From contig DATGHL010000041.1 in the NCBI GenBank assembly GCA_035308025.1, positions 1 through 64,000 on the forward strand: a stretch of 64,000 nt of DNA, in the 5' to 3' direction. Below are positions 1 through 64,000 of the stretch, in pieces. The notes under the pieces are model-generated. The model was not told the origin of the DNA. It searched no databases and worked only from the letters and a program-made list of their open reading frames with translations. The stretch comes from Candidatus Binataceae bacterium. Its GTDB lineage: Bacteria; Desulfobacterota; Binatia; Binatales; Binataceae. A program made the position numbers and the translations under genes. Positions within the stretch are counted from its first letter, which is position 1; each line of letters begins with the position of its first letter.

Positions 1-96
1 GGCTTTGTCGCCCGCCTCGATCGCCTCAATCACGCGATCGACACTGAGCTTCTCCATCTCCGCGATTTCATCTTTACTCAGAATCCGCTCTGGCAT
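1..96 (-). CDS. N-terminal fragment of an unidentified protein (runs off the window)
   Basis: The minus strand reads an open frame from an ATG at 96 to the window edge, giving 32 residues that begin MPERILSKDEIAEMEKLS. A good ribosome binding site (GGAGG, about 6 bases before the ATG) supports the start. The visible piece is acidic, looks helical and has no motif I recognise. The rest of the gene lies outside the window, so no function can be given. Confidence 0.6.
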   Translation of the reverse strand, partial: MPERILSKDEIAEMEKLSVDRVIEAIEAGDKA

Positions 97-188
97 AATG
101 AGCCTCCAACGTGTGCGATTTTATATGTCTGAACGAGTGGGACGACGCAGTCTATTACGAATCCGCCTTTGAGCTGGCGAAGAGTCTA

Positions 189-278
189 TGGCGGAGGGGG
201 TGGGATTCGAACCCACGAGCGACTCGCGTCGCTGCCGATTTTCAAGACCGGTGCCTTCAACCGCTCGGCCACCCCTCC
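189..278 (-). tRNA. tRNA-Ser (anticodon UGA)
   Basis: The minus strand folds as a class II tRNA. The acceptor stem is GGAGGGG (272-278) pairing with CCCCTCC (193-199), with discriminator G and an encoded CCA (189-191). The T arm is GTGGG-TTCGAAT-CCCAC. There is a long variable arm and an anticodon loop CTTGAAA whose anticodon TGA lies at 242-244. The long variable arm plus UGA identifies serine. It stands alone between a small gene fragment and the epoxide hydrolase remnant. Confidence 0.97.
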
Positions 279-361
279 CCGCTGCCGCAGTTTATACGCT
301 CTCGTGTGCCCACTGCACGCAGAGCGGCGCGCTCCGCGCGGAGCCCGCGCACCGCTAGTGT

Positions 362-1370
362 TTAGCGCAACGTTCGGAAGAAGGCGCGGATGTCGTCGAT
401 GAGCATCTGCGGCTCCTCCATCGGCGCGAAGTGGCCGCCCGACGGCATCACCGTCCAGCGCTTGAGATTGTAGTAACGCTCGACCCATTTGCGCGGCATC
501 AGCATCACCTCCTTGAGGAAGAGTGCCGCGGCCGTCGGGGCTTCGACGACCGGCGTGCGGTTGTGCGAGGGCTGCCAGAGGTTATGCGCCGCCTCGTAGT
601 AGTAGCGCGCCGAGGTGCCGTAGTTCTCGCTGATCCAGTAGAGCGTGCAGGTGGTGCAGAGATCGTCCTTGCTGAAACGACTCTCGACGTTACCACCACA
701 GTCGCCCCAAGTGCGGCGCTTCTCGACGATCCACGCGGCGAGTCCCGCGGGTGAATCATTGAGCGCCGCGGCGATGGTTTGCGGCTTGGTGCATTGCAAA
801 CGCATGTAGCCAGCTTCGTTATCGATGAAATTGCGGTTGTGCTCGAGCCAACCTTCTTCGCCCGGCCCGTAGTCTTCGGGGGCCGGACCACCGCCAGTAA
901 AGAAACCCAGCGTAATCGGCAAGTGGGTATAAATTCCGATCAATCGATCGGCATATTTGTGCCCAAGTTGCGCGGTGACGATCGCGCCCCAATCGCCGCC
1001 CTCAGCCGAGAATTTCTTGTAGCCGAGCACGTCCTGCATCAGCTTGACCCAGCGGTCGGCGGTGTTTGAGTAATTGATCCCGGGGGTCGTCAGCGGGGTC
1101 GAAAAGCCATAGCCCGGCAGCGACGGCACGACGACGTCGAAGGAATCCTGCGGGTCACCGCCGAAAGCCGCCGGATTGGTCAGTGGGCGAATCAGCTTGT
1201 GCAGGTCCCAGAAGGTCCACGGCCAGCCGTGGGTCAGAATCAGCGTTCGTGCCGTACTCCCAGTTGGGGTTGGCGAAGTCGCGCGGGTAGCGCGTGCGGG
1301 CGAGGCGGTCGCGCAGGTCTTCGAGGACAGCCTCGGGGACGGCAATCGTGAAGGGTTCTTTTTTGGCCAT
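362..1370 (-). pseudogene. Epoxide hydrolase, inactivated by internal deletion and frameshift
   Basis: The start (ATG at 1370, GGAG upstream) opens a typical EHN N-terminal domain (PFTIAVPEAVLEDLRDRL, then WEYGT). At about 1246-1260 this frame is lost, and the alpha/beta-hydrolase part continues in another frame from TLILTHGWPW. The core keeps GGDWGA, which carries the Asp nucleophile, and GGHFAPMEEP, which carries the catalytic His, and ends at 362. In the family roughly 40-50 residues normally lie between WEYGT and the LILTHGWP motif. Here they are missing, so a deletion rather than one sequencing slip best explains it. Epoxide hydrolases of this type open epoxide rings with water. This copy should be dead unless the assembly is wrong at the junction. 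Confidence 0.85.
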
Positions 1371-1459
1371 GCGCCGGCTCCAACGGAAGGATTTTCGTGC
1401 TGATCGGCGCCAGCGTAGCCCGCATCGGGTCGAGCGACAAGCGCGAACGCACGCATCAC

Positions 1460-2962
1460 TCATCGCGCCGGATGTGACAGGAACGGGCTGCTGGTAACCG
1501 CGCCCGAAGTGCTGGAACAGCCGGAGGCGCCGGGGCCATCCGGACATCCCCACCAGTTGTCGGTCGCAGTCACGTTTCCACTTCCGGCGTTGGTAATGCC
1601 GCTGGCGCCGCTCCCGATCAGATTGTTGAGCATCGCGTTCGCATCGGTGTCCGTGTTGCCCACCCAGATATCGATATCTTCGTTCGACACAATGTTGTCC
1701 GCGATCGTGGTCCCCACGATCGGCGTGGCGGCGCCAAAGCCATTGCCGAAATCACCGTTGCTGAGGAGCTCGATGCCGAGGCCCGGCGGAGTGCCGCCGG
1801 GCGTCGCTTCCGAGTCGCCGCCATTGCCGCTCACCGTATTGTTAACGATCACGTTGTTATCGGCGTTACCGTTGGCCGCATGGACATGAATCGCGATCCC
1901 GGGCTGGCCGTTGTTTTTGACGATGTTGCCTGAGATCACATTGCCGTAGGCGGCGGTTGCGGAACCCGGCGGGATGCCAGGATTGGCAAAGAGTCCGGCG
2001 CCGGAAGCGCCGTTATTCTGCATCACGTTACTGTCAACGACGTTGTGGAATACGCCCGCCGACGGCGTCGATGGCGCCAGGGTACAACCCGTAACGTCGG
2101 TCGAGCCGGCCGCACAGGTGATGTGCGAAGCCAGGGTTACCCCGCAATCACCACCAAATTCGCGGTTGTTCTCCGAGAGGTTGCGGCTCACCAAATTGTT
2201 GGAGTTGGGACCGGTTTCATCTGAGAGCAAGATCCCGCCGATATTGTTAAAGACGTGATTGCCCTGCACCACCGAATTGGTCACGCTGCGCAGATGAACA
2301 CCTTCGCCGCAATCGTCGTTGTCATTCGGAAAATTCCCGGGGCCGCCGGCAAACGCATCGGGACAGCATTGAATCACACCAGGAGGTGTACCGGGTGACA
2401 GGAACGACGGACACGGTGGAGTACCCAGACCAATTGTCGCACTCATGGCCTGGTCGTTGAGGGTGACCTGGTTGTTCGTGACGTTGGCGTTGTTGCTGTT
2501 CTCGACGAGAATGCCTTCGCGGGCCGCGTGCGCGGCGGTGCAACCCGCAATCGTCACCCCATTCACGCCGCTCACGTAGAGTGCATGGTTAAGGCCGCTC
2601 GCATTCAGAACTACCGATTGCGCGAGTTGGCCATTGCCGCAGAGCAGCGTCAGGCCGCTGAGCGAGGCGCCGTTTGCTGCGGTGCTGCTGATCATGCCGA
2701 CCGCGCATCCTGGACCGCCGCACGTTGCGGTATAGCTTCCGGGATTAACTACGATGGTGCTGTTGGTCGAATTCACCGCGTTGATCGCCGCCTGGACCGT
2801 GCTGAAGCAGCCGGCGCCCTTCCCGACGCACAAGGGTGTGGCCGCGTCTGCGCCCAGCCCGGCTAACCCGAGCACCAGGCACGACGCGACGACAGGCAAA
2901 ACCCAGCGAGTTAGATAACCACGGGCGGCCGGAGGGCGACGTTGACCATGATTGAAACCCAT
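1460..2962 (-). CDS. Secreted right-handed parallel beta-helix protein
   Basis: 500 aa. Residues about 19-40 form a signal sequence (hydrophobic run, probable cleavage after ADA), and AGGAGG precedes the ATG by 8 bases. The body repeats short N-rich blocks such as NNANVTNNQV, NSVVQGNHVFNNIGG and NVISGNIVKNNGQPG, the pattern of PbH1 coils. It ends with an NWWG element (ATDNWWGCPDGPGA) common at the end of such helices. Several cysteine pairs suggest an oxidising, extracytoplasmic location. Beta-helix proteins bind or cleave polysaccharides, but no catalytic residues can be assigned here. It is divergent from aroQ, with 243 bp between them. Confidence 0.8.
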   Translation of the reverse strand: MGFNHGQRRPPAARGYLTRWVLPVVASCLVLGLAGLGADAATPLCVGKGAGCFSTVQAAINAVNSTNSTIVVNPGSYTATCGGPGCAVGMISSTAANGASLSGLTLLCGNGQLAQSVVLNASGLNHALYVSGVNGVTIAGCTAAHAAREGILVENSNNANVTNNQVTLNDQAMSATIGLGTPPCPSFLSPGTPPGVIQCCPDAFAGGPGNFPNDNDDCGEGVHLRSVTNSVVQGNHVFNNIGGILLSDETGPNSNNLVSRNLSENNREFGGDCGVTLASHITCAAGSTDVTGCTLAPSTPSAGVFHNVVDSNVMQNNGASGAGLFANPGIPPGSATAAYGNVISGNIVKNNGQPGIAIHVHAANGNADNNVIVNNTVSGNGGDSEATPGGTPPGLGIELLSNGDFGNGFGAATPIVGTTIADNIVSNEDIDIWVGNTDTDANAMLNNLIGSGASGITNAGSGNVTATDNWWGCPDGPGASGCSSTSGAVTSSPFLSHPAR

Positions 2963-3205
2963 CGAAATTTCCTCCTGGTTAGACGGGGATTTCGGGCTTT
3001 TAAGCAGCGATGCCAGTCCACTGTATAGAATGAACGGCGTTCGTCGGCAAGGATTAGCCAGTTTTGGTCAAGCTGTTTTCCAGCGCGCCGGCCGTGGCGC
3101 ATTCACGCCCAAGCGAGTCAGCAACGGTATGAGAACTCGAATCCTATCGACGCGCGAGCCGCTTGAACGTCCGTACCCTGTGAGGTTCAATATCGCGCAG
3201 GGCTG

Positions 3206-3721
3206 ATGGCGACAAAGAGCAGGGGCGAGGTGGTGGCGGTGGCGAGCGTGAGGCGGACGCCGGTCGTGCTGGTGATTCATGGGCCGAACCTCAACCTGCT
3301 GGGCGAGCGCGAACCCGAGATTTACGGCCGCACGACGCTGCGCGAGCTCGATCGGCGGCTGATCGCGCTCGGCCGCGAGCTCGGCCTCAAGGTCGAGACC
3401 TTTCAGTCGAATAGCGAAGGCGCGATCGTCGACCGCATCCAGGCGGCGCGCGGGCAAATCGACGTTTTGATTATCAATCCAGCGGCCTATACTCATACTA
3501 GTATCGCGATTCGCGACGCGATCGCTGCGCTCGACGCGCCAGTAATCGAAGTCCATCTTTCCAACGTCTATAAGCGTGAAGCGTTTCGCCATCATTCGAC
3601 GATCGCCGATGTCGTGGCCGGGCGAATCATGGGTTTTGGCGCGGAGACCTATATACTGGCGCTACGGGCCGCGGTGGGAATCGACGCCACGACAGCGCAC
3701 AGCGAGGCCGAGAAAGGGTGA
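3206..3721 (+). CDS. aroQ: 3-dehydroquinate dehydratase, type II
   Basis: 171 aa. Converts 3-dehydroquinate to 3-dehydroshikimate in the shikimate pathway, in the cytoplasm, as a dodecamer in this family. All family signatures are visible: GPNLNLLGEREPEIYG with the catalytic Tyr, FQSNSEGAIVD, NPAAYTHTSIAIRDAI, and EVHLSNVYKREAFRHHS with the catalytic His. The N-terminus is about 20 residues longer than usual, so a later start such as the GTG near 3230 is possible. The ribosome binding site is weak. It heads a cluster with accB and accC. In many bacteria pepP and efp lie between aroQ and accB, but they are absent here. Confidence 0.95.
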   Translation: MATKSRGEVVAVASVRRTPVVLVIHGPNLNLLGEREPEIYGRTTLRELDRRLIALGRELGLKVETFQSNSEGAIVDRIQAARGQIDVLIINPAAYTHTSIAIRDAIAALDAPVIEVHLSNVYKREAFRHHSTIADVVAGRIMGFGAETYILALRAAVGIDATTAHSEAEKG

Positions 3722-3807
3722 AGCGCGATCGTGGCGGGACTGCGAAGCGGCCGCAGCGCCGAGTCGCAGGAGCAGGAGGAGCGGGGCGGAGTTCAGTAGA
3801 AAGCCTG

Positions 3808-4281
3808 ATGGAGACGCGGGAGATCAAAGCGCTGCTCGCCCTGATGCAAGAATACGAGCTGCTTGAACTTGAGATAGACGACAAGAAGCGCGGCAAGGTG
3901 CGACTGGTGCGTGCTGGCCGCCCGCGCGAGGCGGTCGCAGCGCCGCCGCCTGGTCAATCCACGACCGCCGCGCTGTCGCGTCATGTGCGCGCGCCGGCGC
4001 GGGAAGGAGGAAAGGCTGCCGCGCCCGAGTTGGCCGAGAATCAGCGGCTGATTGTCAGCCCGATGGTCGGAACGTTCTATCGCGCCTCCTCGCCCGACGC
4101 CGACCCTTTTGTCGAAGAGGGCGATTCGGTGCGCAAGGGCCAGACGCTGTGCATCATCGAGGCGATGAAGATGATGAATGAGATCGAGGCGGAGGTGGCG
4201 GGGCGGGTGGTGAAAGTGTTGTGCGAAAATGCGCAGCCGGTCGAATACGGGCAGCCGCTCGTCATCGTCGAGATCGGCTGA
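3808..4281 (+). CDS. accB: Biotin carboxyl carrier protein of acetyl-CoA carboxylase
   Basis: 157 aa from the ATG at 3808. This start gives the usual N-terminus (METREIKALLALMQEYELLELEI) and the usual length. A GTG at 3718 overlapping the aroQ stop would add 30 atypical residues, so I prefer 3808. The C-terminal biotinyl domain contains EAMKMMNEIEAE, whose Lys carries biotin, preceded by PMVGTFYRASSPDADPFVEEG. A proline/alanine-rich linker joins the two halves. It carries CO2 between AccC and the carboxyltransferase at the start of fatty acid synthesis. accC follows in the same reading frame after three tandem stop-containing repeats. Confidence 0.95.
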   Translation: METREIKALLALMQEYELLELEIDDKKRGKVRLVRAGRPREAVAAPPPGQSTTAALSRHVRAPAREGGKAAAPELAENQRLIVSPMVGTFYRASSPDADPFVEEGDSVRKGQTLCIIEAMKMMNEIEAEVAGRVVKVLCENAQPVEYGQPLVIVEIG

Positions 4282-4335
4282 GCCGCAACCAGGGAGACCG
4301 CCTGAGCCGGAACCGAGATCGGCTAGGCCGAAACA
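4270..4335 (+). repeat. Three imperfect 21-bp repeats, each carrying an in-frame stop, between accB and accC
   Basis: Units lie at 4270-4290, 4294-4314 and 4315-4335. The first contains the last codons and stop of accB. The next two are in the same frame and read E-T-A-stop and E-I-G-stop. The accC ATG at 4339 is also in that frame. The accB-accC junction is therefore an in-phase triplication of the accB 3' end. Confidence 0.85.
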
Positions 4336-4338
4336 AGC

Positions 4339-5724
4339 ATGGCGACATTCAAGAAATTGCTGGTGGCGAATCGCGGTACGATCGCGATACGGATTATCCG
4401 CGCCTGTCGCGAATTAGGCATCGAGACGATCGCGGTCTATTCGACCGCGGACAAGGACGCGTTGCATGTGCGGATGGCCGATGAGGCGGTCTGCATCGGA
4501 CCACCCGCCGCCGAGGACAGCTACCTGAGCATTCCGTCGATCATGAGCGCGGCGCTGAGCTACGGCGCTGACGCCGTCCATCCGGGCTATGGCTTCCTGT
4601 CCGAGAATGGCGATTTTGCCGAGGCCTGCCGCCGCTCGGAGGTCAATTTCGTGGGGCCGCGTGCTCGCCATATCCGGCTGATGGGCGACAAGCCGCGAGC
4701 CCGCCGCATCATGCAACGCGCGGGTGTGCCGACCCTGCCGGGCAGCGTCGGCACCGGAATCACCGAGCTGCGTGACGCGCTGGCCGACGGCCAGCGGCTG
4801 GGCTTCCCGGTGCTGATCAAAGCCGCGGCCGGCGGCGGCGGCAAAGGGATGCGGATTGCGCGCGACGCCGACGAACTCGCGAAACTGTTTCCGCTGGCGC
4901 GCGGCGAGAGCGAGGCGGCGTTCGGCTCGCGGACGATGTACCTCGAGAAGTATCTCGAGCGCGCGCGGCACGTCGAGTTTCAGATTGTGGCGGACAATCA
5001 TCGCAATGCGATTCATCTGGGCGAGCGCGATTGCTCGATTCAGCGGCGGCATCAGAAGGTGCTCGAGGAATCACCCTCGCCCGCGATGACGGCGCGGCTG
5101 CGCGAGAAGATGGGTAAGGCCGCGGTGCGCGCGGCCGAGGTCGTCGGCTATTCCAACGTCGGTACGGTCGAGTTCCTGCTCGCCCCCGACGGCGCGTTCT
5201 ATTTTATCGAGATGAACACGCGGATTCAGGTCGAGCACGGCGTCACCGAGATGGTCACCGGCATCGACCTGGTGAAGGAAAGCATCCGGCTTGCGGCGGG
5301 CGAGCCGCTGGGCCTCAAGCAGCGGCAGGTGAAATTTGCCGGCGCCGCGATCGAGTGCCGGGTCTATGCGGAAGACCCGCAGACTCATCTGCCGTCGCCG
5401 GGTGTCGTCAGCAGCCATCATCCGCCGGGCGGCCTGGGAGTGCGGATCGAGACGGCGTTGTACGACGGTTATCGCGTGCCGGTGCATTACGATCCGCTGA
5501 TCGCGAAGGTGATCGTGCAGGCGGAAGACCGCGCGCTCGCGATCAAGCGGGCCGAGGCCGCGCTGCGTGAATACCTGATCGACGGGATCAAGACGAATAT
5601 CCCGCTCCATCTGCAGATTCTGGCCGACCCGGATTTTCGCGCAGGCCATTACGCGACGGATTTTCTCAAGCGTTACGAAGGTCGCGACGCGGCCGGCGAA
5701 CTCCGACTCGCGAAGGCCTCCTGA
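4339..5724 (+). CDS. accC: Acetyl-CoA carboxylase, biotin carboxylase subunit
   Basis: 461 aa, normal length. ATP-dependent carboxylation of the biotin on AccB. In order: the N-terminal Rossmann-like domain (KKLLVANRGTIAIRIIRACRELG), the ATP-grasp with glycine-rich loop KAAAGGGGKGMRIA, EKYLERARHVEFQI, ERDCSIQRRHQKVLEESPSP, and the catalytic stretch IEMNTRIQVEHGVTEMVTG. In this last motif the nearly invariant Pro of QVEHPVTE is Gly, which is unusual. It is in an operon with aroQ and accB. The carboxyltransferase subunits are not in the window. Confidence 0.97.
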   Translation: MATFKKLLVANRGTIAIRIIRACRELGIETIAVYSTADKDALHVRMADEAVCIGPPAAEDSYLSIPSIMSAALSYGADAVHPGYGFLSENGDFAEACRRSEVNFVGPRARHIRLMGDKPRARRIMQRAGVPTLPGSVGTGITELRDALADGQRLGFPVLIKAAAGGGGKGMRIARDADELAKLFPLARGESEAAFGSRTMYLEKYLERARHVEFQIVADNHRNAIHLGERDCSIQRRHQKVLEESPSPAMTARLREKMGKAAVRAAEVVGYSNVGTVEFLLAPDGAFYFIEMNTRIQVEHGVTEMVTGIDLVKESIRLAAGEPLGLKQRQVKFAGAAIECRVYAEDPQTHLPSPGVVSSHHPPGGLGVRIETALYDGYRVPVHYDPLIAKVIVQAEDRALAIKRAEAALREYLIDGIKTNIPLHLQILADPDFRAGHYATDFLKRYEGRDAAGELRLAKAS

Positions 5725-5725
5725 C

Positions 5726-6850
5726 TTGCGCGAGAAGGGCGGGGCGGACGGTTTGTCAATTCATCGGCGGAGCGTCGCAATCGCGATAGTTGCAATTGGG
5801 GTTTTGCTTGGCGCAACCGCGCGAGGATTCGCGCAAAGTTCCAGCGATGCACCGATCCAGCTACCACCGGGACTGTCATCGGAGTCCAGCGGCGGGCTCA
5901 GCGGGCTGACCGCCGGCGCCTCGACGGCGGCGCCCTCGGCCAAGGTGCGCGAGCCGGTTTATGATTTCGGCACGGTCTTTCAAGGTGACAAGGTCGAACA
6001 CACTTTTTGGATCGGCAACGGCGGCCCCGGACAGTTGACGATCGGCAACGTGCAGACCTCGTGCGGATGCACCGTCGCGCAGCCGGACAAACGGCAGCTC
6101 TCGCCGGGCGAGCTCGCGCAGATCACCGCAACTTTCGACACCAGCGCCGACCGCGGTCCTTCGCAACGATTGATCACCGTCGCGACCAATGACCCGAAAG
6201 AGAAACTTGTCACGCTGACGATCAAGGGCGAAGTCAAGGTCAGAGTTGACGCTAATCCGAGCCCGGTGGTGTTCGACAAGGTGCGGCATGGGACCGAGGT
6301 CTCGCGCCAGGTGATGGTCAGCGATCTGATCGACAAGGGCGGCTTCCGCATCACGTCGATCACGAATTCGAGCCCCAACCTCAAGGTCACCCAGCAGCCG
6401 CGTACTGACGGCAAACCCGGTGCCGTCCTGCTTCTGACTCTGCTCAACACCACGCCGGCGGCGACCTTTACCGATGTCGTCAAAATCGCCACGAACGTTT
6501 CGCCGCTCAATATTCCGGTGTATGGGACGGTGCTCGGCGATCTGAATGTGACGCCGCCGCAGATTTCCTTCGGCATCGTGAAAGCGCACGCGGGCGCCGT
6601 CCGGATGGCGCGGCTGGTGAACGCGAGCGATCGCGCCGTCAAAGTGCTCGGCGTTTCGACCAATAACCGCGGTGTCAGCGCGGCAATCGCGCCGATCACG
6701 CCCGGCAAGGAGTTCAAGCTGACGCTCGAGCTCGCGCCGAACTCGCCCAACGGCACCCTGCGCGGCAGCGTCGCGATCCAGACCGATGACCCGGGCCAAC
6801 CGGTCGTGCAGGTGCCGTTCTACGGCATCGTCGGGACGTTCAGCGGCTGA
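5726..6850 (+). CDS. Secreted DUF1573 protein (Ig-like/ASH fold)
   Basis: 374 aa from a TTG at 5726, two bases after accC, with GAAGG upstream. A TTG near 5753 is an alternative. A signal peptide (VAIAIVAIGVLLGATARGFAQ) ends near residue 37. A first DUF1573 module follows: VYDFGTVFQGDKVEHTFWI, then TSCGCTVAQPDK and GPSQRLITVATNDPKE. Two further Ig-like beta domains come after it. The SCGC motif is characteristic of the family. The function of DUF1573 proteins is not established. Location should be periplasm or outer surface. It may be co-transcribed with accBC because of the short spacing, though a functional link is not obvious. Confidence 0.8.
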   Translation: MREKGGADGLSIHRRSVAIAIVAIGVLLGATARGFAQSSSDAPIQLPPGLSSESSGGLSGLTAGASTAAPSAKVREPVYDFGTVFQGDKVEHTFWIGNGGPGQLTIGNVQTSCGCTVAQPDKRQLSPGELAQITATFDTSADRGPSQRLITVATNDPKEKLVTLTIKGEVKVRVDANPSPVVFDKVRHGTEVSRQVMVSDLIDKGGFRITSITNSSPNLKVTQQPRTDGKPGAVLLLTLLNTTPAATFTDVVKIATNVSPLNIPVYGTVLGDLNVTPPQISFGIVKAHAGAVRMARLVNASDRAVKVLGVSTNNRGVSAAIAPITPGKEFKLTLELAPNSPNGTLRGSVAIQTDDPGQPVVQVPFYGIVGTFSG

Positions 6851-6952
6851 GACCCGGCGGTTTTCCAAATATCGCAGACACATAGCAGGCTCGATCTGTT
6901 CTCCCGCGCGCCCCAGCGTTAGCATGGGTTGACCCGCGAGAATGCGGATACG

Positions 6953-7858
6953 ATGTCGCTGCTCAGTCGAATCAATCCGATCACCTACCTGCGGCGGAAA
7001 ATGGCCGCCTGGGCGATTGCGATCCTGACCAAGCCCGTCGCCCGCTACACACTCACGATCCCCAACGATATGGCTGCGCTCCGACGCATCCTGCGCAAGG
7101 GCGATGTCATCCTGATCGAAGGTAACGAGCGCGTCAGCGAATGCATCAAATACCTGACGCAGAGCTCCTGGTCGCACGCCTGCATCTATGTCGGCGACGA
7201 AGTGATGCGGCGGGGTGGTGAGCGCGCGCGCGAGGTGCGCGAGCAGTTTGCCGACGAGGCCGAATTCCTCGTGGTCGAAGCCCTGGTCGAGCACGGCGTG
7301 TTGCTGACGCCGATCAGCAAATACGTGAATTTCAATATCCGTCTCTGCCGGCCTTATGGTCTCACTGCCGCCGACCAGCGCGAGGTCGTGGACCACGCCC
7401 TGGCCACGGTTGGCCTGCGCTACGATTTCAAAAACATTTTCGATTTGATGCGCTATTTTCTGCCGGTGCATCTGGTGCCGGCGCGGCTGCGGCGGCGGGC
7501 GTTGCAGTTCGGCAGCGGCGATCCGACGCGCGTAATCTGCTCGAGCATGATTGCGGAATGCTTCGAGCGCGTGCGCTTCCCAATCGTACCGCACTATGAG
7601 CCATATCCGGACGGCTTCGTACTGCCGCGCCCGATCGGCTTACTGCGGCGCTTCGGGCGTGGCGGCCCGGCGGCGCCCGGGTTGCTGCGGCAGGTCGCAG
7701 CGTCACTGGTGACGCCGCGCGATTTCGATCTTTCGCCCTATTTCGCGATCGTCAAATTCAACGCGATCGAGAACGCACGCTTCAACTATCAGCAGCTCCG
7801 CTGGGTCGAGGAAGAGGCGAAGCCCCCCGAGCCCGCCAAGCTCGAAAAATCGGCCTAG
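6953..7858 (+). CDS. YiiX/YebB-like permuted papain-fold cysteine hydrolase
   Basis: 301 aa from the ATG at 6953; a TTG at 6929 would add 8 residues. No strong ribosome binding site precedes either. Family hallmarks: LRKGDVILIEGN, then SSWSHACIYVGD, whose His is the likely catalytic base, and late in the chain VICSSMIAECF, whose Cys would be the nucleophile. This circularly permuted NlpC/P60 order is typical of PF05708. Family members act as amidases on lipids or peptides, and the substrate here is unknown. A basic, partly hydrophobic N-terminus may give membrane association. Confidence 0.7.
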   Translation: MSLLSRINPITYLRRKMAAWAIAILTKPVARYTLTIPNDMAALRRILRKGDVILIEGNERVSECIKYLTQSSWSHACIYVGDEVMRRGGERAREVREQFADEAEFLVVEALVEHGVLLTPISKYVNFNIRLCRPYGLTAADQREVVDHALATVGLRYDFKNIFDLMRYFLPVHLVPARLRRRALQFGSGDPTRVICSSMIAECFERVRFPIVPHYEPYPDGFVLPRPIGLLRRFGRGGPAAPGLLRQVAASLVTPRDFDLSPYFAIVKFNAIENARFNYQQLRWVEEEAKPPEPAKLEKSA

Positions 7859-7957
7859 CCGCACCGGATAGTTTCGCGGCTTTGGCACCCGCAAACCGAT
7901 CTATCAGCGCTTTCGACCGATGGCAGCGGAGCCCTCCGCGCTGTAAAGAATGGTTGC

Positions 7958-9409
7958 GTGGCCATCCCAACCCGCGACGAAGAAACCTTTGAGACGCTGA
8001 TTCCGGCGCGCCTCGACCGTTTACCCTGGAGCCGGTTTCATTGGCTGCTGATCATCGGCCTGGGCGTAACCTGGATTCTCGACGGGCTCGAAGTCACGCT
8101 GATGGGAGCAATCAGCGCGGTGCTTCAGCGGCCCGACGTCCTGCATTTTACCGGCGCGCAAATTGGCGCGATAAGCTCTGCCTATCTGGCCGGCGCCGTC
8201 ATCGGCTCGCTGATTTTCGGCCATCTGACCGATCGCTACGGTCGCCGGACGTTTTTCTTCATCAGTCTGGGTATCTATCTTATCGGCGTCGGCCTGACGG
8301 CCCTGTCCTGGAATCTATGGAGCTTCGCGCTGTTTCGCTTCATCACCGGAAGCGGGATCGGCGGCGAGTATTCCGCGGTCAACTCCGCCATCGACGAGCT
8401 CATTCCGGCGCGCCTGCGCGGCAAAGTCGATCTGATCATAAACGGCAGCTATTGGCTCGGCGCCGCCGCCGGGGCCGCCTCGACGGCGCTCCTGCTCGAC
8501 CCTCGCCTCATTGCGCCGAACCTCGGATGGCGCTGTGGCTTCGGCGCGGGCGCTCTTATCGGACTTGTAATTCTTTACTTGCGCAGATTCATCCCGGAGA
8601 GCCCGCGCTGGTTGATGACCCATGGGCGACGTGACGAGGCCGAAAAAACCCTGGGCGAAATCGAAGCGCTCGTTGCACAGGAGACCGGCGCATCGCTTCA
8701 GCCGCCGCCGCCCGCCGAGGCTATCCGGCTCCGGGCGCGTCACGAATTCGGACTGGGCGCGATGCTGAAGCCATTAATCACCAGCTTGGGCGGCCGCTCG
8801 ATACTCGGGCTGTCGTTGATGAGCGCCCAGGCCTTCCTCTACAACGCGATCCTCTTTACCTACGCACTCGTACTCGCACGCTACTATGGCGTCGCGGCTG
8901 ATCGCACCGGCCTTTATCTTCTGCCTTTCGCGATCGGGAATTTTCTCGGTCCGCTCGCGCTTGGACACTTCTTTGACACGATCGGACGCCGTCAAATGAT
9001 CGCCGCGACCTTCGCGATCGCGGCGGCGCTCTTGGCGGTGAGCGGATACCTCTTTTATCGCCAGGCGCTGACCGCCACCAACCAGACGGTTTTATGGAGC
9101 GTAATCTTCTTTTTTGCTTCGCCCGCGGGCTGCTCGGCCTACCTGACAGTGAGCGAGATCTTTCCGCTCGAAATGCGCGCTCTGGCCATCGCGATTTTCT
9201 TCTCGGCCGGAACCGCGGTGGGCGGTGTCGTCGCGCCGTGGCTTTTCGGCCGGCTCATCGATTCAGGCTCGCGGCTCGAGCTGTTTGGCGGCTATCTCAT
9301 CGCTGCCGCCCTGATGCTCGCAGCGGCGATATTCGAAATACTGCTCGGCGTGGCGGCCGAAGGGACCAGTCTCGAGAAGATCGCCGCGCCGTTATCCGCC
9401 GTTAGTTGA
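7958..9409 (+). CDS. MFS transporter, metabolite:H+ symporter type
   Basis: 483 aa from a GTG at 7958. About twelve hydrophobic segments are visible. MFS signature A (GHLTDRYGRRTFFFIS) follows segment 2 and its weaker echo (GHFFDTIGRRQMI) sits in the second half. RFIPESPRWLMTHGRRDEAE at the central loop is typical of the sugar/aromatic-acid porters such as NiaP or MHS types. It should sit in the inner membrane and import an organic acid or similar small solute by proton symport. The substrate cannot be read from the sequence. It stands alone, ahead of a class III aminotransferase. Confidence 0.85.
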   Translation: MAIPTRDEETFETLIPARLDRLPWSRFHWLLIIGLGVTWILDGLEVTLMGAISAVLQRPDVLHFTGAQIGAISSAYLAGAVIGSLIFGHLTDRYGRRTFFFISLGIYLIGVGLTALSWNLWSFALFRFITGSGIGGEYSAVNSAIDELIPARLRGKVDLIINGSYWLGAAAGAASTALLLDPRLIAPNLGWRCGFGAGALIGLVILYLRRFIPESPRWLMTHGRRDEAEKTLGEIEALVAQETGASLQPPPPAEAIRLRARHEFGLGAMLKPLITSLGGRSILGLSLMSAQAFLYNAILFTYALVLARYYGVAADRTGLYLLPFAIGNFLGPLALGHFFDTIGRRQMIAATFAIAAALLAVSGYLFYRQALTATNQTVLWSVIFFFASPAGCSAYLTVSEIFPLEMRALAIAIFFSAGTAVGGVVAPWLFGRLIDSGSRLELFGGYLIAAALMLAAAIFEILLGVAAEGTSLEKIAAPLSAVS

Positions 9410-9621
9410 GAGGCATCAGCGGTGCTTTCGTTTCGCCAGCGGTGCTAAGGTTGTTTGGTAAGAAAAGCCGAAGAAGCTCAAAGCGGCGCCTGCTTCAAGA
9501 GATTAAAGTATCACTTTAGCTATACGTGCGGCCGACGGTCTTAGACAAAACTTAAAGTTCTTCCTGAAGATTGAGATTGCCCAATGAAACTCAACCAGCT
9601 TATCGGCACGGGACGCGCATA

Positions 9622-10959
9622 ATGTCGGAGTACAGTTCGCGATCCACGATGTTCATGGAGAGTCCCTACGAGCCGCTGGTGATCGAGCGCGCTGAGGGCG
9701 CGTGGCTCTTCACCCGCGACGGCCGCAAAATCCTCGATGCCGCGGCCGGCGCAGTCGTCGTCAATATCGGCCAAGGCCGCGAGGAGATTGCGCGCGTCGC
9801 CGCCGAGGAAGTCGCCCGCGTCAACTACGTCCTGCCGGTATGGTCTCATCCTGCACGCGAGCGCCTGATCGCACGCCTGACGCGCTGGACGCCGCGCGGC
9901 CTCGACCGCTTCTTCTTCACCAGCGGCGGCTCGGAGGCGATCGAGATGGCGCTCAAATTCGCGCTGATGTACCACAAGGTCCACGGCCGCACGACGCGCA
10001 AGAAGATCATCTCGCGATGGCTCTCCTACCACGGCAACACGCTCGGCGCGCTTTCGGTCGGCGGTAACCGCGCCCGCCGCGCCGATTACGAGCATGTCAT
10101 GTTTGACTGGCCACATATCGATCCGCCGTTTTGCTATCGATGCCCGTGGGAAAAGAGCTACCCCGGATGCGGAATCGATTGCGCCGTCGCGCTCGAACGC
10201 GAGATCGAACGTCACGGCGCGGAGACGATCGCGGCCTTCGTCGCCGAGCCGATGATGGGCGCGACCGGCGGCGCGGTCCCGCCGGTCAAAGAATACTGGC
10301 CGATGATCGCCGACATCTGCCGGCGCCACAACATCCTGCTCATTGCCGATGAAGTGATGACCGGCCTCGGTCGCACCGGTAAACGCTTCGCCGTCGATCA
10401 CTGGAACGTCAAGCCGGACATCATCGTCGCAGCCAAAGGCCTCACCGGCGGCTACATGCCGATGGGGATGATCGCGGTGGACTCGCAACTGGTCGAGGAG
10501 TGCGAGCAGCGGGACGCCAATTTCATGTTCTTCACCTACAGCGCACATCCACTGGCCTGCGCCGTCGCTGACAAGGTGCTCGAAATCATGGAGCGCGAGC
10601 ATCTGGTCGAGCGCTCCGCCGAGCTCGGCGCACGGCTCGGCGCGCAACTTAAAGAAGAACTTTCAGGTCATCCGATGGTCGGCGACATCCGCGGCGCGGG
10701 CCTCTTTTGGGGTATCGAGCTGGTGCGAGATAAGGCCACGCGCACGCCCTATCCAGCCGAGATGCGCCTGACCCGGCGCGTCCTCGACGCCGCGATGACG
10801 CGCGACCTCTTTGTCTATCCGTCGATCGGGATGGCGGGTCCGCTCCTCGGCGGCGACGCGGTGATGGTCACGCCGCCCTTCGTGATTGGGCTACCGGAGA
10901 TCGATTTCATCGTCAGCAATCTCCGGGCCGCCCTCGATGAAGTTCATGACGGGCTCTAG
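9622..10959 (+). CDS. Class III PLP-dependent aminotransferase
   Basis: 445 aa from the ATG at 9622 (MSEYSSRSTMFMESPYEPL). An upstream ATG at 9571 is in frame but adds residues unlike the family. Motifs: FFFTSGGSEAIEMALKFA, SYHGNTLGALSVGG, IADEVMTGLGRTGKRFA with the PLP-pyridine Asp, and PDIIVAAKGLTGGYMPMG with the Schiff-base Lys. Such enzymes use amines or omega-amino acids with pyruvate or 2-oxoglutarate. An inserted cysteine cluster (CYRCPWEKSYPGCGIDC) after the Tyr-His region is typical of a subgroup of this family. The exact substrate is unknown. Confidence 0.88.
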   Translation: MSEYSSRSTMFMESPYEPLVIERAEGAWLFTRDGRKILDAAAGAVVVNIGQGREEIARVAAEEVARVNYVLPVWSHPARERLIARLTRWTPRGLDRFFFTSGGSEAIEMALKFALMYHKVHGRTTRKKIISRWLSYHGNTLGALSVGGNRARRADYEHVMFDWPHIDPPFCYRCPWEKSYPGCGIDCAVALEREIERHGAETIAAFVAEPMMGATGGAVPPVKEYWPMIADICRRHNILLIADEVMTGLGRTGKRFAVDHWNVKPDIIVAAKGLTGGYMPMGMIAVDSQLVEECEQRDANFMFFTYSAHPLACAVADKVLEIMEREHLVERSAELGARLGAQLKEELSGHPMVGDIRGAGLFWGIELVRDKATRTPYPAEMRLTRRVLDAAMTRDLFVYPSIGMAGPLLGGDAVMVTPPFVIGLPEIDFIVSNLRAALDEVHDGL

Positions 10960-11012
10960 CTATGCTTGCGCTCCGGTATAATCATTTCTTGAAAGCAAAG
11001 GAGGTAAAACCG

Positions 11013-11414
11013 ATGAAAGTCAGATCAGCCCTTAAGCCTGTTGTACCAATGGTTGCTCTTGCACTCGCGTTTGCGGGGCCGCTGTTTGCGCAATCGGCCA
11101 GCGAGTCGTTTCACAAGGCCGGCGAAGATACCGAGAATGCCGGTTCCAGCGTCGGCCATGCCGCGGTCAACGTTTACCACGGCACCGCGACGGCTACGGA
11201 AGATACTGCGATCACCGCCAAGGTGAAGACTGCTCTGCACGAGAACGATATCACCGAGGGCGCCGACATCCACGTTACTACCGTCGCGGGGGTCGTTACT
11301 TTGCGCGGCAGGGTCGCGTCCGAAAGGGTTTCCGGAGAGGCGCGCCACGTCGCAGAGACGACCGGCGGCGTTAAGGGCGTCAGGAACCGCCTGCGCGTTC
11401 GATCCGCAAGCTGA
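11013..11414 (+). CDS. Secreted BON-domain protein
   Basis: 133 aa. GGAGG eight bases before the ATG at 11013 fixes the start. A signal peptide (VVPMVALALAFAGPLFAQ) is followed by a short linker and one BON domain (AITAKVKTALHENDI ... IHVTTVAGVVTLRGRVASE ... GVKGVRNRLRV). BON domains bind phospholipids or occur in OsmY-like envelope stress proteins. The protein is therefore likely periplasmic and linked to envelope maintenance. It is a monocistron just after the aminotransferase. Confidence 0.85.
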   Translation: MKVRSALKPVVPMVALALAFAGPLFAQSASESFHKAGEDTENAGSSVGHAAVNVYHGTATATEDTAITAKVKTALHENDITEGADIHVTTVAGVVTLRGRVASERVSGEARHVAETTGGVKGVRNRLRVRSAS

Positions 11415-11471
11415 GCCGCAGTTTCAAGGCGCCCTCCCACCCTTCGTCAATCAGAGAAGGGGCCGGGGTTC

Positions 11472-13163
11472 TTAGTAGCCGAGGGCCGCGCCGCCTTTGC
11501 GCCGGTCATAGCCGCCGTCGAGGGCGTCAGGGGCGATCCCGATAGCGTTCACCGCGCCCAACTCCGGCACCACTTTGGTCTGATAGCCCATCCTGGTTAG
11601 CGTCTCGATGGTCGGGGCCCCGATACTCTTCTCGACGAAGACGGTCGTCGGTCGCGCCTGATGGTGGATGCGCGGGAGATCGACTGCGGTCTGCGCCGGC
11701 ATTTTGAAATCCAGCATGTCGAGGGCAATCTGCGCGACCCCGGTAATGATCGTGGGACCGCCCGAGCCGCCGGCGACCAGCGCCGGGCGCCCGCCGCGTA
11801 GCGCGATCAGCGGCGACATGCTCGAGAGCGGACGCTTGCCCGGGGCGACCGCGTTCGCTTGCGCCTGGATCAGCTTGTAAGCGTTGGGGGTCTGCGGCGC
11901 GATCGCAAAATCGTCCATCTCGTCGTTCAGGATCAGCCCGAGCTCGGGCACCATGAGCTTTGCGCCAAAGATGGTGTTGACCGTCGTCGTCACATCGACG
12001 ACGTTGCCGGCCGCATCGACCACGCAAAAATTCGAGGTGCCGTGATCATGCGCAACGCTGACCTGCGGCGGCCGGTGATCGCGCAGGGCGGCGGCGCGTG
12101 CCGCCGCCAGATGGGTCGGCGAGAGCAGTTGCGCGATCGGAACTTTGACGAAGGCCGGGTCGGCGTATTGGTCGCGATCGGTGAAGCCCTCGCGCATCAC
12201 CTCGATCAACTGCACCAGGTAGGCGGGAGAGTCCACCCCGAAGGCGCGCAGATGACCGGGCGCGAGCATCCCGAGCATCTCGAGCACGACGCCGCCCGAG
12301 GATGGCGGCGGCATCGTATAGAGGTCATAGTCGCGATAGCCCAGATGAATCGGCGCGCGCCAGACCGGACGATAAGCGGCAAGATCGTCGGCGGTGACGA
12401 TCCCGCCGTGGGCCTTCATATAGGTTGCGATCGCGTTGGCGACGCTGCCGTGGTAAAACTCGCGGACCGGATCGTCGCCGAGCTTTTCCATCAGGGTTGC
12501 GAGATTTTTCGCATAGACGGTAGCGCCCGCCTTGAACGGGGTGCCGTCGGAGTTGAAGAAGGCCGCGCGAAAGCTCGCGTCCTGCCGGGTCTGATCGGCT
12601 GAAAAATCAACGTCGCGGGCCATGTGTTCGCTCAACGGAAAGCCGTCGCGCGCGAGCTTGATCGCGGGCGCTGCCAGAGCGGAAAACTTCATCGTGCCGA
12701 AGCGCTTGAGCGCGGCGTCGAGTCCGGCTACTTCGCCCGGGACAGCGACGGCGAGCGAGCCCGTGCGCGCGAGTTGTTCGTCGGGCTTGCCGTCGCGGAT
12801 GTACATGGTCGAGCTGGCCGCCTTGGGCGCCACCTCGCGATAGTCGAGCGCATAGATTTTGTGTTCGTGCGCATGATAGATCAGCATGAAGCCGCCGCCG
12901 CCGATTCCGCACGAGCCCGAGTTCGTCACGCCCAGCACCAACGAGATGGCGACCGCCGCATCGACGGCGTTGCCCCCGTGTCTCAGGACGTCGAGGCCGG
13001 CCTGCGCGGCGAGGTCGCCCTCGGCCGCGACCATCGCATGATGGCTATCGGCGGCCTGCGCGGCGGCGGGAGGCGCCGGTAATATGAGGAGCGCGACCAG
13101 CAAAGGCGCGGCGCAGGCCAGGTGTCGGGGATTCTTCGGAGAGCGGAGCAGCAGGCTGGGCAT
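11472..13163 (-). CDS. ggt: Gamma-glutamyltransferase precursor
   Basis: 563 aa, usual for the family. A signal peptide (LLVALLILPAPPAAAQA) directs it to the periplasm. It is made as a proenzyme that cuts itself before the nucleophilic Thr; that site is DHGTSNFCVVD. Other conserved stretches are LNDEMDDFAI, PLSSMSPLIAL and GGSGGPTIITG. It removes or transfers the gamma-glutamyl group of glutathione and related peptides. It lies last in a minus-strand run acpP-nrdR-ribD-ggt, 47 bp after ribD. Confidence 0.93.
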   Translation of the reverse strand: MPSLLLRSPKNPRHLACAAPLLVALLILPAPPAAAQAADSHHAMVAAEGDLAAQAGLDVLRHGGNAVDAAVAISLVLGVTNSGSCGIGGGGFMLIYHAHEHKIYALDYREVAPKAASSTMYIRDGKPDEQLARTGSLAVAVPGEVAGLDAALKRFGTMKFSALAAPAIKLARDGFPLSEHMARDVDFSADQTRQDASFRAAFFNSDGTPFKAGATVYAKNLATLMEKLGDDPVREFYHGSVANAIATYMKAHGGIVTADDLAAYRPVWRAPIHLGYRDYDLYTMPPPSSGGVVLEMLGMLAPGHLRAFGVDSPAYLVQLIEVMREGFTDRDQYADPAFVKVPIAQLLSPTHLAAARAAALRDHRPPQVSVAHDHGTSNFCVVDAAGNVVDVTTTVNTIFGAKLMVPELGLILNDEMDDFAIAPQTPNAYKLIQAQANAVAPGKRPLSSMSPLIALRGGRPALVAGGSGGPTIITGVAQIALDMLDFKMPAQTAVDLPRIHHQARPTTVFVEKSIGAPTIETLTRMGYQTKVVPELGAVNAIGIAPDALDGGYDRRKGGAALGY

Positions 13164-13210
13164 GGGCTTTTACCTAACAGCGGCGGATGCGTTAAGGAAG
13201 CGCTCGGGGG

Positions 13211-14323
13211 TTAGGCGATGAGGTCGCCTTCGAGCAGCCAGTCGGAACCAACCTGAGAGGCGGATAAATTAATAAGATGTAGAGCATCGCGCATCGTGCG
13301 CGGAGTGAGCCCATCGACGGCGCTGCGCCCGCCGCCGAGAAGTTTCGGTGCAACAAAAAAGGCGACCCGATCGACAACTTTGGCGCGCAGGGCCGCGCCG
13401 GCGAGCCGTGCGCCGCCCTCGAGCAACACCCGTGACCATCCGCGGCCGGCCAGTTCGCGCATCAGCAGCGCCACGTCGATACCGTCGCGCGCGGGCGGCA
13501 CGGCGATCAGTTCGACGCGCTTGCCATAGCGCGCAGCCGCGCGCGACAGATTTTGCGGAGTCGTCGCGATGATCGTCGGCGCGGGCGAACGCTGGCGGAA
13601 AACCCGCGATACGGGATCGCAGCGCAGCTGCGTATCGACAATCACGCGGGCGGGATCACGACCCTCCGGCAGTCGGCAGGTCAGGCGCGGATTGTCGGCG
13701 ATTACGGTTCCCGCACCCACCATTACAGCGTCACATTCGCCGCGCCAGCGATGGACGATCACGCGTGCCGCGGCCGAGCTGATCCAGCGCGAGTCGCCGC
13801 TCGCGGTGGCGATACGGCCGTCGAGCGTGGTGGCAAGTTTGAGGATGGTAAACGGACGGCCGCGCGTCACGCGCGTGATGAAGCCTTGGTTGAGCCGGAG
13901 GCAGGCGTCTTCGAGCACGCCAAGCGTGACGCTGATTCCGGCCCGCCGCAGAATCGCGAGGCCGCGGCCGCGCACGAGGGGATAGGGATCGCGGCATCCA
14001 ACAACGACGCGCGCGACGCCGGCCTCGATCAGGGCGCGGGCGCAGGGCGGCGTTTGACCCTGATGGGCGCAGGGTTCGAGCGAGATGAAGGCGGTCGCGC
14101 CGCGGGCGCGGGGGCCGGCGTCGGCAATCGCCTGGGTCTCGGCATGGGGACGGCCGCCGGGTGCCGTGGCGCCATGCCCGACGATCCTGTCACCTTGCAC
14201 GATGACGCAGCCGACAGCCGGGTTGGGCGCGGTGCGACCGAGCATCGGCGCGGCCATCGCGAGGGCGGCGCGCATGAAGTGCTCGTCGCGCGCGACGGCC
14301 GGGAGTTTGCTCCGAGCGGTCAC
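13211..14323 (-). CDS. ribD: Bifunctional diaminohydroxyphosphoribosylaminopyrimidine deaminase / 5-amino-6-(5-phosphoribosylamino)uracil reductase
   Basis: 370 aa. Two steps of riboflavin synthesis. The N-terminal deaminase half shows the zinc and proton-shuttle motif [11 protein letters not shown] and the second zinc motif [16 protein letters not shown]. The C-terminal reductase half (from about residue 150) has [18 protein letters not shown] and a late [19 protein letters not shown]-binding loop. The GTG start overlaps the nrdR stop as GTGA, indicating translational coupling. No ribE/ribBA/ribH follow, although ribD is often first in that operon. Confidence 0.95.
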
Positions 14324-14916
14324 TCAGTTGTGCCGGGCTTCTGCGTGCGGGGCGAATCATCCTGAATCCGCGGCCCGCGAGCGCGCTCGTCCGGCTCCGC
14401 GACGCTCCGCGTGGCGGGCCGTTTTTTCTCGGGCGGAGGCGTGGTCTCGGCCGGCTCGCGCTTGCGATGTTCGATCAGCTCTTCGAGTTCGTGCATGAAC
14501 TCTTCGATGTCTTTGAACGAGCGATAGACCGAAGCGAAACGGACGTAGGCGACCTGATCGATCTGGTGCAGCTCGTTCATCACGGCGGCGCCGATGAAGG
14601 TGCTGGGGACCTCGCTGGCGCCGCGCTCGGCGACGGCGGCTTCGATGCGATCGCTGATTTCGGCGATGGTTTCGGTCGAGACCGGCCGCTTCTCGCAGGC
14701 CTTGGTCAGGCCGGCGACGATCTTGTTGCGGTCGTAGGGCTCGCGGCGGTTGTCCTTCTTGACCACCATGGTCGGCGTCTCCTCGACGCGCTCGTAGGTG
14801 GTGAAGCGCCGCTCGCAGCCGCTGCAGACGCGGCGGCGGCGAATCGTCGCGCCGTTGCCAGACATGCGCGAATCGACCACACGATTCCCGCGATGGCGGC
14901 AGAAAGGACAGCGCAT
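14320..14916 (-). CDS. nrdR: Transcriptional repressor NrdR with an extended C-terminal tail
   Basis: 198 aa. A zinc ribbon (C3, C6, C31, C34) is followed by an ATP-cone domain from about residue 49 ([23 protein letters not shown]) to about 140. NrdR represses ribonucleotide reductase genes by binding NrdR boxes when (d)ATP levels signal sufficiency. The family usually ends near 150-160 residues. Here about 45 extra residues rich in E, R, P and T follow (from [20 protein letters not shown]), of unknown role. It is coupled to ribD. Confidence 0.96.
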
Positions 14917-15052
14917 CTGCTTATCCTATCTGCGGTGCAGCCGCGGGGCATACCGTTGGTGCGGAGGTCCTGATGCGATCTCGGCTTTGCGGCTGCGTCG
15001 ATCCTGTGGCGCGTGGGACGGGTGGCGGTCGCGAGTGGAGACGGGGATGAGG

Positions 15053-15295
15053 TCAGCTCTTGTGCGCCTCGATATACCCGATGACGTCTTTGACCGTGCG
15101 GATTTTCTCGGCGTCCTCATCCGAGATTTCCATCCCGTATTCCTCCTCGAGCGCCATCACGAGCTCAACGATGTCGAGCGAGTCGGCGCCGAGATCTTCG
15201 ATAAACGAGGCCTCCGGCGTAACTTCGTCGGCGGCGACGCCAAGTTGCTCGCTGATAATTTCACGGACCTTCGCTTCCACCTCTGCAGCAGCCAT
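15053..15295 (-). CDS. acpP: Acyl carrier protein
   Basis: 80 aa, acidic, four-helix pattern. Ser39 in [15 protein letters not shown] is the 4'-phosphopantetheine attachment site. GGAGG precedes the ATG. It carries the growing acyl chain in fatty acid synthesis. It is upstream of nrdR on the same strand. In many related bacteria fabF and glyA separate acpP from nrdR-ribD, but neither is present here. Confidence 0.97.
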
Positions 15296-15597
15296 CGTGA
15301 CCTCCGTCCAGCTCTCGGCGCGTGCCGATGTATCGCGCAGCTTAGGGACTTAAAACCCTTCAAGCAAGTTCGCGGGCCGAAATTGTCGATCGCACCGCCT
15401 ACGGGCTCGGCGACAAGTATCGGAATCCCGCTCTGCGGCTGAGCGCGGCGATCGAGGTGACTCAAGAAGGCCGGATCGGCGGGTCGCAATTTCACGTGCC
15501 GAACATTGATAAAGATAATCGATTTGTGCTTGTTCAAAATATGGCATAGCGATATATACGCTAGTTAGACCTGAATTTATATGAGTTGAGGGAAAAT
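15296..15597. other. Divergent intergenic region between acpP and the collagen-like gene
   Basis: 302 bases without a gene. On the acpP side there is only the GGAGG leader. On the other side lies a promoter candidate (15530-15558) and a GAGGG ribosome site at 15588-15592. The stretch 15350-15500 is GC-rich and coding-like in composition but has no frame I can assign. Confidence 0.5.
15530..15558 (+). promoter_or_regulatory. Sigma70-type promoter candidate for the collagen-like gene
   Basis: TTGTTC (15530-15535) and TATATA (15553-15558) are separated by 17 bases, about 40 bases before the ATG at 15598, in a locally AT-rich patch. Inferred from spacing only. Confidence 0.45.
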
Positions 15598-17340
15598 ATG
15601 ATGAATAGAGTCCGCATAAAGCTGTCAGTGACAGCTCTGCTCGCTGTAAGTGCTCTGATTTTATTTATTGATGCGCCAAGCGTGCTGGCGCAAACTTTTA
15701 GCGCCTGCGCCAAGAAAACCGGCAGCCTGAGTAAGCTCACCGTCGGTACGGTGGTCTGTGGCAAAACTTCGACGTCTGTGACCTGGAATTCATCAGGGCC
15801 GGCCGGGCCTGCCGGTGCGATCGGTACGACCGGGCCGGCTGGGCCCATGGGGGCAGTCGGGCCGCAAGGACCGGCAGGGCCGAACGGGGCAATCGGCGCA
15901 CAGGGACCAGCCGGTCCGGCGGGACCCGTCGGTCCGGCGGGTGCGGTCGGTGCGACTGGGGCGGCAGGACCGATGGGACCGGTGGGAGCAATTGGGGCGA
16001 CCGGACCGGCTGGACCGATCGGACCCATGGGACCGGCAGGACCGGTGGGAGCAACCGGGGCGAATGGTCCGGCCGGGCCGGCTGGACCGATCGGGCTGAC
16101 CGGAGCGACCGGACCCACAGGACCCACAGGACCGGCAGGACCGGTGGGAGCAAGCGGGGCAAAGGGGCCGGCTGGGCCGACCGGAGCAACCGGAGCAACC
16201 GGCGCAACCGGCGCAACTGGCGCGGAAGGACCGGCGGGTCCCGCGGGTTCCAAGGATGCGTGGTCATTGACGGGCAGCGCAGGCACGACCGCGGGGCTCA
16301 ACTTCGTCGGCACGACTGACGATCAACCTCTCGAGCTTGAGGCTAACGGCGGACGCGTGATGCGCTATGAGCCGGCGATGAGCAACGCGTTCGAAGACGT
16401 CAGCCCGAACCTTATCGGCGGCGACGCCGGCAATATGGTCGAAGCAGGAATCCAAGGTGCGACGATCAGTGGCGGCGGTGGACTTAGTGGCAAGGATCTG
16501 ATTGGTCCTAACCTTGTGCAAGCTGATTTCGGCACGATCGGCGGCGGCTTTCATAACCTCGTATCAGGCCCGCTTGCTACTATCAGCGGTGGCGAGAGTA
16601 ATGTGGCGTCCGCAGACGGGGCCAGCGTCCTCGGCGGTTTGACGAATGTGGCGAGCGGCCCCTACGCGATTGTCGCAGGTGGTACGGAGAATCAGGCGGA
16701 CGGTTTCGGAAGCTTCGCCGCGGGCAGCGAGGCCGACGCCGCCTTCGACGGCACTTTCGTCTGGAGTGACGCGAGCAAGGCGGTACCCTTCCTGCCCTTG
16801 GGCCCTAACGAGTTCGCGGCGCGCGCGGCTGGAGGGGTGCGCTTCGTCACCGCGGTCGACAGCTTCGGCAATCCGACCGCCGGGGTGCATCTGTCGGCGG
16901 GCAGCAGTGCGTGGTCAACGCTCAGTGATCGCAACGCGAAGGCGAACTTCAAGCCGGTCAATAGTGAAGAAGTGGTGCGCGAGCTGGATGCAATTCCGGT
17001 TTTGACTTGGAACTACAAGACGCAAAATCCGTTAATCCGTCATATCGGGCCGATGGCGCAGGATTTTTATGCGGCCTTCAAAGTCGGCGAGGATAATCGG
17101 CATATCACGACGCTGGATTCCGAGGGCGTCGCGCTGGCGGCGATCCAGGGGCTGTATGCGATGGTTCAGGAGAAGGACGCGCAGATCGCGGCACTGCGTC
17201 GGGATGATGCGCGGCGCGACGCGCAACTCACGGGCCTCACGCGGGAGTTGCAGACCCAGCAGGTACGGCTCGAGGTGCTCGAGCACAATGCGGCAGTGGG
17301 ACGAATCGGCGTAACGCCCGCCCGCGCGATCGCGAATTAA
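15598..17340 (+). CDS. Secreted collagen-like protein with LbR-type repeats and S74 intramolecular chaperone
   Basis: 580 aa from the ATG at 15598 (GAGGG 5 bases upstream; ATG 15601 is equally possible). Order: signal peptide ending at SVLAQ; a short Cys-containing head; 51 uninterrupted Gly-X-Y triplets (about residues 67-217); then glycine-rich left-handed-helix-like blocks ([36 protein letters not shown]); then a peptidase S74 chaperone domain ([33 protein letters not shown]) and a coiled-coil tail. This is phage tail-fibre architecture on a cell-exported chain, so it should form a trimeric surface fibre. The S74 domain in relatives cuts itself off after folding. The GXY tract has strong codon repetition. 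Confidence 0.88.
15796..16254 (+). repeat. 51 collagen-type Gly-X-Y codon triplets
   Basis: A low-complexity tract within the preceding gene. Common triplets are GPA, GAT, GPV, GPM and GPT. Near the end four GAT triplets follow in a row, the part most likely to vary in copy number. Confidence 0.95.
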
Positions 17341-17357
17341 TTTCTATCTGCCAGTGT

Positions 17358-17403
17358 AGCAGACGGGCTTCGACGCGCTGCGCGTCGAAGCCCGTCTGCT
17401 TTT
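17358..17403 (+). terminator. Rho-independent terminator with a perfect 20-bp stem
   Basis: The arm 17358-17377 is fully complementary to 17381-17400 around a CTG loop, followed by a short T run (17400-17403). It closes the collagen-like gene and separates it from the convergent gene ending at 17471. Confidence 0.85.
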
Positions 17404-17470
17404 GGCGATCGGAGCTTGTGGTTCGCGCTGGACGCGGCGCGCAACATTCCTGCCGGCGCCCAAGCTCGCT

Positions 17471-19396
17471 TCAGTCTTGATGGAACTTTTGATTGAGGCT
17501 GACGGCGCATTGGCCGGTGGTCTGCGCATTGCCGAAATAGTCATTGCAGGTCCGGCTGGCGGTGGTCGAGAAATACAGATTGGTCTCGGTCTGCCGATAT
17601 ATATCGGTGGTATTGTCGATGGTGATTCCGGTGGTCCCGCCGGCTTCCGGGATTTCGGACATCGGCGTCGAGGTTTGCGGGAAGCCATTCGTGATGTTGT
17701 AGGAAAAAAGGCAACCGCTGCTGCTGTCATCCTTCGGGCAGTTGTTTTGCACCCCGATGAAGAGCATGTCCTTAATGCCGTCGCGCAGAGTTTCAGTGGG
17801 GGGCGAGCAAGCCGCCGGCGCGGTCGCTAGCGAGAAGGCTCCGACTGACGCAGTACTCAGCGTTCCCGCGCTGATCGGGAAGGCGATCAGCCTGGGGAAA
17901 TCGTCGATGTTGAAGCCGCAGCCGTAGATCAATCCGGTGCCGTCGGTCGAATTGATGAAGGCGCTGTCGAAGGCGCCGGCGGGAACGACCGCGCCGCCGA
18001 GGCCGATGCCGCTGCCGAGGATCGCGGTAACGGAGGTTGAAAGGGTAGTGTTCGATTGGGTGAGAAAGGAACCGAGCGCGAGGCCGGGAGGATGGCCCTG
18101 GGAGAAAGCGTAAACGGCTTCGCGGTCGATATCGATGAGCGGTGGGTCTGCGATCGCAGCGGTAACCGCGCCGGTAAGACTGCCGATGATCAGTGATGCC
18201 GCGCCCAGACAGGGCGCGCTGCCGGCGAGGCAACTCCCGGGCGAACTGGAATTCGTCCTGACATAAAAGAGCCCGCCGGTGAGGTCGGCGACAAAGAGGT
18301 TGCCGGAGACCGGATCGAAGACCGTAGGGGTCAGTTGATGACCGCCGGTGGTGGTGACAGCGGGCGCCGCCGCGGTGCCCCATCCGGTGACGATGGCGGG
18401 CGGATTGGCCGGCGTGGCGTTGAAGACCGGCGCGATCGCCAGCACGTGACCGCCGTCGTCGGTGACGTAAGCGGTATCGCTGCCGTAATCGACATAGGGT
18501 GAAGAGGCGGTGGCGCTGTTGAGGCTGCTGTAGGTTACGGTGTATTCGCAGGGCGCAACGGCGCCGTTGACCGCGCAATCTGCAAGCGCCGTCGTCACGC
18601 CCGCAACGGAGTTGTAGGGCGCGGGAAACGGCCGGGAAGCCGCGGTCGGCACGTCGCCCTCGCGCCAGAGCAGCACATGAAAGAGCGCTTGCGCAGCGCC
18701 CTGATTCTGATTTTCGACAAACGCGATTTTGGTTCCGTCGAGGGAGATTACCGGCTCGCCATTGAGGGGCTGAGCGGGATTCTGCGATGCGTTGTAGACG
18801 AACTTGGGCGTCGGGGCGGTGCCCGGGCAATAGCCCATGCCGTCGTCATTCACGTAGAGATTTTCGTAGGCGATCAGGTTGAATTGATTCGCGCTGGTGT
18901 TGGCGAGCGTGTAGACGACATAGTCGCCGCCGTTGCCGCTGCATTTGCCGGCGGTGGAGTTAAAGGAATACTTGGCCGGAAAGGTTCGCCGCACCTGCGA
19001 ATTGGTCGAGCTGCCGAGCGCCTCCGACCAGTCGCGCTTGAGGCGCCCCGGACGGCTTTTCGCGGTCGAAGGTTTGGAGACGGACGAGAAGACTGCGGCT
19101 TGGAGATCGAGCGGTTGGCGCGCCACCGGAGCGGCGCTGCGCTGCCGCCGCATCAGATCGAGCCAGTAACGCGGATTGCGCTCGACGCGAGCGCGGGTCG
19201 AGTCGTCCGAGGGGGTGGAGAAAATTACGTGGCGATCGCTCCAGTCGGTGGGAATCCCAACGAAAGGTCTGCCGGCAGCCGCTTCGAATCCAAGCTCGAC
19301 GCTTGATGCATCGGGGGCCTCCACAGCGAGGGCCGCGAGGGGAAATAGTGCAAGCGCAAAGACGAGCGCGAAAAACTGGATTGGCAACGACCTCAT
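17471..19396 (-). CDS. Secreted protein of unknown function, probable beta-propeller
   Basis: 641 aa. An N-terminal signal (QFFALVFALALFPLAALA) is followed by a charged segment (to about residue 140) and a long beta-rich, Ser/Thr/Asn-rich body. Repeated units of the kind GEPVISLDGTKIAFVENQ, DTAYVTDDGGHVLAIAPV, NLFVADLTGGLFYVRTN and EAVYAFSQGHPPG resemble propeller blades. Paired cysteines (SPGSCLAGSAPCLGAASL) fit an exported protein. I do not recognise a catalytic motif. It is convergent with the collagen-like gene across a terminator. Confidence 0.6.
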   Translation of the reverse strand: MRSLPIQFFALVFALALFPLAALAVEAPDASSVELGFEAAAGRPFVGIPTDWSDRHVIFSTPSDDSTRARVERNPRYWLDLMRRQRSAAPVARQPLDLQAAVFSSVSKPSTAKSRPGRLKRDWSEALGSSTNSQVRRTFPAKYSFNSTAGKCSGNGGDYVVYTLANTSANQFNLIAYENLYVNDDGMGYCPGTAPTPKFVYNASQNPAQPLNGEPVISLDGTKIAFVENQNQGAAQALFHVLLWREGDVPTAASRPFPAPYNSVAGVTTALADCAVNGAVAPCEYTVTYSSLNSATASSPYVDYGSDTAYVTDDGGHVLAIAPVFNATPANPPAIVTGWGTAAAPAVTTTGGHQLTPTVFDPVSGNLFVADLTGGLFYVRTNSSSPGSCLAGSAPCLGAASLIIGSLTGAVTAAIADPPLIDIDREAVYAFSQGHPPGLALGSFLTQSNTTLSTSVTAILGSGIGLGGAVVPAGAFDSAFINSTDGTGLIYGCGFNIDDFPRLIAFPISAGTLSTASVGAFSLATAPAACSPPTETLRDGIKDMLFIGVQNNCPKDDSSSGCLFSYNITNGFPQTSTPMSEIPEAGGTTGITIDNTTDIYRQTETNLYFSTTASRTCNDYFGNAQTTGQCAVSLNQKFHQD

Positions 19397-19498
19397 CGGC
19401 TAACTCCACTCAACTTGGGCTGGAACGCGTCGTCGCCTAAGAAAGCGCACTTTTACACGTCCGTTGAACCCAATCCGCTCAAGTGTAGCCGAATCGCG

Positions 19499-20500
19499 TC
19501 AGTTTGGCATCCAGGCGATCGCACGAATTTCGCCAAATTCGCGGCGGTTCTTGCTCCAGGTTGCGCCCGCGTCGTGGCTCGTAAAGACATAGCCGTGGAG
19601 GCTGTTGGCGACGACGACGTCCGGATTCGCCGGATGAGTGGCGATCCAGTAAACCACGGAATTCGCCTCGACCGGCAGCTTGCAGGATTGCCAGGTCGCG
19701 CCGCCGTCCATGGTGCGCTGGATGGTTCCGCGCTTGCCCGGGATGAAGTCGCCGTTGCCGACGAAGATCACGTTGGGGTCGTCGGGCTTGAGCGCCATCC
19801 CGCGGCAGTAGGAGATCGCGTCGCGCTCGGCGAATTTGGGAAAGCCGTGCAGCGACCAGCTCTCACCGTCGTCGAGGCTGGTCCAGATGCCGTCGGGGGT
19901 CGTGGCGTAGAGCTTGGGCTTGACGCCAACGCCGCGCGCGACGCCGTGAATATCCTGATTGAGCATCTTGTCGCCGAGCGGCGGCAGGCGGAGCCACGAA
20001 TCCCCGCCGTCGCGGCTGCGGAAGATGCCGTCAATCTCGACGCCGACAAAAACGGTGCGCGGGTCGGCGGAATCGACCACGATGTTGGTGACTTTGGGGG
20101 CGCCGGCAAAGCATTCCTTGGCCATCGGCACAGCCAGCTTCTCCCAGGTCGCGCCACGATCCTTCGAGCGATAGACGTTGGGCGCTTTGGTGCCGGCGAA
20201 GAGGATGTCGGGATCGCGCGGATGCCACGAGGCCGACCAAATCTGCTGCCCATCCATCGGCGAATCGACCAGATCCCAGCTCGCGCCGTTGTCGTCGCTG
20301 CAGTAGAGCCCGGCCTCGGAACCGGCGAGCAGATGATGAGGATTATGCGGCGATACCGCGAGCGTGCGAATTTGCACCTCACCGGGTTCGGCGTGGAAGG
20401 GCAGCTTCATCTTGCTGCGCCGCCAATGATCGCCGCTGTCCGGACTGAACCAGACGCCCGCGCCAACGGTGCCGACACAGATTGTAAATCCTTGTGCCAT
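19499..20500 (-). CDS. BNR/Asp-box beta-propeller (sialidase-like) protein
   Basis: 333 aa from the ATG at 20500, chosen because GAGGTGA lies directly upstream; a longer frame to 20542 lacks this. Seven Asp boxes of the form S-x-D-x-G-x-x-W are visible: SPDSGDHW, SDDNGASW, SKDRGATW, SRDGGDSW, SLDDGESW, TMDGGATW and SHDAGATW. This gives a complete propeller of the sialidase/Vps10 type. No sialidase Arg triad or FRIP motif is seen, so glycosidase activity is doubtful. There is no signal peptide, so it should be cytoplasmic. Confidence 0.8.
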   Translation of the reverse strand: MAQGFTICVGTVGAGVWFSPDSGDHWRRSKMKLPFHAEPGEVQIRTLAVSPHNPHHLLAGSEAGLYCSDDNGASWDLVDSPMDGQQIWSASWHPRDPDILFAGTKAPNVYRSKDRGATWEKLAVPMAKECFAGAPKVTNIVVDSADPRTVFVGVEIDGIFRSRDGGDSWLRLPPLGDKMLNQDIHGVARGVGVKPKLYATTPDGIWTSLDDGESWSLHGFPKFAERDAISYCRGMALKPDDPNVIFVGNGDFIPGKRGTIQRTMDGGATWQSCKLPVEANSVVYWIATHPANPDVVVANSLHGYVFTSHDAGATWSKNRREFGEIRAIAWMPN

Positions 20501-20714
20501 GATGATCACCTCACGGATTAGCCGGATTAGCGCGACGAGCATCGCCGCGTCGCCGGCCGCTGATCGGGTTATAGGGCAGGTCGCACCGGTTTCACAAGCT
20601 CATCGACCGTATCCGCGCAAGCCGCTCCTCGCTATCGGCCATAACCTGCTATATCCCGATTAGCGGGATGTTTCACCGCGCCTCGGCGATGAGAGCCAAT
20701 AAGGAGTTGTAGCG

Positions 20715-21638
20715 ATGAGCGGGATCAAGATCGGGATTGGCTTCGGTCAATGGCAATATGGCCTGCCCGAGCCGGAGCTGTTGTGCCGCTACGCCGAGAC
20801 GGCCGAGGCCGTCGGCCTCGATTCCATCTGGCTTTCCGACCATATCGTGACGCGCAATCCGACCCTGGATATTGCGTGTATGTTTGCGATGATCGCGGCG
20901 CGCACGAAGCGGATGAAGATGGGACCGAGCGTGCTGACCCTGCCCGCCCGCAATCCGGTACACGTGGCGAAGACCTATGCGACGCTCGATTATCTCTCCA
21001 ATGGCCGGATGGTGATGGCGGTCGGCAGCGGCAGCGATTTGCGCGACCTCGCGGCGAGCGGCGTGCCGGTGGAGGAGCGCGGCAAGCGGCTCGACGAGGG
21101 TATCGCGATCTTGCGCAGGCTGTGGACGGAATCCCACGTCACGCATCGTGGAGCGTTCTACCAGTTCGACGACGTGACCCTCGAGCCCAAGCCGCGCAAG
21201 GGCGCGCTCGACATCTGGATCGGCGGCAAGAGCGACGCGATTCTCAAGCGGGTCGCGCGCTTGGGTGACGGCTGGTTTCCGGCGCTTACCACGCCGGCTG
21301 AATTCAAGCATGACATGGCCAAGCTGATTGCGTTTGGCGAAGAGCGCGGACGCAAGGTGAATCCGCGCGAGGCCGGGGTCCTGCTGCTCACGCACGTCTG
21401 CGAAGATCGTGACGCCGGATGGCAGACGGTCGCGCCATTCCTGCGCAACCTGCCGATGCGCCAGGAGGACCTCGCGGAGCGTTGCCTGATCGGTCCCGCC
21501 AGTGAAATCATTGAAAAACTTGGCGCTTTTGTCGAGGCCGGTTGTACGAAGTTCGTTCTGCGGCCATCCTGTCCACCGACCGAGGTTCTCGGACAAATCG
21601 ATCTTTACGGTAGGCAAATTCTTCCCCGTTTCGTTTAA
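20715..21638 (+). CDS. LLM-class flavin-dependent oxidoreductase
   Basis: 307 aa with a good AAGGAG site. TIM-barrel luciferase-like family: an IGFGQWQYGLPEPELL start, LDSIWLSDHIVTRNPTLD, KRMKMGPSVLTLPARNPVHVAKTYATLDYLSNGRMVMAVGSG, and a late substrate loop. Members use F420H2 or FMNH2 to reduce or oxidise diverse small molecules. The sequence does not settle which cofactor or substrate. Monocistronic. Confidence 0.85.
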   Translation: MSGIKIGIGFGQWQYGLPEPELLCRYAETAEAVGLDSIWLSDHIVTRNPTLDIACMFAMIAARTKRMKMGPSVLTLPARNPVHVAKTYATLDYLSNGRMVMAVGSGSDLRDLAASGVPVEERGKRLDEGIAILRRLWTESHVTHRGAFYQFDDVTLEPKPRKGALDIWIGGKSDAILKRVARLGDGWFPALTTPAEFKHDMAKLIAFGEERGRKVNPREAGVLLLTHVCEDRDAGWQTVAPFLRNLPMRQEDLAERCLIGPASEIIEKLGAFVEAGCTKFVLRPSCPPTEVLGQIDLYGRQILPRFV

Positions 21639-21896
21639 GGCTATGAGCGGCGCTGCTTAGAGAAGTTGCCACTTTGCACCTGGGTGCCAAGGATCCCTTG
21701 CATCGACGTGCATGAAATCGAGGAAAGCCGCGATTTTTCGACTGGTCCGCCAATTGCTCACATAAGAATTAGCTTCGTTGTAGTCCCCCGAGTACCGCGG
21801 AGCGGCCATAAAAGGCGTCGGTTCGGATCACGCGTCCCTAGTCCTCCCGCGGATACGGGCCGACGCCATCTCTCCAGCCAACGACTTTGGAGCACA

Positions 21897-23276
21897 TCAC
21901 GACCGCAAGAGTTCGCGATAGAATTTTATCGCCCCCTCGACATCGGCGAGGAAGTTGTATTCGTTCGGTGCGTGAATCACCCCGGTCGACGGCCCCGGAC
22001 CGAAGACGACAGGCTTAAGGCCGGCGGCGGCGTAGATACCCGCCTCAGTGCATCCGGCCTTGACGGTGGTGCGCAGCGGCAAGCCAGCGCGCGCGAGTGC
22101 GCCCAAGGCGAGCTCTACGGTTTCGCTGTCAAGCGCGCCGCGAAAGCCCGGGTTGGCGCGACGTTCGCGCAGGTCGAGTTCAAGGCCGGGCGCGTCGTCG
22201 CGTAGGCGGGTGACGATCCGCGCGACGCCCTCGCGCACGCGGTCGAGATCCAGTGACGGTGGCGGGCGCAATTCGAAGTCGAGGGTGAGGGAATTGGAGG
22301 TCGAGCGGATCACGCCCGGATTGCAGGTCAGGGTTGGCGACGCGTAGTCGGGTTCGGGCGGGCCGGCCTGATCGGCGAACTGTTGGAGTGCCGCAGCGAA
22401 GCTGGCGAGAGTTGCTAGCGCCGCGTGGGGAAGCAATGCGGATAAGCTTTCGTCGATGGCGATGGTTTGCGTATCGGGAATCCCCCCTGGCGCGGCGCCT
22501 TGCAGGAGGACCTCGCAGCGCGCGGGAACTTTGTTCACGGCGTCGCCGCCGCTGATCGAGGCGACGCTTAACTCCGGTCGTACCGCGAGGGCGTCGAGCG
22601 CGAGCAGGATCGCGTTACGGCCGAGCGCCGGGGTGCTCGAGTGCGCGGCACGCCCGGCGAAGAGCAGCCGTTGCATCTTGGCAGCCGAACGTGGCGGCGA
22701 ATCGGGCCGGAAACCCACGCGCAACTCGAAGACCATCAGGCCTTTGTGTGCGGTTACCACTTCGAGACGGGACGGCTCGCCGACGAAGGCGAGTGCGCCG
22801 CGCGGCAATAATCCCGCCGTGGCGAGCTCCTTCGCTCCGACCAGGCCGTGCTCCTCGCCGAAGGTCGCGACCAGCCAGGTCTGACGCCGCGGCTTCGCAC
22901 CAATCAGCGCCATCACCTTCGCGACGAAATCCAGTTTGGTATCGGCGGCGCCGAGCCCGTAGACGCGATCGGCCTTTATGATCGCGGCAAACGGATCGCC
23001 GCCACACTCGGTCCAGAGCTCGGGATTTCCGGGCGGCACCGTATCGAGATGGGTATTCAACATCAGCGGCGCTGCGGCGGGATCGGCGCCCGGGATCATC
23101 GCGAGCAGGTTGACCTGCGTCTCGCCCTCGTCCTTTGAGGGAATGAGCCGCGCTTCGATCCCGGCCGGCGCGAGCAGCTCGCGGGCGCATAGCTCGGCGA
23201 TCGTGCGCGTGCCCTCGTGGGTTACGCTGCGGCATCCGATTAGCCGTCGGCACCATGCGAGCGTTTGGTCGTTCAT
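21897..23276 (-). CDS. M20-family metallopeptidase (ArgE/ACY1/DapE type)
   Basis: 459 aa. Metal and catalytic residues are readable in order: NTHLDTVPPG (His ligand and catalytic-helper Asp), GLGAADTKLDF (bridging Asp), FGEEHG (general-base Glu plus ligand Glu), and near the end GVIHAPNEYNFL (His ligand). The dimerisation domain lies between about residues 205 and 340. It hydrolyses an N-acyl amino acid or dipeptide with two zinc ions. The chain is about 60-80 residues longer than compact ArgE relatives, mainly in the middle. Specificity is unknown. Confidence 0.85.
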   Translation of the reverse strand: MNDQTLAWCRRLIGCRSVTHEGTRTIAELCARELLAPAGIEARLIPSKDEGETQVNLLAMIPGADPAAAPLMLNTHLDTVPPGNPELWTECGGDPFAAIIKADRVYGLGAADTKLDFVAKVMALIGAKPRRQTWLVATFGEEHGLVGAKELATAGLLPRGALAFVGEPSRLEVVTAHKGLMVFELRVGFRPDSPPRSAAKMQRLLFAGRAAHSSTPALGRNAILLALDALAVRPELSVASISGGDAVNKVPARCEVLLQGAAPGGIPDTQTIAIDESLSALLPHAALATLASFAAALQQFADQAGPPEPDYASPTLTCNPGVIRSTSNSLTLDFELRPPPSLDLDRVREGVARIVTRLRDDAPGLELDLRERRANPGFRGALDSETVELALGALARAGLPLRTTVKAGCTEAGIYAAAGLKPVVFGPGPSTGVIHAPNEYNFLADVEGAIKFYRELLRS

Positions 23277-23390
23277 CGCGAACCTTCCGCCGCGCCGATC
23301 CTGCCGATCACGGCGAGGTCTTGCGGCAAGGTCATTGTAGGCCGCGGCGCGGCGGGAGTTCAGGGACTATCGCTGTCGATGATGTGGCCG

Positions 23391-23801
23391 TCAGGCGGCA
23401 GGCTCGCAGTTGACCATCCAGGCGATGCCGAAGCGATCAGTCACCATACCGAAGCGCTCGGCAAAGAAAGTCTTCGTCATCGGCATCTGCACGCCCCCTT
23501 TCTCCGCCAACTCGCCGAATATCCGCTCCGCGTCGGCAACGGTATCGACACCGACCGAAACATAGAGACCCTTTGGTTGCTGGTAGTGATCGGGCGGGGC
23601 GTCCGAGCCCATGAGGAGCGTGTTGCCTACCCGCAGACGGGCATGGATGATCTGCTCGCGCGATGCTGGTGTCACCTGATCGGCCATCGGCGATTCGCCG
23701 TAGGTCAGCATCAGTTCGAGTTTTCCGCCGAAACAGCGCTCGTAAAACTTGAATGCGGTTGCGCATTCGCCCTTGAATCCCAGATAAGCACTCAATTGCA
23801 C
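23391..23801 (-). CDS. VOC-superfamily (PhnB/glyoxalase-like) protein
   Basis: 136 aa from a GTG with AGGAGAA upstream. A PhnB-like single-chain pair of beta-alpha-beta-beta-beta modules: LSAYLGFKGECATAFKFYERCFGGKLELMLTYGESP, then GNTLLMGSDAPPDHYQQPKGLYVSVGVDTVADAERIF, ending DRFGIAWMVNCEPAA. Members of this subgroup often lack known enzyme activity. It is the last gene of an ArsR-headed operon, 45 bp after the DUF899 gene. Confidence 0.85.
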   Translation of the reverse strand: MQLSAYLGFKGECATAFKFYERCFGGKLELMLTYGESPMADQVTPASREQIIHARLRVGNTLLMGSDAPPDHYQQPKGLYVSVGVDTVADAERIFGELAEKGGVQMPMTKTFFAERFGMVTDRFGIAWMVNCEPAA

Positions 23802-23846
23802 GGTGCAGTTCTCCTATTAGCTAATCCTCTTGAAAATCGTTCGCTC

Positions 23847-24629
23847 TCACTTGTGAATCGAACATCCACAGGGCGGCGCGTGATAACGGCCGTTCCCTTC
23901 GACGATTCCACCCTTGCCGTACATGTTCCGGGGTCGAGCCCAGTCGCCCAGCGAGTGATATGGCCCAGCCTCATTGCGCCCCTTCGGCATCACGTCGAGA
24001 TACCCGTAGATGCCGAGAAACTGCTCGCCGCCGCGGCCATACGTCGAATAGGTATGGAAGATCTCGCCTGTTTCGTCCTTGTAGAAAATGCTATCCCCGG
24101 AGAGATCTTCCAATCCGGCGGCCCATTCCGGGGCCGGCTGAAAGTTGTAAAGTGCGTGGCCGGAAGCAATTTGCTCGGCGGTAAAGGAGACGTTGAAATC
24201 GTAATTGAAGTCGCTGTGATAGGAGGAAACCCAAGGGAAGCGCCAACCCATCCGTTTGCGAACAGTTTCGATCTCCGAGATCGGCGCACGCGCCACCGCC
24301 GCATAGGTTACGTCATGATTTTGAAGATGCTCGAGTATGCCATCGAGGTGGTCAACCTCGAGCGAGCAGCCGACGCATTGGTGCGCAGCACCCGGTCCCA
24401 TCATGAAATGCTTAACGAAAAGCTGACTGCGGCCGTCGAATAGTTCGGCGAGCGTAATCTTGCCGTCGGGACCGTCAAAGACGTATGACTTCTCGACCTT
24501 GATCCACGGCAGCGCGCGGCGCTGCGCACTGACCTTGTCGCGCATCCGCGTCAACTCCTTCTCATTAGCCAGAAGCTGCTGACGTGCGGCGAGCCACTCC
24601 TCGCGTGACACGATTGGGTTGTGATTCAT
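23847..24629 (-). CDS. DUF899 thioredoxin-like protein
   Basis: 260 aa from the ATG at 24629, which has GGAAGGAGA upstream; the longer frame to 24797 has no such support. Family-typical start NPIVSREEWLAARQQLLANEKELTRMRD, then LPWIKVEKSYVFDGPDGKITLAELFDGRSQL, the HFMMGPGAAHQCVGCSLEVDHLDG stretch, and a C-terminal DVMPKGRNE segment. DUF899 proteins have a thioredoxin fold without a classical CxxC; here the pair is CVGC. Their reaction is not established. They commonly sit beside ArsR, SRPBCC and VOC genes, as here. Confidence 0.85.
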   Translation of the reverse strand: MNHNPIVSREEWLAARQQLLANEKELTRMRDKVSAQRRALPWIKVEKSYVFDGPDGKITLAELFDGRSQLFVKHFMMGPGAAHQCVGCSLEVDHLDGILEHLQNHDVTYAAVARAPISEIETVRKRMGWRFPWVSSYHSDFNYDFNVSFTAEQIASGHALYNFQPAPEWAAGLEDLSGDSIFYKDETGEIFHTYSTYGRGGEQFLGIYGYLDVMPKGRNEAGPYHSLGDWARPRNMYGKGGIVEGNGRYHAPPCGCSIHK

Positions 24630-24661
24630 CTGTGCATCTCCTTCCTTTTCGGTTGTGCCGG

Positions 24662-25159
24662 TTATGCCGAGAGCGGCATCCAGACCTCGATTCCGCCGGT
24701 TCCGGTTGAGGGATTGAACTCCTCGCCATAGCGTTCGAAGAAGTCGGGTGCATCGGGAGCCGCGTGAGCAAGTTGATAGCCTGAGCTGGGTAGCCACTCA
24801 CGCAAGATGGTATCGACAGTAATGTGCACCTGAGACACATGTGCTCGATGATGAAAGATCGCGCAGCGCTGCGCCGGAATCGTCGCTCGGGTGAGATCAG
24901 CCGTTACGTCGGCGAAGCCGGAAACCTCGACACCCGCGAGGTACTCGATCGGCGCACTGCCAAACATGTTGAAGCATAGACCATAGGTCGTGCGACCCAC
25001 CTGGCTGGGGATCTTACCGAGATGCGACGCGAAACGCTCCCACTGCATCGGAACTGTGTTCATCGTCGATGCAGTGAAGCGTTCACGCAATCCGACAATG
25101 AGTATTGGTCCCACGTTTTCGATGCGCGGCGTTTCAAATTGTTTAAGTTTGCTGCCCAC
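24662..25159 (-). CDS. GyrI-like (AraC effector-binding type) small-molecule-binding protein
   Basis: 165 aa from a GTG at 25159 with GGAGG 8 bases upstream. A SHS2-type binding domain runs the full length: PRIENVGPILIVGLRERFT, GKTxYGLCFN-like TTYGLCFNMFG, AGVEVSGFADV, IPAQRCAIFHHRAHVSQVHITVDTILREWLPSSGYQLA, DFFERYGEEFNP, GIEVWMPL. There is no DNA-binding domain. It may sense or sequester a ligand related to the operon's function. It lies between the SRPBCC and DUF899 genes. Confidence 0.82.
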   Translation of the reverse strand: MGSKLKQFETPRIENVGPILIVGLRERFTASTMNTVPMQWERFASHLGKIPSQVGRTTYGLCFNMFGSAPIEYLAGVEVSGFADVTADLTRATIPAQRCAIFHHRAHVSQVHITVDTILREWLPSSGYQLAHAAPDAPDFFERYGEEFNPSTGTGGIEVWMPLSA

Positions 25160-25192
25160 GCTTGCATCCTCCTTGGTGTTGGGTTGATTCGA

Positions 25193-25663
25193 TTAGGCAA
25201 TCGCCAGGTAACCGGCGAGCCGCTCGAGCGAGCTGCTCCAGCCGGCGCGATGGGCATCGCGCGCCGTGACTGATTCGAAGAGCGCCTGACGCAACGTCAG
25301 GAGGGTTTTGCCGTCGCGCTCGTCGAAAGTAACAGTTAGTAGTGTTTCGGGTCCTTTCGCGTTGCCTGCCGCATCGGCCCAGAGATAAGTGCAGACCAGC
25401 CGCTCGGGCGGCACGATCTCGCGATAGACCCCTTGCTGCCAATGGTCAGTGCCGTCGGCGGAACGCATGTGAAAGCGATAGGCGCCCCCGGGTCGCAGGT
25501 CCATCTGCAGGACAGAGCCGGTAAAGCCTTTCGGGCCGATCCAGCGCGCGCGTTGCTCGGGCTCAGTCCAGGCCTTGAAGACCAGCGCGCGCGGCGCGTC
25601 AAAGGTACGCGTGAGGACCAATTCACGTTCTGAGATTTCGATCGCAGCACTACTTGCGCCCAT
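25193..25663 (-). CDS. SRPBCC (AHSA1-type) ligand-binding protein
   Basis: 156 aa, ATG at 25663 with GGAGAAG upstream, overlapping the 3' end of arsR by 14 bp. Start-ART fold: ELVLTRTFDAPRALVFKAWTEPEQRARWIGPKGF, DLRPGGAYRFHMRSADGTDHWQQGVYREIVPPERLVCTYLW, TVTFDERDGKTLLTLRQALFES, AGWSSSLERLAGYLA. This deep-pocket fold binds hydrophobic ligands. ArsR plus AHSA1 pairs are very common, and the ArsR partner is thought to sense or control the ligand pathway. Confidence 0.9.
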   Translation of the reverse strand: MGASSAAIEISERELVLTRTFDAPRALVFKAWTEPEQRARWIGPKGFTGSVLQMDLRPGGAYRFHMRSADGTDHWQQGVYREIVPPERLVCTYLWADAAGNAKGPETLLTVTFDERDGKTLLTLRQALFESVTARDAHRAGWSSSLERLAGYLAIA

Positions 25664-26006
25664 GCTTCTTCTCCTTGTTCTGCTTGTTCTTTAGCTCCTT
25701 CAAGTACTCGTCCAGCCGATCGAAACTTTCCTCCCAAAAGCGCCGATAGTGCTCCAGCCAGTCGGCAACATCCTTGAGCGGCGCCACCGCTAGCCGGCAT
25801 GGCCGCCACTGCGCGTCGCGGCTCCGCGCGATCAGGCCGGCGCGCTCCAGCACTTTGAGATGTTTGGAGATTGCCGGCAGGCTCATTGCGAAGGGCGCGG
25901 CCAGCTCGCCCACCGAGCGCTCGCCCGCGGCAAGGCGGGCGAGGATCGCGCGGCGCGTCGGATCGGACAAAGCCGCGAAAGTGGTGCTGAGTTGATCGGA
26001 AGGCAT
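25650..26006 (-). CDS. ArsR-family winged-helix repressor
   Basis: 118 aa starting MPSDQLSTTFAALSDPTRRAILARL, the usual N-terminus; an upstream ATG at 26021 adds five residues and would abut the operator. The DNA-binding helix is in SVGELAAPFAMSLPAISKHLKVLERAGLIARSR. No metal-binding cysteine motif (ELCVCDL) is present, so it is not a metal sensor of the classic type. It heads the operon arsR, SRPBCC, GyrI, DUF899, VOC, and a perfect palindrome sits directly upstream, consistent with autorepression. Confidence 0.92.
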   Translation of the reverse strand: MPSDQLSTTFAALSDPTRRAILARLAAGERSVGELAAPFAMSLPAISKHLKVLERAGLIARSRDAQWRPCRLAVAPLKDVADWLEHYRRFWEESFDRLDEYLKELKNKQNKEKKHGRK

Positions 26007-26022
26007 CTTGTGCTGAACCATA

Positions 26023-26071
26023 CAGTTAATTAACTGATAAGTAAAATACAAAGTTGGCTTGTTCGTGTCAA
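26023..26071 (-). promoter_or_regulatory. Promoter and palindromic operator of the arsR operon
   Basis: On the minus strand TTGACA (26066-26071) and TATTTT (26043-26048) are exactly 17 bases apart. Immediately downstream, over the expected start of transcription, is the perfect 14-bp palindrome CAGTTAATTAACTG (26023-26036). A repressor bound there would block the promoter. The Mu-like element begins 18 bases upstream of the -35 box, so the core promoter is intact. Confidence 0.75.
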
Positions 26072-26084
26072 GCGCGGAGCGGTG

Positions 26085-26089
26085 ATGAG
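26085..26089. repeat. Target-site duplication, left copy (ATGAG)
   Basis: This 5-bp copy directly precedes the TG terminus of the Mu-like element. The identical ATGAG at 38961-38965 directly follows its CA terminus. Five bases is the duplication length made by Mu-type transposition. Confidence 0.9.
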
Positions 26090-26096
26090 TGTGGGC

Positions 26097-26140
26097 GATC
26101 ACTTGAAACTGGCAATCCGATCACTTGAAGCTGGCAATCG
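26097..26140 (+). repeat. Two tandem 22-bp repeats at the left end of the element
   Basis: Copies at 26097-26118 and 26119-26140 share 20 of 22 bases, with core GATCACTTGAA(A/G)CTGGCAAT. The CACTTGAAG core resembles the MuA L1 site as I remember it, and both copies point inward as transposase sites do. Probable transposase-binding sites. Confidence 0.75.
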
Positions 26141-26434
26141 CTCGCGCTTATGCGCGCCATAATGCGCACGTCGCGAGGGCAGCCGGGCCGGAAAACCGCG
26201 CGGCCATTAACACAGCTAATATCGGGAGGAGTTGTATGGCGGGGCGATGCTCGGATGGTTTGATCTCACCGAGCTGGTTCAAAACACGACGCGCGAGAGC
26301 TCCTCGGGCATCATCGCTTCGAGCTCAGGATCGTAGAGCAACTCGTCAGGTGGAACGGGATACACGGCCCGCTGATTATAGCGGTGTCGTGCTGTTCACC
26401 GCATACTCAACGGCTTCACGTTTTTCCACCATCC
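26141..26434 (-). other. Region between the left end and the tape measure gene, with two tiny ORFs
   Basis: 294 bases with no substantial gene. On the minus strand an 18-codon frame (26376-26432, MVEKREAVEYAVNSTTPL) starts 3 bases after the tape measure stop. A 28-codon frame from a GTG (26279-26365) ends PPDELLYDPELEAMMPEELS. Both look coding-like but lack ribosome sites. They could be the broken remains of a gene cut at this end. Confidence 0.35.
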
Positions 26435-28363
26435 TTACTCGCCGAAGCTCCGTCGGTCGCGACGCTCCATCTCCCGCCCGATGATCCGCATCAGCTCATC
26501 CGCGTGCCGCTTGGCCGACCTCGCCCACTCGTCCGGCGAGCCGCCATTGATCTTGACTGAGTAATTGATCGTGATGCCCGCCGGGGCGGCGCCGGCGCTC
26601 CCCGCCCCGCCGAGCAACATCGGCCCCGCGATTGCGGTCGCGGCGGCCAGCCGCCGCATCGAAGTCAGCACCGCCATGGGCTGCAAGGTGCTCCCGATCG
26701 TTTTACTGAGGTTTAGCTCATGGAGCGGACCTTCGGGCGGAGGACTATGGCCTATCAAAAAGCGTCCCATCCGGCCCGCGAGCTTCTCGACCTCATGGAT
26801 CGGATACATCACCGCGCTCGCGATCCCAGAGGCGAAGCTTTTCAGCAGGTTGACGCCCCAATGGAAGGCTTCGGGAATCATCTTGGTGACGAACGTCTTG
26901 ACCATGTCCCAATGTTTATAAAGCTCATAGACGATTCCGATCAGCACCGCGACGCCGATGATCGCCAACCCGATCGGATTCGCGTCCATCGCCGCATTCA
27001 GTAGCCATTGCGCGGCTGTCCAGACTTTCGTAGCTATCCCGGCGCGGCCGATCACTCCGACCAGCGCGGTCATCCCCGGAACATAGGACGTGATGAAACT
27101 GAGCCCCGCGAACAGCACTGCGATCGTGCCGAGCGGGATCGTCACTGCCGCGAAGCCCGCCATGACCTTGAGTAGCATCGTCACGGTGCCCCGATTCTGT
27201 TCGACCCAGGTGTGCATCGACTGGAGCCCGCTTATCAGCTTCGGAATCCAGCGATTAACGATCGGCAACAAATTCTCTCCAATTGCCGTTCTGAGCAGAT
27301 CGAGATTGTTGAACAACTTCGCCCATTGCTCGTCGACGGCCGACATTCTGATCGCCGCGAGCTTCGCGGCATCGCCTTGGGAATGATCCAGATCCGCAGT
27401 CGCGGCGCGGAGCTCGCTGACCTTGCCGAGCAGGATGTTCACGCCGGTAACATCCCGAAGATTGAATCCAAATCCCTTGAGAGCCATCCCCTGCTGAAGC
27501 GGCGAAAGTCCGGCCATTGCCGATTTGAGCGCGTCGAGCGAAGCCGCCAGATCGAACCCGCCTTGCTTATTCGTCCGAACGAATTGCTGCAACTTCGAAT
27601 CCGTCGTGAACTTCGCGATCATCTCGCGAAAGGCCGTGCCCGCCTCCTGGCCATGCAGCCCGCCGACTGACAACATCGCGAGCGCCGCTTCCATTTGGGA
27701 TACGCCCATGCCTGTCTGCTTGGTCACCGGCTGTGCGTACTGAAGCCCGTAAGTTACTTCGGAAATGTCCAGTTCCGCATATCGCGTTTGGAGCGCCGCC
27801 ATCTGATCGGCGGCCTGCCGCGCGGACATTCCGAATAGCTGATGCATGGTCGTGAGCGTGCGCGTCGTCGGCGCCATCTGCGCTTGCGCGTCAGCCGCGT
27901 TCCGCGTCGTCGCGATCACCAGGTCATTCGCCGCTGCTACCGCGTCGAGCGCCTCGGCATGACTCATCATGTTCGAACGGGCGACGTAGTATGCCTCGCC
28001 GAGTTGCGTTTCACTGATCACGCTCTCCGCCGCGATTTTCTTAGCCGTCTCCCGCGCTTCGTTTAGATTTTTCATCGTCGCGGCGCCATCGTTCATGGCT
28101 TCCTGCACGCGCGACCATTCCGCCTGCGATTCGATCGCCGGCTTGAGCACCGAGTAGAGCGCCCCCGCCGCCGCGCCGCCGGCGGCGAGTGCGGCGCCGC
28201 CCATCATGCCGAGATTCGCAGAAAACTCCCGCATGGCCTGCGTGCTTTTGACGGCTTCATTAATCTTTTCAAAATCACGGGTGACGCTGGCCATGCCGCT
28301 GTGAAACGCCGCCAGGCCCTTCAGTGCAATCACATAGCCAAGCTCGAAAAGCTTTACCGCCAT
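26435..28363 (-). CDS. Phage tail tape measure protein
   Basis: 642 aa. TP901-type tape measure: a helical N-terminus (VTRDFEKINEAVKSTQAMREF), a conserved central core with GVSQMEAALAMLSVGGLHGQEAGTAFREM, hydrophobic membrane-like helices at about residues 390-480 (AGFAAVTIPLGTIAVLFAGLSF; ANPIGLAIIGVAVLIGIVYELY), and a basic C-terminus. It sets tail length and enters the tail lumen. At about 1.5 angstrom per residue the length predicts a tail near 90-100 nm, like Mu. It directly follows the tail chaperone pair as in long-tailed phages. The frame is intact. Confidence 0.92.
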   Translation of the reverse strand: MAVKLFELGYVIALKGLAAFHSGMASVTRDFEKINEAVKSTQAMREFSANLGMMGGAALAAGGAAAGALYSVLKPAIESQAEWSRVQEAMNDGAATMKNLNEARETAKKIAAESVISETQLGEAYYVARSNMMSHAEALDAVAAANDLVIATTRNAADAQAQMAPTTRTLTTMHQLFGMSARQAADQMAALQTRYAELDISEVTYGLQYAQPVTKQTGMGVSQMEAALAMLSVGGLHGQEAGTAFREMIAKFTTDSKLQQFVRTNKQGGFDLAASLDALKSAMAGLSPLQQGMALKGFGFNLRDVTGVNILLGKVSELRAATADLDHSQGDAAKLAAIRMSAVDEQWAKLFNNLDLLRTAIGENLLPIVNRWIPKLISGLQSMHTWVEQNRGTVTMLLKVMAGFAAVTIPLGTIAVLFAGLSFITSYVPGMTALVGVIGRAGIATKVWTAAQWLLNAAMDANPIGLAIIGVAVLIGIVYELYKHWDMVKTFVTKMIPEAFHWGVNLLKSFASGIASAVMYPIHEVEKLAGRMGRFLIGHSPPPEGPLHELNLSKTIGSTLQPMAVLTSMRRLAAATAIAGPMLLGGAGSAGAAPAGITINYSVKINGGSPDEWARSAKRHADELMRIIGREMERRDRRSFGE

Positions 28364-28395
28364 GCTTCAGCTACTCCGTCGCCGGAAAACACCCG

Positions 28396-28799
28396 TCACC
28401 CTCCACGCGCCCGCGCGATCTCCTTATTGACTTGTTCCTGATGCTCCTGCACGGCTTCCAGCCAATAGGTCAATCGCTCGAAACTCATCCGTTCCAGTTC
28501 AACGGCTAAAAAGCCGAACTGAACTAAACCGGCGAAGTCGGCGCGGGAGGGGAATCGAAATTTCCGCTCATCACCCGCCCTTGGAGCATAAGAACATCCG
28601 GCAGGTTCATGTCGAGCAGGTCCTCATACAGTACCGCCGCACCGTCGATCTCGACGAGCTGCGCGACCAGGGCCATCGGGATTTCATCGACGGTCTTCGC
28701 GACCTTCTGCGCCCTCATTAGGTCGCGGCCGAAGCCCTCGCGGATCACCGCCTTGCGCCCCGAGGGCAACGTGATTTCTCGTGTTTTTGGTTCCGCCAT
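28396..28799 (-). CDS. Predicted frameshift product (GT-type tail assembly chaperone)
   Basis: If the ribosome slips -1 at the heptamer at 28557-28563, the first 81 residues of the upstream chaperone are joined to 53 further residues (RFPSRADFAGLV... to ...EIARARGG), giving 134 aa. The stop is at 28396-28398. The extension frame is open across the stop of the short form and reads as good helical protein (ERLTYWLEAVQEHQEQVNKE). In long-tailed phages the fused form bridges tail tube subunits to the tape measure. Confidence 0.7.
28524..28799 (-). CDS. Tail assembly chaperone (short, G-type form)
   Basis: 91 aa: MAEPKTREITLPSGRKAVIREGFGRDLMRAQKV, then VAQLVEIDGAAVLYEDLLDMNLPDVLMLQGRVM. This is the pattern of Mu gp41-like/E-type tail assembly chaperones, which start with a target-binding strand and end with a short acidic helix. 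The position, just upstream of the tape measure gene, is the classic one. A slippery heptamer lies 10 codons before its stop. Confidence 0.75.
   Translation of the reverse strand: MAEPKTREITLPSGRKAVIREGFGRDLMRAQKVAKTVDEIPMALVAQLVEIDGAAVLYEDLLDMNLPDVLMLQGRVMSGNFDSPPAPTSPV
28557..28563 (-). promoter_or_regulatory. Slippery heptamer AAATTTC for -1 frameshifting
   Basis: Read on the minus strand in the zero frame the sequence is GGA-AAT-TTC, i.e. A-AAT-TTC of the X-XXY-YYZ type. After slipping, the -1 frame is open for 53 codons. The upstream frame stops 10 codons after the site. A downstream stimulatory structure was not modelled. Confidence 0.7.
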
Positions 28800-28839
28800 T
28801 TTTCCGATCTCTCTCCCTTGTGAGTTTAGTGCGTTATTC

Positions 28840-29931
28840 TCATTCGCCGGCGTAGCTACGACGGACGGCGCCGGCTTTCCTCATCGCGGCGTGGATGTAG
28901 CCCTCCGCGTTAGAGAGGTGCTGCAGCGACTCGATATTATTCGGATCCTTGAGGAAGGCCGCGATTTCGTCGGCCGCCATTTTCAGCAACTCCGACGGCT
29001 CCGCCGGATCTTCTGGATTATTGTCACTGAGACCCGCGGCCTTGGCATGCGAGAAAGTTAGCGGCTTGCCGCTCATCCGCGCGTGCTTCGCGATCGCGAA
29101 CTTCGCGAAATTCAGATCCTGTTGTTTGCAAAATTCCAGGTCGGCCGCCGTCAGAAATCGCGCCGCCGCGTGCCCGATGAAATTCGTCATGTAAGCGTGC
29201 GCAGCGCGCAGATTACCTGTCGAGCGCGTGACCGCGTATTCGGTCAACTGATGGGCGATGTTTTCACATACCCCCAGCGGAGCCGGCGCTCCCGCACTGA
29301 ATAGTCCCGTCCTAGTCGTGCCGCCGCGCGTCGCTTTCATCGCCGCGAACTCCGCCTCGCTCACCCCCACCTGCGCGCAGACTTGTTTTTCCAGCGCCGT
29401 TAATTGGCTAGTCATTTGATCACTCCTCGCCGAAGAGATTGCGGTCATGTATAAATTCGGGTTATTCGTCACCGCTGCTCGCAACAGGCATAGAACGTTC
29501 CCATCCTGGTCGTGCTCGAAAACCGGACTGACATACCGATACTCACGTGATGCGACTTTACGCGCGCCCTCTTGGGTCCATTCGACCCGGCCCTGAATCC
29601 CGCCGCGCACAATCCGCAGCTCTTTGATCCAACCGGCCGCCGGCGCCGGCCGTCCTTCCGGCGCGGCAACGTCGGTTGCATGCTCGTAATCAATTGGGAG
29701 ACCCGCCGTCATGCGGAGCTCGCGCGTCGCCGCGATCACCGCGTCGGGATGATCGTTCTTGAAGGGTCCGCGCCCATCGCGCGTCGAAAAGCTGCCGGCT
29801 GGAACCAGATCGATCCATTCCGGCGCGTGTTCAGTCGCGGCGCTCCGCGCCATGGTCGAGCCGTGACACGCGCATGGCCTGGTGATTCGCCGATCCGGGG
29901 TGATCGGGCAGATGCAAGCGCCCTCGCTCAT
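28840..29931 (-). CDS. Mu gpI-like prohead protease/scaffold protein
   Basis: 363 aa from the ATG at 29931, which overlaps the upstream stop as ATGA and has GAAGGG before it; an ATG at 29955 is less likely. The N-terminal protease domain matches Mu I: LPIDYEHATDVAAPEGRPAPAAGWIKEL, then VEWTQEGARKVASREYRYVSPVFEHDQDGNVLCLLRAAVTNNPNL. The C-terminal third is helical. In Mu the protein cleaves the scaffold during head maturation, and an internal start yields the scaffold itself. Finding it without any capsid gene is odd and central to the satellite idea. Confidence 0.85.
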   Translation of the reverse strand: MSEGACICPITPDRRITRPCACHGSTMARSAATEHAPEWIDLVPAGSFSTRDGRGPFKNDHPDAVIAATRELRMTAGLPIDYEHATDVAAPEGRPAPAAGWIKELRIVRGGIQGRVEWTQEGARKVASREYRYVSPVFEHDQDGNVLCLLRAAVTNNPNLYMTAISSARSDQMTSQLTALEKQVCAQVGVSEAEFAAMKATRGGTTRTGLFSAGAPAPLGVCENIAHQLTEYAVTRSTGNLRAAHAYMTNFIGHAAARFLTAADLEFCKQQDLNFAKFAIAKHARMSGKPLTFSHAKAAGLSDNNPEDPAEPSELLKMAADEIAAFLKDPNNIESLQHLSNAEGYIHAAMRKAGAVRRSYAGE

Positions 29932-30230
29932 CGCTTTTGCCCTTCGACGACCCATTGCAGTGTACGTTCGAGCTCAAGGAACTGCTCCCCAAAGGCCGCG
30001 ATGCTTTCGACTCCCCGCAAATGAGCGCGGATGCTCGCTGTCGCCGCGTTACATTCCCGGATGCCCTGCGAGAGAATTTCGACGGATTCGATCGGCAATG
30101 CGCGGATGCGCTGCAACGCCATGATCGACGCTTCGAACGGCCGTTTCACATCATTGAAGGTCCCGATCAGCGAGTCGCACGCGGCCTGAAATTCAGCGAG
30201 TTTACTTAAGGTCTTACCGAGTTCGATCAT
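29928..30230 (-). CDS. Small helical protein of unknown function (Mu-like element)
   Basis: 100 aa with GGAGAAG before the ATG. It overlaps the gene before by 17 bp and the protease gene by 4 bp (ATGA). The sequence (LAEFQAACDSLIGTFNDVKR ... VEILSQGIRECNAATASIRAHLRGVESIAAFGEQFLELERTLQWV) looks all alpha-helical, probably coiled coil. No family recognised. Similar in size and style to the two neighbouring proteins. Confidence 0.7.
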   Translation of the reverse strand: MIELGKTLSKLAEFQAACDSLIGTFNDVKRPFEASIMALQRIRALPIESVEILSQGIRECNAATASIRAHLRGVESIAAFGEQFLELERTLQWVVEGQKR

Positions 30231-30513
30231 TCGACTTCTCCATCATCAGGCGCCGCTCGAATCGCTCAAGGGTCTGGCCCAGGTGCCTCAGCGACTCAGT
30301 CTCACGAATTAGTTTCAGGCGCATCTCGCCAGCCAGTGTGCTGATCTCACGTGTTACGGATGCCTGTATATCCGCCGGCAGCCGCATCACGGCGATTCGG
30401 TCAACTATCGCGAGGATCGCCTCGGCCGGAATGACGACCGTGTCGCGGACCGCCGTCGCAGTCCGCTCCGCCGCGCCAACCAGAGTCCTCGATGCTTCTT
30501 GAGTTGATGCCAT
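30214..30513 (-). CDS. Small helical protein of unknown function (Mu-like element)
   Basis: 99 aa from the ATG at 30513 (MASTQEASRTLVGAAERTATAVRD); a TTG at 30531 is the alternative. Predicted long amphipathic helices (LPADIQASVTREISTLAGEMRLKLIRETESLRHLGQTLERFERRLMMEK). No family recognised. It is within the tightly packed block of unknown genes. Confidence 0.6.
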   Translation of the reverse strand: MASTQEASRTLVGAAERTATAVRDTVVIPAEAILAIVDRIAVMRLPADIQASVTREISTLAGEMRLKLIRETESLRHLGQTLERFERRLMMEKSNDRTR

Positions 30514-30521
30514 TAGAATAC

Positions 30522-30737
30522 TCAGTTCCAACTCATCTCGCGGAAGCGATGCCCGTCCGACAACTCATTGCACATCAGGATCGTGTGCCGCTTCAGACTC
30601 CATCCGCAAAATCCACAGACTAAGTTTCGCCGCGCGTGCAACTCTTCCAGGATGAAAACGAGGAAGTCCGCGCTAAACTGGCCCTTTCTCATCTGATACA
30701 GAACCAGCGCTTCGCCCAGCTCGCCACCTTCTTCCAC
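30522..30737 (-). CDS. Small protein of unknown function (Mu-like element)
   Basis: 71 aa from a GTG that overlaps the previous stop (TAGTG). Middle part FSADFLVFILEELHARRNLVCGFCGWSLKRH contains a CxxC. Only one pair is visible, so a zinc site would need partners elsewhere. No family recognised. Confidence 0.55.
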   Translation of the reverse strand: MEEGGELGEALVLYQMRKGQFSADFLVFILEELHARRNLVCGFCGWSLKRHTILMCNELSDGHRFREMSWN

Positions 30738-31033
30738 TATTCCGCAGTGGTGGCGGCTTTGTCAGCCTGTCGCAGTATCTCACCGATCAACCGCAACTCG
30801 CTTTCGACAGGGTGCAAATTGATCGATTTGAGATGCCGGTCGATCACCCTGATGCTCGCTTCGATTCTTATCCTCGGGCCATTTAGATCGTCTGCCGCTG
30901 ACGCGCCATCGAGCGCCGCCACCCGATCGCCGAGTGCATCTAGCATCGGCCGCATTCGATTGACCGCTTCGACGATCGAGTCGAAGTGCTTTGCAAATGT
31001 AACTTGTCGAGTTTTGAACTCCGGTATTTCCAT
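30737..31033 (-). CDS. Small helical protein of unknown function (Mu-like element)
   Basis: 98 aa with AGGGGTGAG before the ATG. Helical: FKTRQVTFAKHFDSIVEAVNRMRPMLDALGDRVAAL, then IEASIRVIDRHLKSINLHPVESELRLIGEILRQADK. No family recognised. It is 12 bp after the small zinc-ribbon-like gene and overlaps the next one. Confidence 0.65.
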   Translation of the reverse strand: MEIPEFKTRQVTFAKHFDSIVEAVNRMRPMLDALGDRVAALDGASAADDLNGPRIRIEASIRVIDRHLKSINLHPVESELRLIGEILRQADKAATTAE

Positions 31034-31045
31034 CGCTCACCCCTT

Positions 31046-31252
31046 TTATTGAAACCAACTCGCCAGCTCGGCCGCCGCGATGCGCTCAGCCCGGCTCAGC
31101 CGCGCGCCGATCACGCTCCGCTGGCGGCGTCGCCGTGGATGCTCGCGCACCCAGGCCGCGTTGCGGCACCGGCCGCCCTTGCAGTATTTTTGATTTGATC
31201 TGGCGCCAAGCATCACCTGCCCACACCGCCCACAAACCGCCTCAACCGCCAT
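31046..31252 (-). CDS. Small zinc-finger-like protein (Mu-like element)
   Basis: 68 aa with GGTGAGGG upstream. VCGRCGQVMLGARSNQKYCKGGRCRNAAWVREHP has two Cys pairs (CxxC, then C-x4-C) followed by a basic helix, the pattern of short phage zinc-ribbon proteins that may bind nucleic acid. It is separated from the upstream gene by a perfect hairpin (31266-31296). Confidence 0.6.
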   Translation of the reverse strand: MAVEAVCGRCGQVMLGARSNQKYCKGGRCRNAAWVREHPRRRRQRSVIGARLSRAERIAAAELASWFQ

Positions 31253-31265
31253 CCCTCACCCCACA

Positions 31266-31296
31266 CCGCATAAAGCGTTGTCAACGCTTTATGCGG
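31266..31296. other. Perfect 14-bp inverted repeat with 3-base loop
   Basis: 31266-31279 pairs with 31283-31296 around GTC. No T run follows on the minus strand, so it is a poor terminator. It sits at the only boundary of about 60 bp in this part of the operon, between the 209-aa unknown gene and the small-gene block. Confidence 0.7.
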
Positions 31297-31312
31297 CCTC
31301 TGCGCGCCCGCG

Positions 31313-31942
31313 TCAGGCCATCCCGGACGCCCTGACCCGTTCGAGCGCCGCCTTGATTTCAGGATCGCGAGACGCCTGAAACTCTATCGTCGAAGTCCTC
31401 GGGATCTGGTTCCGCGCGTCGTAGCGCTCCAGAAATTGGCCGTCCGTAGTCTCTTTGTCCCACGCCAGTCGCATACCGAGCCTAATCTCTTCGCGCTTAT
31501 GCACATGGCCGTCGATCTTCACCGCCCACCAGGAGACCGCCTGAATTTGCGTCCCGGGTTTGAGACGCGCCTTAACGACCCCGATCTCTCCCGAGTCCCA
31601 GCCATAGAAGCGGAAGGTTTTTTCCCAGATCTCAATCTGTGACGGCTCGACCTTCGCATTGCTGTACCCGCCAAACCGAATCGCATGCGCCAGCTTGTCT
31701 TTTTCACTAGCGAGAGTCTGCTCATCGCCGCGCGAGATCGCCTCGACGATCCGCGGATTCGCGACATTTACTAGATCGGCAACCTCACCGCGCCGCGACG
31801 GATGGATCAGTGTATCGACCGTCAGCCTCTTCAGCAGCGCTGCGACGCGCATAGGCGGCGATTGCCACGCCCGCTCCGCCGCCTCATTGAGCGACTCCAC
31901 CGCCGCATCAAGTTGATCCGTCATTTTGCTATCGTCCCCCAT
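31313..31942 (-). CDS. Unknown protein, 209 aa (Mu-like element)
   Basis: The start at 31942 has a GAGGGGGCGGAG site. N-terminal half helical (MTDQLDAAVESLNEAAERAWQ ... LVNVANPRIVEAISRGDEQTLASEKDKLAHAIRFGG). The second half is richer in strands and aromatic residues (IWEKTFRFYGWDSGEIGVVKARLKPGTQIQAVSWWAVKIDGH). No motif recognised. It occupies the place where Mu-like phages carry the large terminase and portal genes but shows no Walker motifs. Confidence 0.7.
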   Translation of the reverse strand: MGDDSKMTDQLDAAVESLNEAAERAWQSPPMRVAALLKRLTVDTLIHPSRRGEVADLVNVANPRIVEAISRGDEQTLASEKDKLAHAIRFGGYSNAKVEPSQIEIWEKTFRFYGWDSGEIGVVKARLKPGTQIQAVSWWAVKIDGHVHKREEIRLGMRLAWDKETTDGQFLERYDARNQIPRTSTIEFQASRDPEIKAALERVRASGMA

Positions 31943-31984
31943 CTCCGCCCCCTCTCTCTCCCGATTTTTTATTCTCAGTTCTAA

Positions 31985-32626
31985 TTAGTGCCGCGCCCGG
32001 TGCCGGCATGCATATTTCGCGATTCGTTTCGCCTCATCCTCCAGTACGACCGAGAGATGAAGCGCGCGGCTGACGTAAACATCAGCATCAAGCCCGGCCT
32101 GCAGGTCGTCGGTATCCGTCATTGTCGGCGGAAAGAATGAAGCGGTTACCTCGTTCGCTAGATCGAGCAGCCGCGCCAGGTTCGCAGTTTCTTCCAGCGC
32201 CGGACCCGCCAGCACTGCGCAATGCCGGACCAGATCCATCGAAACCTGCTGGATCTGATCGCGCGCGTCGATGGCGCGCTGATTCGCGTGATGGTAGTCG
32301 CGCGAGGCGTTATGAAAGGCTGGCTCCGATGTAAGACGCCAGATCCCGCGATAGCGGCGTATCTGTGAGAGTTGCCTTAGTAGGTCTGCTCCTTCTTCGA
32401 GCTCGCCCAGCGAACGGACTAGAACAAAGATCGCGCGCCGCAATTTCTTAGAACTATCGCCGGTCCAAGCTGCCAGTTGTTCTAGTGACGAAATGGTGAA
32501 GTCCGGATAGCGAGTTGCCGAGTGCCCCTTCCCTGTCGGCCGGCCAGCACTCGCCGCGCTGCCGTTTAGGTGCTTCCCGTTTCCGTTGAGGCGCCCCGCG
32601 CCGCCCGACTCGATTTGATTCTCCAT
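31985..32626 (-). CDS. Unknown protein, 213 aa (Mu-like element)
   Basis: ATG at 32626 with AGGAGG 8 bases upstream; the frame extends further up to 32737 without support. A low-complexity Gly/Asn/Ser N-terminus (to about residue 45) precedes a helical body (DFTISSLEQLAAWTGDSSKKLRRAIFVLVRSLGELEEGADLLRQL). No family recognised. It follows the DUF3486 gene by 25 bp. Confidence 0.7.
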   Translation of the reverse strand: MENQIESGGAGRLNGNGKHLNGSAASAGRPTGKGHSATRYPDFTISSLEQLAAWTGDSSKKLRRAIFVLVRSLGELEEGADLLRQLSQIRRYRGIWRLTSEPAFHNASRDYHHANQRAIDARDQIQQVSMDLVRHCAVLAGPALEETANLARLLDLANEVTASFFPPTMTDTDDLQAGLDADVYVSRALHLSVVLEDEAKRIAKYACRHRARH

Positions 32627-32651
32627 TCGCAAATCCTCCTGATGGGTTTTT

Positions 32652-33224
32652 TTATTCGCGCGCCGCCGCGCGCTTTTCACTAAATGGATCGATATCCTCG
32701 AATAGTGCGCGACGAATAGCATCAGCGGTCTCGTCACTTAGCCCGCCGCCTTCGCCTCTCATCGCGCCGATCTTTTTGCCGACCGCCGTCTTCTGCGCTT
32801 CGAGCCGTTCGCGTATGGTCTCAGACCATTCCCGTTGTCGAATCGTTACGCGGCCGAGCTGCGAGATGGCGCGTGCCAGCTTCGCCAGATCCCCCGTGTC
32901 GCCGATTTCCTGCGCTTCGAGCAGCAACTCGAAAATTTTCTGTTGCAACAATCTGACTAGCGCATCACCCATCGCGCCGGTCATATCGGGATCGGCTTCG
33001 ACGAATGCGCGCGCCTGCTCGCTGGCCATCTTTATCGCCGTGAGCTTGCGCTCGAACTGCATGGAATATCGGCCAAGCGCGGAGTGACTAATCACGAAGC
33101 CCTTCTCGCGCAGCCATTCGATTAAGCCGTCGTAATCCGAAAACTCACTTGCGACTAGCCTCCGGTCTAGCTCGGCCCTCACCTCATCAGGCAAGAGAGT
33201 CTTGATTGTCGATCTGACCGGCAT
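32652..33224 (-). CDS. DUF3486 (Mu gp27-like, putative small terminase) protein
   Basis: 190 aa. N-terminal HTH-like start typical of the family (STIKTLLPDEVRAELDRRLVASEFSDYDGLIEWLREKGFVISHSALGRY), followed by long helices (MTGAMGDALVRLLQQKIFELLLEAQEIGD). In Mu-like phages this gene precedes the large terminase and is thought to act in DNA recognition for packaging. Here no large terminase follows. Its ATG overlaps the upstream stop (TAATG). Confidence 0.85.
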   Translation of the reverse strand: MPVRSTIKTLLPDEVRAELDRRLVASEFSDYDGLIEWLREKGFVISHSALGRYSMQFERKLTAIKMASEQARAFVEADPDMTGAMGDALVRLLQQKIFELLLEAQEIGDTGDLAKLARAISQLGRVTIRQREWSETIRERLEAQKTAVGKKIGAMRGEGGGLSDETADAIRRALFEDIDPFSEKRAAARE

Positions 33225-33532
33225 TAGTGCGTCTCGCGATGCGGCCGTGCGATTCCCGCCGGCGCCGCCGCCGTGTACTCGACCACCTCGACACCCGCCG
33301 CCGTCAGCCGTGCCGCTACAGTCTTGCCGTGCCTGTCATGCTCGATTTGAATCAGGTCGAGACCATTGAGATAGTCGAGCTCGCGTTTCAGGTCGCGAGC
33401 CGCCGTAATTAGCTTTTCATCGATCAGAACCCGCAAGATCACCGCGTCGTTGACACCCATCGGCCGGCCCGCATCGAGGATGCGTAAGATGCCCCACCGC
33501 GCCCCCTCTCGCCGCGCCTGCTCGATCTCCAT
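33224..33532 (-). CDS. Winged-helix phage protein (VpaChn25_0724-like)
   Basis: 102 aa. Sequence EGARWGILRILDAGRPMGVNDAVILRVLIDEKLITAARDLKRELDYLNGLDLIQIEHDRHGKTVAARLTAAGVEVVE is an ArsR-like winged helix with a wing strand, matching a family found in Mu-like phages just before DUF3486. Probably DNA-binding, with regulatory target unknown. It overlaps both neighbours by a few bases. Confidence 0.75.
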   Translation of the reverse strand: MEIEQARREGARWGILRILDAGRPMGVNDAVILRVLIDEKLITAARDLKRELDYLNGLDLIQIEHDRHGKTVAARLTAAGVEVVEYTAAAPAGIARPHRETH

Positions 33533-33987
33533 CACTCGGCCGCCCTTCCGGCCGTGGCCTTGCCGCCGGATTTCATGATCATCAGCTTGTCGCCTGGCAA
33601 TAGCGCGCTTCGGATCGTCTGCTCGCGCCCCATCAACGCGATAATCGATTTGAGATCGAGCAAGAAAAGGCTCATATGACCGAGCAGATCGTCACGCTCG
33701 GCCTCGTCGTTGCAACCTGCCATCGCTGCGGCAAGATGCGCGATATTGTCCAGCATCTTGGACGCCGCGATAGCCCGCAAATCGTTTCCCACCGAGCATA
33801 AAATCTGACGCACGGTCGCGCGATCGGCGGCGAACTCCGCCAGCTTGGTCATAAACTCCGCGGGTTTCTTTCCGCCGCCGAGCCATTCGCAAAACTCGGC
33901 CGCGTCGATCTTCGCTTCTCGCGAGATCGCGGCCGGCGCGATCCCCTCTGCTTCGATCATCGACAAAATTTCAGTTCGGACATTCAT
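33532..33987 (-). CDS. Unknown phage protein with HTH-like N-terminus
   Basis: 151 aa. Residues 1-45 (RTEILSMIEAEGIAPAAISREAKIDAAEFCEWLGG) resemble a helix-turn-helix. The rest is helical and acidic with a basic Gly/Lys-rich tail (MKSGGKATAGRAAE). It overlaps gemA by 17 bp. Not recognised as a named family. Confidence 0.6.
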   Translation of the reverse strand: MNVRTEILSMIEAEGIAPAAISREAKIDAAEFCEWLGGGKKPAEFMTKLAEFAADRATVRQILCSVGNDLRAIAASKMLDNIAHLAAAMAGCNDEAERDDLLGHMSLFLLDLKSIIALMGREQTIRSALLPGDKLMIMKSGGKATAGRAAE

Positions 33988-34444
33988 TATCGTTTCCGCC
34001 GGATTGTTTCTCCCGTTCGCGCCGCCGCCACACCTTTAAGCTCTCGATCAGCACGTTCATCTGCTTCACGTTGAGCCATTCGGGCGTCGCCACGCCAGTC
34101 AATCTTTTCGCAAATGTTCTCAGCGCGGCGTCGCTTGGATCATGCAACACGCCCATGTCGGCGAGATCGCGCCAGATCGCGATCGCGAGCCTGAGTTGCG
34201 GCGCCGCCGGTGACTGATCCGGCGCCATCGTCCGATGCGATCGCGCGCCCCGCCGCCGAAATTCATCAAGGCAGCGGCCAATCTCATCATCGCTCATCTG
34301 GCCCGCAGAAGTTTTGCCGGTCAGCTCCCAGAGCAAATTGCGATAAGTGTTCTCGTCGATGCCGAGTTGGGTTCTCCTGACATGTAGCGCCGCGAGCGCT
34401 CGCCGCCGCTTCGTTTCCGGCGGCATTTTGATTTCCGCCTTCAT
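33971..34444 (-). CDS. gemA: GemA-like regulatory protein (DUF1018)
   Basis: 157 aa. Family pattern: RALAALHVRRTQLGIDENTYRNLLWELTGKTSAGQMSDDEIGRCLDEFRRRG and C-terminal DAALRTFAKRLTGVATPEWLNVKQMNVLIESLKVWRRR. In Mu, GemA alters expression of host genes and DNA supercoiling. Its ATG overlaps the muB stop as ATGA, and the Mu-like gene order B-gemA is kept. Confidence 0.85.
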   Translation of the reverse strand: MKAEIKMPPETKRRRALAALHVRRTQLGIDENTYRNLLWELTGKTSAGQMSDDEIGRCLDEFRRRGARSHRTMAPDQSPAAPQLRLAIAIWRDLADMGVLHDPSDAALRTFAKRLTGVATPEWLNVKQMNVLIESLKVWRRREREKQSGGNDNECPN

Positions 34445-35241
34445 GCCACACCTTTATTCAGGCGGACCGGCAACTCGCGTGCGGTGATCGCCTTGAGCGG
34501 CGCCGGAAGTTTGGCTTCCGCCTTTACCCCGCCGAGCATTTTGATCCAGCCAGCGAGATCCAAGGATTTTACATCCGCGAACAAGGCGGCCTGCTCGATG
34601 GCCTGGAGTTCGTGTAAGATGGCGCGGATCGATGCGCCAGCCCGCTTGAAAATATCGGACGCCAGATCGCCCGCGATCTCAACTTCGGACAGCTCCTGGG
34701 CTAGCAACTTGACGTCGCGCAGTGATGGAGCGGGCAATTCAACGCGAACGTGCGCCCGCGACGACAACACCTGCATTTCCGCTGTCGCGGCTGCTTTCAA
34801 CGCCCGTAGCAACGAGCCGCGTGAGCAGAGGATTAGTTTCGCGCGGGCGCGATCACAGATATGCCGCATCGACTCTAGCTGCCCGTGATTCATGTTTTCA
34901 ATCTCGTCCGCGATTAGCGCGCGGCCGTCACGACGCTTAAGCTCTCGCTCGATCTCGCGCCAGCGGCTGTCCGGACCCCACTGCGCAGGCTCCCCGCCGA
35001 CTACCGATTCGTAGAGGCGGTCAAGCCACGTGCGGTCCGTCGCATTCGGGGGCGGAGTGAATAATGCCGCGTCAGTTGTGATCGCAAATTGCGCAGCGGC
35101 CGTGGTCGTCCCGATGCCGGACTGACCGGACACAAAGATTGCGACAGAGCAAGCGTACGGCTCGGGGGGGATGGCGTAAAAATCTTTCAGCCCCTTCTCA
35201 AACGCTCGCATGAGGCTGGTCGCCGCGATCAAATCACGCAC
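34441..35241 (-). CDS. MuB-like AAA ATPase, target capture protein, with altered Walker A
   Basis: 266 aa from a GTG at 35241 (GAGG 7 bases upstream) overlapping the transposase stop; the frame upstream of this is unlikely to be used. Walker A region reads VAIFVSGQSGIGTTTAA: the lysine of GxxxxGK[ST] is replaced by Thr. Walker B is ALIADEIENM, and the sensor-like stretch is AKLILCSRGS. MuB binds target DNA and stimulates MuA. Loss of the P-loop Lys would normally cripple ATP hydrolysis. Confidence 0.85.
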   Translation of the reverse strand: MRDLIAATSLMRAFEKGLKDFYAIPPEPYACSVAIFVSGQSGIGTTTAAAQFAITTDAALFTPPPNATDRTWLDRLYESVVGGEPAQWGPDSRWREIERELKRRDGRALIADEIENMNHGQLESMRHICDRARAKLILCSRGSLLRALKAAATAEMQVLSSRAHVRVELPAPSLRDVKLLAQELSEVEIAGDLASDIFKRAGASIRAILHELQAIEQAALFADVKSLDLAGWIKMLGGVKAEAKLPAPLKAITARELPVRLNKGVA

Positions 35242-37405
35242 GGTTCGACCTCGTGAGTCGCGCGCCGGCCAAGAACGACTTGTATTGAAGCGGCTCGTCG
35301 CCAAGGACGCCGCTATCGAACACAGCGACCCAGCGCTTCTGATCCTCATCCCAAGCGGTGGAGCCGATCTTCTCTAACTCCTTGCGATAAGCGCGCCGCT
35401 CGGCGCCCAAATCTTCTTTCGATTGCGCTGGAGTTTGTGACGCCGGCGTCGCCCCACTCGGCTGCTCAAGCCCCGGCCGAAATAGTTCTCGCACATTACT
35501 CCGGATAAATACCTGTGGCGCGGGCGGAGTTGGTAACTTCGCCGTCAGCTCAATCGCGGACATTCGCTGCGCATTTTTCGCGAGCGCCTTATAATGTTTC
35601 CCGCTCTGACGGCGCAGGCGGTTATGCTCTTTCGCCGCGCTGGCGTCGATGAAGCCGACAGGGGCGTGACATTGCGCCTCGCCCACGATTTGACCATCAA
35701 GATTGTAAACGAAAACGTTATGCTGCAACTTTTCGGGGTCGAATCGGACGACCACTTCCCGTCCGGCGAGTGCCGCGACGCTCTCGCCCCAATACCTATT
35801 GCCGAACAGTTCAATATGCCCGTCAATCTTGGCGCACCTAACTTTCTGGGCGGCCAGCAGGCACAGTCGCAACTGCTCGGGTGTCGGCCGCTTAACCGTG
35901 ATCGTCGCAAAACTCTCTCGGAACACTTCCCCAAAAGATCGACCCCGGCAGACTGGACTCCGCCGGCCGGGTCGTTCGTTATTCTCGGCAATTCCGGCGA
36001 GCACGATCTCTTTAAACTTCTCGAATGGGACGGGCTTGCGGGTCGCGTCAGGCCGTGCCGCCGTGTTGTGACCAAGCCAACTGCCCGCCAGCGCCGGAGA
36101 GCGAGCTATATCCCTATCCCAGTCGCCGCCAGCGCGCTCACCCGGTTTTGATGACCCGCCAACGCGTGGCAACGTCGCGATGTGCCGCGCGCCCAACTGC
36201 GTAATCAGGCCGAACACGTCGGCCTCCTTGGTCGTCCAACGATGGCGGCTCGGTGACCGCCCCGTAATCCATTTACTCGCCGCCGCCATGGTATTATCGA
36301 TCACAAACAACTCAGGTATGCAGTAAGCGGAGATCAGCCCGCCAATGCTCAACCTGACAAGTCCGGCGTGCTCAGTTTTGCCGAACTGGATCGACTCGAT
36401 CGGAATGAAACTCGAATAGGAACATTGAAAGTACCACATGAGCACGCGGCAAATTTCGCCGTCCGGCCAAATCACCGAATTGTTCCACCTGTAACCGTCA
36501 CCGTTGACGCACTCCATTGCGTGCAGGATTGAACGGTCTCGCGTCTGAGCAGGATAGGCGCGGTGGAGTACTTCCGAGCCATGGCGCGCAAACTTTATCG
36601 ATTGCCATGGCACCTCCTTGCGCAGTCGACGCCATAGCGTGATCTCGGCCGGAAGATCGTCGCCGCTAATTCCTTCGGCGCGAGCCGCCGCTATTGCGCG
36701 GCGATAGCAGGCGATCCGCGGCGGCCGGTCCATCCTTAGGTAATCGGAAGAGTAGTAGTTAAAAAAACTCTGCGGATAGGAGTAGGCAGCAGCCTCCGAA
36801 CGATTCCCGCGCTCATCGATCAGAGCCGCGGCCCAGTCGGTCCGCTCAATTGATTTAACGGCCCTGATCCAGTCACGCAGGGTGGAAACTGCGACCTCGC
36901 GCTCTCGCGCTGCTTCCGCGTATGCCTCCATCTTGGGACAGCCAGACCTGATCAACTCGAAAGCCTTCAGTACCGCCGCTGCGTCTTTGGTCGCTTCGTC
37001 TCTGACGGTCTGCTTCTTGGTTTCGGCTTTTCTCCACAGCTCGGCGCGGATCAGCTCGTATTCTCGGCTCCCGTGAACCGCGATAGTCTCGCCGGCCGCG
37101 ACTTCGACAACGTGCGTTGCGCACGGTGCGCCAGCGCCAGAATCAGAACGGCTGACGCGCTTGGTCTCGGTCGCGACCGGCAAGCCTTTGACGGCTTCGT
37201 GCTGAGCGAGTGCGGCGAGCTGCTCGGCAGTCAGATTTGATAAGAGGTACTCGTTATGCTCGCCGCCAATCGCCTTGATTTTTATGACGGCCCACTGGTG
37301 TCGGTCAGCGTAGCGTCGAACTTTATCTCGCGAGGTGGGAAGCCCAGGCAGCCGAGCTTTCGCGAGCTGCTTAGCCGTTCGGGATATGCTGGCCGCGCCG
37401 AACAT
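35234..37405 (-). CDS. Mu-type DDE transposase (MuA homologue)
   Basis: 723 aa. Order: N-terminal winged-helix enhancer-binding region (residues 1-75), end-binding domains (about 110-270), catalytic core with D303 (CVNGDGY), D370 (LFVIDNTMAAASKW) and E423 (SSKPGERAGGDWDRD), then a beta-barrel and a C-terminal MuB-contact region rich in Lys/Arg. All three acidic residues are present and the reading frame is intact, so it should be active. It has GAGG before the ATG and is coupled to muB downstream. It performs strand transfer, giving 5-bp target duplications, consistent with the ATGAG copies flanking this element. Confidence 0.95.
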   Translation of the reverse strand: MFGAASISRTAKQLAKARLPGLPTSRDKVRRYADRHQWAVIKIKAIGGEHNEYLLSNLTAEQLAALAQHEAVKGLPVATETKRVSRSDSGAGAPCATHVVEVAAGETIAVHGSREYELIRAELWRKAETKKQTVRDEATKDAAAVLKAFELIRSGCPKMEAYAEAAREREVAVSTLRDWIRAVKSIERTDWAAALIDERGNRSEAAAYSYPQSFFNYYSSDYLRMDRPPRIACYRRAIAAARAEGISGDDLPAEITLWRRLRKEVPWQSIKFARHGSEVLHRAYPAQTRDRSILHAMECVNGDGYRWNNSVIWPDGEICRVLMWYFQCSYSSFIPIESIQFGKTEHAGLVRLSIGGLISAYCIPELFVIDNTMAAASKWITGRSPSRHRWTTKEADVFGLITQLGARHIATLPRVGGSSKPGERAGGDWDRDIARSPALAGSWLGHNTAARPDATRKPVPFEKFKEIVLAGIAENNERPGRRSPVCRGRSFGEVFRESFATITVKRPTPEQLRLCLLAAQKVRCAKIDGHIELFGNRYWGESVAALAGREVVVRFDPEKLQHNVFVYNLDGQIVGEAQCHAPVGFIDASAAKEHNRLRRQSGKHYKALAKNAQRMSAIELTAKLPTPPAPQVFIRSNVRELFRPGLEQPSGATPASQTPAQSKEDLGAERRAYRKELEKIGSTAWDEDQKRWVAVFDSGVLGDEPLQYKSFLAGARLTRSNRA

Positions 37406-37473
37406 TTCGCCTCAGGCTGCTAGCCTCAGGCTCGGCTCGGCCGCTGCTTTCGCGATGATCGCCGCGCGGGCCT

Positions 37474-37773
37474 CTATCTCGCGCATGAGCCGACGAAGCC
37501 TGTACGCCGCTTGCTATTTTGGAATCTTCGAGCTGCGATACGTGCTGGCCAAATATCGCAAACCGATCTATTGAGGGCGCGGGCGATGATCACTTCGCCG
37601 CACCGGTACGGCTTGCGAAGAGCGACCGATAGCGTCCTCTCATGGAGCCCTGCGGAGAGGGAGAGTTGGCGAAGCGAAAGGCCTTTTTTATGCAGCGCGC
37701 ACACAACGTCGGCCGGCGGCCAATCTTGCCCTATGCCGCGTTCGCAATTAGAAAGGAGTGTATCGAGCGACAT
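37474..37773 (-). CDS. ner: Ner/Nlp-type winged-helix regulator
   Basis: 99 aa from the ATG at 37773 (AGGA upstream); the frame extends to 37803 without support. Core IGQDWPPADVVCALHKKGLSLRQLSLSAGLHERTLSVALRKPYRCGEVIIARALNRSVCDIWPARI matches the Ner family. Ner turns down early transcription after lysogeny is left. It is divergent from the repressor gene, exactly as in Mu. Confidence 0.9.
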   Translation of the reverse strand: MSLDTLLSNCERGIGQDWPPADVVCALHKKGLSLRQLSLSAGLHERTLSVALRKPYRCGEVIIARALNRSVCDIWPARIAARRFQNSKRRTGFVGSCAR

Positions 37774-37821
37774 CTTGAATCCTAGCTCAACCACTAACTT
37801 CAATACCGGATTTAGTACGCA
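37774..37821. promoter_or_regulatory. Divergent control region between ner and the repressor gene
   Basis: 48 bases separate the two start codons, so early and repressor promoters must overlap here or extend into the genes. I see no clear palindrome and no copy of the GGTTCAC motif found at the right end. Confidence 0.5.
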
Positions 37822-38550
37822 ATGTCAAATCTCAATGAGAACGAGGCGGAACGGGCCGACCGTCTCTTATTTTTAGAGCGGCTCGGAAAGCTTGCTGAAC
37901 GTGTCGGCGGTAAAGCGGCCCTGGCTAAACTAGCAGGCCTCAGCCCGACCTCGATCCAAAATTACTTCGGCACAACTGAACCGCCCAGGCCAATTATTTT
38001 GGCCCTGGCGTCGGCGACGAAGACTTCGGTCGGGTGGTTGGCCGGCGAGCCCGAGACGGAGGATAATGGGCTCCCACAGAGCTTCATCCGCCTACCTTTT
38101 TTCGATCTTTCTCTTAGGAAAAACTTGGTCTATCCCTTGTTCAATCGCCATCCCGAGCCGGAGATGGGTTGGCGAATCTTCCATCGTGCCGATTTAGTCG
38201 GGAGGGTGAAGATGCTGTCGAACCGTCTCTTTCTGGCTCGAATTTATCAGGCCAGATTCACGCCCCTGATTTCGACGAATGATGATGTTCTGGTTGATGG
38301 GTTGCTTGCAGACGATCCGACCATTTCGCCGAAGCTCTGGGAGTTTCCTATCGACGGCGAAGCAATCTATTTTATCGGGCGCGGATCGAAGGCCGCTTTG
38401 CGAAAACTACGAAAAAGAAAAGAGCATATCGACGTGCTCGATGAGCGCGGCCGGATCGATTTCAAGGTTTCGCTGGAAGGACAAGATGATTTCCTTTTTT
38501 GGGGCCCGGTCGTCTGGCGCGGTGGTGCGATTCAAATTCAACTCCCATAA
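37822..38550 (+). CDS. C-type repressor with HTH and degenerate S24 domain
   Basis: 242 aa. HTH at about residues 20-70 (GGKAALAKLAGLSPTSIQNYFGTTEPPRPIILALASATKTSVGWLAGE). The C-terminal half follows the LexA/S24 fold (ISTNDDVLVDGLL, IYFIGRGSKAALRKLRKRKEHIDV, DFLFWGPVVWRGG) but lacks the GDSM serine motif. Self-cleavage upon DNA damage therefore seems impossible, and the fold may only dimerise. It should repress the ner-A-B operon. It is the only gene on the plus strand in the element. Confidence 0.85.
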   Translation: MSNLNENEAERADRLLFLERLGKLAERVGGKAALAKLAGLSPTSIQNYFGTTEPPRPIILALASATKTSVGWLAGEPETEDNGLPQSFIRLPFFDLSLRKNLVYPLFNRHPEPEMGWRIFHRADLVGRVKMLSNRLFLARIYQARFTPLISTNDDVLVDGLLADDPTISPKLWEFPIDGEAIYFIGRGSKAALRKLRKRKEHIDVLDERGRIDFKVSLEGQDDFLFWGPVVWRGGAIQIQLP

Positions 38551-38960
38551 CACTGGCTAATAAGACCGGAGCGGTTCACTTTTGACTGAACCCGGTTCAC
38601 TTTCGGTTTAGCGGTTCACTTCCCGGCGGTTCACCTTTAAGTGAACCGCTCCGCGCGGTCTTTCCCCTAAAGTCCCCGTAATTGCTAGGCGAATTTGAGG
38701 GTTTGCAAATTTGTAAGCCATCAAATTGCACAGCTTTAGATGATCCAACTCGGGGCATTCTCTGAATAAAAGGCGAAACCACGGATCACCCTAATCTGGC
38801 AAAACACTCCGGCCCGCAAATGGTCGCCGGCGGTCTCCTGATTCTTCAATGATTTCGGGCGGTTAGCGAACCGCCCATCCCGCCTCGACCCCATAACATC
38901 CCGCCTAATCCCGCCTAAATTGCCGTCCTGAGAATTGCCAGAGTCGGATGATCTCTCACA
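38551..38960. repeat. Right end of the Mu-like element with GGTTCAC motif array
   Basis: 410 bases without a convincing gene. Copies of GGTTCAC occur at 38573, 38594, 38613 and 38628 on the plus strand and at 38641 on the minus strand; the last two form a dyad GCGGTTCAC-N6-GTGAACCGC. Further out lie an 8-bp hairpin GGGCGGTT-AGCG-AACCGCCC (38858-38877), three copies of ATCCCGCCT, and the terminal repeat (38932-38960). The motif fits the start of the MuA site consensus (YGTTTCAYT) from memory, so these are probable transposase sites, or else repressor operators. Confidence 0.7.
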
Positions 38961-38965
38961 ATGAG
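38961..38965. repeat. Target-site duplication, right copy (ATGAG)
   Basis: Directly follows the CA terminus of the element and is identical to 26085-26089. Confidence 0.9.
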
Positions 38966-38996
38966 CGTGTGAAGCCGAGTATACATGGCCAGGAAT

Positions 38997-39029
38997 CCGG
39001 GATTCTTCACTGCCTTCAGAATGACAAAA
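38997..39029 (+). repeat. Dispersed intergenic repeat, copy 1
   Basis: CCGGGATTCTTC, eight variable bases, then CAGAATGACAAAA. The same element in reverse orientation lies at 54290-54324. It is in host sequence 32 bases outside the Mu-like element and is not part of it. The flanking stretch 38966-39124 holds nothing else I can identify. Confidence 0.7.
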
Positions 39030-39124
39030 GCGGCGCGGTCGTTTCCAATCGACTTGCGCAGTGGCGTGCCGGTGGTGTGCGGGTAACGGCTCAGGTTGCC
39101 GCTTCCACGATCGGTGAAAGCGGT

Positions 39125-39616
39125 TCAGGGCTCTGGCGCGATAAAGAACTTCTCCATCAGATAATTGTGAATGCTCACGCCGCGCAGGATGAAATCGCGA
39201 CGTTTCACCTGGGCGAAGCCCTTCCTGAAGAACAGCCGGCGCGCGGCCTCACTGGCCTCGACAAAGAGCCTGGTTATTCCCCGCGCGCGAGCCTGCTGTT
39301 CCAGCCGGTCGTACAATGCGGATGCCACTCCGGCGCCGATTATTTCCGGGTGACAGTACAAGTGGTCGATGTGCCCGTTCAATTTGAGGTCTCCGTATGC
39401 AATCGGTTCGTCGGCTTCGTTGACCGCGACCAAAATCAGACGACCGTCCTTAGCCCGCGCCTCAAAGCTCGCCGAGTCCGGCATTGCGGGCGCCCATGCT
39501 TCGACCTGCGCTTGACTGTAATCGCGCAGGCCTGCTGTCCGGACCGCGGCGAAAAACACCGCGCCCAGGAAAGCCGCATCCTTCGACTCATAACACCGGA
39601 TATCTGCAAATCTCAT
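39125..39616 (-). CDS. GNAT-family N-acetyltransferase
   Basis: 163 aa, complete. GNAT fold: LILVAVNEADEPIAYGDLKLNGHIDHLYCHPEIIGAGVASALYDRLEQQARARGITRLFVEASEAARRLFFRKGFAQVKRR. The acetyl-CoA loop (Q/RxxGxG/A) is represented by EIIGAGVASAL. Substrate unknown. A single gene just outside the element's right end, probably part of the ancestral locus interrupted by the insertion. Confidence 0.85.
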   Translation of the reverse strand: MRFADIRCYESKDAAFLGAVFFAAVRTAGLRDYSQAQVEAWAPAMPDSASFEARAKDGRLILVAVNEADEPIAYGDLKLNGHIDHLYCHPEIIGAGVASALYDRLEQQARARGITRLFVEASEAARRLFFRKGFAQVKRRDFILRGVSIHNYLMEKFFIAPEP

Positions 39617-39689
39617 CGTTCACAGCTCCGCGCCGTTAAACGATCCCGCAAAATCCACTGAAAGTCGGCAGCAGATTCAAACTGACACG

Positions 39690-40439
39690 CTAGCGAAGGC
39701 CGCGATGGATCGCGACAGTGCCGAAGCCGGTGAGTTGGTAGGCGGCCTCGGCAAAACCCGCAGCACGCATCATCTTCGCGATGAGGTCGGCGTTGGGATG
39801 GCTGCTCAGCGATTGAAAGAGATAGCGGTAGGCCGCGTAGTTTCGGGCGACGATGACGCCCAGCAGCGGAACGATCGTCGCGATGTAGAGCGAGAAAAAA
39901 TGGCGCGCCGCACCACGCGGCGGCGTCAGATCGAGGCAGACGAGGCGGCCGCCGGGTTTGAGCACTCGATACAGTTCGGCGAAGGTCGTCGGAAGATCAG
40001 CGACGTTGCGCAGCATGAAGCCATTGACGATGGCGTCGAAGGTCATGTCGGCGAACGGCAAGCGCATCGCGTCACCGACCATGAAGGCGACCTCGCCGCG
40101 CTTTCCGACGCGTGCGGCTTTAGCCGCGGCCGCGACCACCATCGCGGGACAGAAATCCGCGCCGACCACCTGCCGCGCCTCCTGCCGGACCGCCTCGAAC
40201 GCGAGGTCGCCGGTGCCCGTCGCGATATCGAGGATCCGCGCGCCGCGCGGCTCGGCCAGCGCCACGGTGAGCCGGCGCCAGCGCCGATCGAGCCCGAGGG
40301 TCATCAGGCCGTTGACGAGATCGTAACGCGGCACGATCGCCGCGAACATCTCTCTGATGTGCGCGGGCTTGTCATCCTTGCGCGCAGAATCGTCCCGGAT
40401 GCGCGCGGGTTTATCGATCGGATTGGGCCGTGGCTTCAA
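39690..40439 (-). CDS. ubiE: Demethylmenaquinone/ubiquinone methyltransferase
   Basis: 249 aa from a TTG; no ATG precedes the conserved KPAHIREMFAAIVPRYDLVNGLMTLGLDRRWRR, so the start is uncertain. SAM-binding motif I is ARILDIATGTGDLAFEA. The later signature GFMLRNVADLPTTFAELYRVLKPGGRLVCLDLTPP is diagnostic of UbiE/MenG. It C-methylates the quinone ring in menaquinone (and ubiquinone) synthesis. It lies 18 bp after the SufT-like gene. Confidence 0.93.
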   Translation of the reverse strand: MKPRPNPIDKPARIRDDSARKDDKPAHIREMFAAIVPRYDLVNGLMTLGLDRRWRRLTVALAEPRGARILDIATGTGDLAFEAVRQEARQVVGADFCPAMVVAAAAKAARVGKRGEVAFMVGDAMRLPFADMTFDAIVNGFMLRNVADLPTTFAELYRVLKPGGRLVCLDLTPPRGAARHFFSLYIATIVPLLGVIVARNYAAYRYLFQSLSSHPNADLIAKMMRAAGFAEAAYQLTGFGTVAIHRGLR

Positions 40440-40457
40440 GTAGCGAAATGAGGGAGG

Positions 40458-40760
40458 TCAGTCGTCGAGGTTTAGTTGCTTGCGCGCGGCCTCGCTCATC
40501 CGATGAGGCGTCCAGGGCGGCTCCCAGACGATCTCGACGTTGGCGCGCGCGCAGTCCGGAATGCCGAGCAGCTTGTCTTCGATTTCGTTCGCGATCATCG
40601 CGCCCATCGAGCAGCCGGGCGCGGTCAGCGTCAATTGGATCGTGACGCCGGCGTCGCTGATCGCCACGCCATAGACCAGCCCGAGATCCACGATGTTGAC
40701 CGGGATTTCCGGATCGTAGCACTCGCGCAGCACTTCGTAGATTTCTTCTTCGGTCAACAT
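40458..40760 (-). CDS. MIP18/SufT-like DUF59 iron-sulfur maturation protein
   Basis: 100 aa. Entire DUF59 domain: LTEEEIYEVLRECYDPEIPVNIVDLGLVYGVAIS, TLTAPGCSMGAMIANEIEDKLLG with the conserved Cys, and VEIVWEPPWTPHRMSEAARKQL. It helps deliver Fe-S clusters to target proteins. It is first in a two-gene unit with ubiE and divergent from the TPR gene. Confidence 0.9.
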   Translation of the reverse strand: MLTEEEIYEVLRECYDPEIPVNIVDLGLVYGVAISDAGVTIQLTLTAPGCSMGAMIANEIEDKLLGIPDCARANVEIVWEPPWTPHRMSEAARKQLNLDD

Positions 40761-40825
40761 CGTTGGGTCAACAGGAGTATACAGCTAAGATAATCCTTAT
40801 CGAAACCGACTCCGAGAGAAGCCTT

Positions 40826-41170
40826 ATGCCTGACAAGGAAGAACTCTACGACGCCGCCATCGACCTGTACGCCGACGATAAGTGGGATGAAGCGATTGCG
40901 ACCTACAACCAGGCGCTCGAGCTCGACCCGAGGTTCAGCGACGCCGTGCACGGACTCGCGATGTGCTATCAGGCCAAGGGCGACCTCGACACCGCGATCG
41001 CGCTGACCCAGCGCTATATCGCGGCGGAGCCGGAAGACATCCTGGCCTTCACCAACCTGAGCATGTTCTATCAAAAGAAGGGGATGATTAAGGAAGCGGA
41101 GGCGGCGGGCGCCGAGGCGCGCCGGCTCGATTGGAAACGCCAACTGCATGAGGCGAAGAACAAGGCCTAG
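40826..41170 (+). CDS. Small TPR-repeat protein
   Basis: 114 aa from the ATG at 40826, with GAGAGAAG upstream; the frame back to 40763 is less likely. Three TPR units (EELYDAAIDLYADDKWDEAIATYNQALELDPRF; SDAVHGLAMCYQAKGDLDTAIALTQRYIAAEPED; ILAFTNLSMFYQKKGMIKEAEAAGAEARRLD). A protein-protein adaptor, partner unknown. It ends 32 bp before malQ. Confidence 0.85.
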   Translation: MPDKEELYDAAIDLYADDKWDEAIATYNQALELDPRFSDAVHGLAMCYQAKGDLDTAIALTQRYIAAEPEDILAFTNLSMFYQKKGMIKEAEAAGAEARRLDWKRQLHEAKNKA

Positions 41171-41202
41171 AGCGCGGCGCGCCGCTCCGCCACCGTAATG
41201 CT

Positions 41203-42777
41203 GTGATTCCTGAACGCTTGGCCGGGATGATGGTCCCGCTGTTTTCGATTCGCTCGGCCGATGATTTCGGGCGCGGCGAGATCGGCGGGTTGGCGGCGCT
41301 CGGCGAACTCGCGCTGGCGATGGGCCAGCGGCTGATCCAGCTCCTGCCGATCGACGAAACGCCGCCAGGCGAGGCAAGTCCCTACAGCGCGACGAGCGTG
41401 CTGGCGATCGATCCGTCGTACATCTCGGCGTGGGAGCTCGCCGGCATCGACGCGACAACGTATCGAAAGGCGTGCGACGAGGCGGCCAAAGACCCGATTA
41501 ACCTCGCGCGGCTGCGGACGCTCAAGGATACGCTACTCTCTGAAGCTTTTCACTACTTCAAGGCAGAGGGCGGCGCGGACGAACGGAAAGCCTTTGCCGC
41601 GTTCGCCGCGGCGAATCGCGCATGGCTGGACGACTATGCGATGTTTCGCGCGCTCACGGAAAAGTTTGGCAGTGCACAATGGACGAACTGGCCGCGGGAG
41701 TTGAGCGGTCGCGAACCCGGCGCGCTCGCAGCGGCCGCCCGCGTATTGGCTGAGCGTATCGAGGGCTTCAAGTTCGCGCAGTTCGTGGCCGCCCGCCAGT
41801 GGCGAGCGGCGCGCGGGCGGCTGGCCGCGCGCGGGGTCTTTCTCGGGGGCGACTTGGCCTTTTCGCCGGCGCGCGACAGCGCCGAGGTGTGGGCGCATCA
41901 GGAGATGTTCGACCTCAGCCGCGCGGTTGGTGCGCCGCCCGACGCCTTCTCGGCGATCGGCCAGCGCTGGGACTTGCCGATGCCGAACTGGCGGCGCATG
42001 CGGGCTGGCGGTTTCAGTTTTATCCGCCTGCGCGTGCGGATGGCGCGCGAGCTCTTCGACTTTCTTCGCATCGATCACGTCGTCGGGCTCTTCCGCACCT
42101 ACGGCTATTCGGTTTGCGACGCGACCGCGGGGGCGTTCGATCCACTGTCCGAGGAAGCCCAGCGCGCGCAGGGTGAGGCGGTGCTTGACGCCGTGCTCGA
42201 AGAGGCCGGGCCGATGGAGATTATCGCCGAGGATCTCGGCGTGATTCCGCCGTTTGTGCGCGAGACGCTCGCGCGGCTCGATCTGCCGGGCTACAAGATC
42301 GCGCGCTGGGAGCGTGACTGGGCAGCGCCGGGGCAGCCGTTTCATAGCCCTGCGAGCTATCCGCGCTCGGCGCTCGCCACCACCGGCACGCATGACACCG
42401 ACACGCTGGCGGAGTGGTGGGAGACGATCAGCGAGACCGAGCGGCGCGAATTCATCGACGGTTTGGGAATCGAAGATCAGGCGGCGCTGAGCGCGTTCGA
42501 CGATCGCCTCCGTGAACAGATTATCAGCGCAATCTACGCATCACCGGCGCGGCTGGCGATTTTCCCGATTCAGGATTTGTTCGGATGGAAGGATCGGATC
42601 AACACGCCGGGGACGATCGGTCCCGACAATTGGAGGTGGCGGATGCCGTTTGCGGCGGGCGAGGCGCTGGCCGATCCGAATCGGCGCAAGGCGATCGAAA
42701 AGATTCGGGCGCTGGCCGAGCGCACCGGCCGCTTCGCGCCCGCTAACGCTTCAGACCGAAAGGCTAAGAGAAAATGA
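41203..42777 (+). CDS. malQ: 4-alpha-glucanotransferase (amylomaltase)
   Basis: 524 aa from a GTG. GH77 features: SPYSATSVLAIDPSYIS near the start, FDFLRIDHVVGLFRTYGYSV containing the nucleophile Asp, MEIIAEDLGVIPPFVRETL with the acid/base Glu, and TTGTHDTDTLAEWW with the third carboxylate Asp. It transfers maltodextrin segments in glycogen or maltodextrin metabolism. The stop overlaps the start of a Rieske-oxygenase stub (ATGA). Confidence 0.94.
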   Translation: MIPERLAGMMVPLFSIRSADDFGRGEIGGLAALGELALAMGQRLIQLLPIDETPPGEASPYSATSVLAIDPSYISAWELAGIDATTYRKACDEAAKDPINLARLRTLKDTLLSEAFHYFKAEGGADERKAFAAFAAANRAWLDDYAMFRALTEKFGSAQWTNWPRELSGREPGALAAAARVLAERIEGFKFAQFVAARQWRAARGRLAARGVFLGGDLAFSPARDSAEVWAHQEMFDLSRAVGAPPDAFSAIGQRWDLPMPNWRRMRAGGFSFIRLRVRMARELFDFLRIDHVVGLFRTYGYSVCDATAGAFDPLSEEAQRAQGEAVLDAVLEEAGPMEIIAEDLGVIPPFVRETLARLDLPGYKIARWERDWAAPGQPFHSPASYPRSALATTGTHDTDTLAEWWETISETERREFIDGLGIEDQAALSAFDDRLREQIISAIYASPARLAIFPIQDLFGWKDRINTPGTIGPDNWRWRMPFAAGEALADPNRRKAIEKIRALAERTGRFAPANASDRKAKRK

Positions 42778-42902
42778 CGGAAAATCGATCGCGCTGGGCC
42801 AATCTAATCCGGCCGGACCGGATGCACGGCTCACTCTACAGCGATCCAGAAGTTTCACCCTGGTGCACAACGACGAGGCCATCTACACGCTGTCGTTCTT
42901 GA
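42774..42902 (+). pseudogene. N-terminal stub of a Rieske ring-hydroxylating oxygenase alpha subunit
   Basis: An ATG overlapping the malQ stop begins MTENRSRWANLIRPDRMHGSLYSDPE. The stretch R-x-H-G-S-L-Y-x-D-P is the hallmark N-terminus of dioxygenase alpha subunits. After about 27 residues similarity stops and the frame ends at 42902. In the overlapping second frame VHNDEAIYTLSFLI ends at 42907, possibly another fragment. No Rieske cluster or iron site remains, so most of the gene has been deleted. Confidence 0.6.
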
Positions 42903-42903
42903 T

Positions 42904-43707
42904 CTAGCCGGATTGCCTGAAGCGCGCGCCCGGCGGCGGAGGCTCTTCCGGGGGGCCCGCGAAGCATTGCGCGATCGACATCCATCGGATCGCCGTCTCG
43001 CCAGTAACTTTGAGCGCCGTGTCTGCCACGTTGCGGGTTTGGGCGACGACCTGACAGAACTCGGTCGCGCTACCCTCGATGAGGTTCGCCCGACCCGACC
43101 CGAGCCATTCCCACGATGCTCCCGAGGGCGCCTGCAGCCGCACCGTGGGCCGTTCTGCAGGCGCCTCGAGGCGGCGATTGGCGAAGGTCCAGCCGAACGT
43201 ATTGATCCCCAGGACGGCGATATTCTTGAGGCGATCGGCGTCGCGCCGCTCGACTCCGAGCAGATCGTAGATGGCCTGACCGTGCGCCCAAGTCTCCATC
43301 AGGCGCGCCGTGATACTCGAGCGGACGCTCATGTCGGGTCCCACCCAGCGGACGCGCTGCTTGGGATCGGCGTCAACGAAGTGATCGGCAAGCTCGCAAT
43401 AGAAATCGCGCCAGCGGCTCAGCAGCGCGCGATGCTTGATCCCGTCGAGCCACGAGTGGGTTAGACTCAGATGGCTCACGCCCGGCGCGCGGGCCGCGAA
43501 GGTCCTGCCCGTCAGAGCGATAAACCCATCGTTGTCGCGCAGCGAGAGGTCGGCGAGATAGTTGCCCAAGTGAAGGTGCGCGAGAATGTCGTTGATCGTC
43601 CAATCCTTGAATTGCGTCTTTCGTTCCCAGGCACGCTCGTCCAAGGGTTCAAGCAGCGCGAAGAGCGCGTCGCTTTCGTCCCGGAAGTCGATGGCTTCCT
43701 GCAGCAC
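42904..43707 (-). CDS. TIGR03084-type metal-binding protein (DinB/maleylpyruvate isomerase fold)
   Basis: 267 aa. N-terminal DinB-like bundle: LLEPLDERAWERKTQFKDWTINDILAHLHLGNYLADLSL with metal-binding His residues. Then RSSITARLMETWAHGQAIYDLLGVER with the third His, and a C-terminal sterol-carrier-like half (RLQAPSGASWEWLGSGRANLIEGSATEFCQVV). Relatives act with thiol cofactors such as mycothiol. The specific reaction is not known. It lies directly before the EthD gene in the same direction of transcription. Confidence 0.83.
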   Translation of the reverse strand: MLQEAIDFRDESDALFALLEPLDERAWERKTQFKDWTINDILAHLHLGNYLADLSLRDNDGFIALTGRTFAARAPGVSHLSLTHSWLDGIKHRALLSRWRDFYCELADHFVDADPKQRVRWVGPDMSVRSSITARLMETWAHGQAIYDLLGVERRDADRLKNIAVLGINTFGWTFANRRLEAPAERPTVRLQAPSGASWEWLGSGRANLIEGSATEFCQVVAQTRNVADTALKVTGETAIRWMSIAQCFAGPPEEPPPPGARFRQSG

Positions 43708-43709
43708 CG

Positions 43710-44054
43710 CTAGATGACCTCAAGCTCCTCGGTCACGAAAGAAATGCATCGATGCGGATCGACGAATTTGAGTTCATCCGCGCGAATGATTTCGAGATAT
43801 TTCGGTTCGCTGAACGCCTTCTTCGCCTCGTCCACACTGTCGAACCAAAGCTCGGCGACGCCGTCGTAAGCGCCCGGGATGCCGAAGGGGACCGGGCTCT
43901 CGACCAGATGGCATTGCACGTATTTCCTGACGTGACGGCTGAACTCGGTCACGCTCTTCACCAACGGCCCGTGCTTATCGCGCCAGTAGGTATCGAATTG
44001 TTCGGCAGTTATATCGGCTCTGCGGCTGGCACATATTATTAGTTTAATCATCAA
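43710..44054 (-). CDS. EthD-domain protein (ferredoxin-like dimer)
   Basis: 114 aa. MIKLIICASRRADITAEQFDTYWRDKHGPLVKSVTEFSRHVRKYVQCH is the typical EthD opening, including YWRDKHGPLV, followed by GAYDGVAELWFDSVDEAKKAFSEPKYLEIIRADELKFVD. Such proteins form dimeric alpha-beta barrels used in small-molecule degradation or polyketide chemistry. Upstream of and probably co-transcribed with the TIGR03084 gene. Confidence 0.88.
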   Translation of the reverse strand: MMIKLIICASRRADITAEQFDTYWRDKHGPLVKSVTEFSRHVRKYVQCHLVESPVPFGIPGAYDGVAELWFDSVDEAKKAFSEPKYLEIIRADELKFVDPHRCISFVTEELEVI

Positions 44055-44169
44055 TATTCGAAATCCACCCTTATCTGACGGCAGGAGGGTCGGCGATGCG
44101 GTCTTCAGATTCTTGACACAGTTCGCAGACTCGCCTGCTCGCTCCGGCGTGCGGCACGCCGCGCTAGTG

Positions 44170-45288
44170 TTAATTCAGATTGAACATGCGGGCGGCGTTG
44201 TCCCAGAACAGCTTGCGCCGCGACTCGTTCGAGATCGGTTGCTTCATCATCGCCTCGATCCCCCACGGATAGGTGCCATCCGGATGAGGATAATCGGTAT
44301 CCCACGTGAAGTTGTTGTCACCGACCAGCTCGACCGCGGCTTTCATCGTCGGCTCGTCGCCGCGGAATGCGACGCAGACGTTGCGCTTGAAATACTGCGT
44401 CGGCCGCATCGTCAGATACTCATGCTCGGCGTTGCCGCTGAAATCCCAATGCTGCTCCATCCGTTGCAGCCAGTAGGGCACCCAGCCGCCGTCGGCCTCG
44501 ACGTGGACGACCTTGAGTTTGGGGAATTTCTCGAAGATGCCGTACCAGATCAGACCCGCCATCGCCGCCATCGCCTCGAACGGATGGGAGAGGATGTGGC
44601 CGCTGACGTGGGTATCCATCCGCTCGCCGAACGAAGGGACCTCGGAGGAGGCCGACTCGTGCGTCGAGATAGGTTTACCGCTGTCTTCGATTTGCATCCA
44701 CAGCGGCAGGTAGTCGTCGCTCCAGAGTGAGCGGCCGCGCACGGGATTCGGCCGCATGTAGTAGCTGACGCAGCCCATCGCATGGGTGCGCTGCGCCTCT
44801 TTGACGGCCTCCTCGACGTCCTGCATCGGCAGGGCGGCGGCCCAGCGCAGGCGCTCGGGCGCAGCCGAGGCGTAGTCGCAGGCCCAGTTGTTGTAGGCGC
44901 GCACGCAGGCGGCGAGGAGGCGGGTGTCGCGAAACTCGCGTCCGAGCATCTGGCCGGTATAGGTCGGATAGAGGATCTGCGTGTCGATCCCCTGCGCGTC
45001 CATATCGGCGAGGCGGCTCGCGGCGCTGAACTCTTTTTTCCGCGCCTCCTCGAAGCGCTCCATCGCCTTTTTGACCGCGTTGAGGAAAGCCGGCGCCGCC
45101 ATCGGATATTTACCTTTTTCGCGCACGAAAGAATCGCCCTCGACCAGAAAGGTGCGGCGATTGGATTCGGGCGCGCGCCCCATCTTCGGCGCCTGCGACT
45201 TGTAGGCGTCGTCGATATAGCGCTCCCACAGCCATTCGGGTTCCATCATGTGGCAATCGGTATCGACAATTTTGAAGCCGTCTCGCAT
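44170..45288 (-). CDS. Amidohydrolase-2 family metal-dependent hydrolase/decarboxylase
   Basis: 372 aa. First metal motif VDTDCHMMEPEW replaces the more common DxHxH with D-C-H. Further motifs are PISTHESASSEVP, HVEADGGWVPYWLQRMEQHW and, near the end, FTWDTDYPHPDGTYPW with the metal-ligand Asp. Members include ACMSD-like decarboxylases and many hydrolases of aromatic or ring-cleavage compounds. Substrate unknown. The same family is represented by the partial gene at the right edge of the window. Confidence 0.85.
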   Translation of the reverse strand: MRDGFKIVDTDCHMMEPEWLWERYIDDAYKSQAPKMGRAPESNRRTFLVEGDSFVREKGKYPMAAPAFLNAVKKAMERFEEARKKEFSAASRLADMDAQGIDTQILYPTYTGQMLGREFRDTRLLAACVRAYNNWACDYASAAPERLRWAAALPMQDVEEAVKEAQRTHAMGCVSYYMRPNPVRGRSLWSDDYLPLWMQIEDSGKPISTHESASSEVPSFGERMDTHVSGHILSHPFEAMAAMAGLIWYGIFEKFPKLKVVHVEADGGWVPYWLQRMEQHWDFSGNAEHEYLTMRPTQYFKRNVCVAFRGDEPTMKAAVELVGDNNFTWDTDYPHPDGTYPWGIEAMMKQPISNESRRKLFWDNAARMFNLN

Positions 45289-45360
45289 GGTCGTTCTCCT
45301 CGTTGGCTAAAGAGAAAATCCCTCAATCAAATTCTTTATCAGATATGGCGATATTACCAC

Positions 45361-46281
45361 TCAAGGCTGCTGAATCAGATGCGCGTAATCGCGTTCGAGA
45401 TACTCGCGCAGAGCGGCCCGCCAGTCGCGCATGAGATTGATACCGAGGTTCTCGAGCGCCTGGTTGAAGAGCATCTCGGAACGCGGGCGCGGTGCAAAAA
45501 AGCGCTCACCGAAGAAACTCGAGTCGACCGGCTTGACCTCGACCTCGCGTCCGCAGATGGCAACTATTTCCTTGGCGACGTCGAAGCGCGTGCCCATCCC
45601 CTTGCAGACCATGTGATAGAGGCCGTAGGCGCCGCGATCGAGTAGCGCGAAGAGATTCATCGCGAAGTCATGCGTGTAGGTCGGCGTCCCCCACTTGTCG
45701 TCAACGGCATGAAGCGTACGCGCGCCTTTGGCCAACTGATCGAGTATCAGGTAGACGAACTTGTGATCGTTGCGCCGCCCGCCGCCGACCATCCAGCCTG
45801 GCCGCACGATGTAGTGGCGGCCGCCCGCCGCGCGAACCTCGCCTTCGCCGGCGAACTTGCTCGCGCCATAGACCATGATCGGATTGGGCTGATCGGCTTC
45901 AGTGTAGTAACCGTCTTTAACGCCGTCGAAGACGCCGCCGGTACTGATGTACACGAGCGTCGCGCCGTATTCCGCGGCGCGCCGCGCGACAATTCCGGTT
46001 GCGGTCCGATTGGTGTTTTCGGCTTCCGCGGCGTGCAGTTCACAGAACTCGAGATCGACCAGCGCCGCCAGATGCAGCACCAGGTCAGGCCTAAACTCCG
46101 CGAACGTCCGCCGCATCGCTTCGCCGTCGCGCACGTCGAGGTAGGTCAGCCAGCCGCGTTCGTCCGGCTCGATTTGGATGTCGGTCGCCAGCACATGCGG
46201 GCATCGTTCCCGGAAATATGGAGCGATAGCGTTACCCAGCATCCCGCCGCTCCCGGTGATCAAGACCTTCTTGAACTCCAT
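45361..46281 (-). CDS. RmlD-like NAD(P)-dependent sugar-nucleotide reductase/epimerase
   Basis: 306 aa. Rossmann motif VLITGSGGMLGNAIAPYF, dTDP-4-dehydrorhamnose-reductase-like DLVLHLAALVDLEFCELHAAEAENTNRTAT, STGGVFDG, and the catalytic Y-x-x-x-K in MVYGASKFAGE. Probably makes or modifies a deoxysugar nucleotide for surface polysaccharide. No other rml genes are near, so the name rmlD is not given. It is followed 32 bp upstream on the same strand by the alcohol dehydrogenase gene. Confidence 0.85.
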   Translation of the reverse strand: MEFKKVLITGSGGMLGNAIAPYFRERCPHVLATDIQIEPDERGWLTYLDVRDGEAMRRTFAEFRPDLVLHLAALVDLEFCELHAAEAENTNRTATGIVARRAAEYGATLVYISTGGVFDGVKDGYYTEADQPNPIMVYGASKFAGEGEVRAAGGRHYIVRPGWMVGGGRRNDHKFVYLILDQLAKGARTLHAVDDKWGTPTYTHDFAMNLFALLDRGAYGLYHMVCKGMGTRFDVAKEIVAICGREVEVKPVDSSFFGERFFAPRPRSEMLFNQALENLGINLMRDWRAALREYLERDYAHLIQQP

Positions 46282-46328
46282 CTATCTGCAGTCTTCCTAA
46301 ATGCAACCTTCTGGCCGCCTGAGCTAGT

Positions 46329-47348
46329 TCAGGCCTGCGGCAAAATCAGGGCCTTTACGCCCTGCTTGCGGTTGAGCAGCTCGAACGCTTCAATCCCGCG
46401 ATCGAGCCCGTAGCGATGAGTCACCATCGGCTTCAAATCTACCTTGCCGTCGGCGACCATCGCAATTGAGCGGCGCCACGAACTGGCGACGCGGACGCGC
46501 GACGGAATAATCTTGACGCCGTGGAAAAACAGCGAGCGCATCTCGGCGTTGGGAATGTCGCGGGCGGGCCAGCCCAGCTCGATCAGCTCGCCGTTGCGGC
46601 GCATCAGATGGCGCACCGAGTCGAGGAAGCCGGCGGCGTCGAAGACCGCGTCGGCGCCGTCGGTGGGCATCAGCGCGCGCACCTGATCAATCCAATCGCG
46701 GTCCGAAGCACAGACGGTCTGGAAGCCCATCGTGCGGGCGAGCGCGAGCCGTTCGGCGTCCACCGCGAGGCCCGTGACAACGATCGACGTCACACCCAGC
46801 GCGCGCGCGGCCAGTGCGGTGCAAAGTCCGATTGGCCCGGGGCCTTCAATCACGCAACTGTCGCCCGCCTTCAGTGATGATTCCTCGAGCGCGTGCACGC
46901 CGGTCGCGAAGGGTTCGAGCAAGGCCGCCTGTTCAAGGTCCATCGATTTGGGCACCAGCCAGGCGTTTTGTACCGGCGCGATCGCGTATTCGGCGAACGC
47001 GCCGCCGAGGCGTCCGGGATGGAGGCAGAAGTTAAAGCGTCCGTGTGAGCACGACGAGCATTGTCCGCAGGCGCCGAAAGGATCGAGCGCGACGTGATCG
47101 CCGACTTTGAAGCCGCTCACGCTCGCGCCGACCTCGACCACTTCGCCCGCCGGCTCGTGGCCGATAACGGTGGGAAATTTCGCGACGACGCGATCGGCGT
47201 TCAGCTCCCACAGATAGATGTGCAGGTCGGAGCCGCAGATCCCGCAGACCGCAACCTTGACCAGCAAATCGCCGGGGCCGGGTTGGGGAATCGGCGTCTC
47301 GATCAACTCGACGCCCGGCGCAGGCCGGGTCTTGGCGATGGCTTTCAT
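46329..47348 (-). CDS. Zinc-dependent medium-chain alcohol/polyol dehydrogenase
   Basis: 339 aa. Catalytic zinc ligands in GICGSDLHIYLW and VIGHEPAGEVVEVG. Structural zinc cysteines in DPFGACGQCSSCSHGRFNFC. NAD(P)-binding CVIEGPGPIGLCTALAARALG. It resembles threonine dehydrogenase or sorbitol dehydrogenase relatives. It oxidises a secondary alcohol or polyol; substrate unknown. It precedes the sugar-nucleotide reductase in the same direction, so the two may act on one carbohydrate. Confidence 0.9.
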   Translation of the reverse strand: MKAIAKTRPAPGVELIETPIPQPGPGDLLVKVAVCGICGSDLHIYLWELNADRVVAKFPTVIGHEPAGEVVEVGASVSGFKVGDHVALDPFGACGQCSSCSHGRFNFCLHPGRLGGAFAEYAIAPVQNAWLVPKSMDLEQAALLEPFATGVHALEESSLKAGDSCVIEGPGPIGLCTALAARALGVTSIVVTGLAVDAERLALARTMGFQTVCASDRDWIDQVRALMPTDGADAVFDAAGFLDSVRHLMRRNGELIELGWPARDIPNAEMRSLFFHGVKIIPSRVRVASSWRRSIAMVADGKVDLKPMVTHRYGLDRGIEAFELLNRKQGVKALILPQA

Positions 47349-47475
47349 GAATTAACCTCGAAGCAGTAATACGACCGCCAACGCCGAACGTCAAAGGTAG
47401 CGGACGCAGGTGGGTGGTTTTGAAAGGGTGCTTGCTTTTGCATAATGTTGCCCGCTAGCGACGGACCCAAGATGG

Positions 47476-47944
47476 ATGATTGTGCTCAGCGGCCTCGGCG
47501 GCGCGCTTGTTGGTGCGACCGCGGCGATCGCTGCGCAGTTCGTAGCGAATGGCCTCGCCACGGAGCGAGAACTCCGCCGGTTCAAAATACAGGCGTTTGA
47601 ACGGTTCCGAAAAGAATTTAGCGAGGATCAGAATCTGCGACGGATCAGCATCAAGAAAGAAAAACTAACGGATGACGAAATCGGCGATTATATTGGATTT
47701 TTTGAAGAAATTGGCTTATCATTCCCATCGTAATCTTGTGGACATGGAGCTAGTCGATGGGTTTCTGGGTGACGCAATCATCTATGCTTGGGAGAACAGC
47801 GCAATTCGCGGATCAATAGAGGCTATTCGGGGTTCCGAAGATGATTGCACTTACTTTGAACACTTCGAGGCCCTCGCTAAGTACCTGATCGACAAGAGAC
47901 AGGAGCGCATTAAGAAGGAGCGTAGATATGCGGCGAAATCGTAG
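47476..47944 (+). pseudogene. Frameshifted small membrane-anchored protein (DUF4760-like)
   Basis: Frame 1 (47476-47733) begins with a hydrophobic anchor (MIVLSGLGGALVGATAAIAAQFVA), then TERELRRFKIQAFERFRKEFSEDQ and DEIGDYIGFFEEIGLS. The expected continuation (NLVDMELVDGFLGDAIIYAWENS to RRYAAKS) is in another frame and ends at 47944. The shift lies at about 47720-47735, soon after a six-T run. It may be a true mutation or a sequencing error. Function unknown. Confidence 0.7.
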
Positions 47945-48019
47945 GGGCGGTGGACGTAAAACATTGAAGCGGACGACCACTCGCAAGGGTTAGACGGCAC
48001 ACGCGCGGCTGGAGCGATC

Positions 48020-49321
48020 CTATTTGGTCGCTGCCCAGTGGCGTAAGTGCGAGCCGTGATAACGCATCCGCGGGCGGATCAGGCGGTTATCGGCATATTG
48101 TTCGAGGCTGTGGGCGATCCAGCCGGCGGCGCGGCCCAGCGCGAATACTCCGGCCGGCAGGCTGGCCGGAAAGCCCATCATCCGTACGCACACCGTAAGG
48201 TAGAAATCGAGGTTCGGGCGCAGCCGTTCGCGTTTCCACACCGCCTCCTCGATCTTGTGCGCCAGCTCGAGTAGCCGCCGCCCTTTGTGGCGGGCAAGCT
48301 CCGCCGCGACCGCTTTGAGCAGTGCGGCGCGCGGATCGCCTTTCGGATAAATCGCGTGACCAAAACCCGGCGGCAACAGATGCCGGCTGCTGAGGCCCGC
48401 GAGCAGCGCGTCGAGCCTGACGCCGCCCTCTAATTCCGCCAGCATCTGCTCGATCCGATCGCAGGCGCCGCCGTGGATTGGGCCCGAGAGCGAACATAAG
48501 GCCGCGAGCACCGACGCATGAAGGTCGGCGCCGGTGCTCGCGACGACGCGGGCGGCGAAGGTCGAGGCGTTGAGCTCGTGCTCGGCGCACGCGATCAGGA
48601 TGCGATCGGTGGCCGCGTGCGCCCACTCCGCGGCCTCGCCCAAGGCGCGATAGAGCAGGCGTCCGGCGACGGTCGCCAGTCCGCCGGACGCGTTGCGCGC
48701 AGATCTGCCGGCGAGATTGACCATCGCCAGCGGCATCGCGCTCAGGATTGCCGCCGCCTGCTCGAGCGTGGTCGGCGCCGGATTGTGCGCTTGGCTCACC
48801 GACAGCGCGGGCATCATGATCTGGAGCCGCAACAGCGGGGCCGCGTCCGAGCCGACCGCGACCAGGGCGGAATTGACGGCGGGCGGCAGCGTGCTGCGGC
48901 TGACCTCCGCGCGCAGAGCCGCGATCGCAGTCGCGGCGGGTCGCTCGCCGTGCCAGAGCAGCAGCGCGACCTCCTCGAACGTCGCGGCCTCGACCAACTC
49001 CTCGATCGGATAGCCGCGGTAGGCGAGCTGCCCATCGATTATTGAGCTGATCGCGGATTCCGCTACGATCACGCCCGACGACTCGTCGTCGCCACCCGGC
49101 TGCGCGATCGTCACCCACGACGAGGCGTCCGGCAGGCTGCGCGCGCGCCGGCCCCGTTCCGGTGTCGTGACGCCGCGCATGGCGTCGATGTCCGCGCGGC
49201 GATAGAGCGTTTCGCGGCCAACCTTGCGCTTGTAGCTCTTGAGCCAGCCGCGGCTGACATAAGCGTAGAGCGTGCCGAGCTTGATCCCGAGGCGCGCCGC
49301 CGCCTCGGCCGCGGTCAGCAT
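48020..49321 (-). CDS. Citrate synthase family protein with N-terminal helix-turn-helix
   Basis: 433 aa from the ATG at 49321. Residues 1-60 are a MerR/excisionase-type HTH (LTAAEAAARLGIKLGTLYAYVSRGWLKSYKRKVGRETLYRRADI). The rest is citrate synthase: ISSIIDGQLAYRGYPIEELVEAATFEEVALLLWHGE, then the active-site His in CAEHELNASTFAARVV, SGPIHGGA with the second His, and PGFGHAIYPKGDPRA. It may make citrate or methylcitrate, or may be a regulator that senses an acyl-CoA. This HTH-fused form is known in other genomes but its role is unclear. It is divergent from the second LLM gene. Confidence 0.85.
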   Translation of the reverse strand: MLTAAEAAARLGIKLGTLYAYVSRGWLKSYKRKVGRETLYRRADIDAMRGVTTPERGRRARSLPDASSWVTIAQPGGDDESSGVIVAESAISSIIDGQLAYRGYPIEELVEAATFEEVALLLWHGERPAATAIAALRAEVSRSTLPPAVNSALVAVGSDAAPLLRLQIMMPALSVSQAHNPAPTTLEQAAAILSAMPLAMVNLAGRSARNASGGLATVAGRLLYRALGEAAEWAHAATDRILIACAEHELNASTFAARVVASTGADLHASVLAALCSLSGPIHGGACDRIEQMLAELEGGVRLDALLAGLSSRHLLPPGFGHAIYPKGDPRAALLKAVAAELARHKGRRLLELAHKIEEAVWKRERLRPNLDFYLTVCVRMMGFPASLPAGVFALGRAAGWIAHSLEQYADNRLIRPRMRYHGSHLRHWAATK

Positions 49322-49485
49322 CTGCGGTTCGCCGGATGAGGGATGAGCCGCCACGCGACGATCACGCCATCGGGTCTTCGCGACTGTCAAGCGGATCCGT
49401 TTCTGTGCTCGCCGGAGACCGCGCCAAAGTTCGCGATTAATGTATAGTCTGTGGCGCGAAGTTGGCGACCGGGAGTGGAATAGAG

Positions 49486-50556
49486 ATGGAACTGGGCACA
49501 TTGATCTTTACCAAGCCGCAGCGGGCGATCCGCGATACTCAACGCGCCGAGGAGCGCGGATTTGCGCAGGCGTGGTTTCCTGACTCGCACATGATCTGGG
49601 GCGACGCCTACGTCTGTATGGCGTTGGCCGCGGCCAACGCCAAATCGATCAAGCTCGCGACCGGCATCTCGGTGGCCTCGAACCGCATCCCGCCGGTGAC
49701 GGTGCACTCGATCGCGACGATCAACGAGCTCGCGCCGGGCCGCGTGATGCTCGGCTATGGCACCGGTCACACCGGCCGGCGCGTGATGGGGTTGCCTCCG
49801 GTGCGCTTCGCGGATTTTCGCGAGCAAGTCCGGGTGATCCGGGATCTACTCAAAAACGGCGAAGCGATTTACAACACCGAGGGTCTGAGCCGCAAGGTGC
49901 GCTATCTCCATCGCGACTTGCGCTTCATCAATCTCGACGGTCCGATTCCGCTGTATGTCGCGGCGAACGCTCCCCGGATGCTCGGGGTGGCCGGGGAGTT
50001 CGGCGACGGCATTATCACCAGCGGCGCGATCACTGCCGAGCGCGTCGCTGCGATCTTCCGCCATGCGGAGGAGGGCGCCCGCGCGGCCGGCCGCAAGCTC
50101 GACGGTCCGATGCCCTGCATCTCGCTGGCGCATCTCTGCGTCCAGCGCCCCGGCGAGAGCCTCGACTCCCCGCGCATCATGAAGCTGGCCGGTCCCTGGG
50201 TCATCACCTGCCTTCATGCGATCGCTGCCGGCTATGCCAAGCCGCGCTCGTTGCCGCCGGACGCCCGTGTGGTTTACGACGAGTATGCAAAGTATCTCGA
50301 AACACTCGGAGTTGAGGGCGAGCGCTACCTTGATCTGCATAATGGCCATTGCACCTTCGTGCCCGAGCGCGAGCGCAAGTTCGTCACGGCGGCGACGATT
50401 CGTGCGACCACGTTGGTCGCGCCGCGCGAGGAGATTCTCGACCGTTTGCGCCAGCTCGCGGCCGCCGGGCTCAATCAGCTCGTGCTCAATCCGCCGTTCG
50501 AGGGCTTTGACGAATTTGTCGACGAAGTCTCGAAGGAAATCATCGCGCGACTCTGA
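49486..50556 (+). CDS. LLM-class flavin (F420)-dependent oxidoreductase
   Basis: 356 aa from the ATG at 49486 (GGGAG upstream). Typical of the 5,10-methylene-H4MPT reductase-like group: LGTLIFTKPQRAIRDTQRAEERGFAQAWFPDSHMIWGDAYVCMALAAANAKSIKLATGISVASNRIPPVTVHSIATINELAPGRVMLGYGTGH. It acts on an unknown substrate with reduced F420 or FMN. This is the second LLM enzyme of the window, and only distantly like the one at 20.7 kb. Confidence 0.86.
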   Translation: MELGTLIFTKPQRAIRDTQRAEERGFAQAWFPDSHMIWGDAYVCMALAAANAKSIKLATGISVASNRIPPVTVHSIATINELAPGRVMLGYGTGHTGRRVMGLPPVRFADFREQVRVIRDLLKNGEAIYNTEGLSRKVRYLHRDLRFINLDGPIPLYVAANAPRMLGVAGEFGDGIITSGAITAERVAAIFRHAEEGARAAGRKLDGPMPCISLAHLCVQRPGESLDSPRIMKLAGPWVITCLHAIAAGYAKPRSLPPDARVVYDEYAKYLETLGVEGERYLDLHNGHCTFVPERERKFVTAATIRATTLVAPREEILDRLRQLAAAGLNQLVLNPPFEGFDEFVDEVSKEIIARL

Positions 50557-50829
50557 TGTGCGCGGCGGCAGTCGTATCAACCTCCAGATACGCGATCTTT
50601 CCACAACCGGCAACATCGCCGCGTCAAATGCTCGATCATCGTCCAAGTTACGTCCTGGATAGCTGTCATCGCCTCTTTGGCTTAAAAGCTCAATTGGAAA
50701 ACTTGACGGAGAATTTACTTTAGGTTCCCGCTCCGTTAAGAATGTCGCGTCGGCATGAATTCGCCAGGAGAGGCGGCGATAGCGGGATAGACGCCGCGAT
50801 CGTGAGACAGCGGCTGACTCAAGAGGGCG

Positions 50830-51933
50830 ATGTCCAAAATTCGGTTAGCAATCGTCGGGGTAGGTAATTGCGCATCCTCGCTGCTCCAGGGCCTGGAGCA
50901 CTATAAGCAGGCGTCGGTCGCCGACTTGCAAAAGCCGATTGGGCTGATGCATTACGATTTGGGTGGCTACCGCCCCGCCGACCTCGAAGTCGCCTGCGCC
51001 TTCGACGTCGACGCACGCAAGGTCGGACGGCCGCTCGATGAGGCCTGCTTCGCCCTGCCCAATAACACGGTGCGGATCTGGCCGGATTTGCCGCACTGCG
51101 GCGTCAACGTCGAGATGGGCGAAATCCACGACGGCATCGCGCCGCACATGGCCAACTACCCACCCGAGCGCACCTTCATCGCAGCCAAGGATCGTCCGGT
51201 TGATATTGAAAAGCGCCTGCGCGACAGCGGCGCCGAAGTGATGCTCTGTTATCTGCCGGTCGGCAGCCAGAAGGCGGTCGAGCGCTACGCCCGCGCCTGT
51301 CTCGAAACCGGCGTCAGCCTGCTCAATTGCATGCCGGTCTTTATCGTCTCGAATGACAAGTGGGCGGCGGAATTCACCGAGCGCAAAATTCCCGTCGTCG
51401 GCGACGACGTCAAGTCGCAACTCGGCTCGACGATTCTCCATCGCGCCATCATGAAACTCTTCGCCGATCGCGGGATCAAGCTCCGCCACACCTATCAGCT
51501 CAACACCGGCGGCAACACCGACTTTCTCAACATGCTCGATCGCGCCCGCTTGGGCTCCAAGCGCAAGTCCAAGACCGAAGCGGTGCAGAGCGTGTTGCCC
51601 GAGCGGATGCCCGATGTTGACGTGCATATCGGGCCGTCGGATTACATCCCCTGGCAGAACGATAACAAGGTTTGCTTTTTACGCATCGAGGGCGAGGGCT
51701 TCGCCGGTATTCCGATCGAACTCGAGCTGCGGATGTCGGTGCAGGATTCACCGAATTCGGGCGGCGTGGTGATCGACGCGATCCGCTGCCTCAAGCTGGC
51801 GCGTGATCGCAAAATCGGCGGGCCGCTCTATTCGATCGCGGCCTACACGATGAAGCATCCGCCGCGGCAAATAGCCGACGACATTGCGCGTGATCGCGTC
51901 GAGAAGTTTATCAGCGGCGAACTCGAACGCTAA
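50830..51933 (+). CDS. ino1: Myo-inositol-1-phosphate synthase
   Basis: 367 aa. NAD-binding RLAIVGVGNCASSLLQGLEHY, then GLMHYDLGGYRPADLEVACAFDVDARKVG, MLCYLPVGSQKAVERYA, NCMPVFIVSNDKWAAEF, VVGDDVKSQLGSTILHR, LNTGGNTDFLNMLDRARLGSKRKSKTEAV, and DYIPWQNDNKVCFLRIEGEGFAG. All are standard for the bacterial/archaeal enzyme. It makes inositol-1-phosphate from glucose-6-phosphate, for inositol lipids or compatible solutes. The 273 bases upstream (50557-50829) hold no gene and no promoter I can support. Confidence 0.95.
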   Translation: MSKIRLAIVGVGNCASSLLQGLEHYKQASVADLQKPIGLMHYDLGGYRPADLEVACAFDVDARKVGRPLDEACFALPNNTVRIWPDLPHCGVNVEMGEIHDGIAPHMANYPPERTFIAAKDRPVDIEKRLRDSGAEVMLCYLPVGSQKAVERYARACLETGVSLLNCMPVFIVSNDKWAAEFTERKIPVVGDDVKSQLGSTILHRAIMKLFADRGIKLRHTYQLNTGGNTDFLNMLDRARLGSKRKSKTEAVQSVLPERMPDVDVHIGPSDYIPWQNDNKVCFLRIEGEGFAGIPIELELRMSVQDSPNSGGVVIDAIRCLKLARDRKIGGPLYSIAAYTMKHPPRQIADDIARDRVEKFISGELER

Positions 51934-52014
51934 CCCAGCGCTCACGCCGGTGAAGCGCGTTTATGCTAGCGTCCGGCTAAGTCATTGCGCTTATTTGATT
52001 AAGGAGCACCACCC

Positions 52015-53217
52015 ATGCCCGGCGACGCGCCACTGACCGGTATCAAGGTTCTCGACCTCACCAAGCTTGCCCCCGGACCTCATTGCACGATGATCCTCGG
52101 CGACCTCGGCGCGGATATTATTCGTGTGGACGAGCCGGGCCCGCCCTCGGGGCGGCGCGCGCAGCAAGCCGGCGGGGGCGACGTCAAGGCGCCGCGGCCC
52201 AGCGCCTCGCCCGCCAATGCGCTCGCGCGCAACAAGCGCTCGATTGCACTTAATCTCAAGAGCGGCCCGGGCAAGGAGATCTATCTCCGCCTCGCCCAGC
52301 GCGCCGACGTCGTCGTCGAGGAATTCCGCCCGGGCGTCGCCAAACGCCTCGGCATCGACTATGAAACCCTGTCCTCGCGCAACAAACGCCTCATCTACTG
52401 CGCCGTCACCGGCTTCGGTCAGACCGGGCCCTACAAAAACTTCGTTGGCCACGACCTCAACTACATCGCGACTGCCGGCGCGCTCTCCCTGATGGGTCCG
52501 ACTGACGGCCTGCCCGCGATTCCCTGGAACTGGCTCGCCGACTATGCCGGCGGCGGAATGCACGCGGCGATCGGCGTCCTCGCCGCACTCGTCGCGCGCG
52601 GGCAATCCGGCCGCGGCCAGTACGTCGACATCGCGATGCTCGATGGCGTTATGCTGCTGTTGGCGCAGGCGCTCTCTGCCCATTACTCCAGCGGCCGCGT
52701 GCCCGCTCGCGGGACTACCGCGATGGACGGCGCCGCGCCGCACTACAGCCGTTACGTTACTGGCGACGGCAAAATCATCACGATCGGCTCGATGGAGCCG
52801 TGGTTCTACGCCAACCTCTGCCGCGCGCTCGGCGTCGAGGAGTTCGCCGCCGATCAGAACAACAAGGCCCGGTGGCCGGCGATGCGCGAGCGCTTCACTG
52901 CGATCTTCAAGACTAAAACCCGCGACGAATGGTTCGACCTGCTGATCAAGGCCGACATCTGCGTCGGCAAGATGCTCACGCTCGACGAGCTTGAACACGA
53001 CCCGCAGATTCGCGCCCGCAACATGATCGTCGAAGTACCGACCGCCGACGGCGGCACGGTCAAACAGGTCGGCGTCGCGATGAAGCTCTCGGAGACCCCA
53101 GGCTCGATTCGCTCGGTCGCGCCGCAGATGGGCCAGCATACCGACGCCATCCTCGCCGACCTTGGCTACTCGCCCGAGGATGTCACCCGCTGGCGCTCCG
53201 ACGGCGCAATTAAGTAA
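52015..53217 (+). CDS. CaiB/BaiF-type CoA-transferase
   Basis: 400 aa, family III. KVLDLTKLAPGPHCTMILGDLGADIIRVDEPG, NKRSIALNLKSGPGKEIYLRLAQRADVVVEEFRPGVAKRLGIDYETL, YCAVTGFGQTGPYKN, HDLNYIATAGALSLMG, and GQYVDIAMLDGVMLLLAQ, in the region that holds the catalytic Asp. It moves CoA between carboxylic acids in degradation pathways. Monocistronic or with the small gene downstream (48 bp gap). Confidence 0.92.
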   Translation: MPGDAPLTGIKVLDLTKLAPGPHCTMILGDLGADIIRVDEPGPPSGRRAQQAGGGDVKAPRPSASPANALARNKRSIALNLKSGPGKEIYLRLAQRADVVVEEFRPGVAKRLGIDYETLSSRNKRLIYCAVTGFGQTGPYKNFVGHDLNYIATAGALSLMGPTDGLPAIPWNWLADYAGGGMHAAIGVLAALVARGQSGRGQYVDIAMLDGVMLLLAQALSAHYSSGRVPARGTTAMDGAAPHYSRYVTGDGKIITIGSMEPWFYANLCRALGVEEFAADQNNKARWPAMRERFTAIFKTKTRDEWFDLLIKADICVGKMLTLDELEHDPQIRARNMIVEVPTADGGTVKQVGVAMKLSETPGSIRSVAPQMGQHTDAILADLGYSPEDVTRWRSDGAIK

Positions 53218-53265
53218 ACTCCAGAACATCAGCGGAGTCGCGCCGCACGCGGCGGGAGGATCGAG

Positions 53266-53547
53266 TTGGCGCAAGACACAAGCGCGAGCGGGAATCAGCG
53301 TGAGTCGATCGAAAAGACCATCGCTAAAATTCTCCATCGTTACTGCAATTTCGGCTGGGCCAACTACTACATCCCAGGCGAGAAATTTCCCAGCCTGATC
53401 GAAGAGCTGGTCGACATCGCGAGCCCCGGCGGCCAGGCCGGTTACGAGGAGATCGTCCAGTTCTTCCTGCGCACGCAGCGGATGGGTTCCGCTCAGGAAC
53501 GCGCCGCCAAGCTGCTCGAGGAGTTCTCGCTCCAGCGCAAGAGCTGA
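53266..53547 (+). CDS. Conserved-looking small protein of unknown function
   Basis: 93 aa from a TTG; GGGAGG stands 7 bases before it and no ATG is available early in the frame. Sequence SIEKTIAKILHRYCNFGWANYYIPGEKFPSLIEELVDIASPGGQAGYEEIVQFFLRTQRMGSAQERAAKLLEEFSLQRK looks globular and helical. No family recognised. It may be co-transcribed with the CoA-transferase gene and the adenosyltransferase gene (67 bp downstream). Confidence 0.65.
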   Translation: MAQDTSASGNQRESIEKTIAKILHRYCNFGWANYYIPGEKFPSLIEELVDIASPGGQAGYEEIVQFFLRTQRMGSAQERAAKLLEEFSLQRKS

Positions 53548-53614
53548 GCCGCCGCCGAATCCGCCCAAGCGCGAAGCGCCGCGCGCCCTGCTCTGACGCG
53601 AAGGATTTTCTCCG

Positions 53615-54250
53615 ATGCCGATTCGTTTGACCCGCATCTACACCCGCACTGGCGACAAGGGGCTGACGGCCTTGGTCGGTGGCGCGCGCGTGCCCAAGGA
53701 GTCGGGCCGCCTCGAGGCCTACGGCACCATCGACGAGTTGAACGCCGTCGTCGGTCTCGTGCGCACCTACCTGCCCGACTATCGCGCAGGCTTCGGCAAG
53801 GAATTCGATTCGTACGCCGAGATGCTGCGGCGGATTCAGAACGAACTCTTCGACGTTGGCAGCGAACTCGCGACGCCGCCCGACGGCGAGTACGAGGGCA
53901 TGCATCGAGTTGGCGAGGCCGAGACCAAATTGCTTGAACGCGAAATGGATCGGATGCAGCGCGACCTCGCGCCGCTGAAATCCTTCACCTTGCCGGGCGG
54001 CGGCGTGCTCAACGCCTTTCTGCATCAGGCTCGCACCGTCTGCCGGCGCGCCGAACGCGTCTGCTGGGCGGTCAAGCGCGAGGAGCCAATCAGCGACGGG
54101 CTAATCGTCTACATCAACCGCCTCAGCGATCATCTCTTCGTGCAATCGCGCTGGGTGGCGAAACTCCTCGCGGAGCCCGAATATCTCTGGGATCGCGGCC
54201 TCCGCCTCAGCCCCGAACCGGCGCGGCCCGCAGCGAAGAAGAAAGCGTGA
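53615..54250 (+). CDS. Cob(I)alamin adenosyltransferase, PduO type
   Basis: 211 aa. YTRTGDKGLTALVGGARVPKESGRLEAYGTIDELNAVVGLVRTYL, then FTLPGGGVLNAFLHQARTVCRRAERVCWAV and a terminal NRLSDHLFVQSRW. These are the ATP- and cobalamin-binding motifs of PduO/MMAB. It makes adenosylcobalamin. A B12-dependent acyl-CoA mutase is therefore expected elsewhere. No cobalamin riboswitch is visible upstream. Confidence 0.93.
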   Translation: MPIRLTRIYTRTGDKGLTALVGGARVPKESGRLEAYGTIDELNAVVGLVRTYLPDYRAGFGKEFDSYAEMLRRIQNELFDVGSELATPPDGEYEGMHRVGEAETKLLEREMDRMQRDLAPLKSFTLPGGGVLNAFLHQARTVCRRAERVCWAVKREEPISDGLIVYINRLSDHLFVQSRWVAKLLAEPEYLWDRGLRLSPEPARPAAKKKA

Positions 54251-54289
54251 AGTGGTCCGTCATCAATGTCAGTTACAAAATGAGAAGCC

Positions 54290-54324
54290 TTTTTTGTCAT
54301 TCTGCGCGTAGCGAAGAATCCCGG
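54290..54324 (-). repeat. Dispersed intergenic repeat, copy 2
   Basis: Reverse-orientation copy of the repeat at 38997: minus strand CCGGGATTCTTCGCTACGCG then CAGAATGACA. Short complementary arms (GAAGCC 54284-54289, GGCTTC 54323-54328) flank it, so it could form a hairpin. It fills the gap between the adenosyltransferase and MBL genes. Confidence 0.75.
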
Positions 54325-54374
54325 CTTCCGCCAAAGCCGCTCATTCCTCCGAGATTTCCCTAGCGAGATCACAT

Positions 54375-57108
<2,734 letters not shown>

Positions 57109-57253
57109 GCCTGTGGCCGCCCCGGATGCAATCGCTGACCCTTTTTTATACAGTGAGCATTAGCTATAGTTTTTTCCCGACGGTTGAATTTTCATCCCGC
57201 TGTATGCGGAGACCAGCGCCAGCCCACGGGCGGTGCAAGGAGTGTTGAATCGG

Positions 57254-59152
57254 ATGGCTCTACCACCGGAGGCGGCCGGAGCGACGGCCGGATCCTCGGC
57301 TCTAGGCGGCGGCGCAGCGCCAAAAAAGGGCGAAAGCCGCGACAGCGTCGTCGTGCGTTTCGCCGGCGACTCGGGCGATGGCATGCAGTTGGCCGGGATG
57401 CAGTTTACCGCAGAATCTGCGATGGCCGGCAACGACATCGCGACGCTGCCGGACTTTCCCGCCGAAATCCGCGCTCCCGCCGGCACCATCGCCGGCGTCA
57501 GCGGCTTCCAGGTCAATTTTTCCAGCAACGAGGTCTTTACCGCCGGCGACGAGCCGACCGTCTTGGTCGCGATGAATCCCGCCGCGCTCAAGGCCAACCT
57601 CGATGACGTCCCGCCCAACGGCGTGATTATCGTCGATCGCGAAGCCTTCAACGACGCCAACGTCAAGCGCGCCGGCTACGCCAAAAATCCGCTCAACGAT
57701 CATTCGCTCGACAAGTACCAGCTCTTTCAGGTCGAGGTCACCAAGCTCACGACCAACGCCTTGCACGATACCGGCCTCAACAACCGCGCCGTCTTTCGCT
57801 GCCGCAATCTCTTTGTCCTTGGCATGATTTCATGGCTCTATCAGCGGCCGGTCGAGAGCACGGAGAAATGGCTCGAAGGGCGTTTCAAGAAGACTCCCGA
57901 GCTGCTTGCGGCGAATCTGAAAGCGCTCAAGGCGGGCTACCACTATGGCGAGACCACCGAGATGTTCGCTAGCTCGTATCAGGTCGCGCCGGCCCGGATT
58001 GCGCCCGGGGTCTATCGCAATATCACCGGCAATACGGCCACCGCGCTAGGTTTTGTCGCGGCCTCGGTCAAGTCCGGCCGCCCACTCTTTCTCGGTTCCT
58101 ATCCAATCACCCCGGCCAGCGACATCCTGCACGATCTCGCCGGCTTCAAGAACTTCCCGATCTATACGTTTCAGGCTGAGGACGAGATCGCGGGCGTCAG
58201 CTCAGCGATCGGCGCGGCCTTCGGCGGCGCGATCGGCATTACCACCACCTCGGGCCCCGGCATGAATCTCAAGGCCGAGGCGATCGGCCTCGCGGTCAAA
58301 ACCGAGCTGCCTCTCATCATCACCGATATTCAGCGCGCCGGCCCCTCCACCGGGATGCCGACCAAGCCCGAGCAGGCCGACCTCCTGATGGCCATGTACG
58401 GGCGCCACGGCGAGTCGCCGATCCCGATTATCGCGGCCTCCACGCCCGCCGATTGTTTTGACTGCGCCTACGAAGCGGCGCGCATCGCAATCAAGTACAT
58501 GACGCCGGTGATTCTGATGACCGACGGCCAGCTCGCCAACGGCGCCGAACCCTGGCTGCTTCCCGATGTCGACAAGCTGCCGGAAATCAAAGTTGAATTT
58601 CGCACCGACCCCGAGGGCTTTCTTCCCTACCTGCGCGACCCCGAAACCCTCTCGCGGCCATGGGCGATTCCCGGCACCCCCGGACTCGAACATCGCATCG
58701 GCGGCATTTCCGGCGAGGACCAGACCGGCAACATCAGCTACTCGCCCGCCAACAACGAACTGATGGTGCGCACGCGCGCGCGCAAAATCGCCGGCATCGC
58801 GCGCGAAGTTCCACCCACCGAAATCTTCGGCGACCCCGACGGCGGTGACTTCGTGATGCTCGGCTGGGGTTCCACCTACGGCTCGATTCGCGAAGCCGTC
58901 AAGCAATTGCGCGCCAAGGGCAAGCGCGTCTCCCATATCCATCTGCGCTATCTCAATCCGCTGCCCGCGGACCTCGGCAAGCAGTTGCGCAAGTTCAAAA
59001 AAGTCATGGTCGCCGAGATGAACATGGGTCAGTTGCTGCGGATGATCCGCGCCGATTATCTGATCGACGCGATCGGCTGCAACAAAATCCAGGGTCGTCC
59101 ATTCAAGGTCAGCGAACTCAATAACCGAATTTCCCGGGCCCTCGAGGCCTGA
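57254..59152 (+). CDS. korA: 2-oxoacid:ferredoxin oxidoreductase, alpha (gamma-alpha fused) subunit
   Basis: 632 aa from the ATG at 57254 (AGGAG upstream). The N-terminal third is the gamma domain (SVVVRFAGDSGDGMQLAGMQFTAESAMAGNDIATLPDFPAEIRAPAGTIAGVSGFQV). The alpha domain begins near residue 270 (GSYPITPASDILHDLAGFKN; FQAEDEIAGVSSAIGAAFGGAIGITTTSGPGMNLKAEAIGLAVKTELPLIITDIQRAGPSTGMPTKPEQADLL). It is the 2-oxoglutarate- or pyruvate-oxidising enzyme with KorB. The exact oxoacid is inferred, with oxoglutarate most likely. 146 bases upstream (57109-57253) are AT-rich and likely hold the promoter. Confidence 0.92.
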   Translation: MALPPEAAGATAGSSALGGGAAPKKGESRDSVVVRFAGDSGDGMQLAGMQFTAESAMAGNDIATLPDFPAEIRAPAGTIAGVSGFQVNFSSNEVFTAGDEPTVLVAMNPAALKANLDDVPPNGVIIVDREAFNDANVKRAGYAKNPLNDHSLDKYQLFQVEVTKLTTNALHDTGLNNRAVFRCRNLFVLGMISWLYQRPVESTEKWLEGRFKKTPELLAANLKALKAGYHYGETTEMFASSYQVAPARIAPGVYRNITGNTATALGFVAASVKSGRPLFLGSYPITPASDILHDLAGFKNFPIYTFQAEDEIAGVSSAIGAAFGGAIGITTTSGPGMNLKAEAIGLAVKTELPLIITDIQRAGPSTGMPTKPEQADLLMAMYGRHGESPIPIIAASTPADCFDCAYEAARIAIKYMTPVILMTDGQLANGAEPWLLPDVDKLPEIKVEFRTDPEGFLPYLRDPETLSRPWAIPGTPGLEHRIGGISGEDQTGNISYSPANNELMVRTRARKIAGIAREVPPTEIFGDPDGGDFVMLGWGSTYGSIREAVKQLRAKGKRVSHIHLRYLNPLPADLGKQLRKFKKVMVAEMNMGQLLRMIRADYLIDAIGCNKIQGRPFKVSELNNRISRALEA

Positions 59153-59163
59153 AGAGAGAAAAT

Positions 59164-60162
59164 ATGGCTACCGCTCTCACACGTAAGGATTTTGTCTCTG
59201 ACCAGGAAGTGCGCTGGTGCCCCGGATGCGGCGATTACGCCATCCTCGCCCAGGTCCAGAAGATGATGCCCGAGTTCGGTATCCCGCGCGAAAAAACCGT
59301 CTTCATCTCCGGTATCGGCTGCTCCAGCCGCTTCCCCTACTACATGAATACCTACGGCTTCCACACGATTCACGGCCGCGCTCCGGCCTTCGCCACCGGC
59401 CTTAAGGTCAGCCGTCCGGAGCTCGACGTCTGGGTCGTCACCGGCGACGGCGACGGCCTCTCGATCGGCGGCAATCATCTGATCCACTGCCTGCGGCGCA
59501 ACCTCGACGTGAAGATTCTGCTCTTCAACAACAAGATCTACGGCCTGACCAAGGGGCAATACTCGCCCACCTCCGAAGTCGGCAAGGTGACCAAGTCGAC
59601 GCCGGCAGGCTCGGTCGATTTCCCCTTCAATCCGATCACCGTCGCGCTCGGCACTCACGCGAGCTTCGTCTGCCGCACCGTCGATGTCGAACAGAAGCAC
59701 CTCGGCGCGATGCTCCAGCGGGCGCACGCCCATCGCGGCGCTTCCTTCATGGAGATTCTGCAGAACTGCAACATCTTCAATGACGGCGCCTTCAACGACG
59801 TCACTGACAAGGCCATCAAGGCCGACCATCAACTGGTGCTGGAAAATGGCAAGCCGCTGATCTTCGGCAAAAATCGCGACAAGGGCATCCGCATGAACGG
59901 GCAGCGGCCCGAGGTCGTCGCGCTCGGCAATGGCGTCACCGAAGCTGATCTCGTTGTCCATGACGAGAGCAACCTGTCACTTGCCTTTATGCTCGGAAAT
60001 TTCGAGCCACCGCTGCCGACTCCGCTCGGCGTCTTCTATGCGACCTCGCGGCCGACCTACGACGGCGCGATGAACCTGCAGCTCGAAGAAGCCCGCGCCA
60101 AGCAAGGCCCCGGCGATCTAAAAGCCCTGCTTGCCCGCGGCGACGTCTGGACCGTGAAGTAA
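59164..60162 (+). CDS. korB: 2-oxoacid:ferredoxin oxidoreductase, beta subunit
   Basis: 332 aa. Fe-S ligands in RWCPGCGDYAIL and SGIGCSSRFPYY. Thiamine-diphosphate site VVTGDGDGLSIGGNHLIHCLRRNLDVKILLFNNKIYGLTKGQYSPTS. It pairs with KorA to oxidise an oxoacid to acyl-CoA and CO2, with electrons passing to ferredoxin. It starts 12 bp after korA. No ferredoxin-domain (delta) subunit is beside it. Confidence 0.93.
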   Translation: MATALTRKDFVSDQEVRWCPGCGDYAILAQVQKMMPEFGIPREKTVFISGIGCSSRFPYYMNTYGFHTIHGRAPAFATGLKVSRPELDVWVVTGDGDGLSIGGNHLIHCLRRNLDVKILLFNNKIYGLTKGQYSPTSEVGKVTKSTPAGSVDFPFNPITVALGTHASFVCRTVDVEQKHLGAMLQRAHAHRGASFMEILQNCNIFNDGAFNDVTDKAIKADHQLVLENGKPLIFGKNRDKGIRMNGQRPEVVALGNGVTEADLVVHDESNLSLAFMLGNFEPPLPTPLGVFYATSRPTYDGAMNLQLEEARAKQGPGDLKALLARGDVWTVK

Positions 60163-60187
60163 CTAGTTCGCTGAGTCATTAGCAGCA

Positions 60188-60227
60188 ACGGCTCGGGCGC
60201 CATCGCGCTCGGGCCGTTCGCGTTTTT
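60188..60227 (+). terminator. Rho-independent terminator after korB
   Basis: ACGGCTCGGGC (60188-60198) pairs with GCTCGGGCCGT, allowing two G-U pairs, followed by five T at 60223-60227. Confidence 0.7.
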
Positions 60228-60312
60228 CCATAATTCCGCTCTCTTAGCCCCATCCTCGGAGCCTTATATTCGGGCCGCTGTGCGTTTGCACCGAAAGCCT
60301 GAGGGCCAGAGG

Positions 60313-60341
60313 TTGACAAGAATGTCGGAACATTCTAGGAT
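60313..60341 (+). promoter_or_regulatory. Promoter with inverted-repeat operator upstream of the SeqA-like gene
   Basis: TTGACA (60313-60318) and TAGGAT (60336-60341) are 17 bases apart. Between them lies the perfect dyad AGAATGT-CGGA-ACATTCT (60319-60336). A third half-site ACATTCT follows at 60350-60356. A repressor bound here would shut the promoter. Confidence 0.75.
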
Positions 60342-60374
60342 TCTCTCTGACATTCTCGTTTTAGAGGCGGAACA

Positions 60375-61022
60375 ATGAAGTTAATTGAAATCGATGATCA
60401 GCTTTATGACTTTCTGGTCGCGCGCCAGCAGCGCTTCAACGAAAGCCCGACAGAAGTAATCTGGCGCGAATTGAAGAGTGGCGAGATGAGCAGCCGAACT
60501 TCGACACAAGGGCAAAACGGGGCTTACATCGATGTAGCTAGAGATCCACTGGGAGATGACATAAGCGCAGCTCTGGAGGATTTCCTGGGGTCCAGCGAAA
60601 AGATGCGAGTCAGAGACGTCAAAAGCCGGTTTCTCGAGATCCTATCCTGGATTGCGCAAAACAATCCACGATTATTCGCAGAGGCCGCTGTACCCGCTAT
60701 GAACAACCGGGCCAGCAGGCGGAAGTATATCTCCACGAGCAAACGCGAACTCGAAGAAGCAGGAAAAAGCGCGAACGTACATCCGATTCCCGGCACAGAA
60801 TATTGGTTCGATACTCGGAATTCCACGTCACGCAAGAAGGAAATTCTCGCGGAGGCTCTTGGAGCCCTTGGTTTTGGACCCGATAGCGTGAGGACCGCCT
60901 GCGGCATGCTCGGCTCGACCATTTCTGACGAAGCAGTCGGTACCTCGGGGATGAGGAAGCGGGGGCGCTTCGATCGCGTGCAGCACGCGAGTTTTGACAA
61001 TCTCAGTGATGATGACGAGTAA
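60375..61022 (+). CDS. SeqA-like DNA-binding protein
   Basis: 215 aa, GAGGCGG ribosome site. Residues 1-35 (MKLIEIDDQLYDFLVARQQRFNESPTEVIWRELK) match the SeqA N-terminal multimerisation helix-strand. Residues 80-180 match its DNA-binding domain: KSRFLEILSWIAQNNPRLFAEAAVPAM, IPGTEYWFDTRNSTSRKKEILAEALGALGFGPDSVRTACGML. Compared from memory with E. coli SeqA, PGTxYW-x2-T, RK and the end align. The two asparagines that contact hemimethylated GATC fall on R148 and S150 here. A basic-then-acidic C-terminal tail (183-215) is extra. SeqA sequesters new origins in Gammaproteobacteria; what this one binds is unknown. Confidence 0.75.
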   Translation: MKLIEIDDQLYDFLVARQQRFNESPTEVIWRELKSGEMSSRTSTQGQNGAYIDVARDPLGDDISAALEDFLGSSEKMRVRDVKSRFLEILSWIAQNNPRLFAEAAVPAMNNRASRRKYISTSKRELEEAGKSANVHPIPGTEYWFDTRNSTSRKKEILAEALGALGFGPDSVRTACGMLGSTISDEAVGTSGMRKRGRFDRVQHASFDNLSDDDE

Positions 61023-61048
61023 ACGTACAAAGCGCGAGGAGAATGTGA

Positions 61049-61323
61049 TGTTACAGGACGAACAGGTGTTGGATATCGTTCGACTTCAGTTGCCGGGTAT
61101 TTTGGAGGTCTATCGAAAGAAAGACTTCTTGTTGTGGCGGAACGCGAAAGATGGGAGCGCTCAAGAGGTGTCGTTGGAAGTTCTCGATGCTGGTCCTAAC
61201 TTCGATTCTGAGCGGCGATTCACGTGCGTCGCGAGGACCTCCAATGGCAGATCAGCGAAGGGTAACTCTGCCCGAACAGTTGAGACGGCGTTGGCTTTAG
61301 TGCACTGGTGGGATCTAGATTGA
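61049..61323 (+). CDS. Small protein of unknown function in the SeqA-like operon
   Basis: 90 aa from the ATG at 61049 with GAGGAG upstream; a longer frame from 60994 overlaps the SeqA-like gene and is unlikely. MLQDEQVLDIVRLQLPGILEVYRKKDFLLWRNAKDGSAQEV ... RTVETALALVHWWDLD. Not recognised. It lies 26 bp after the SeqA-like gene, so it is probably co-transcribed and may be a partner. Confidence 0.65.
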
Positions 61324-61348
61324 TCTTGACGGATTGGTCATCGTTTGA

Positions 61349-61389
61349 AAACGCAGCGAGCGGCCCGCGAGCATCGCTCGCGGGCCGCT
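61349..61389 (-). terminator. Rho-independent terminator of the NHL-type secreted gene
   Basis: The 13-bp perfect stem 61359-61371 / 61377-61389 with a five-base loop is followed on the minus strand, after six bases, by TTTT (61347-61352). It lies 24 bases after the stop at 61413. Confidence 0.75.
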
Positions 61390-61412
61390 GGACATTGCGG
61401 ATTCGAGCGGCC

Positions 61413-63257
61413 TTACGGCGCGCAGACCGCGTGCCCACGTTTGAGGCAGGCTTGCAGTGGCGTCAGGACTGGGTGCGCTAGTCCCAGGAACTCAATTGCA
61501 GATGATGAACCGCCCACCCAGACGTTGCCGGCGGCATCGAGCACGATCGACCCGAGATTTTGGTTCGACGCTGCTGTTAAGCTGAGCCCGCGTTGGTAAC
61601 CGCTTGCAGCAGTGAGTTCGCTCAGATTTCCCGAAGCGTTCGTTGCGAAGACGTTAGCCGCGGAATCGAGCGCGATAGTGGTCGTGAAGGCATATCCGCC
61701 TGTGAGACCTGCGCCGACGGGAGCGAAGCTCAGAACGCCGGCATATTCGCTGGCCGCGGTGAACTCGACGACACTGTTGTCTGTCTGCCCGAAGAGATTC
61801 CCGCCGGCGTCCAGCGCCACTGCCGTAATCGACTGGCTCGCGCAGCCGGCACAGGGCTCGTGCAGGACCGTCGCGTAATTGGAGGCGTTCGTGAATATGC
61901 TCACGCCGCTCGTGACGTGACCGAGGGGGGCCGCATTCGGCACGAAAATGTCCCCCGCCGCATCCAGCACCGGCGGCTCGCTGGGCACATAGTCTGTGTT
62001 GGAATCAACCAGGTTAGCGGCGGTGGCGTAACCGCTCGACGCGGTCAACTCGCTAATGGCGCCGGAGCTGTCAAGCACAAAAAGGTTGTCTGAAATATCC
62101 AACGCTATGCCGTATGGGGCATTTAGACCCGAGGGTTGGAAAAGAGACCCGGCACTGTAGTTACTTACCTTGGTGAGCTCGCTCACGCCGGTGTCGGCGT
62201 GATCTGTCGCAAAAATATTGCCGGCCGTGTCGAGGGCAACGAAAAAGTCCTCGAACAGACCGGCCGTCGACGGGCGGAGCTTCAAAATTGTTCGATAACT
62301 GTTGGCAGCCGTAAGCTCAAAGACCACGCTGCCCGCAGCGTTAAAAACGTTGCCTGCGCCGTCGATCGCTAATCCCAACGCCTCATTCGCCCCCAAAGCT
62401 AGCGCGATTTCGAAACCATCGGGAGCTGCCGCGAGCGTCGGCTGGTAAGGACGAGTCGCCAGTAACGCCTGAATGTCGAACAAAGCTTTAACGTTAGACG
62501 AGGGATTCGCCGCCATCGCGTACGCCGCCGCCAGCGTGTTCCCCGACGTGCCGGTATCAGCGAATAACTCGCTGCAGGCCGTTGAGTTCGGCCCCGCACC
62601 GCCCGCACATGCGGCGATGATGTCGGCGAGCGTGTCGGACCGTTCGAGGCTGTTGCAATTTTCCACCGGATTCGTTGAACAAGCGTCTGCCGCAGGCAAG
62701 AACCTTGACGGTCCGCCGCTAATCGAATAGCCCCGGCTGACCTCGACCGCGACGAGGTTGTAGTAACTCTTGTACGCAAGTGCCAGCCCAGCGGCATTGG
62801 TCGCTGACGAACCGATAATCTCACCGCTCGCATCAATAAATTGCGTGAGCGCCCACTCGGTCCCCACGGTGGTTCGCTCGTTCAGGTTTATGCTGGCCGT
62901 TGACCGGATATTTCCGCATGGTCCGATGGCTGCAATTAAACCGATAGCGGGATTGCTCAACCCTTTCACGCTTCCGCCGGTCGCGGCGACGTAGGTCAAG
63001 ACGCTGCTGGACGGGCAGGTGTAGTTGACGGTGTAGTTCCCGCCGGTCGCGCTCGCCGTGGCGTCAAGCACCGTTGCGCCGGCGCCATATCCGGTATTTC
63101 CGACGGCATACAGCGTCACGGTTGCGCCCGCCACCGCTCCTCCGTCGGCTAGAACTTTTCCCGTGAACGACGCCGCATTGGCCGTACCAATGCACGTCTG
63201 TCCCAAAGTTATGATTGTTGTCAATACAATCGCCAATACAAGCAAAGATGACTTCAT
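61413..63257 (-). CDS. Secreted NHL-type beta-propeller protein
   Basis: 614 aa. A signal peptide ends at IGTANA. It is followed by a carboxypeptidase-regulatory-like beta domain (ASFTGKVLADGGAVAGATVTLYAVG), a helical middle part, and then a string of NHL-like blades: EALGLAIDGAGNVFNAAG, FFVALDTAGNIFATDHADTGVSELT, APYGIALDISDNLFVLDSSGAISELT, ITAVALDAGGNLFGQTDNSVVEFT, TTIALDSAANVFATNASGNLSELT, GSIVLDAAGNVWVGGSSSAIEFLG. The blades contain repeated ELTAASGY motifs. Exported, role unknown. Confidence 0.8.
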   Translation of the reverse strand: MKSSLLVLAIVLTTIITLGQTCIGTANAASFTGKVLADGGAVAGATVTLYAVGNTGYGAGATVLDATASATGGNYTVNYTCPSSSVLTYVAATGGSVKGLSNPAIGLIAAIGPCGNIRSTASINLNERTTVGTEWALTQFIDASGEIIGSSATNAAGLALAYKSYYNLVAVEVSRGYSISGGPSRFLPAADACSTNPVENCNSLERSDTLADIIAACAGGAGPNSTACSELFADTGTSGNTLAAAYAMAANPSSNVKALFDIQALLATRPYQPTLAAAPDGFEIALALGANEALGLAIDGAGNVFNAAGSVVFELTAANSYRTILKLRPSTAGLFEDFFVALDTAGNIFATDHADTGVSELTKVSNYSAGSLFQPSGLNAPYGIALDISDNLFVLDSSGAISELTASSGYATAANLVDSNTDYVPSEPPVLDAAGDIFVPNAAPLGHVTSGVSIFTNASNYATVLHEPCAGCASQSITAVALDAGGNLFGQTDNSVVEFTAASEYAGVLSFAPVGAGLTGGYAFTTTIALDSAANVFATNASGNLSELTAASGYQRGLSLTAASNQNLGSIVLDAAGNVWVGGSSSAIEFLGLAHPVLTPLQACLKRGHAVCAP

Positions 63258-63380
63258 ATGAGCCTTTTCCCCGAAATTTAGTTCTTACTAGCAGCCAAAG
63301 AAGGCAGCGTCAATATTGACCGAACAGAATTGCACTGAAACTCGTATCGTCCGGTGTGAGTGCCGGACGCGGCGGCAATT

Positions 63381-63413
63381 GAAAACGGCTCGCGAGCGAT
63401 GCCGCGAGCCGTT
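63381..63413 (-). terminator. Rho-independent terminator of the amidohydrolase gene
   Basis: 11-bp stem AACGGCTCGCG / CGCGAGCCGTT (63384-63394, 63403-63413), followed on the minus strand by TTTTC. It lies 25 bases after the stop at 63439. Confidence 0.75.
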
Positions 63414-63438
63414 GCGCTTCAAGTCGTATTTCGCGCAA

Positions 63439-64000
63439 TCAAACTGACAGATTGTAGACCTTGCGCAGATTATCGCCGAGGACGTCGCGCCGCTGCTGCG
63501 CATCCGGGATTTTGTCGCCGAAGTGCTCCAGCTCCTCGATATAGTTGCCGGTGTGATCGGGATGGGGAAAATCAGTCGCCCAGAAAAAGCGCTCACTGCC
63601 GCATAGATCGACCATCGCCGGCAGCGACTTCTCGTCCGGATCCGCCGAGACCCATACATTGCGCTGGAAGTAGTAGCTCGGCTTCTCCTTGAGCGGCACC
63701 CCGCGCCCCGTGACGCTGTCGTAGACTGCGTCCATCCGATCCAGCCAGTATTGAATCCAGCCCGCGCCGACTTCGAGAATCACAATCTTGAGCTTCGGAA
63801 ATTTGTCGAAGGTCCCGTACTGCATGAAACTCGCGAGCGCATGGCGCGTCGCATCCGAGGCCGTGATGCTGAGGAACCAATGCTGCTTGCGAATGTACTC
63901 CCGGTCGTACCGCCCGGGCCAGCACCATTGCGGCTCGAGCGAAACGTGGATGCCCAGCGGGACATCGAGTTCCTGCGCTTTGGCGAACAGTGGATCATGG
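63439..64000 (-). CDS. Amidohydrolase-2 family protein, C-terminal part (runs off the window)
   Basis: At least 186 aa are visible, in one frame from the window edge. LGIHVSLEPQWCW has a metal-ligand His; KLKIVILEVGAGWIQYWLDRMDAVYD follows; FFWATDFPHPDHTGNYIEELEHF carries the metal Asp; and it ends LRKVYNLSV. Same family as the gene at 44.2 kb, with the same VxVSFDPDE-like arrangement (NVWVSADPDEKSLPAMVDLCG). The N-terminus with the first metal motif is outside. Confidence 0.88.
   Translation of the reverse strand, partial: HDPLFAKAQELDVPLGIHVSLEPQWCWPGRYDREYIRKQHWFLSITASDATRHALASFMQYGTFDKFPKLKIVILEVGAGWIQYWLDRMDAVYDSVTGRGVPLKEKPSYYFQRNVWVSADPDEKSLPAMVDLCGSERFFWATDFPHPDHTGNYIEELEHFGDKIPDAQQRRDVLGDNLRKVYNLSV

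Follow-up and report, generated by a model that had tools for sequence, protein, structure and literature searches.

A divergent SeqA homologue with altered DNA-contact residues in a Dam-bearing bacterium outside the Gammaproteobacteria

A gene for a diverged SeqA homologue was found in a draft genome of Candidatus Binataceae that also carries genes for Dam-family methylases. It lies in the window, the stretch of 64,000 nucleotides that was analysed (assembly GCA_035308025.1, contig DATGHL010000041.1, positions 1 to 64,000). The protein has the domains and the predicted fold of the SeqA family, and residues that contact GATC and residues of the oligomer interface are changed. The gene has the character of a small island and is rare among relatives of the host. 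E. coli SeqA binds freshly copied, half-methylated DNA, on which Dam makes the mark, and SeqA is regarded as belonging to the Dam cohort of the Gammaproteobacteria. The reading that we prefer, with about even confidence, is that the seqA-like gene was acquired together with the adjoining ORF2 into a Dam-bearing family and that its product works like SeqA in outline, with altered contacts. The N-domain would pair the subunits, and the C-domain would bind GATC sites that the resident Dam has methylated and that replication has just left hemimethylated. Once bound, the protein might hold or mark either a few local sites or the DNA that trails the fork. R148, S150 and S114, which replace N150, N152 and R116 of E. 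coli, would alter the contact chemistry, and the oligomer interface would probably be altered too. The protein is probably not a dedicated partner of oriC sequestration and mismatch repair as in E. coli. Taken together, the protein is judged to be an acquired, divergent SeqA variant whose natural partner Dam is present, with hemimethylated GATC as its putative target. The features of the locus are listed in Table 1.

Table 1. Features of the seqA-like locus, with the two Dam-family genes of the host genome (G000)
Feature	Position	Strand	Basis
seqA-like gene, 215 aa, ATG start	60375..61022	+	Pfam match of both domains; phmmer against PDB; fold comparison
Parts of the protein: SeqA_N oligomerisation domain; linker; SeqA-C DNA-binding domain; tail	residues 1-31/35; ~36-60; ~61-179; 180-215		
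Codons of R148-N149-S150, aligned with N150-T151-N152 of E. coli, which contact hemimethylated GATC	60816..60824	+	alignment with 82 SeqAs; PMC6225831
C-terminal extension of ~36 residues (180-215), acidic end LSDDDE, absent from other SeqAs	60912..61019	+	alignment; pLDDT
Terminator-like GC-rich hairpin and T run after korB, parting seqA from the korAB operon	60185..60226	+	by eye; inference
Sigma-70-type promoter-like TTGACA-N17-TAGGAT upstream of seqA	60312..60342	+	by eye; inference
Operator-like inverted repeat (perfect, 7 bp) within the promoter spacer, AGAATGT-CGGA-ACATTCT	60319..60336	.	sequence; genome pattern search
ORF2, 91 aa, 25 bp after seqA, own AGGAG, GC3 0.587	61048..61323	+	sequence; no family match
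First Dam-family gene, between the core genes uppS and cdsA	G000:C12:54497-55399; L009:1441-2346	-	
Second Dam-family gene	G000:C22; L008:1444-2680	+	

Family membership and predicted fold

The sequence-only reading had recognised both SeqA domains in the order of the family. Searches with the Pfam profiles, using the curated gathering scores as thresholds, agreed with this. SeqA_N (PF17206) matched residues 1-31 with 29.7 bits (cut-off 23), N-terminal to the SeqA C-domain (PF03925), which matched residues 71-174 with 53.3 bits (cut-off 25.5). E. coli SeqA (3fmt) was aligned by phmmer across residues 1-178 with E = 3.7e-12. These scores ruled out a chance open reading frame as the explanation of 60375-61022. 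The SeqA equivalog model of NCBIfam also gave a full-length match (E = 1.3e-21), and the similarity to SeqA was upheld in the profile searches. However, the score of 77.4 bits fell far short of the equivalog threshold (185), which meant that the protein was a diverged relative and not a typical SeqA.

Structure prediction, a further check named in the sequence-only reading, gave a consistent result. An AlphaFold2 model was made from an input alignment with 34 gammaproteobacterial SeqAs. Its mean pLDDT was 72.5, with values mostly around 80-90 in the C-domain. The modelled C-domain superposed on the E. coli SeqA complex with hemimethylated DNA (1lrr; Z 19.8, 1.3 Å, 118 residues). Since SeqA relatives were part of the model's alignment, this match tests whether the sequence is compatible with the fold and does not prove it independently. 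SeqA-DNA complexes in general were matched at 1.2-1.3 Å, Foldseek was also run, and the modelled N-domain gave Z 4.5 against 1xrx. By sequence and fold together, membership of the SeqA family is secure, and we hold it with near certainty. The protein can be called a homologue and not an assured functional equivalent of E. coli SeqA, judging from the equivalog score and from the residues described below.

Reading loop, oligomerisation residues and tail

As in gammaproteobacterial SeqA (E. coli 1lrr and 3fmt), the two domains stand in the same order and are joined by a flexible linker. The protein keeps the conserved N-terminal MKxIExDD..LY and, in E. coli numbering, the scaffold residues R118, Y120, W146, T153, R155 and K156. 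In contrast, it is 24-35% identical to the gammaproteobacterial SeqAs compared, carries the changes N150R, N152S, R116S, T18Q, I21F and A25P, and has an extra tail.

The GATC contacts of SeqA are R116, T117, R118, N150 and N152, and the residues essential for oligomerisation are T18, I21 and A25 (PMC6225831). Conservation at these positions was scored in 82 gammaproteobacterial SeqAs. The reading loop aligned without gaps, with W144, T151 and R153-K154 of our protein as anchors, and this alignment agreed with the earlier claim that the GATC-reading residues were replaced as R148 and S150. In the case of N150, asparagine was found in all 82 known proteins and arginine in none. In the case of N152, asparagine was found in 81 and serine in one. 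R116 of E. coli corresponded to S114, and R118 was retained as R116 in the numbering of the protein. The five contact positions 116, 117, 118, 150 and 152 therefore read S, R, R, R and S, with R118 alone kept. Since serine stands at position 116 in 9 of the 82 known SeqAs and position 117 is variable, the truly unusual changes were those at 150, 152, 18, 21 and 25. The last three, where Q, F and P replaced T, I and A, lie beyond what the sequence-only reading had noticed, and none of the oligomerisation residues was kept. The replaced reading asparagines and the three changed oligomerisation residues count against the preferred reading.

The sequence-only reading had also described a new C-terminal tail of 33 residues. 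The tail indeed had no counterpart in other SeqAs, but its length was about 36 residues. It was modelled at pLDDT of about 43-61 and without secondary structure.

Locus, acquisition and distribution

The seqA-like gene lies directly downstream of ligA-korA-korB. Host KorB shared 90% identity with KorB of the sister species and 83-87% with KorB of other genera of the family, which indicated that the contig is the host's own and not foreign. GC3 was 0.588 in seqA, close to that of ORF2, against 0.80-0.81 in ligA, korA and korB. The region 3' of korB differed among the genomes. It held seqA, ORF2, a 614-aa gene and then an amidohydrolase gene in the host, smpB in the sister species, and a glutathione-transferase-like gene followed by the amidohydrolase gene in another relative (G002). 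No counterpart of the seqA-orf2 stretch was found 3' of korB in G001, G005 or G002. In Arsenophonus and Shewanella records the neighbour of seqA is pgm, in contrast to korAB and ORF2 in the host. With their low GC3 and a site that is absent in relatives, seqA and ORF2 look horizontally acquired. The low GC3, the patchy presence and the variable site after korB spoke for the transferred module that had been suggested earlier.

The same data bear on whether the gene is assembly contamination or a decaying gene without function. The host genome is a draft (3.63 Mb, 57 contigs), GC and GC3 of the gene are unlike those of its neighbours, and SeqA was seen in only one other sampled relative. However, the contig is 69 kb long, and immediately before the gene stands korB, which shares 90% identity with its counterpart in the sister species. 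The frame is intact and is preceded by promoter-like and ribosome-binding sequences. Moreover, contamination from a sampled SeqA lineage is ruled out, as no sampled gammaproteobacterium matches the protein at more than 35%. We consider this explanation very unlikely.

ORF2 is likely on the same transcript as seqA, as its position suggests. It had no protein-family match, and its single-sequence model was of low confidence (pLDDT 55). One relative with 30% identity was found, an unannotated protein encoded on a mobilizable actinobacterial (Citricoccus) plasmid, where mobC and relaxase genes lie nearby. PADLOC gave no match for seqA or ORF2, and membership of a defence system was ruled out on this basis. 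The 614-aa protein (61413-63257, minus strand) has a signal-peptide-like start and repeated Leu-Asp-Ala-Gly-Asn-rich, propeller-like motifs, and no Pfam match. The palindrome in the putative promoter was the sole copy in the genome at 0 or 1 mismatch, and the next matches carried 2 mismatches. Membership of a regulon through this palindrome was therefore ruled out. That seqA might regulate itself through it is a guess.

A further possibility is that the reading of methylation was lost and that the protein serves a mobile element as a general or sequence-specific DNA-binding protein. It could, for example, be a regulator of plasmid origin whose binding site is its own palindromic operator. Consistent with such a role, the key asparagines and the oligomerisation residues are lost, a private perfect palindrome stands in the gene's own promoter and nowhere else in the genome, and the only relative of ORF2 lies on an actinobacterial mobilizable plasmid. 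However, the neighbours of seqA that were looked at included no relaxase, integrase or plasmid gene. The homology of ORF2 is a single match at 30%, and in the protein the fold of SeqA and the majority of the conserved C-domain scaffold residues are retained. We regard this possibility as unlikely.

The host was placed with GyrA because SSU rRNA was absent from its assembly. Host GyrA was 52-53% identical to those of Clostridioides, Paenibacillus and Priestia and about 50-51% identical to those of E. coli and Proteus. Such values would be unexpected in a gammaproteobacterium. Being about equally distant from E. coli and Firmicutes, the host is not gammaproteobacterial, as the sequence-only reading had supposed. 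Of 148 genomes of the class, two had SeqA above the cut-off, namely the host and G436, from another genus of the same family. In the phylum sample, it did so in the host only (1 of 395 genomes). It was missing from the sister species and from 22 further relatives of the family. The best 80 of at least 498 confirmed relatives in the GTDB contig collection were all gammaproteobacterial, although the search patterns were derived from the SeqA alignment and rare non-gammaproteobacterial SeqAs may be missed. In a quick tree, the branch of the protein was saturated and fell outside all of the orders, a placement that is unreliable owing to the branch length. Recent transfer from a sampled gammaproteobacterium was ruled out on this tree, with the same reserve about placement, as the branch was nested in no order. 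No SeqA was found in phage records or viral contigs when the protein, the alignment or E. coli SeqA was used as the query, and a phage origin was ruled out accordingly.

The SeqA of G436 (contig C526, 110 aa visible) comes from the same GTDB family and matched the SeqA C-domain with 100 bits. Like seqA of the host, its gene is low in GC for its contig (54% against 62%). In contrast to the host protein, it keeps R116 and N150, has D at N152 and lacks the tail; its N-domain falls in an assembly gap. It was 47-49% identical to Alteromonadales SeqA and 31% identical to the host protein, and thus looks like a separate acquisition or a far less diverged copy. This suggests that there may have been two separate acquisitions in the family, or one old and one recent. 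The small contig of G436 could be mis-binned.

Dam methylases, GATC sites and related proteins

A search for adenine methyltransferases, which the sequence-only reading had put forward as a check, yielded two MethyltransfD12 genes in the host, and other N6/N4 methylases in the genome. Both exceeded the TIGR00571 Dam cut-off (198 and 188 bits against 115), and their nearest PDB entries were E. coli Dam and DpnM. Both keep intact NR-x2-YNGLCR and NVPFG(R/K)YK of E. coli Dam, stretches known from Dam structures to contain the GATC contacts. Dam of the uppS-cdsA type was found in 22 of 23 relatives of the same family (G020 had a fragment only) and in none of 14 genomes from other families of the class. 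This near-universal presence of Dam in the host family was also new relative to the sequence-only reading. The second Dam is 60% identical to the first. It adjoins a PD-(D/E)XK_11 nuclease ORF and a toxin-antitoxin-like UPF0175/DUF3368 pair, and for this reason may belong to a GATC-type restriction cassette. Judging from these genes, the GATC mark that SeqA reads is very likely made in the host.

It had been proposed that the protein might read another methylated motif. On this alternative, the C-domain would read a different motif, methylated or unmethylated, with R148 as a new major-groove contact, and the motif would possibly be set by another methylase. Among 83 SeqAs, no other had N150R and only one other had N152S, with the scaffold residues kept, and the other N6/N4 methylase genes leave room for such a partner. 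However, the two Dam-family methylases with their GATC motif intact already supply the usual substrate, so that a new motif need not be invoked. No methylase adjoins seqA. In addition, the loop of the G436 protein, TNNDTPKK, is near-canonical, which suggests that GATC can be read in this background. Of the earlier proposal, the difference in the base-reading residues stood, and we consider retargeting unlikely. If it were true, the N150R/N152S loop would make the protein an epigenetic reader of new specificity on a SeqA scaffold, outside the Gammaproteobacteria.

For the preferred reading, in which hemimethylated GATC is bound, targets are plentiful, as GATC occurs about 9 times per kb, or 0.95 times as often as a Markov model predicts. 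Upstream of dnaA, 563 bp held 3 GATC (28% of windows had the same number or fewer), and the cumulative skew of the contig showed no turn at dnaA, so that the origin may lie elsewhere. In E. coli, oriC has 11 GATC in 245 bp. The lack of a GATC cluster upstream of dnaA would count against the preferred reading if the origin lies there. In the 458 kb sampled, the densest GATC groups lay inside coding regions, for example gyrA and atpA, and GATC clusters were set aside as SeqA targets. Origin sequestration of the E. coli style by the host SeqA found no support in these sequences.

MutH, which belongs to the Dam cohort with Dam and SeqA, had no match in the host genome. In another genome of the family (G007:C5, L129:1234-2876, minus strand), a DNA methylase gene is immediately followed by the gene of a 201-aa protein of the MutH family. 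This protein is probably not a repair protein but a MutH/Sau3AI-type restriction enzyme.

The role of Dam in a lineage mostly without SeqA and MutH becomes a testable question. Since Dam is near-universal in the host family and SeqA is rare, the family offers a natural comparison of the same mark with and without a reader. With one reader whose contact loop is rebuilt, it also becomes testable which residues are needed to read hemimethylated GATC.

A weak SeqA-C similarity was also seen in a protein of 356 aa from another family of the phylum (G173:C136, L002:1441-2511, minus strand). It shares GRSRRY and WWVGTN motifs with SeqA, and its loop WWVGTNYSKS has S at the N152 position. Unlike the host protein, it scored 18.6 bits, below the cut-off of 25.5, has no SeqA_N and is fused to an HSDR_N-like restriction-type domain. 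Its matches in plasmids and phages covered mainly the nuclease half. This combination of domains may make it a nuclease that reads DNA through a SeqA-like part.
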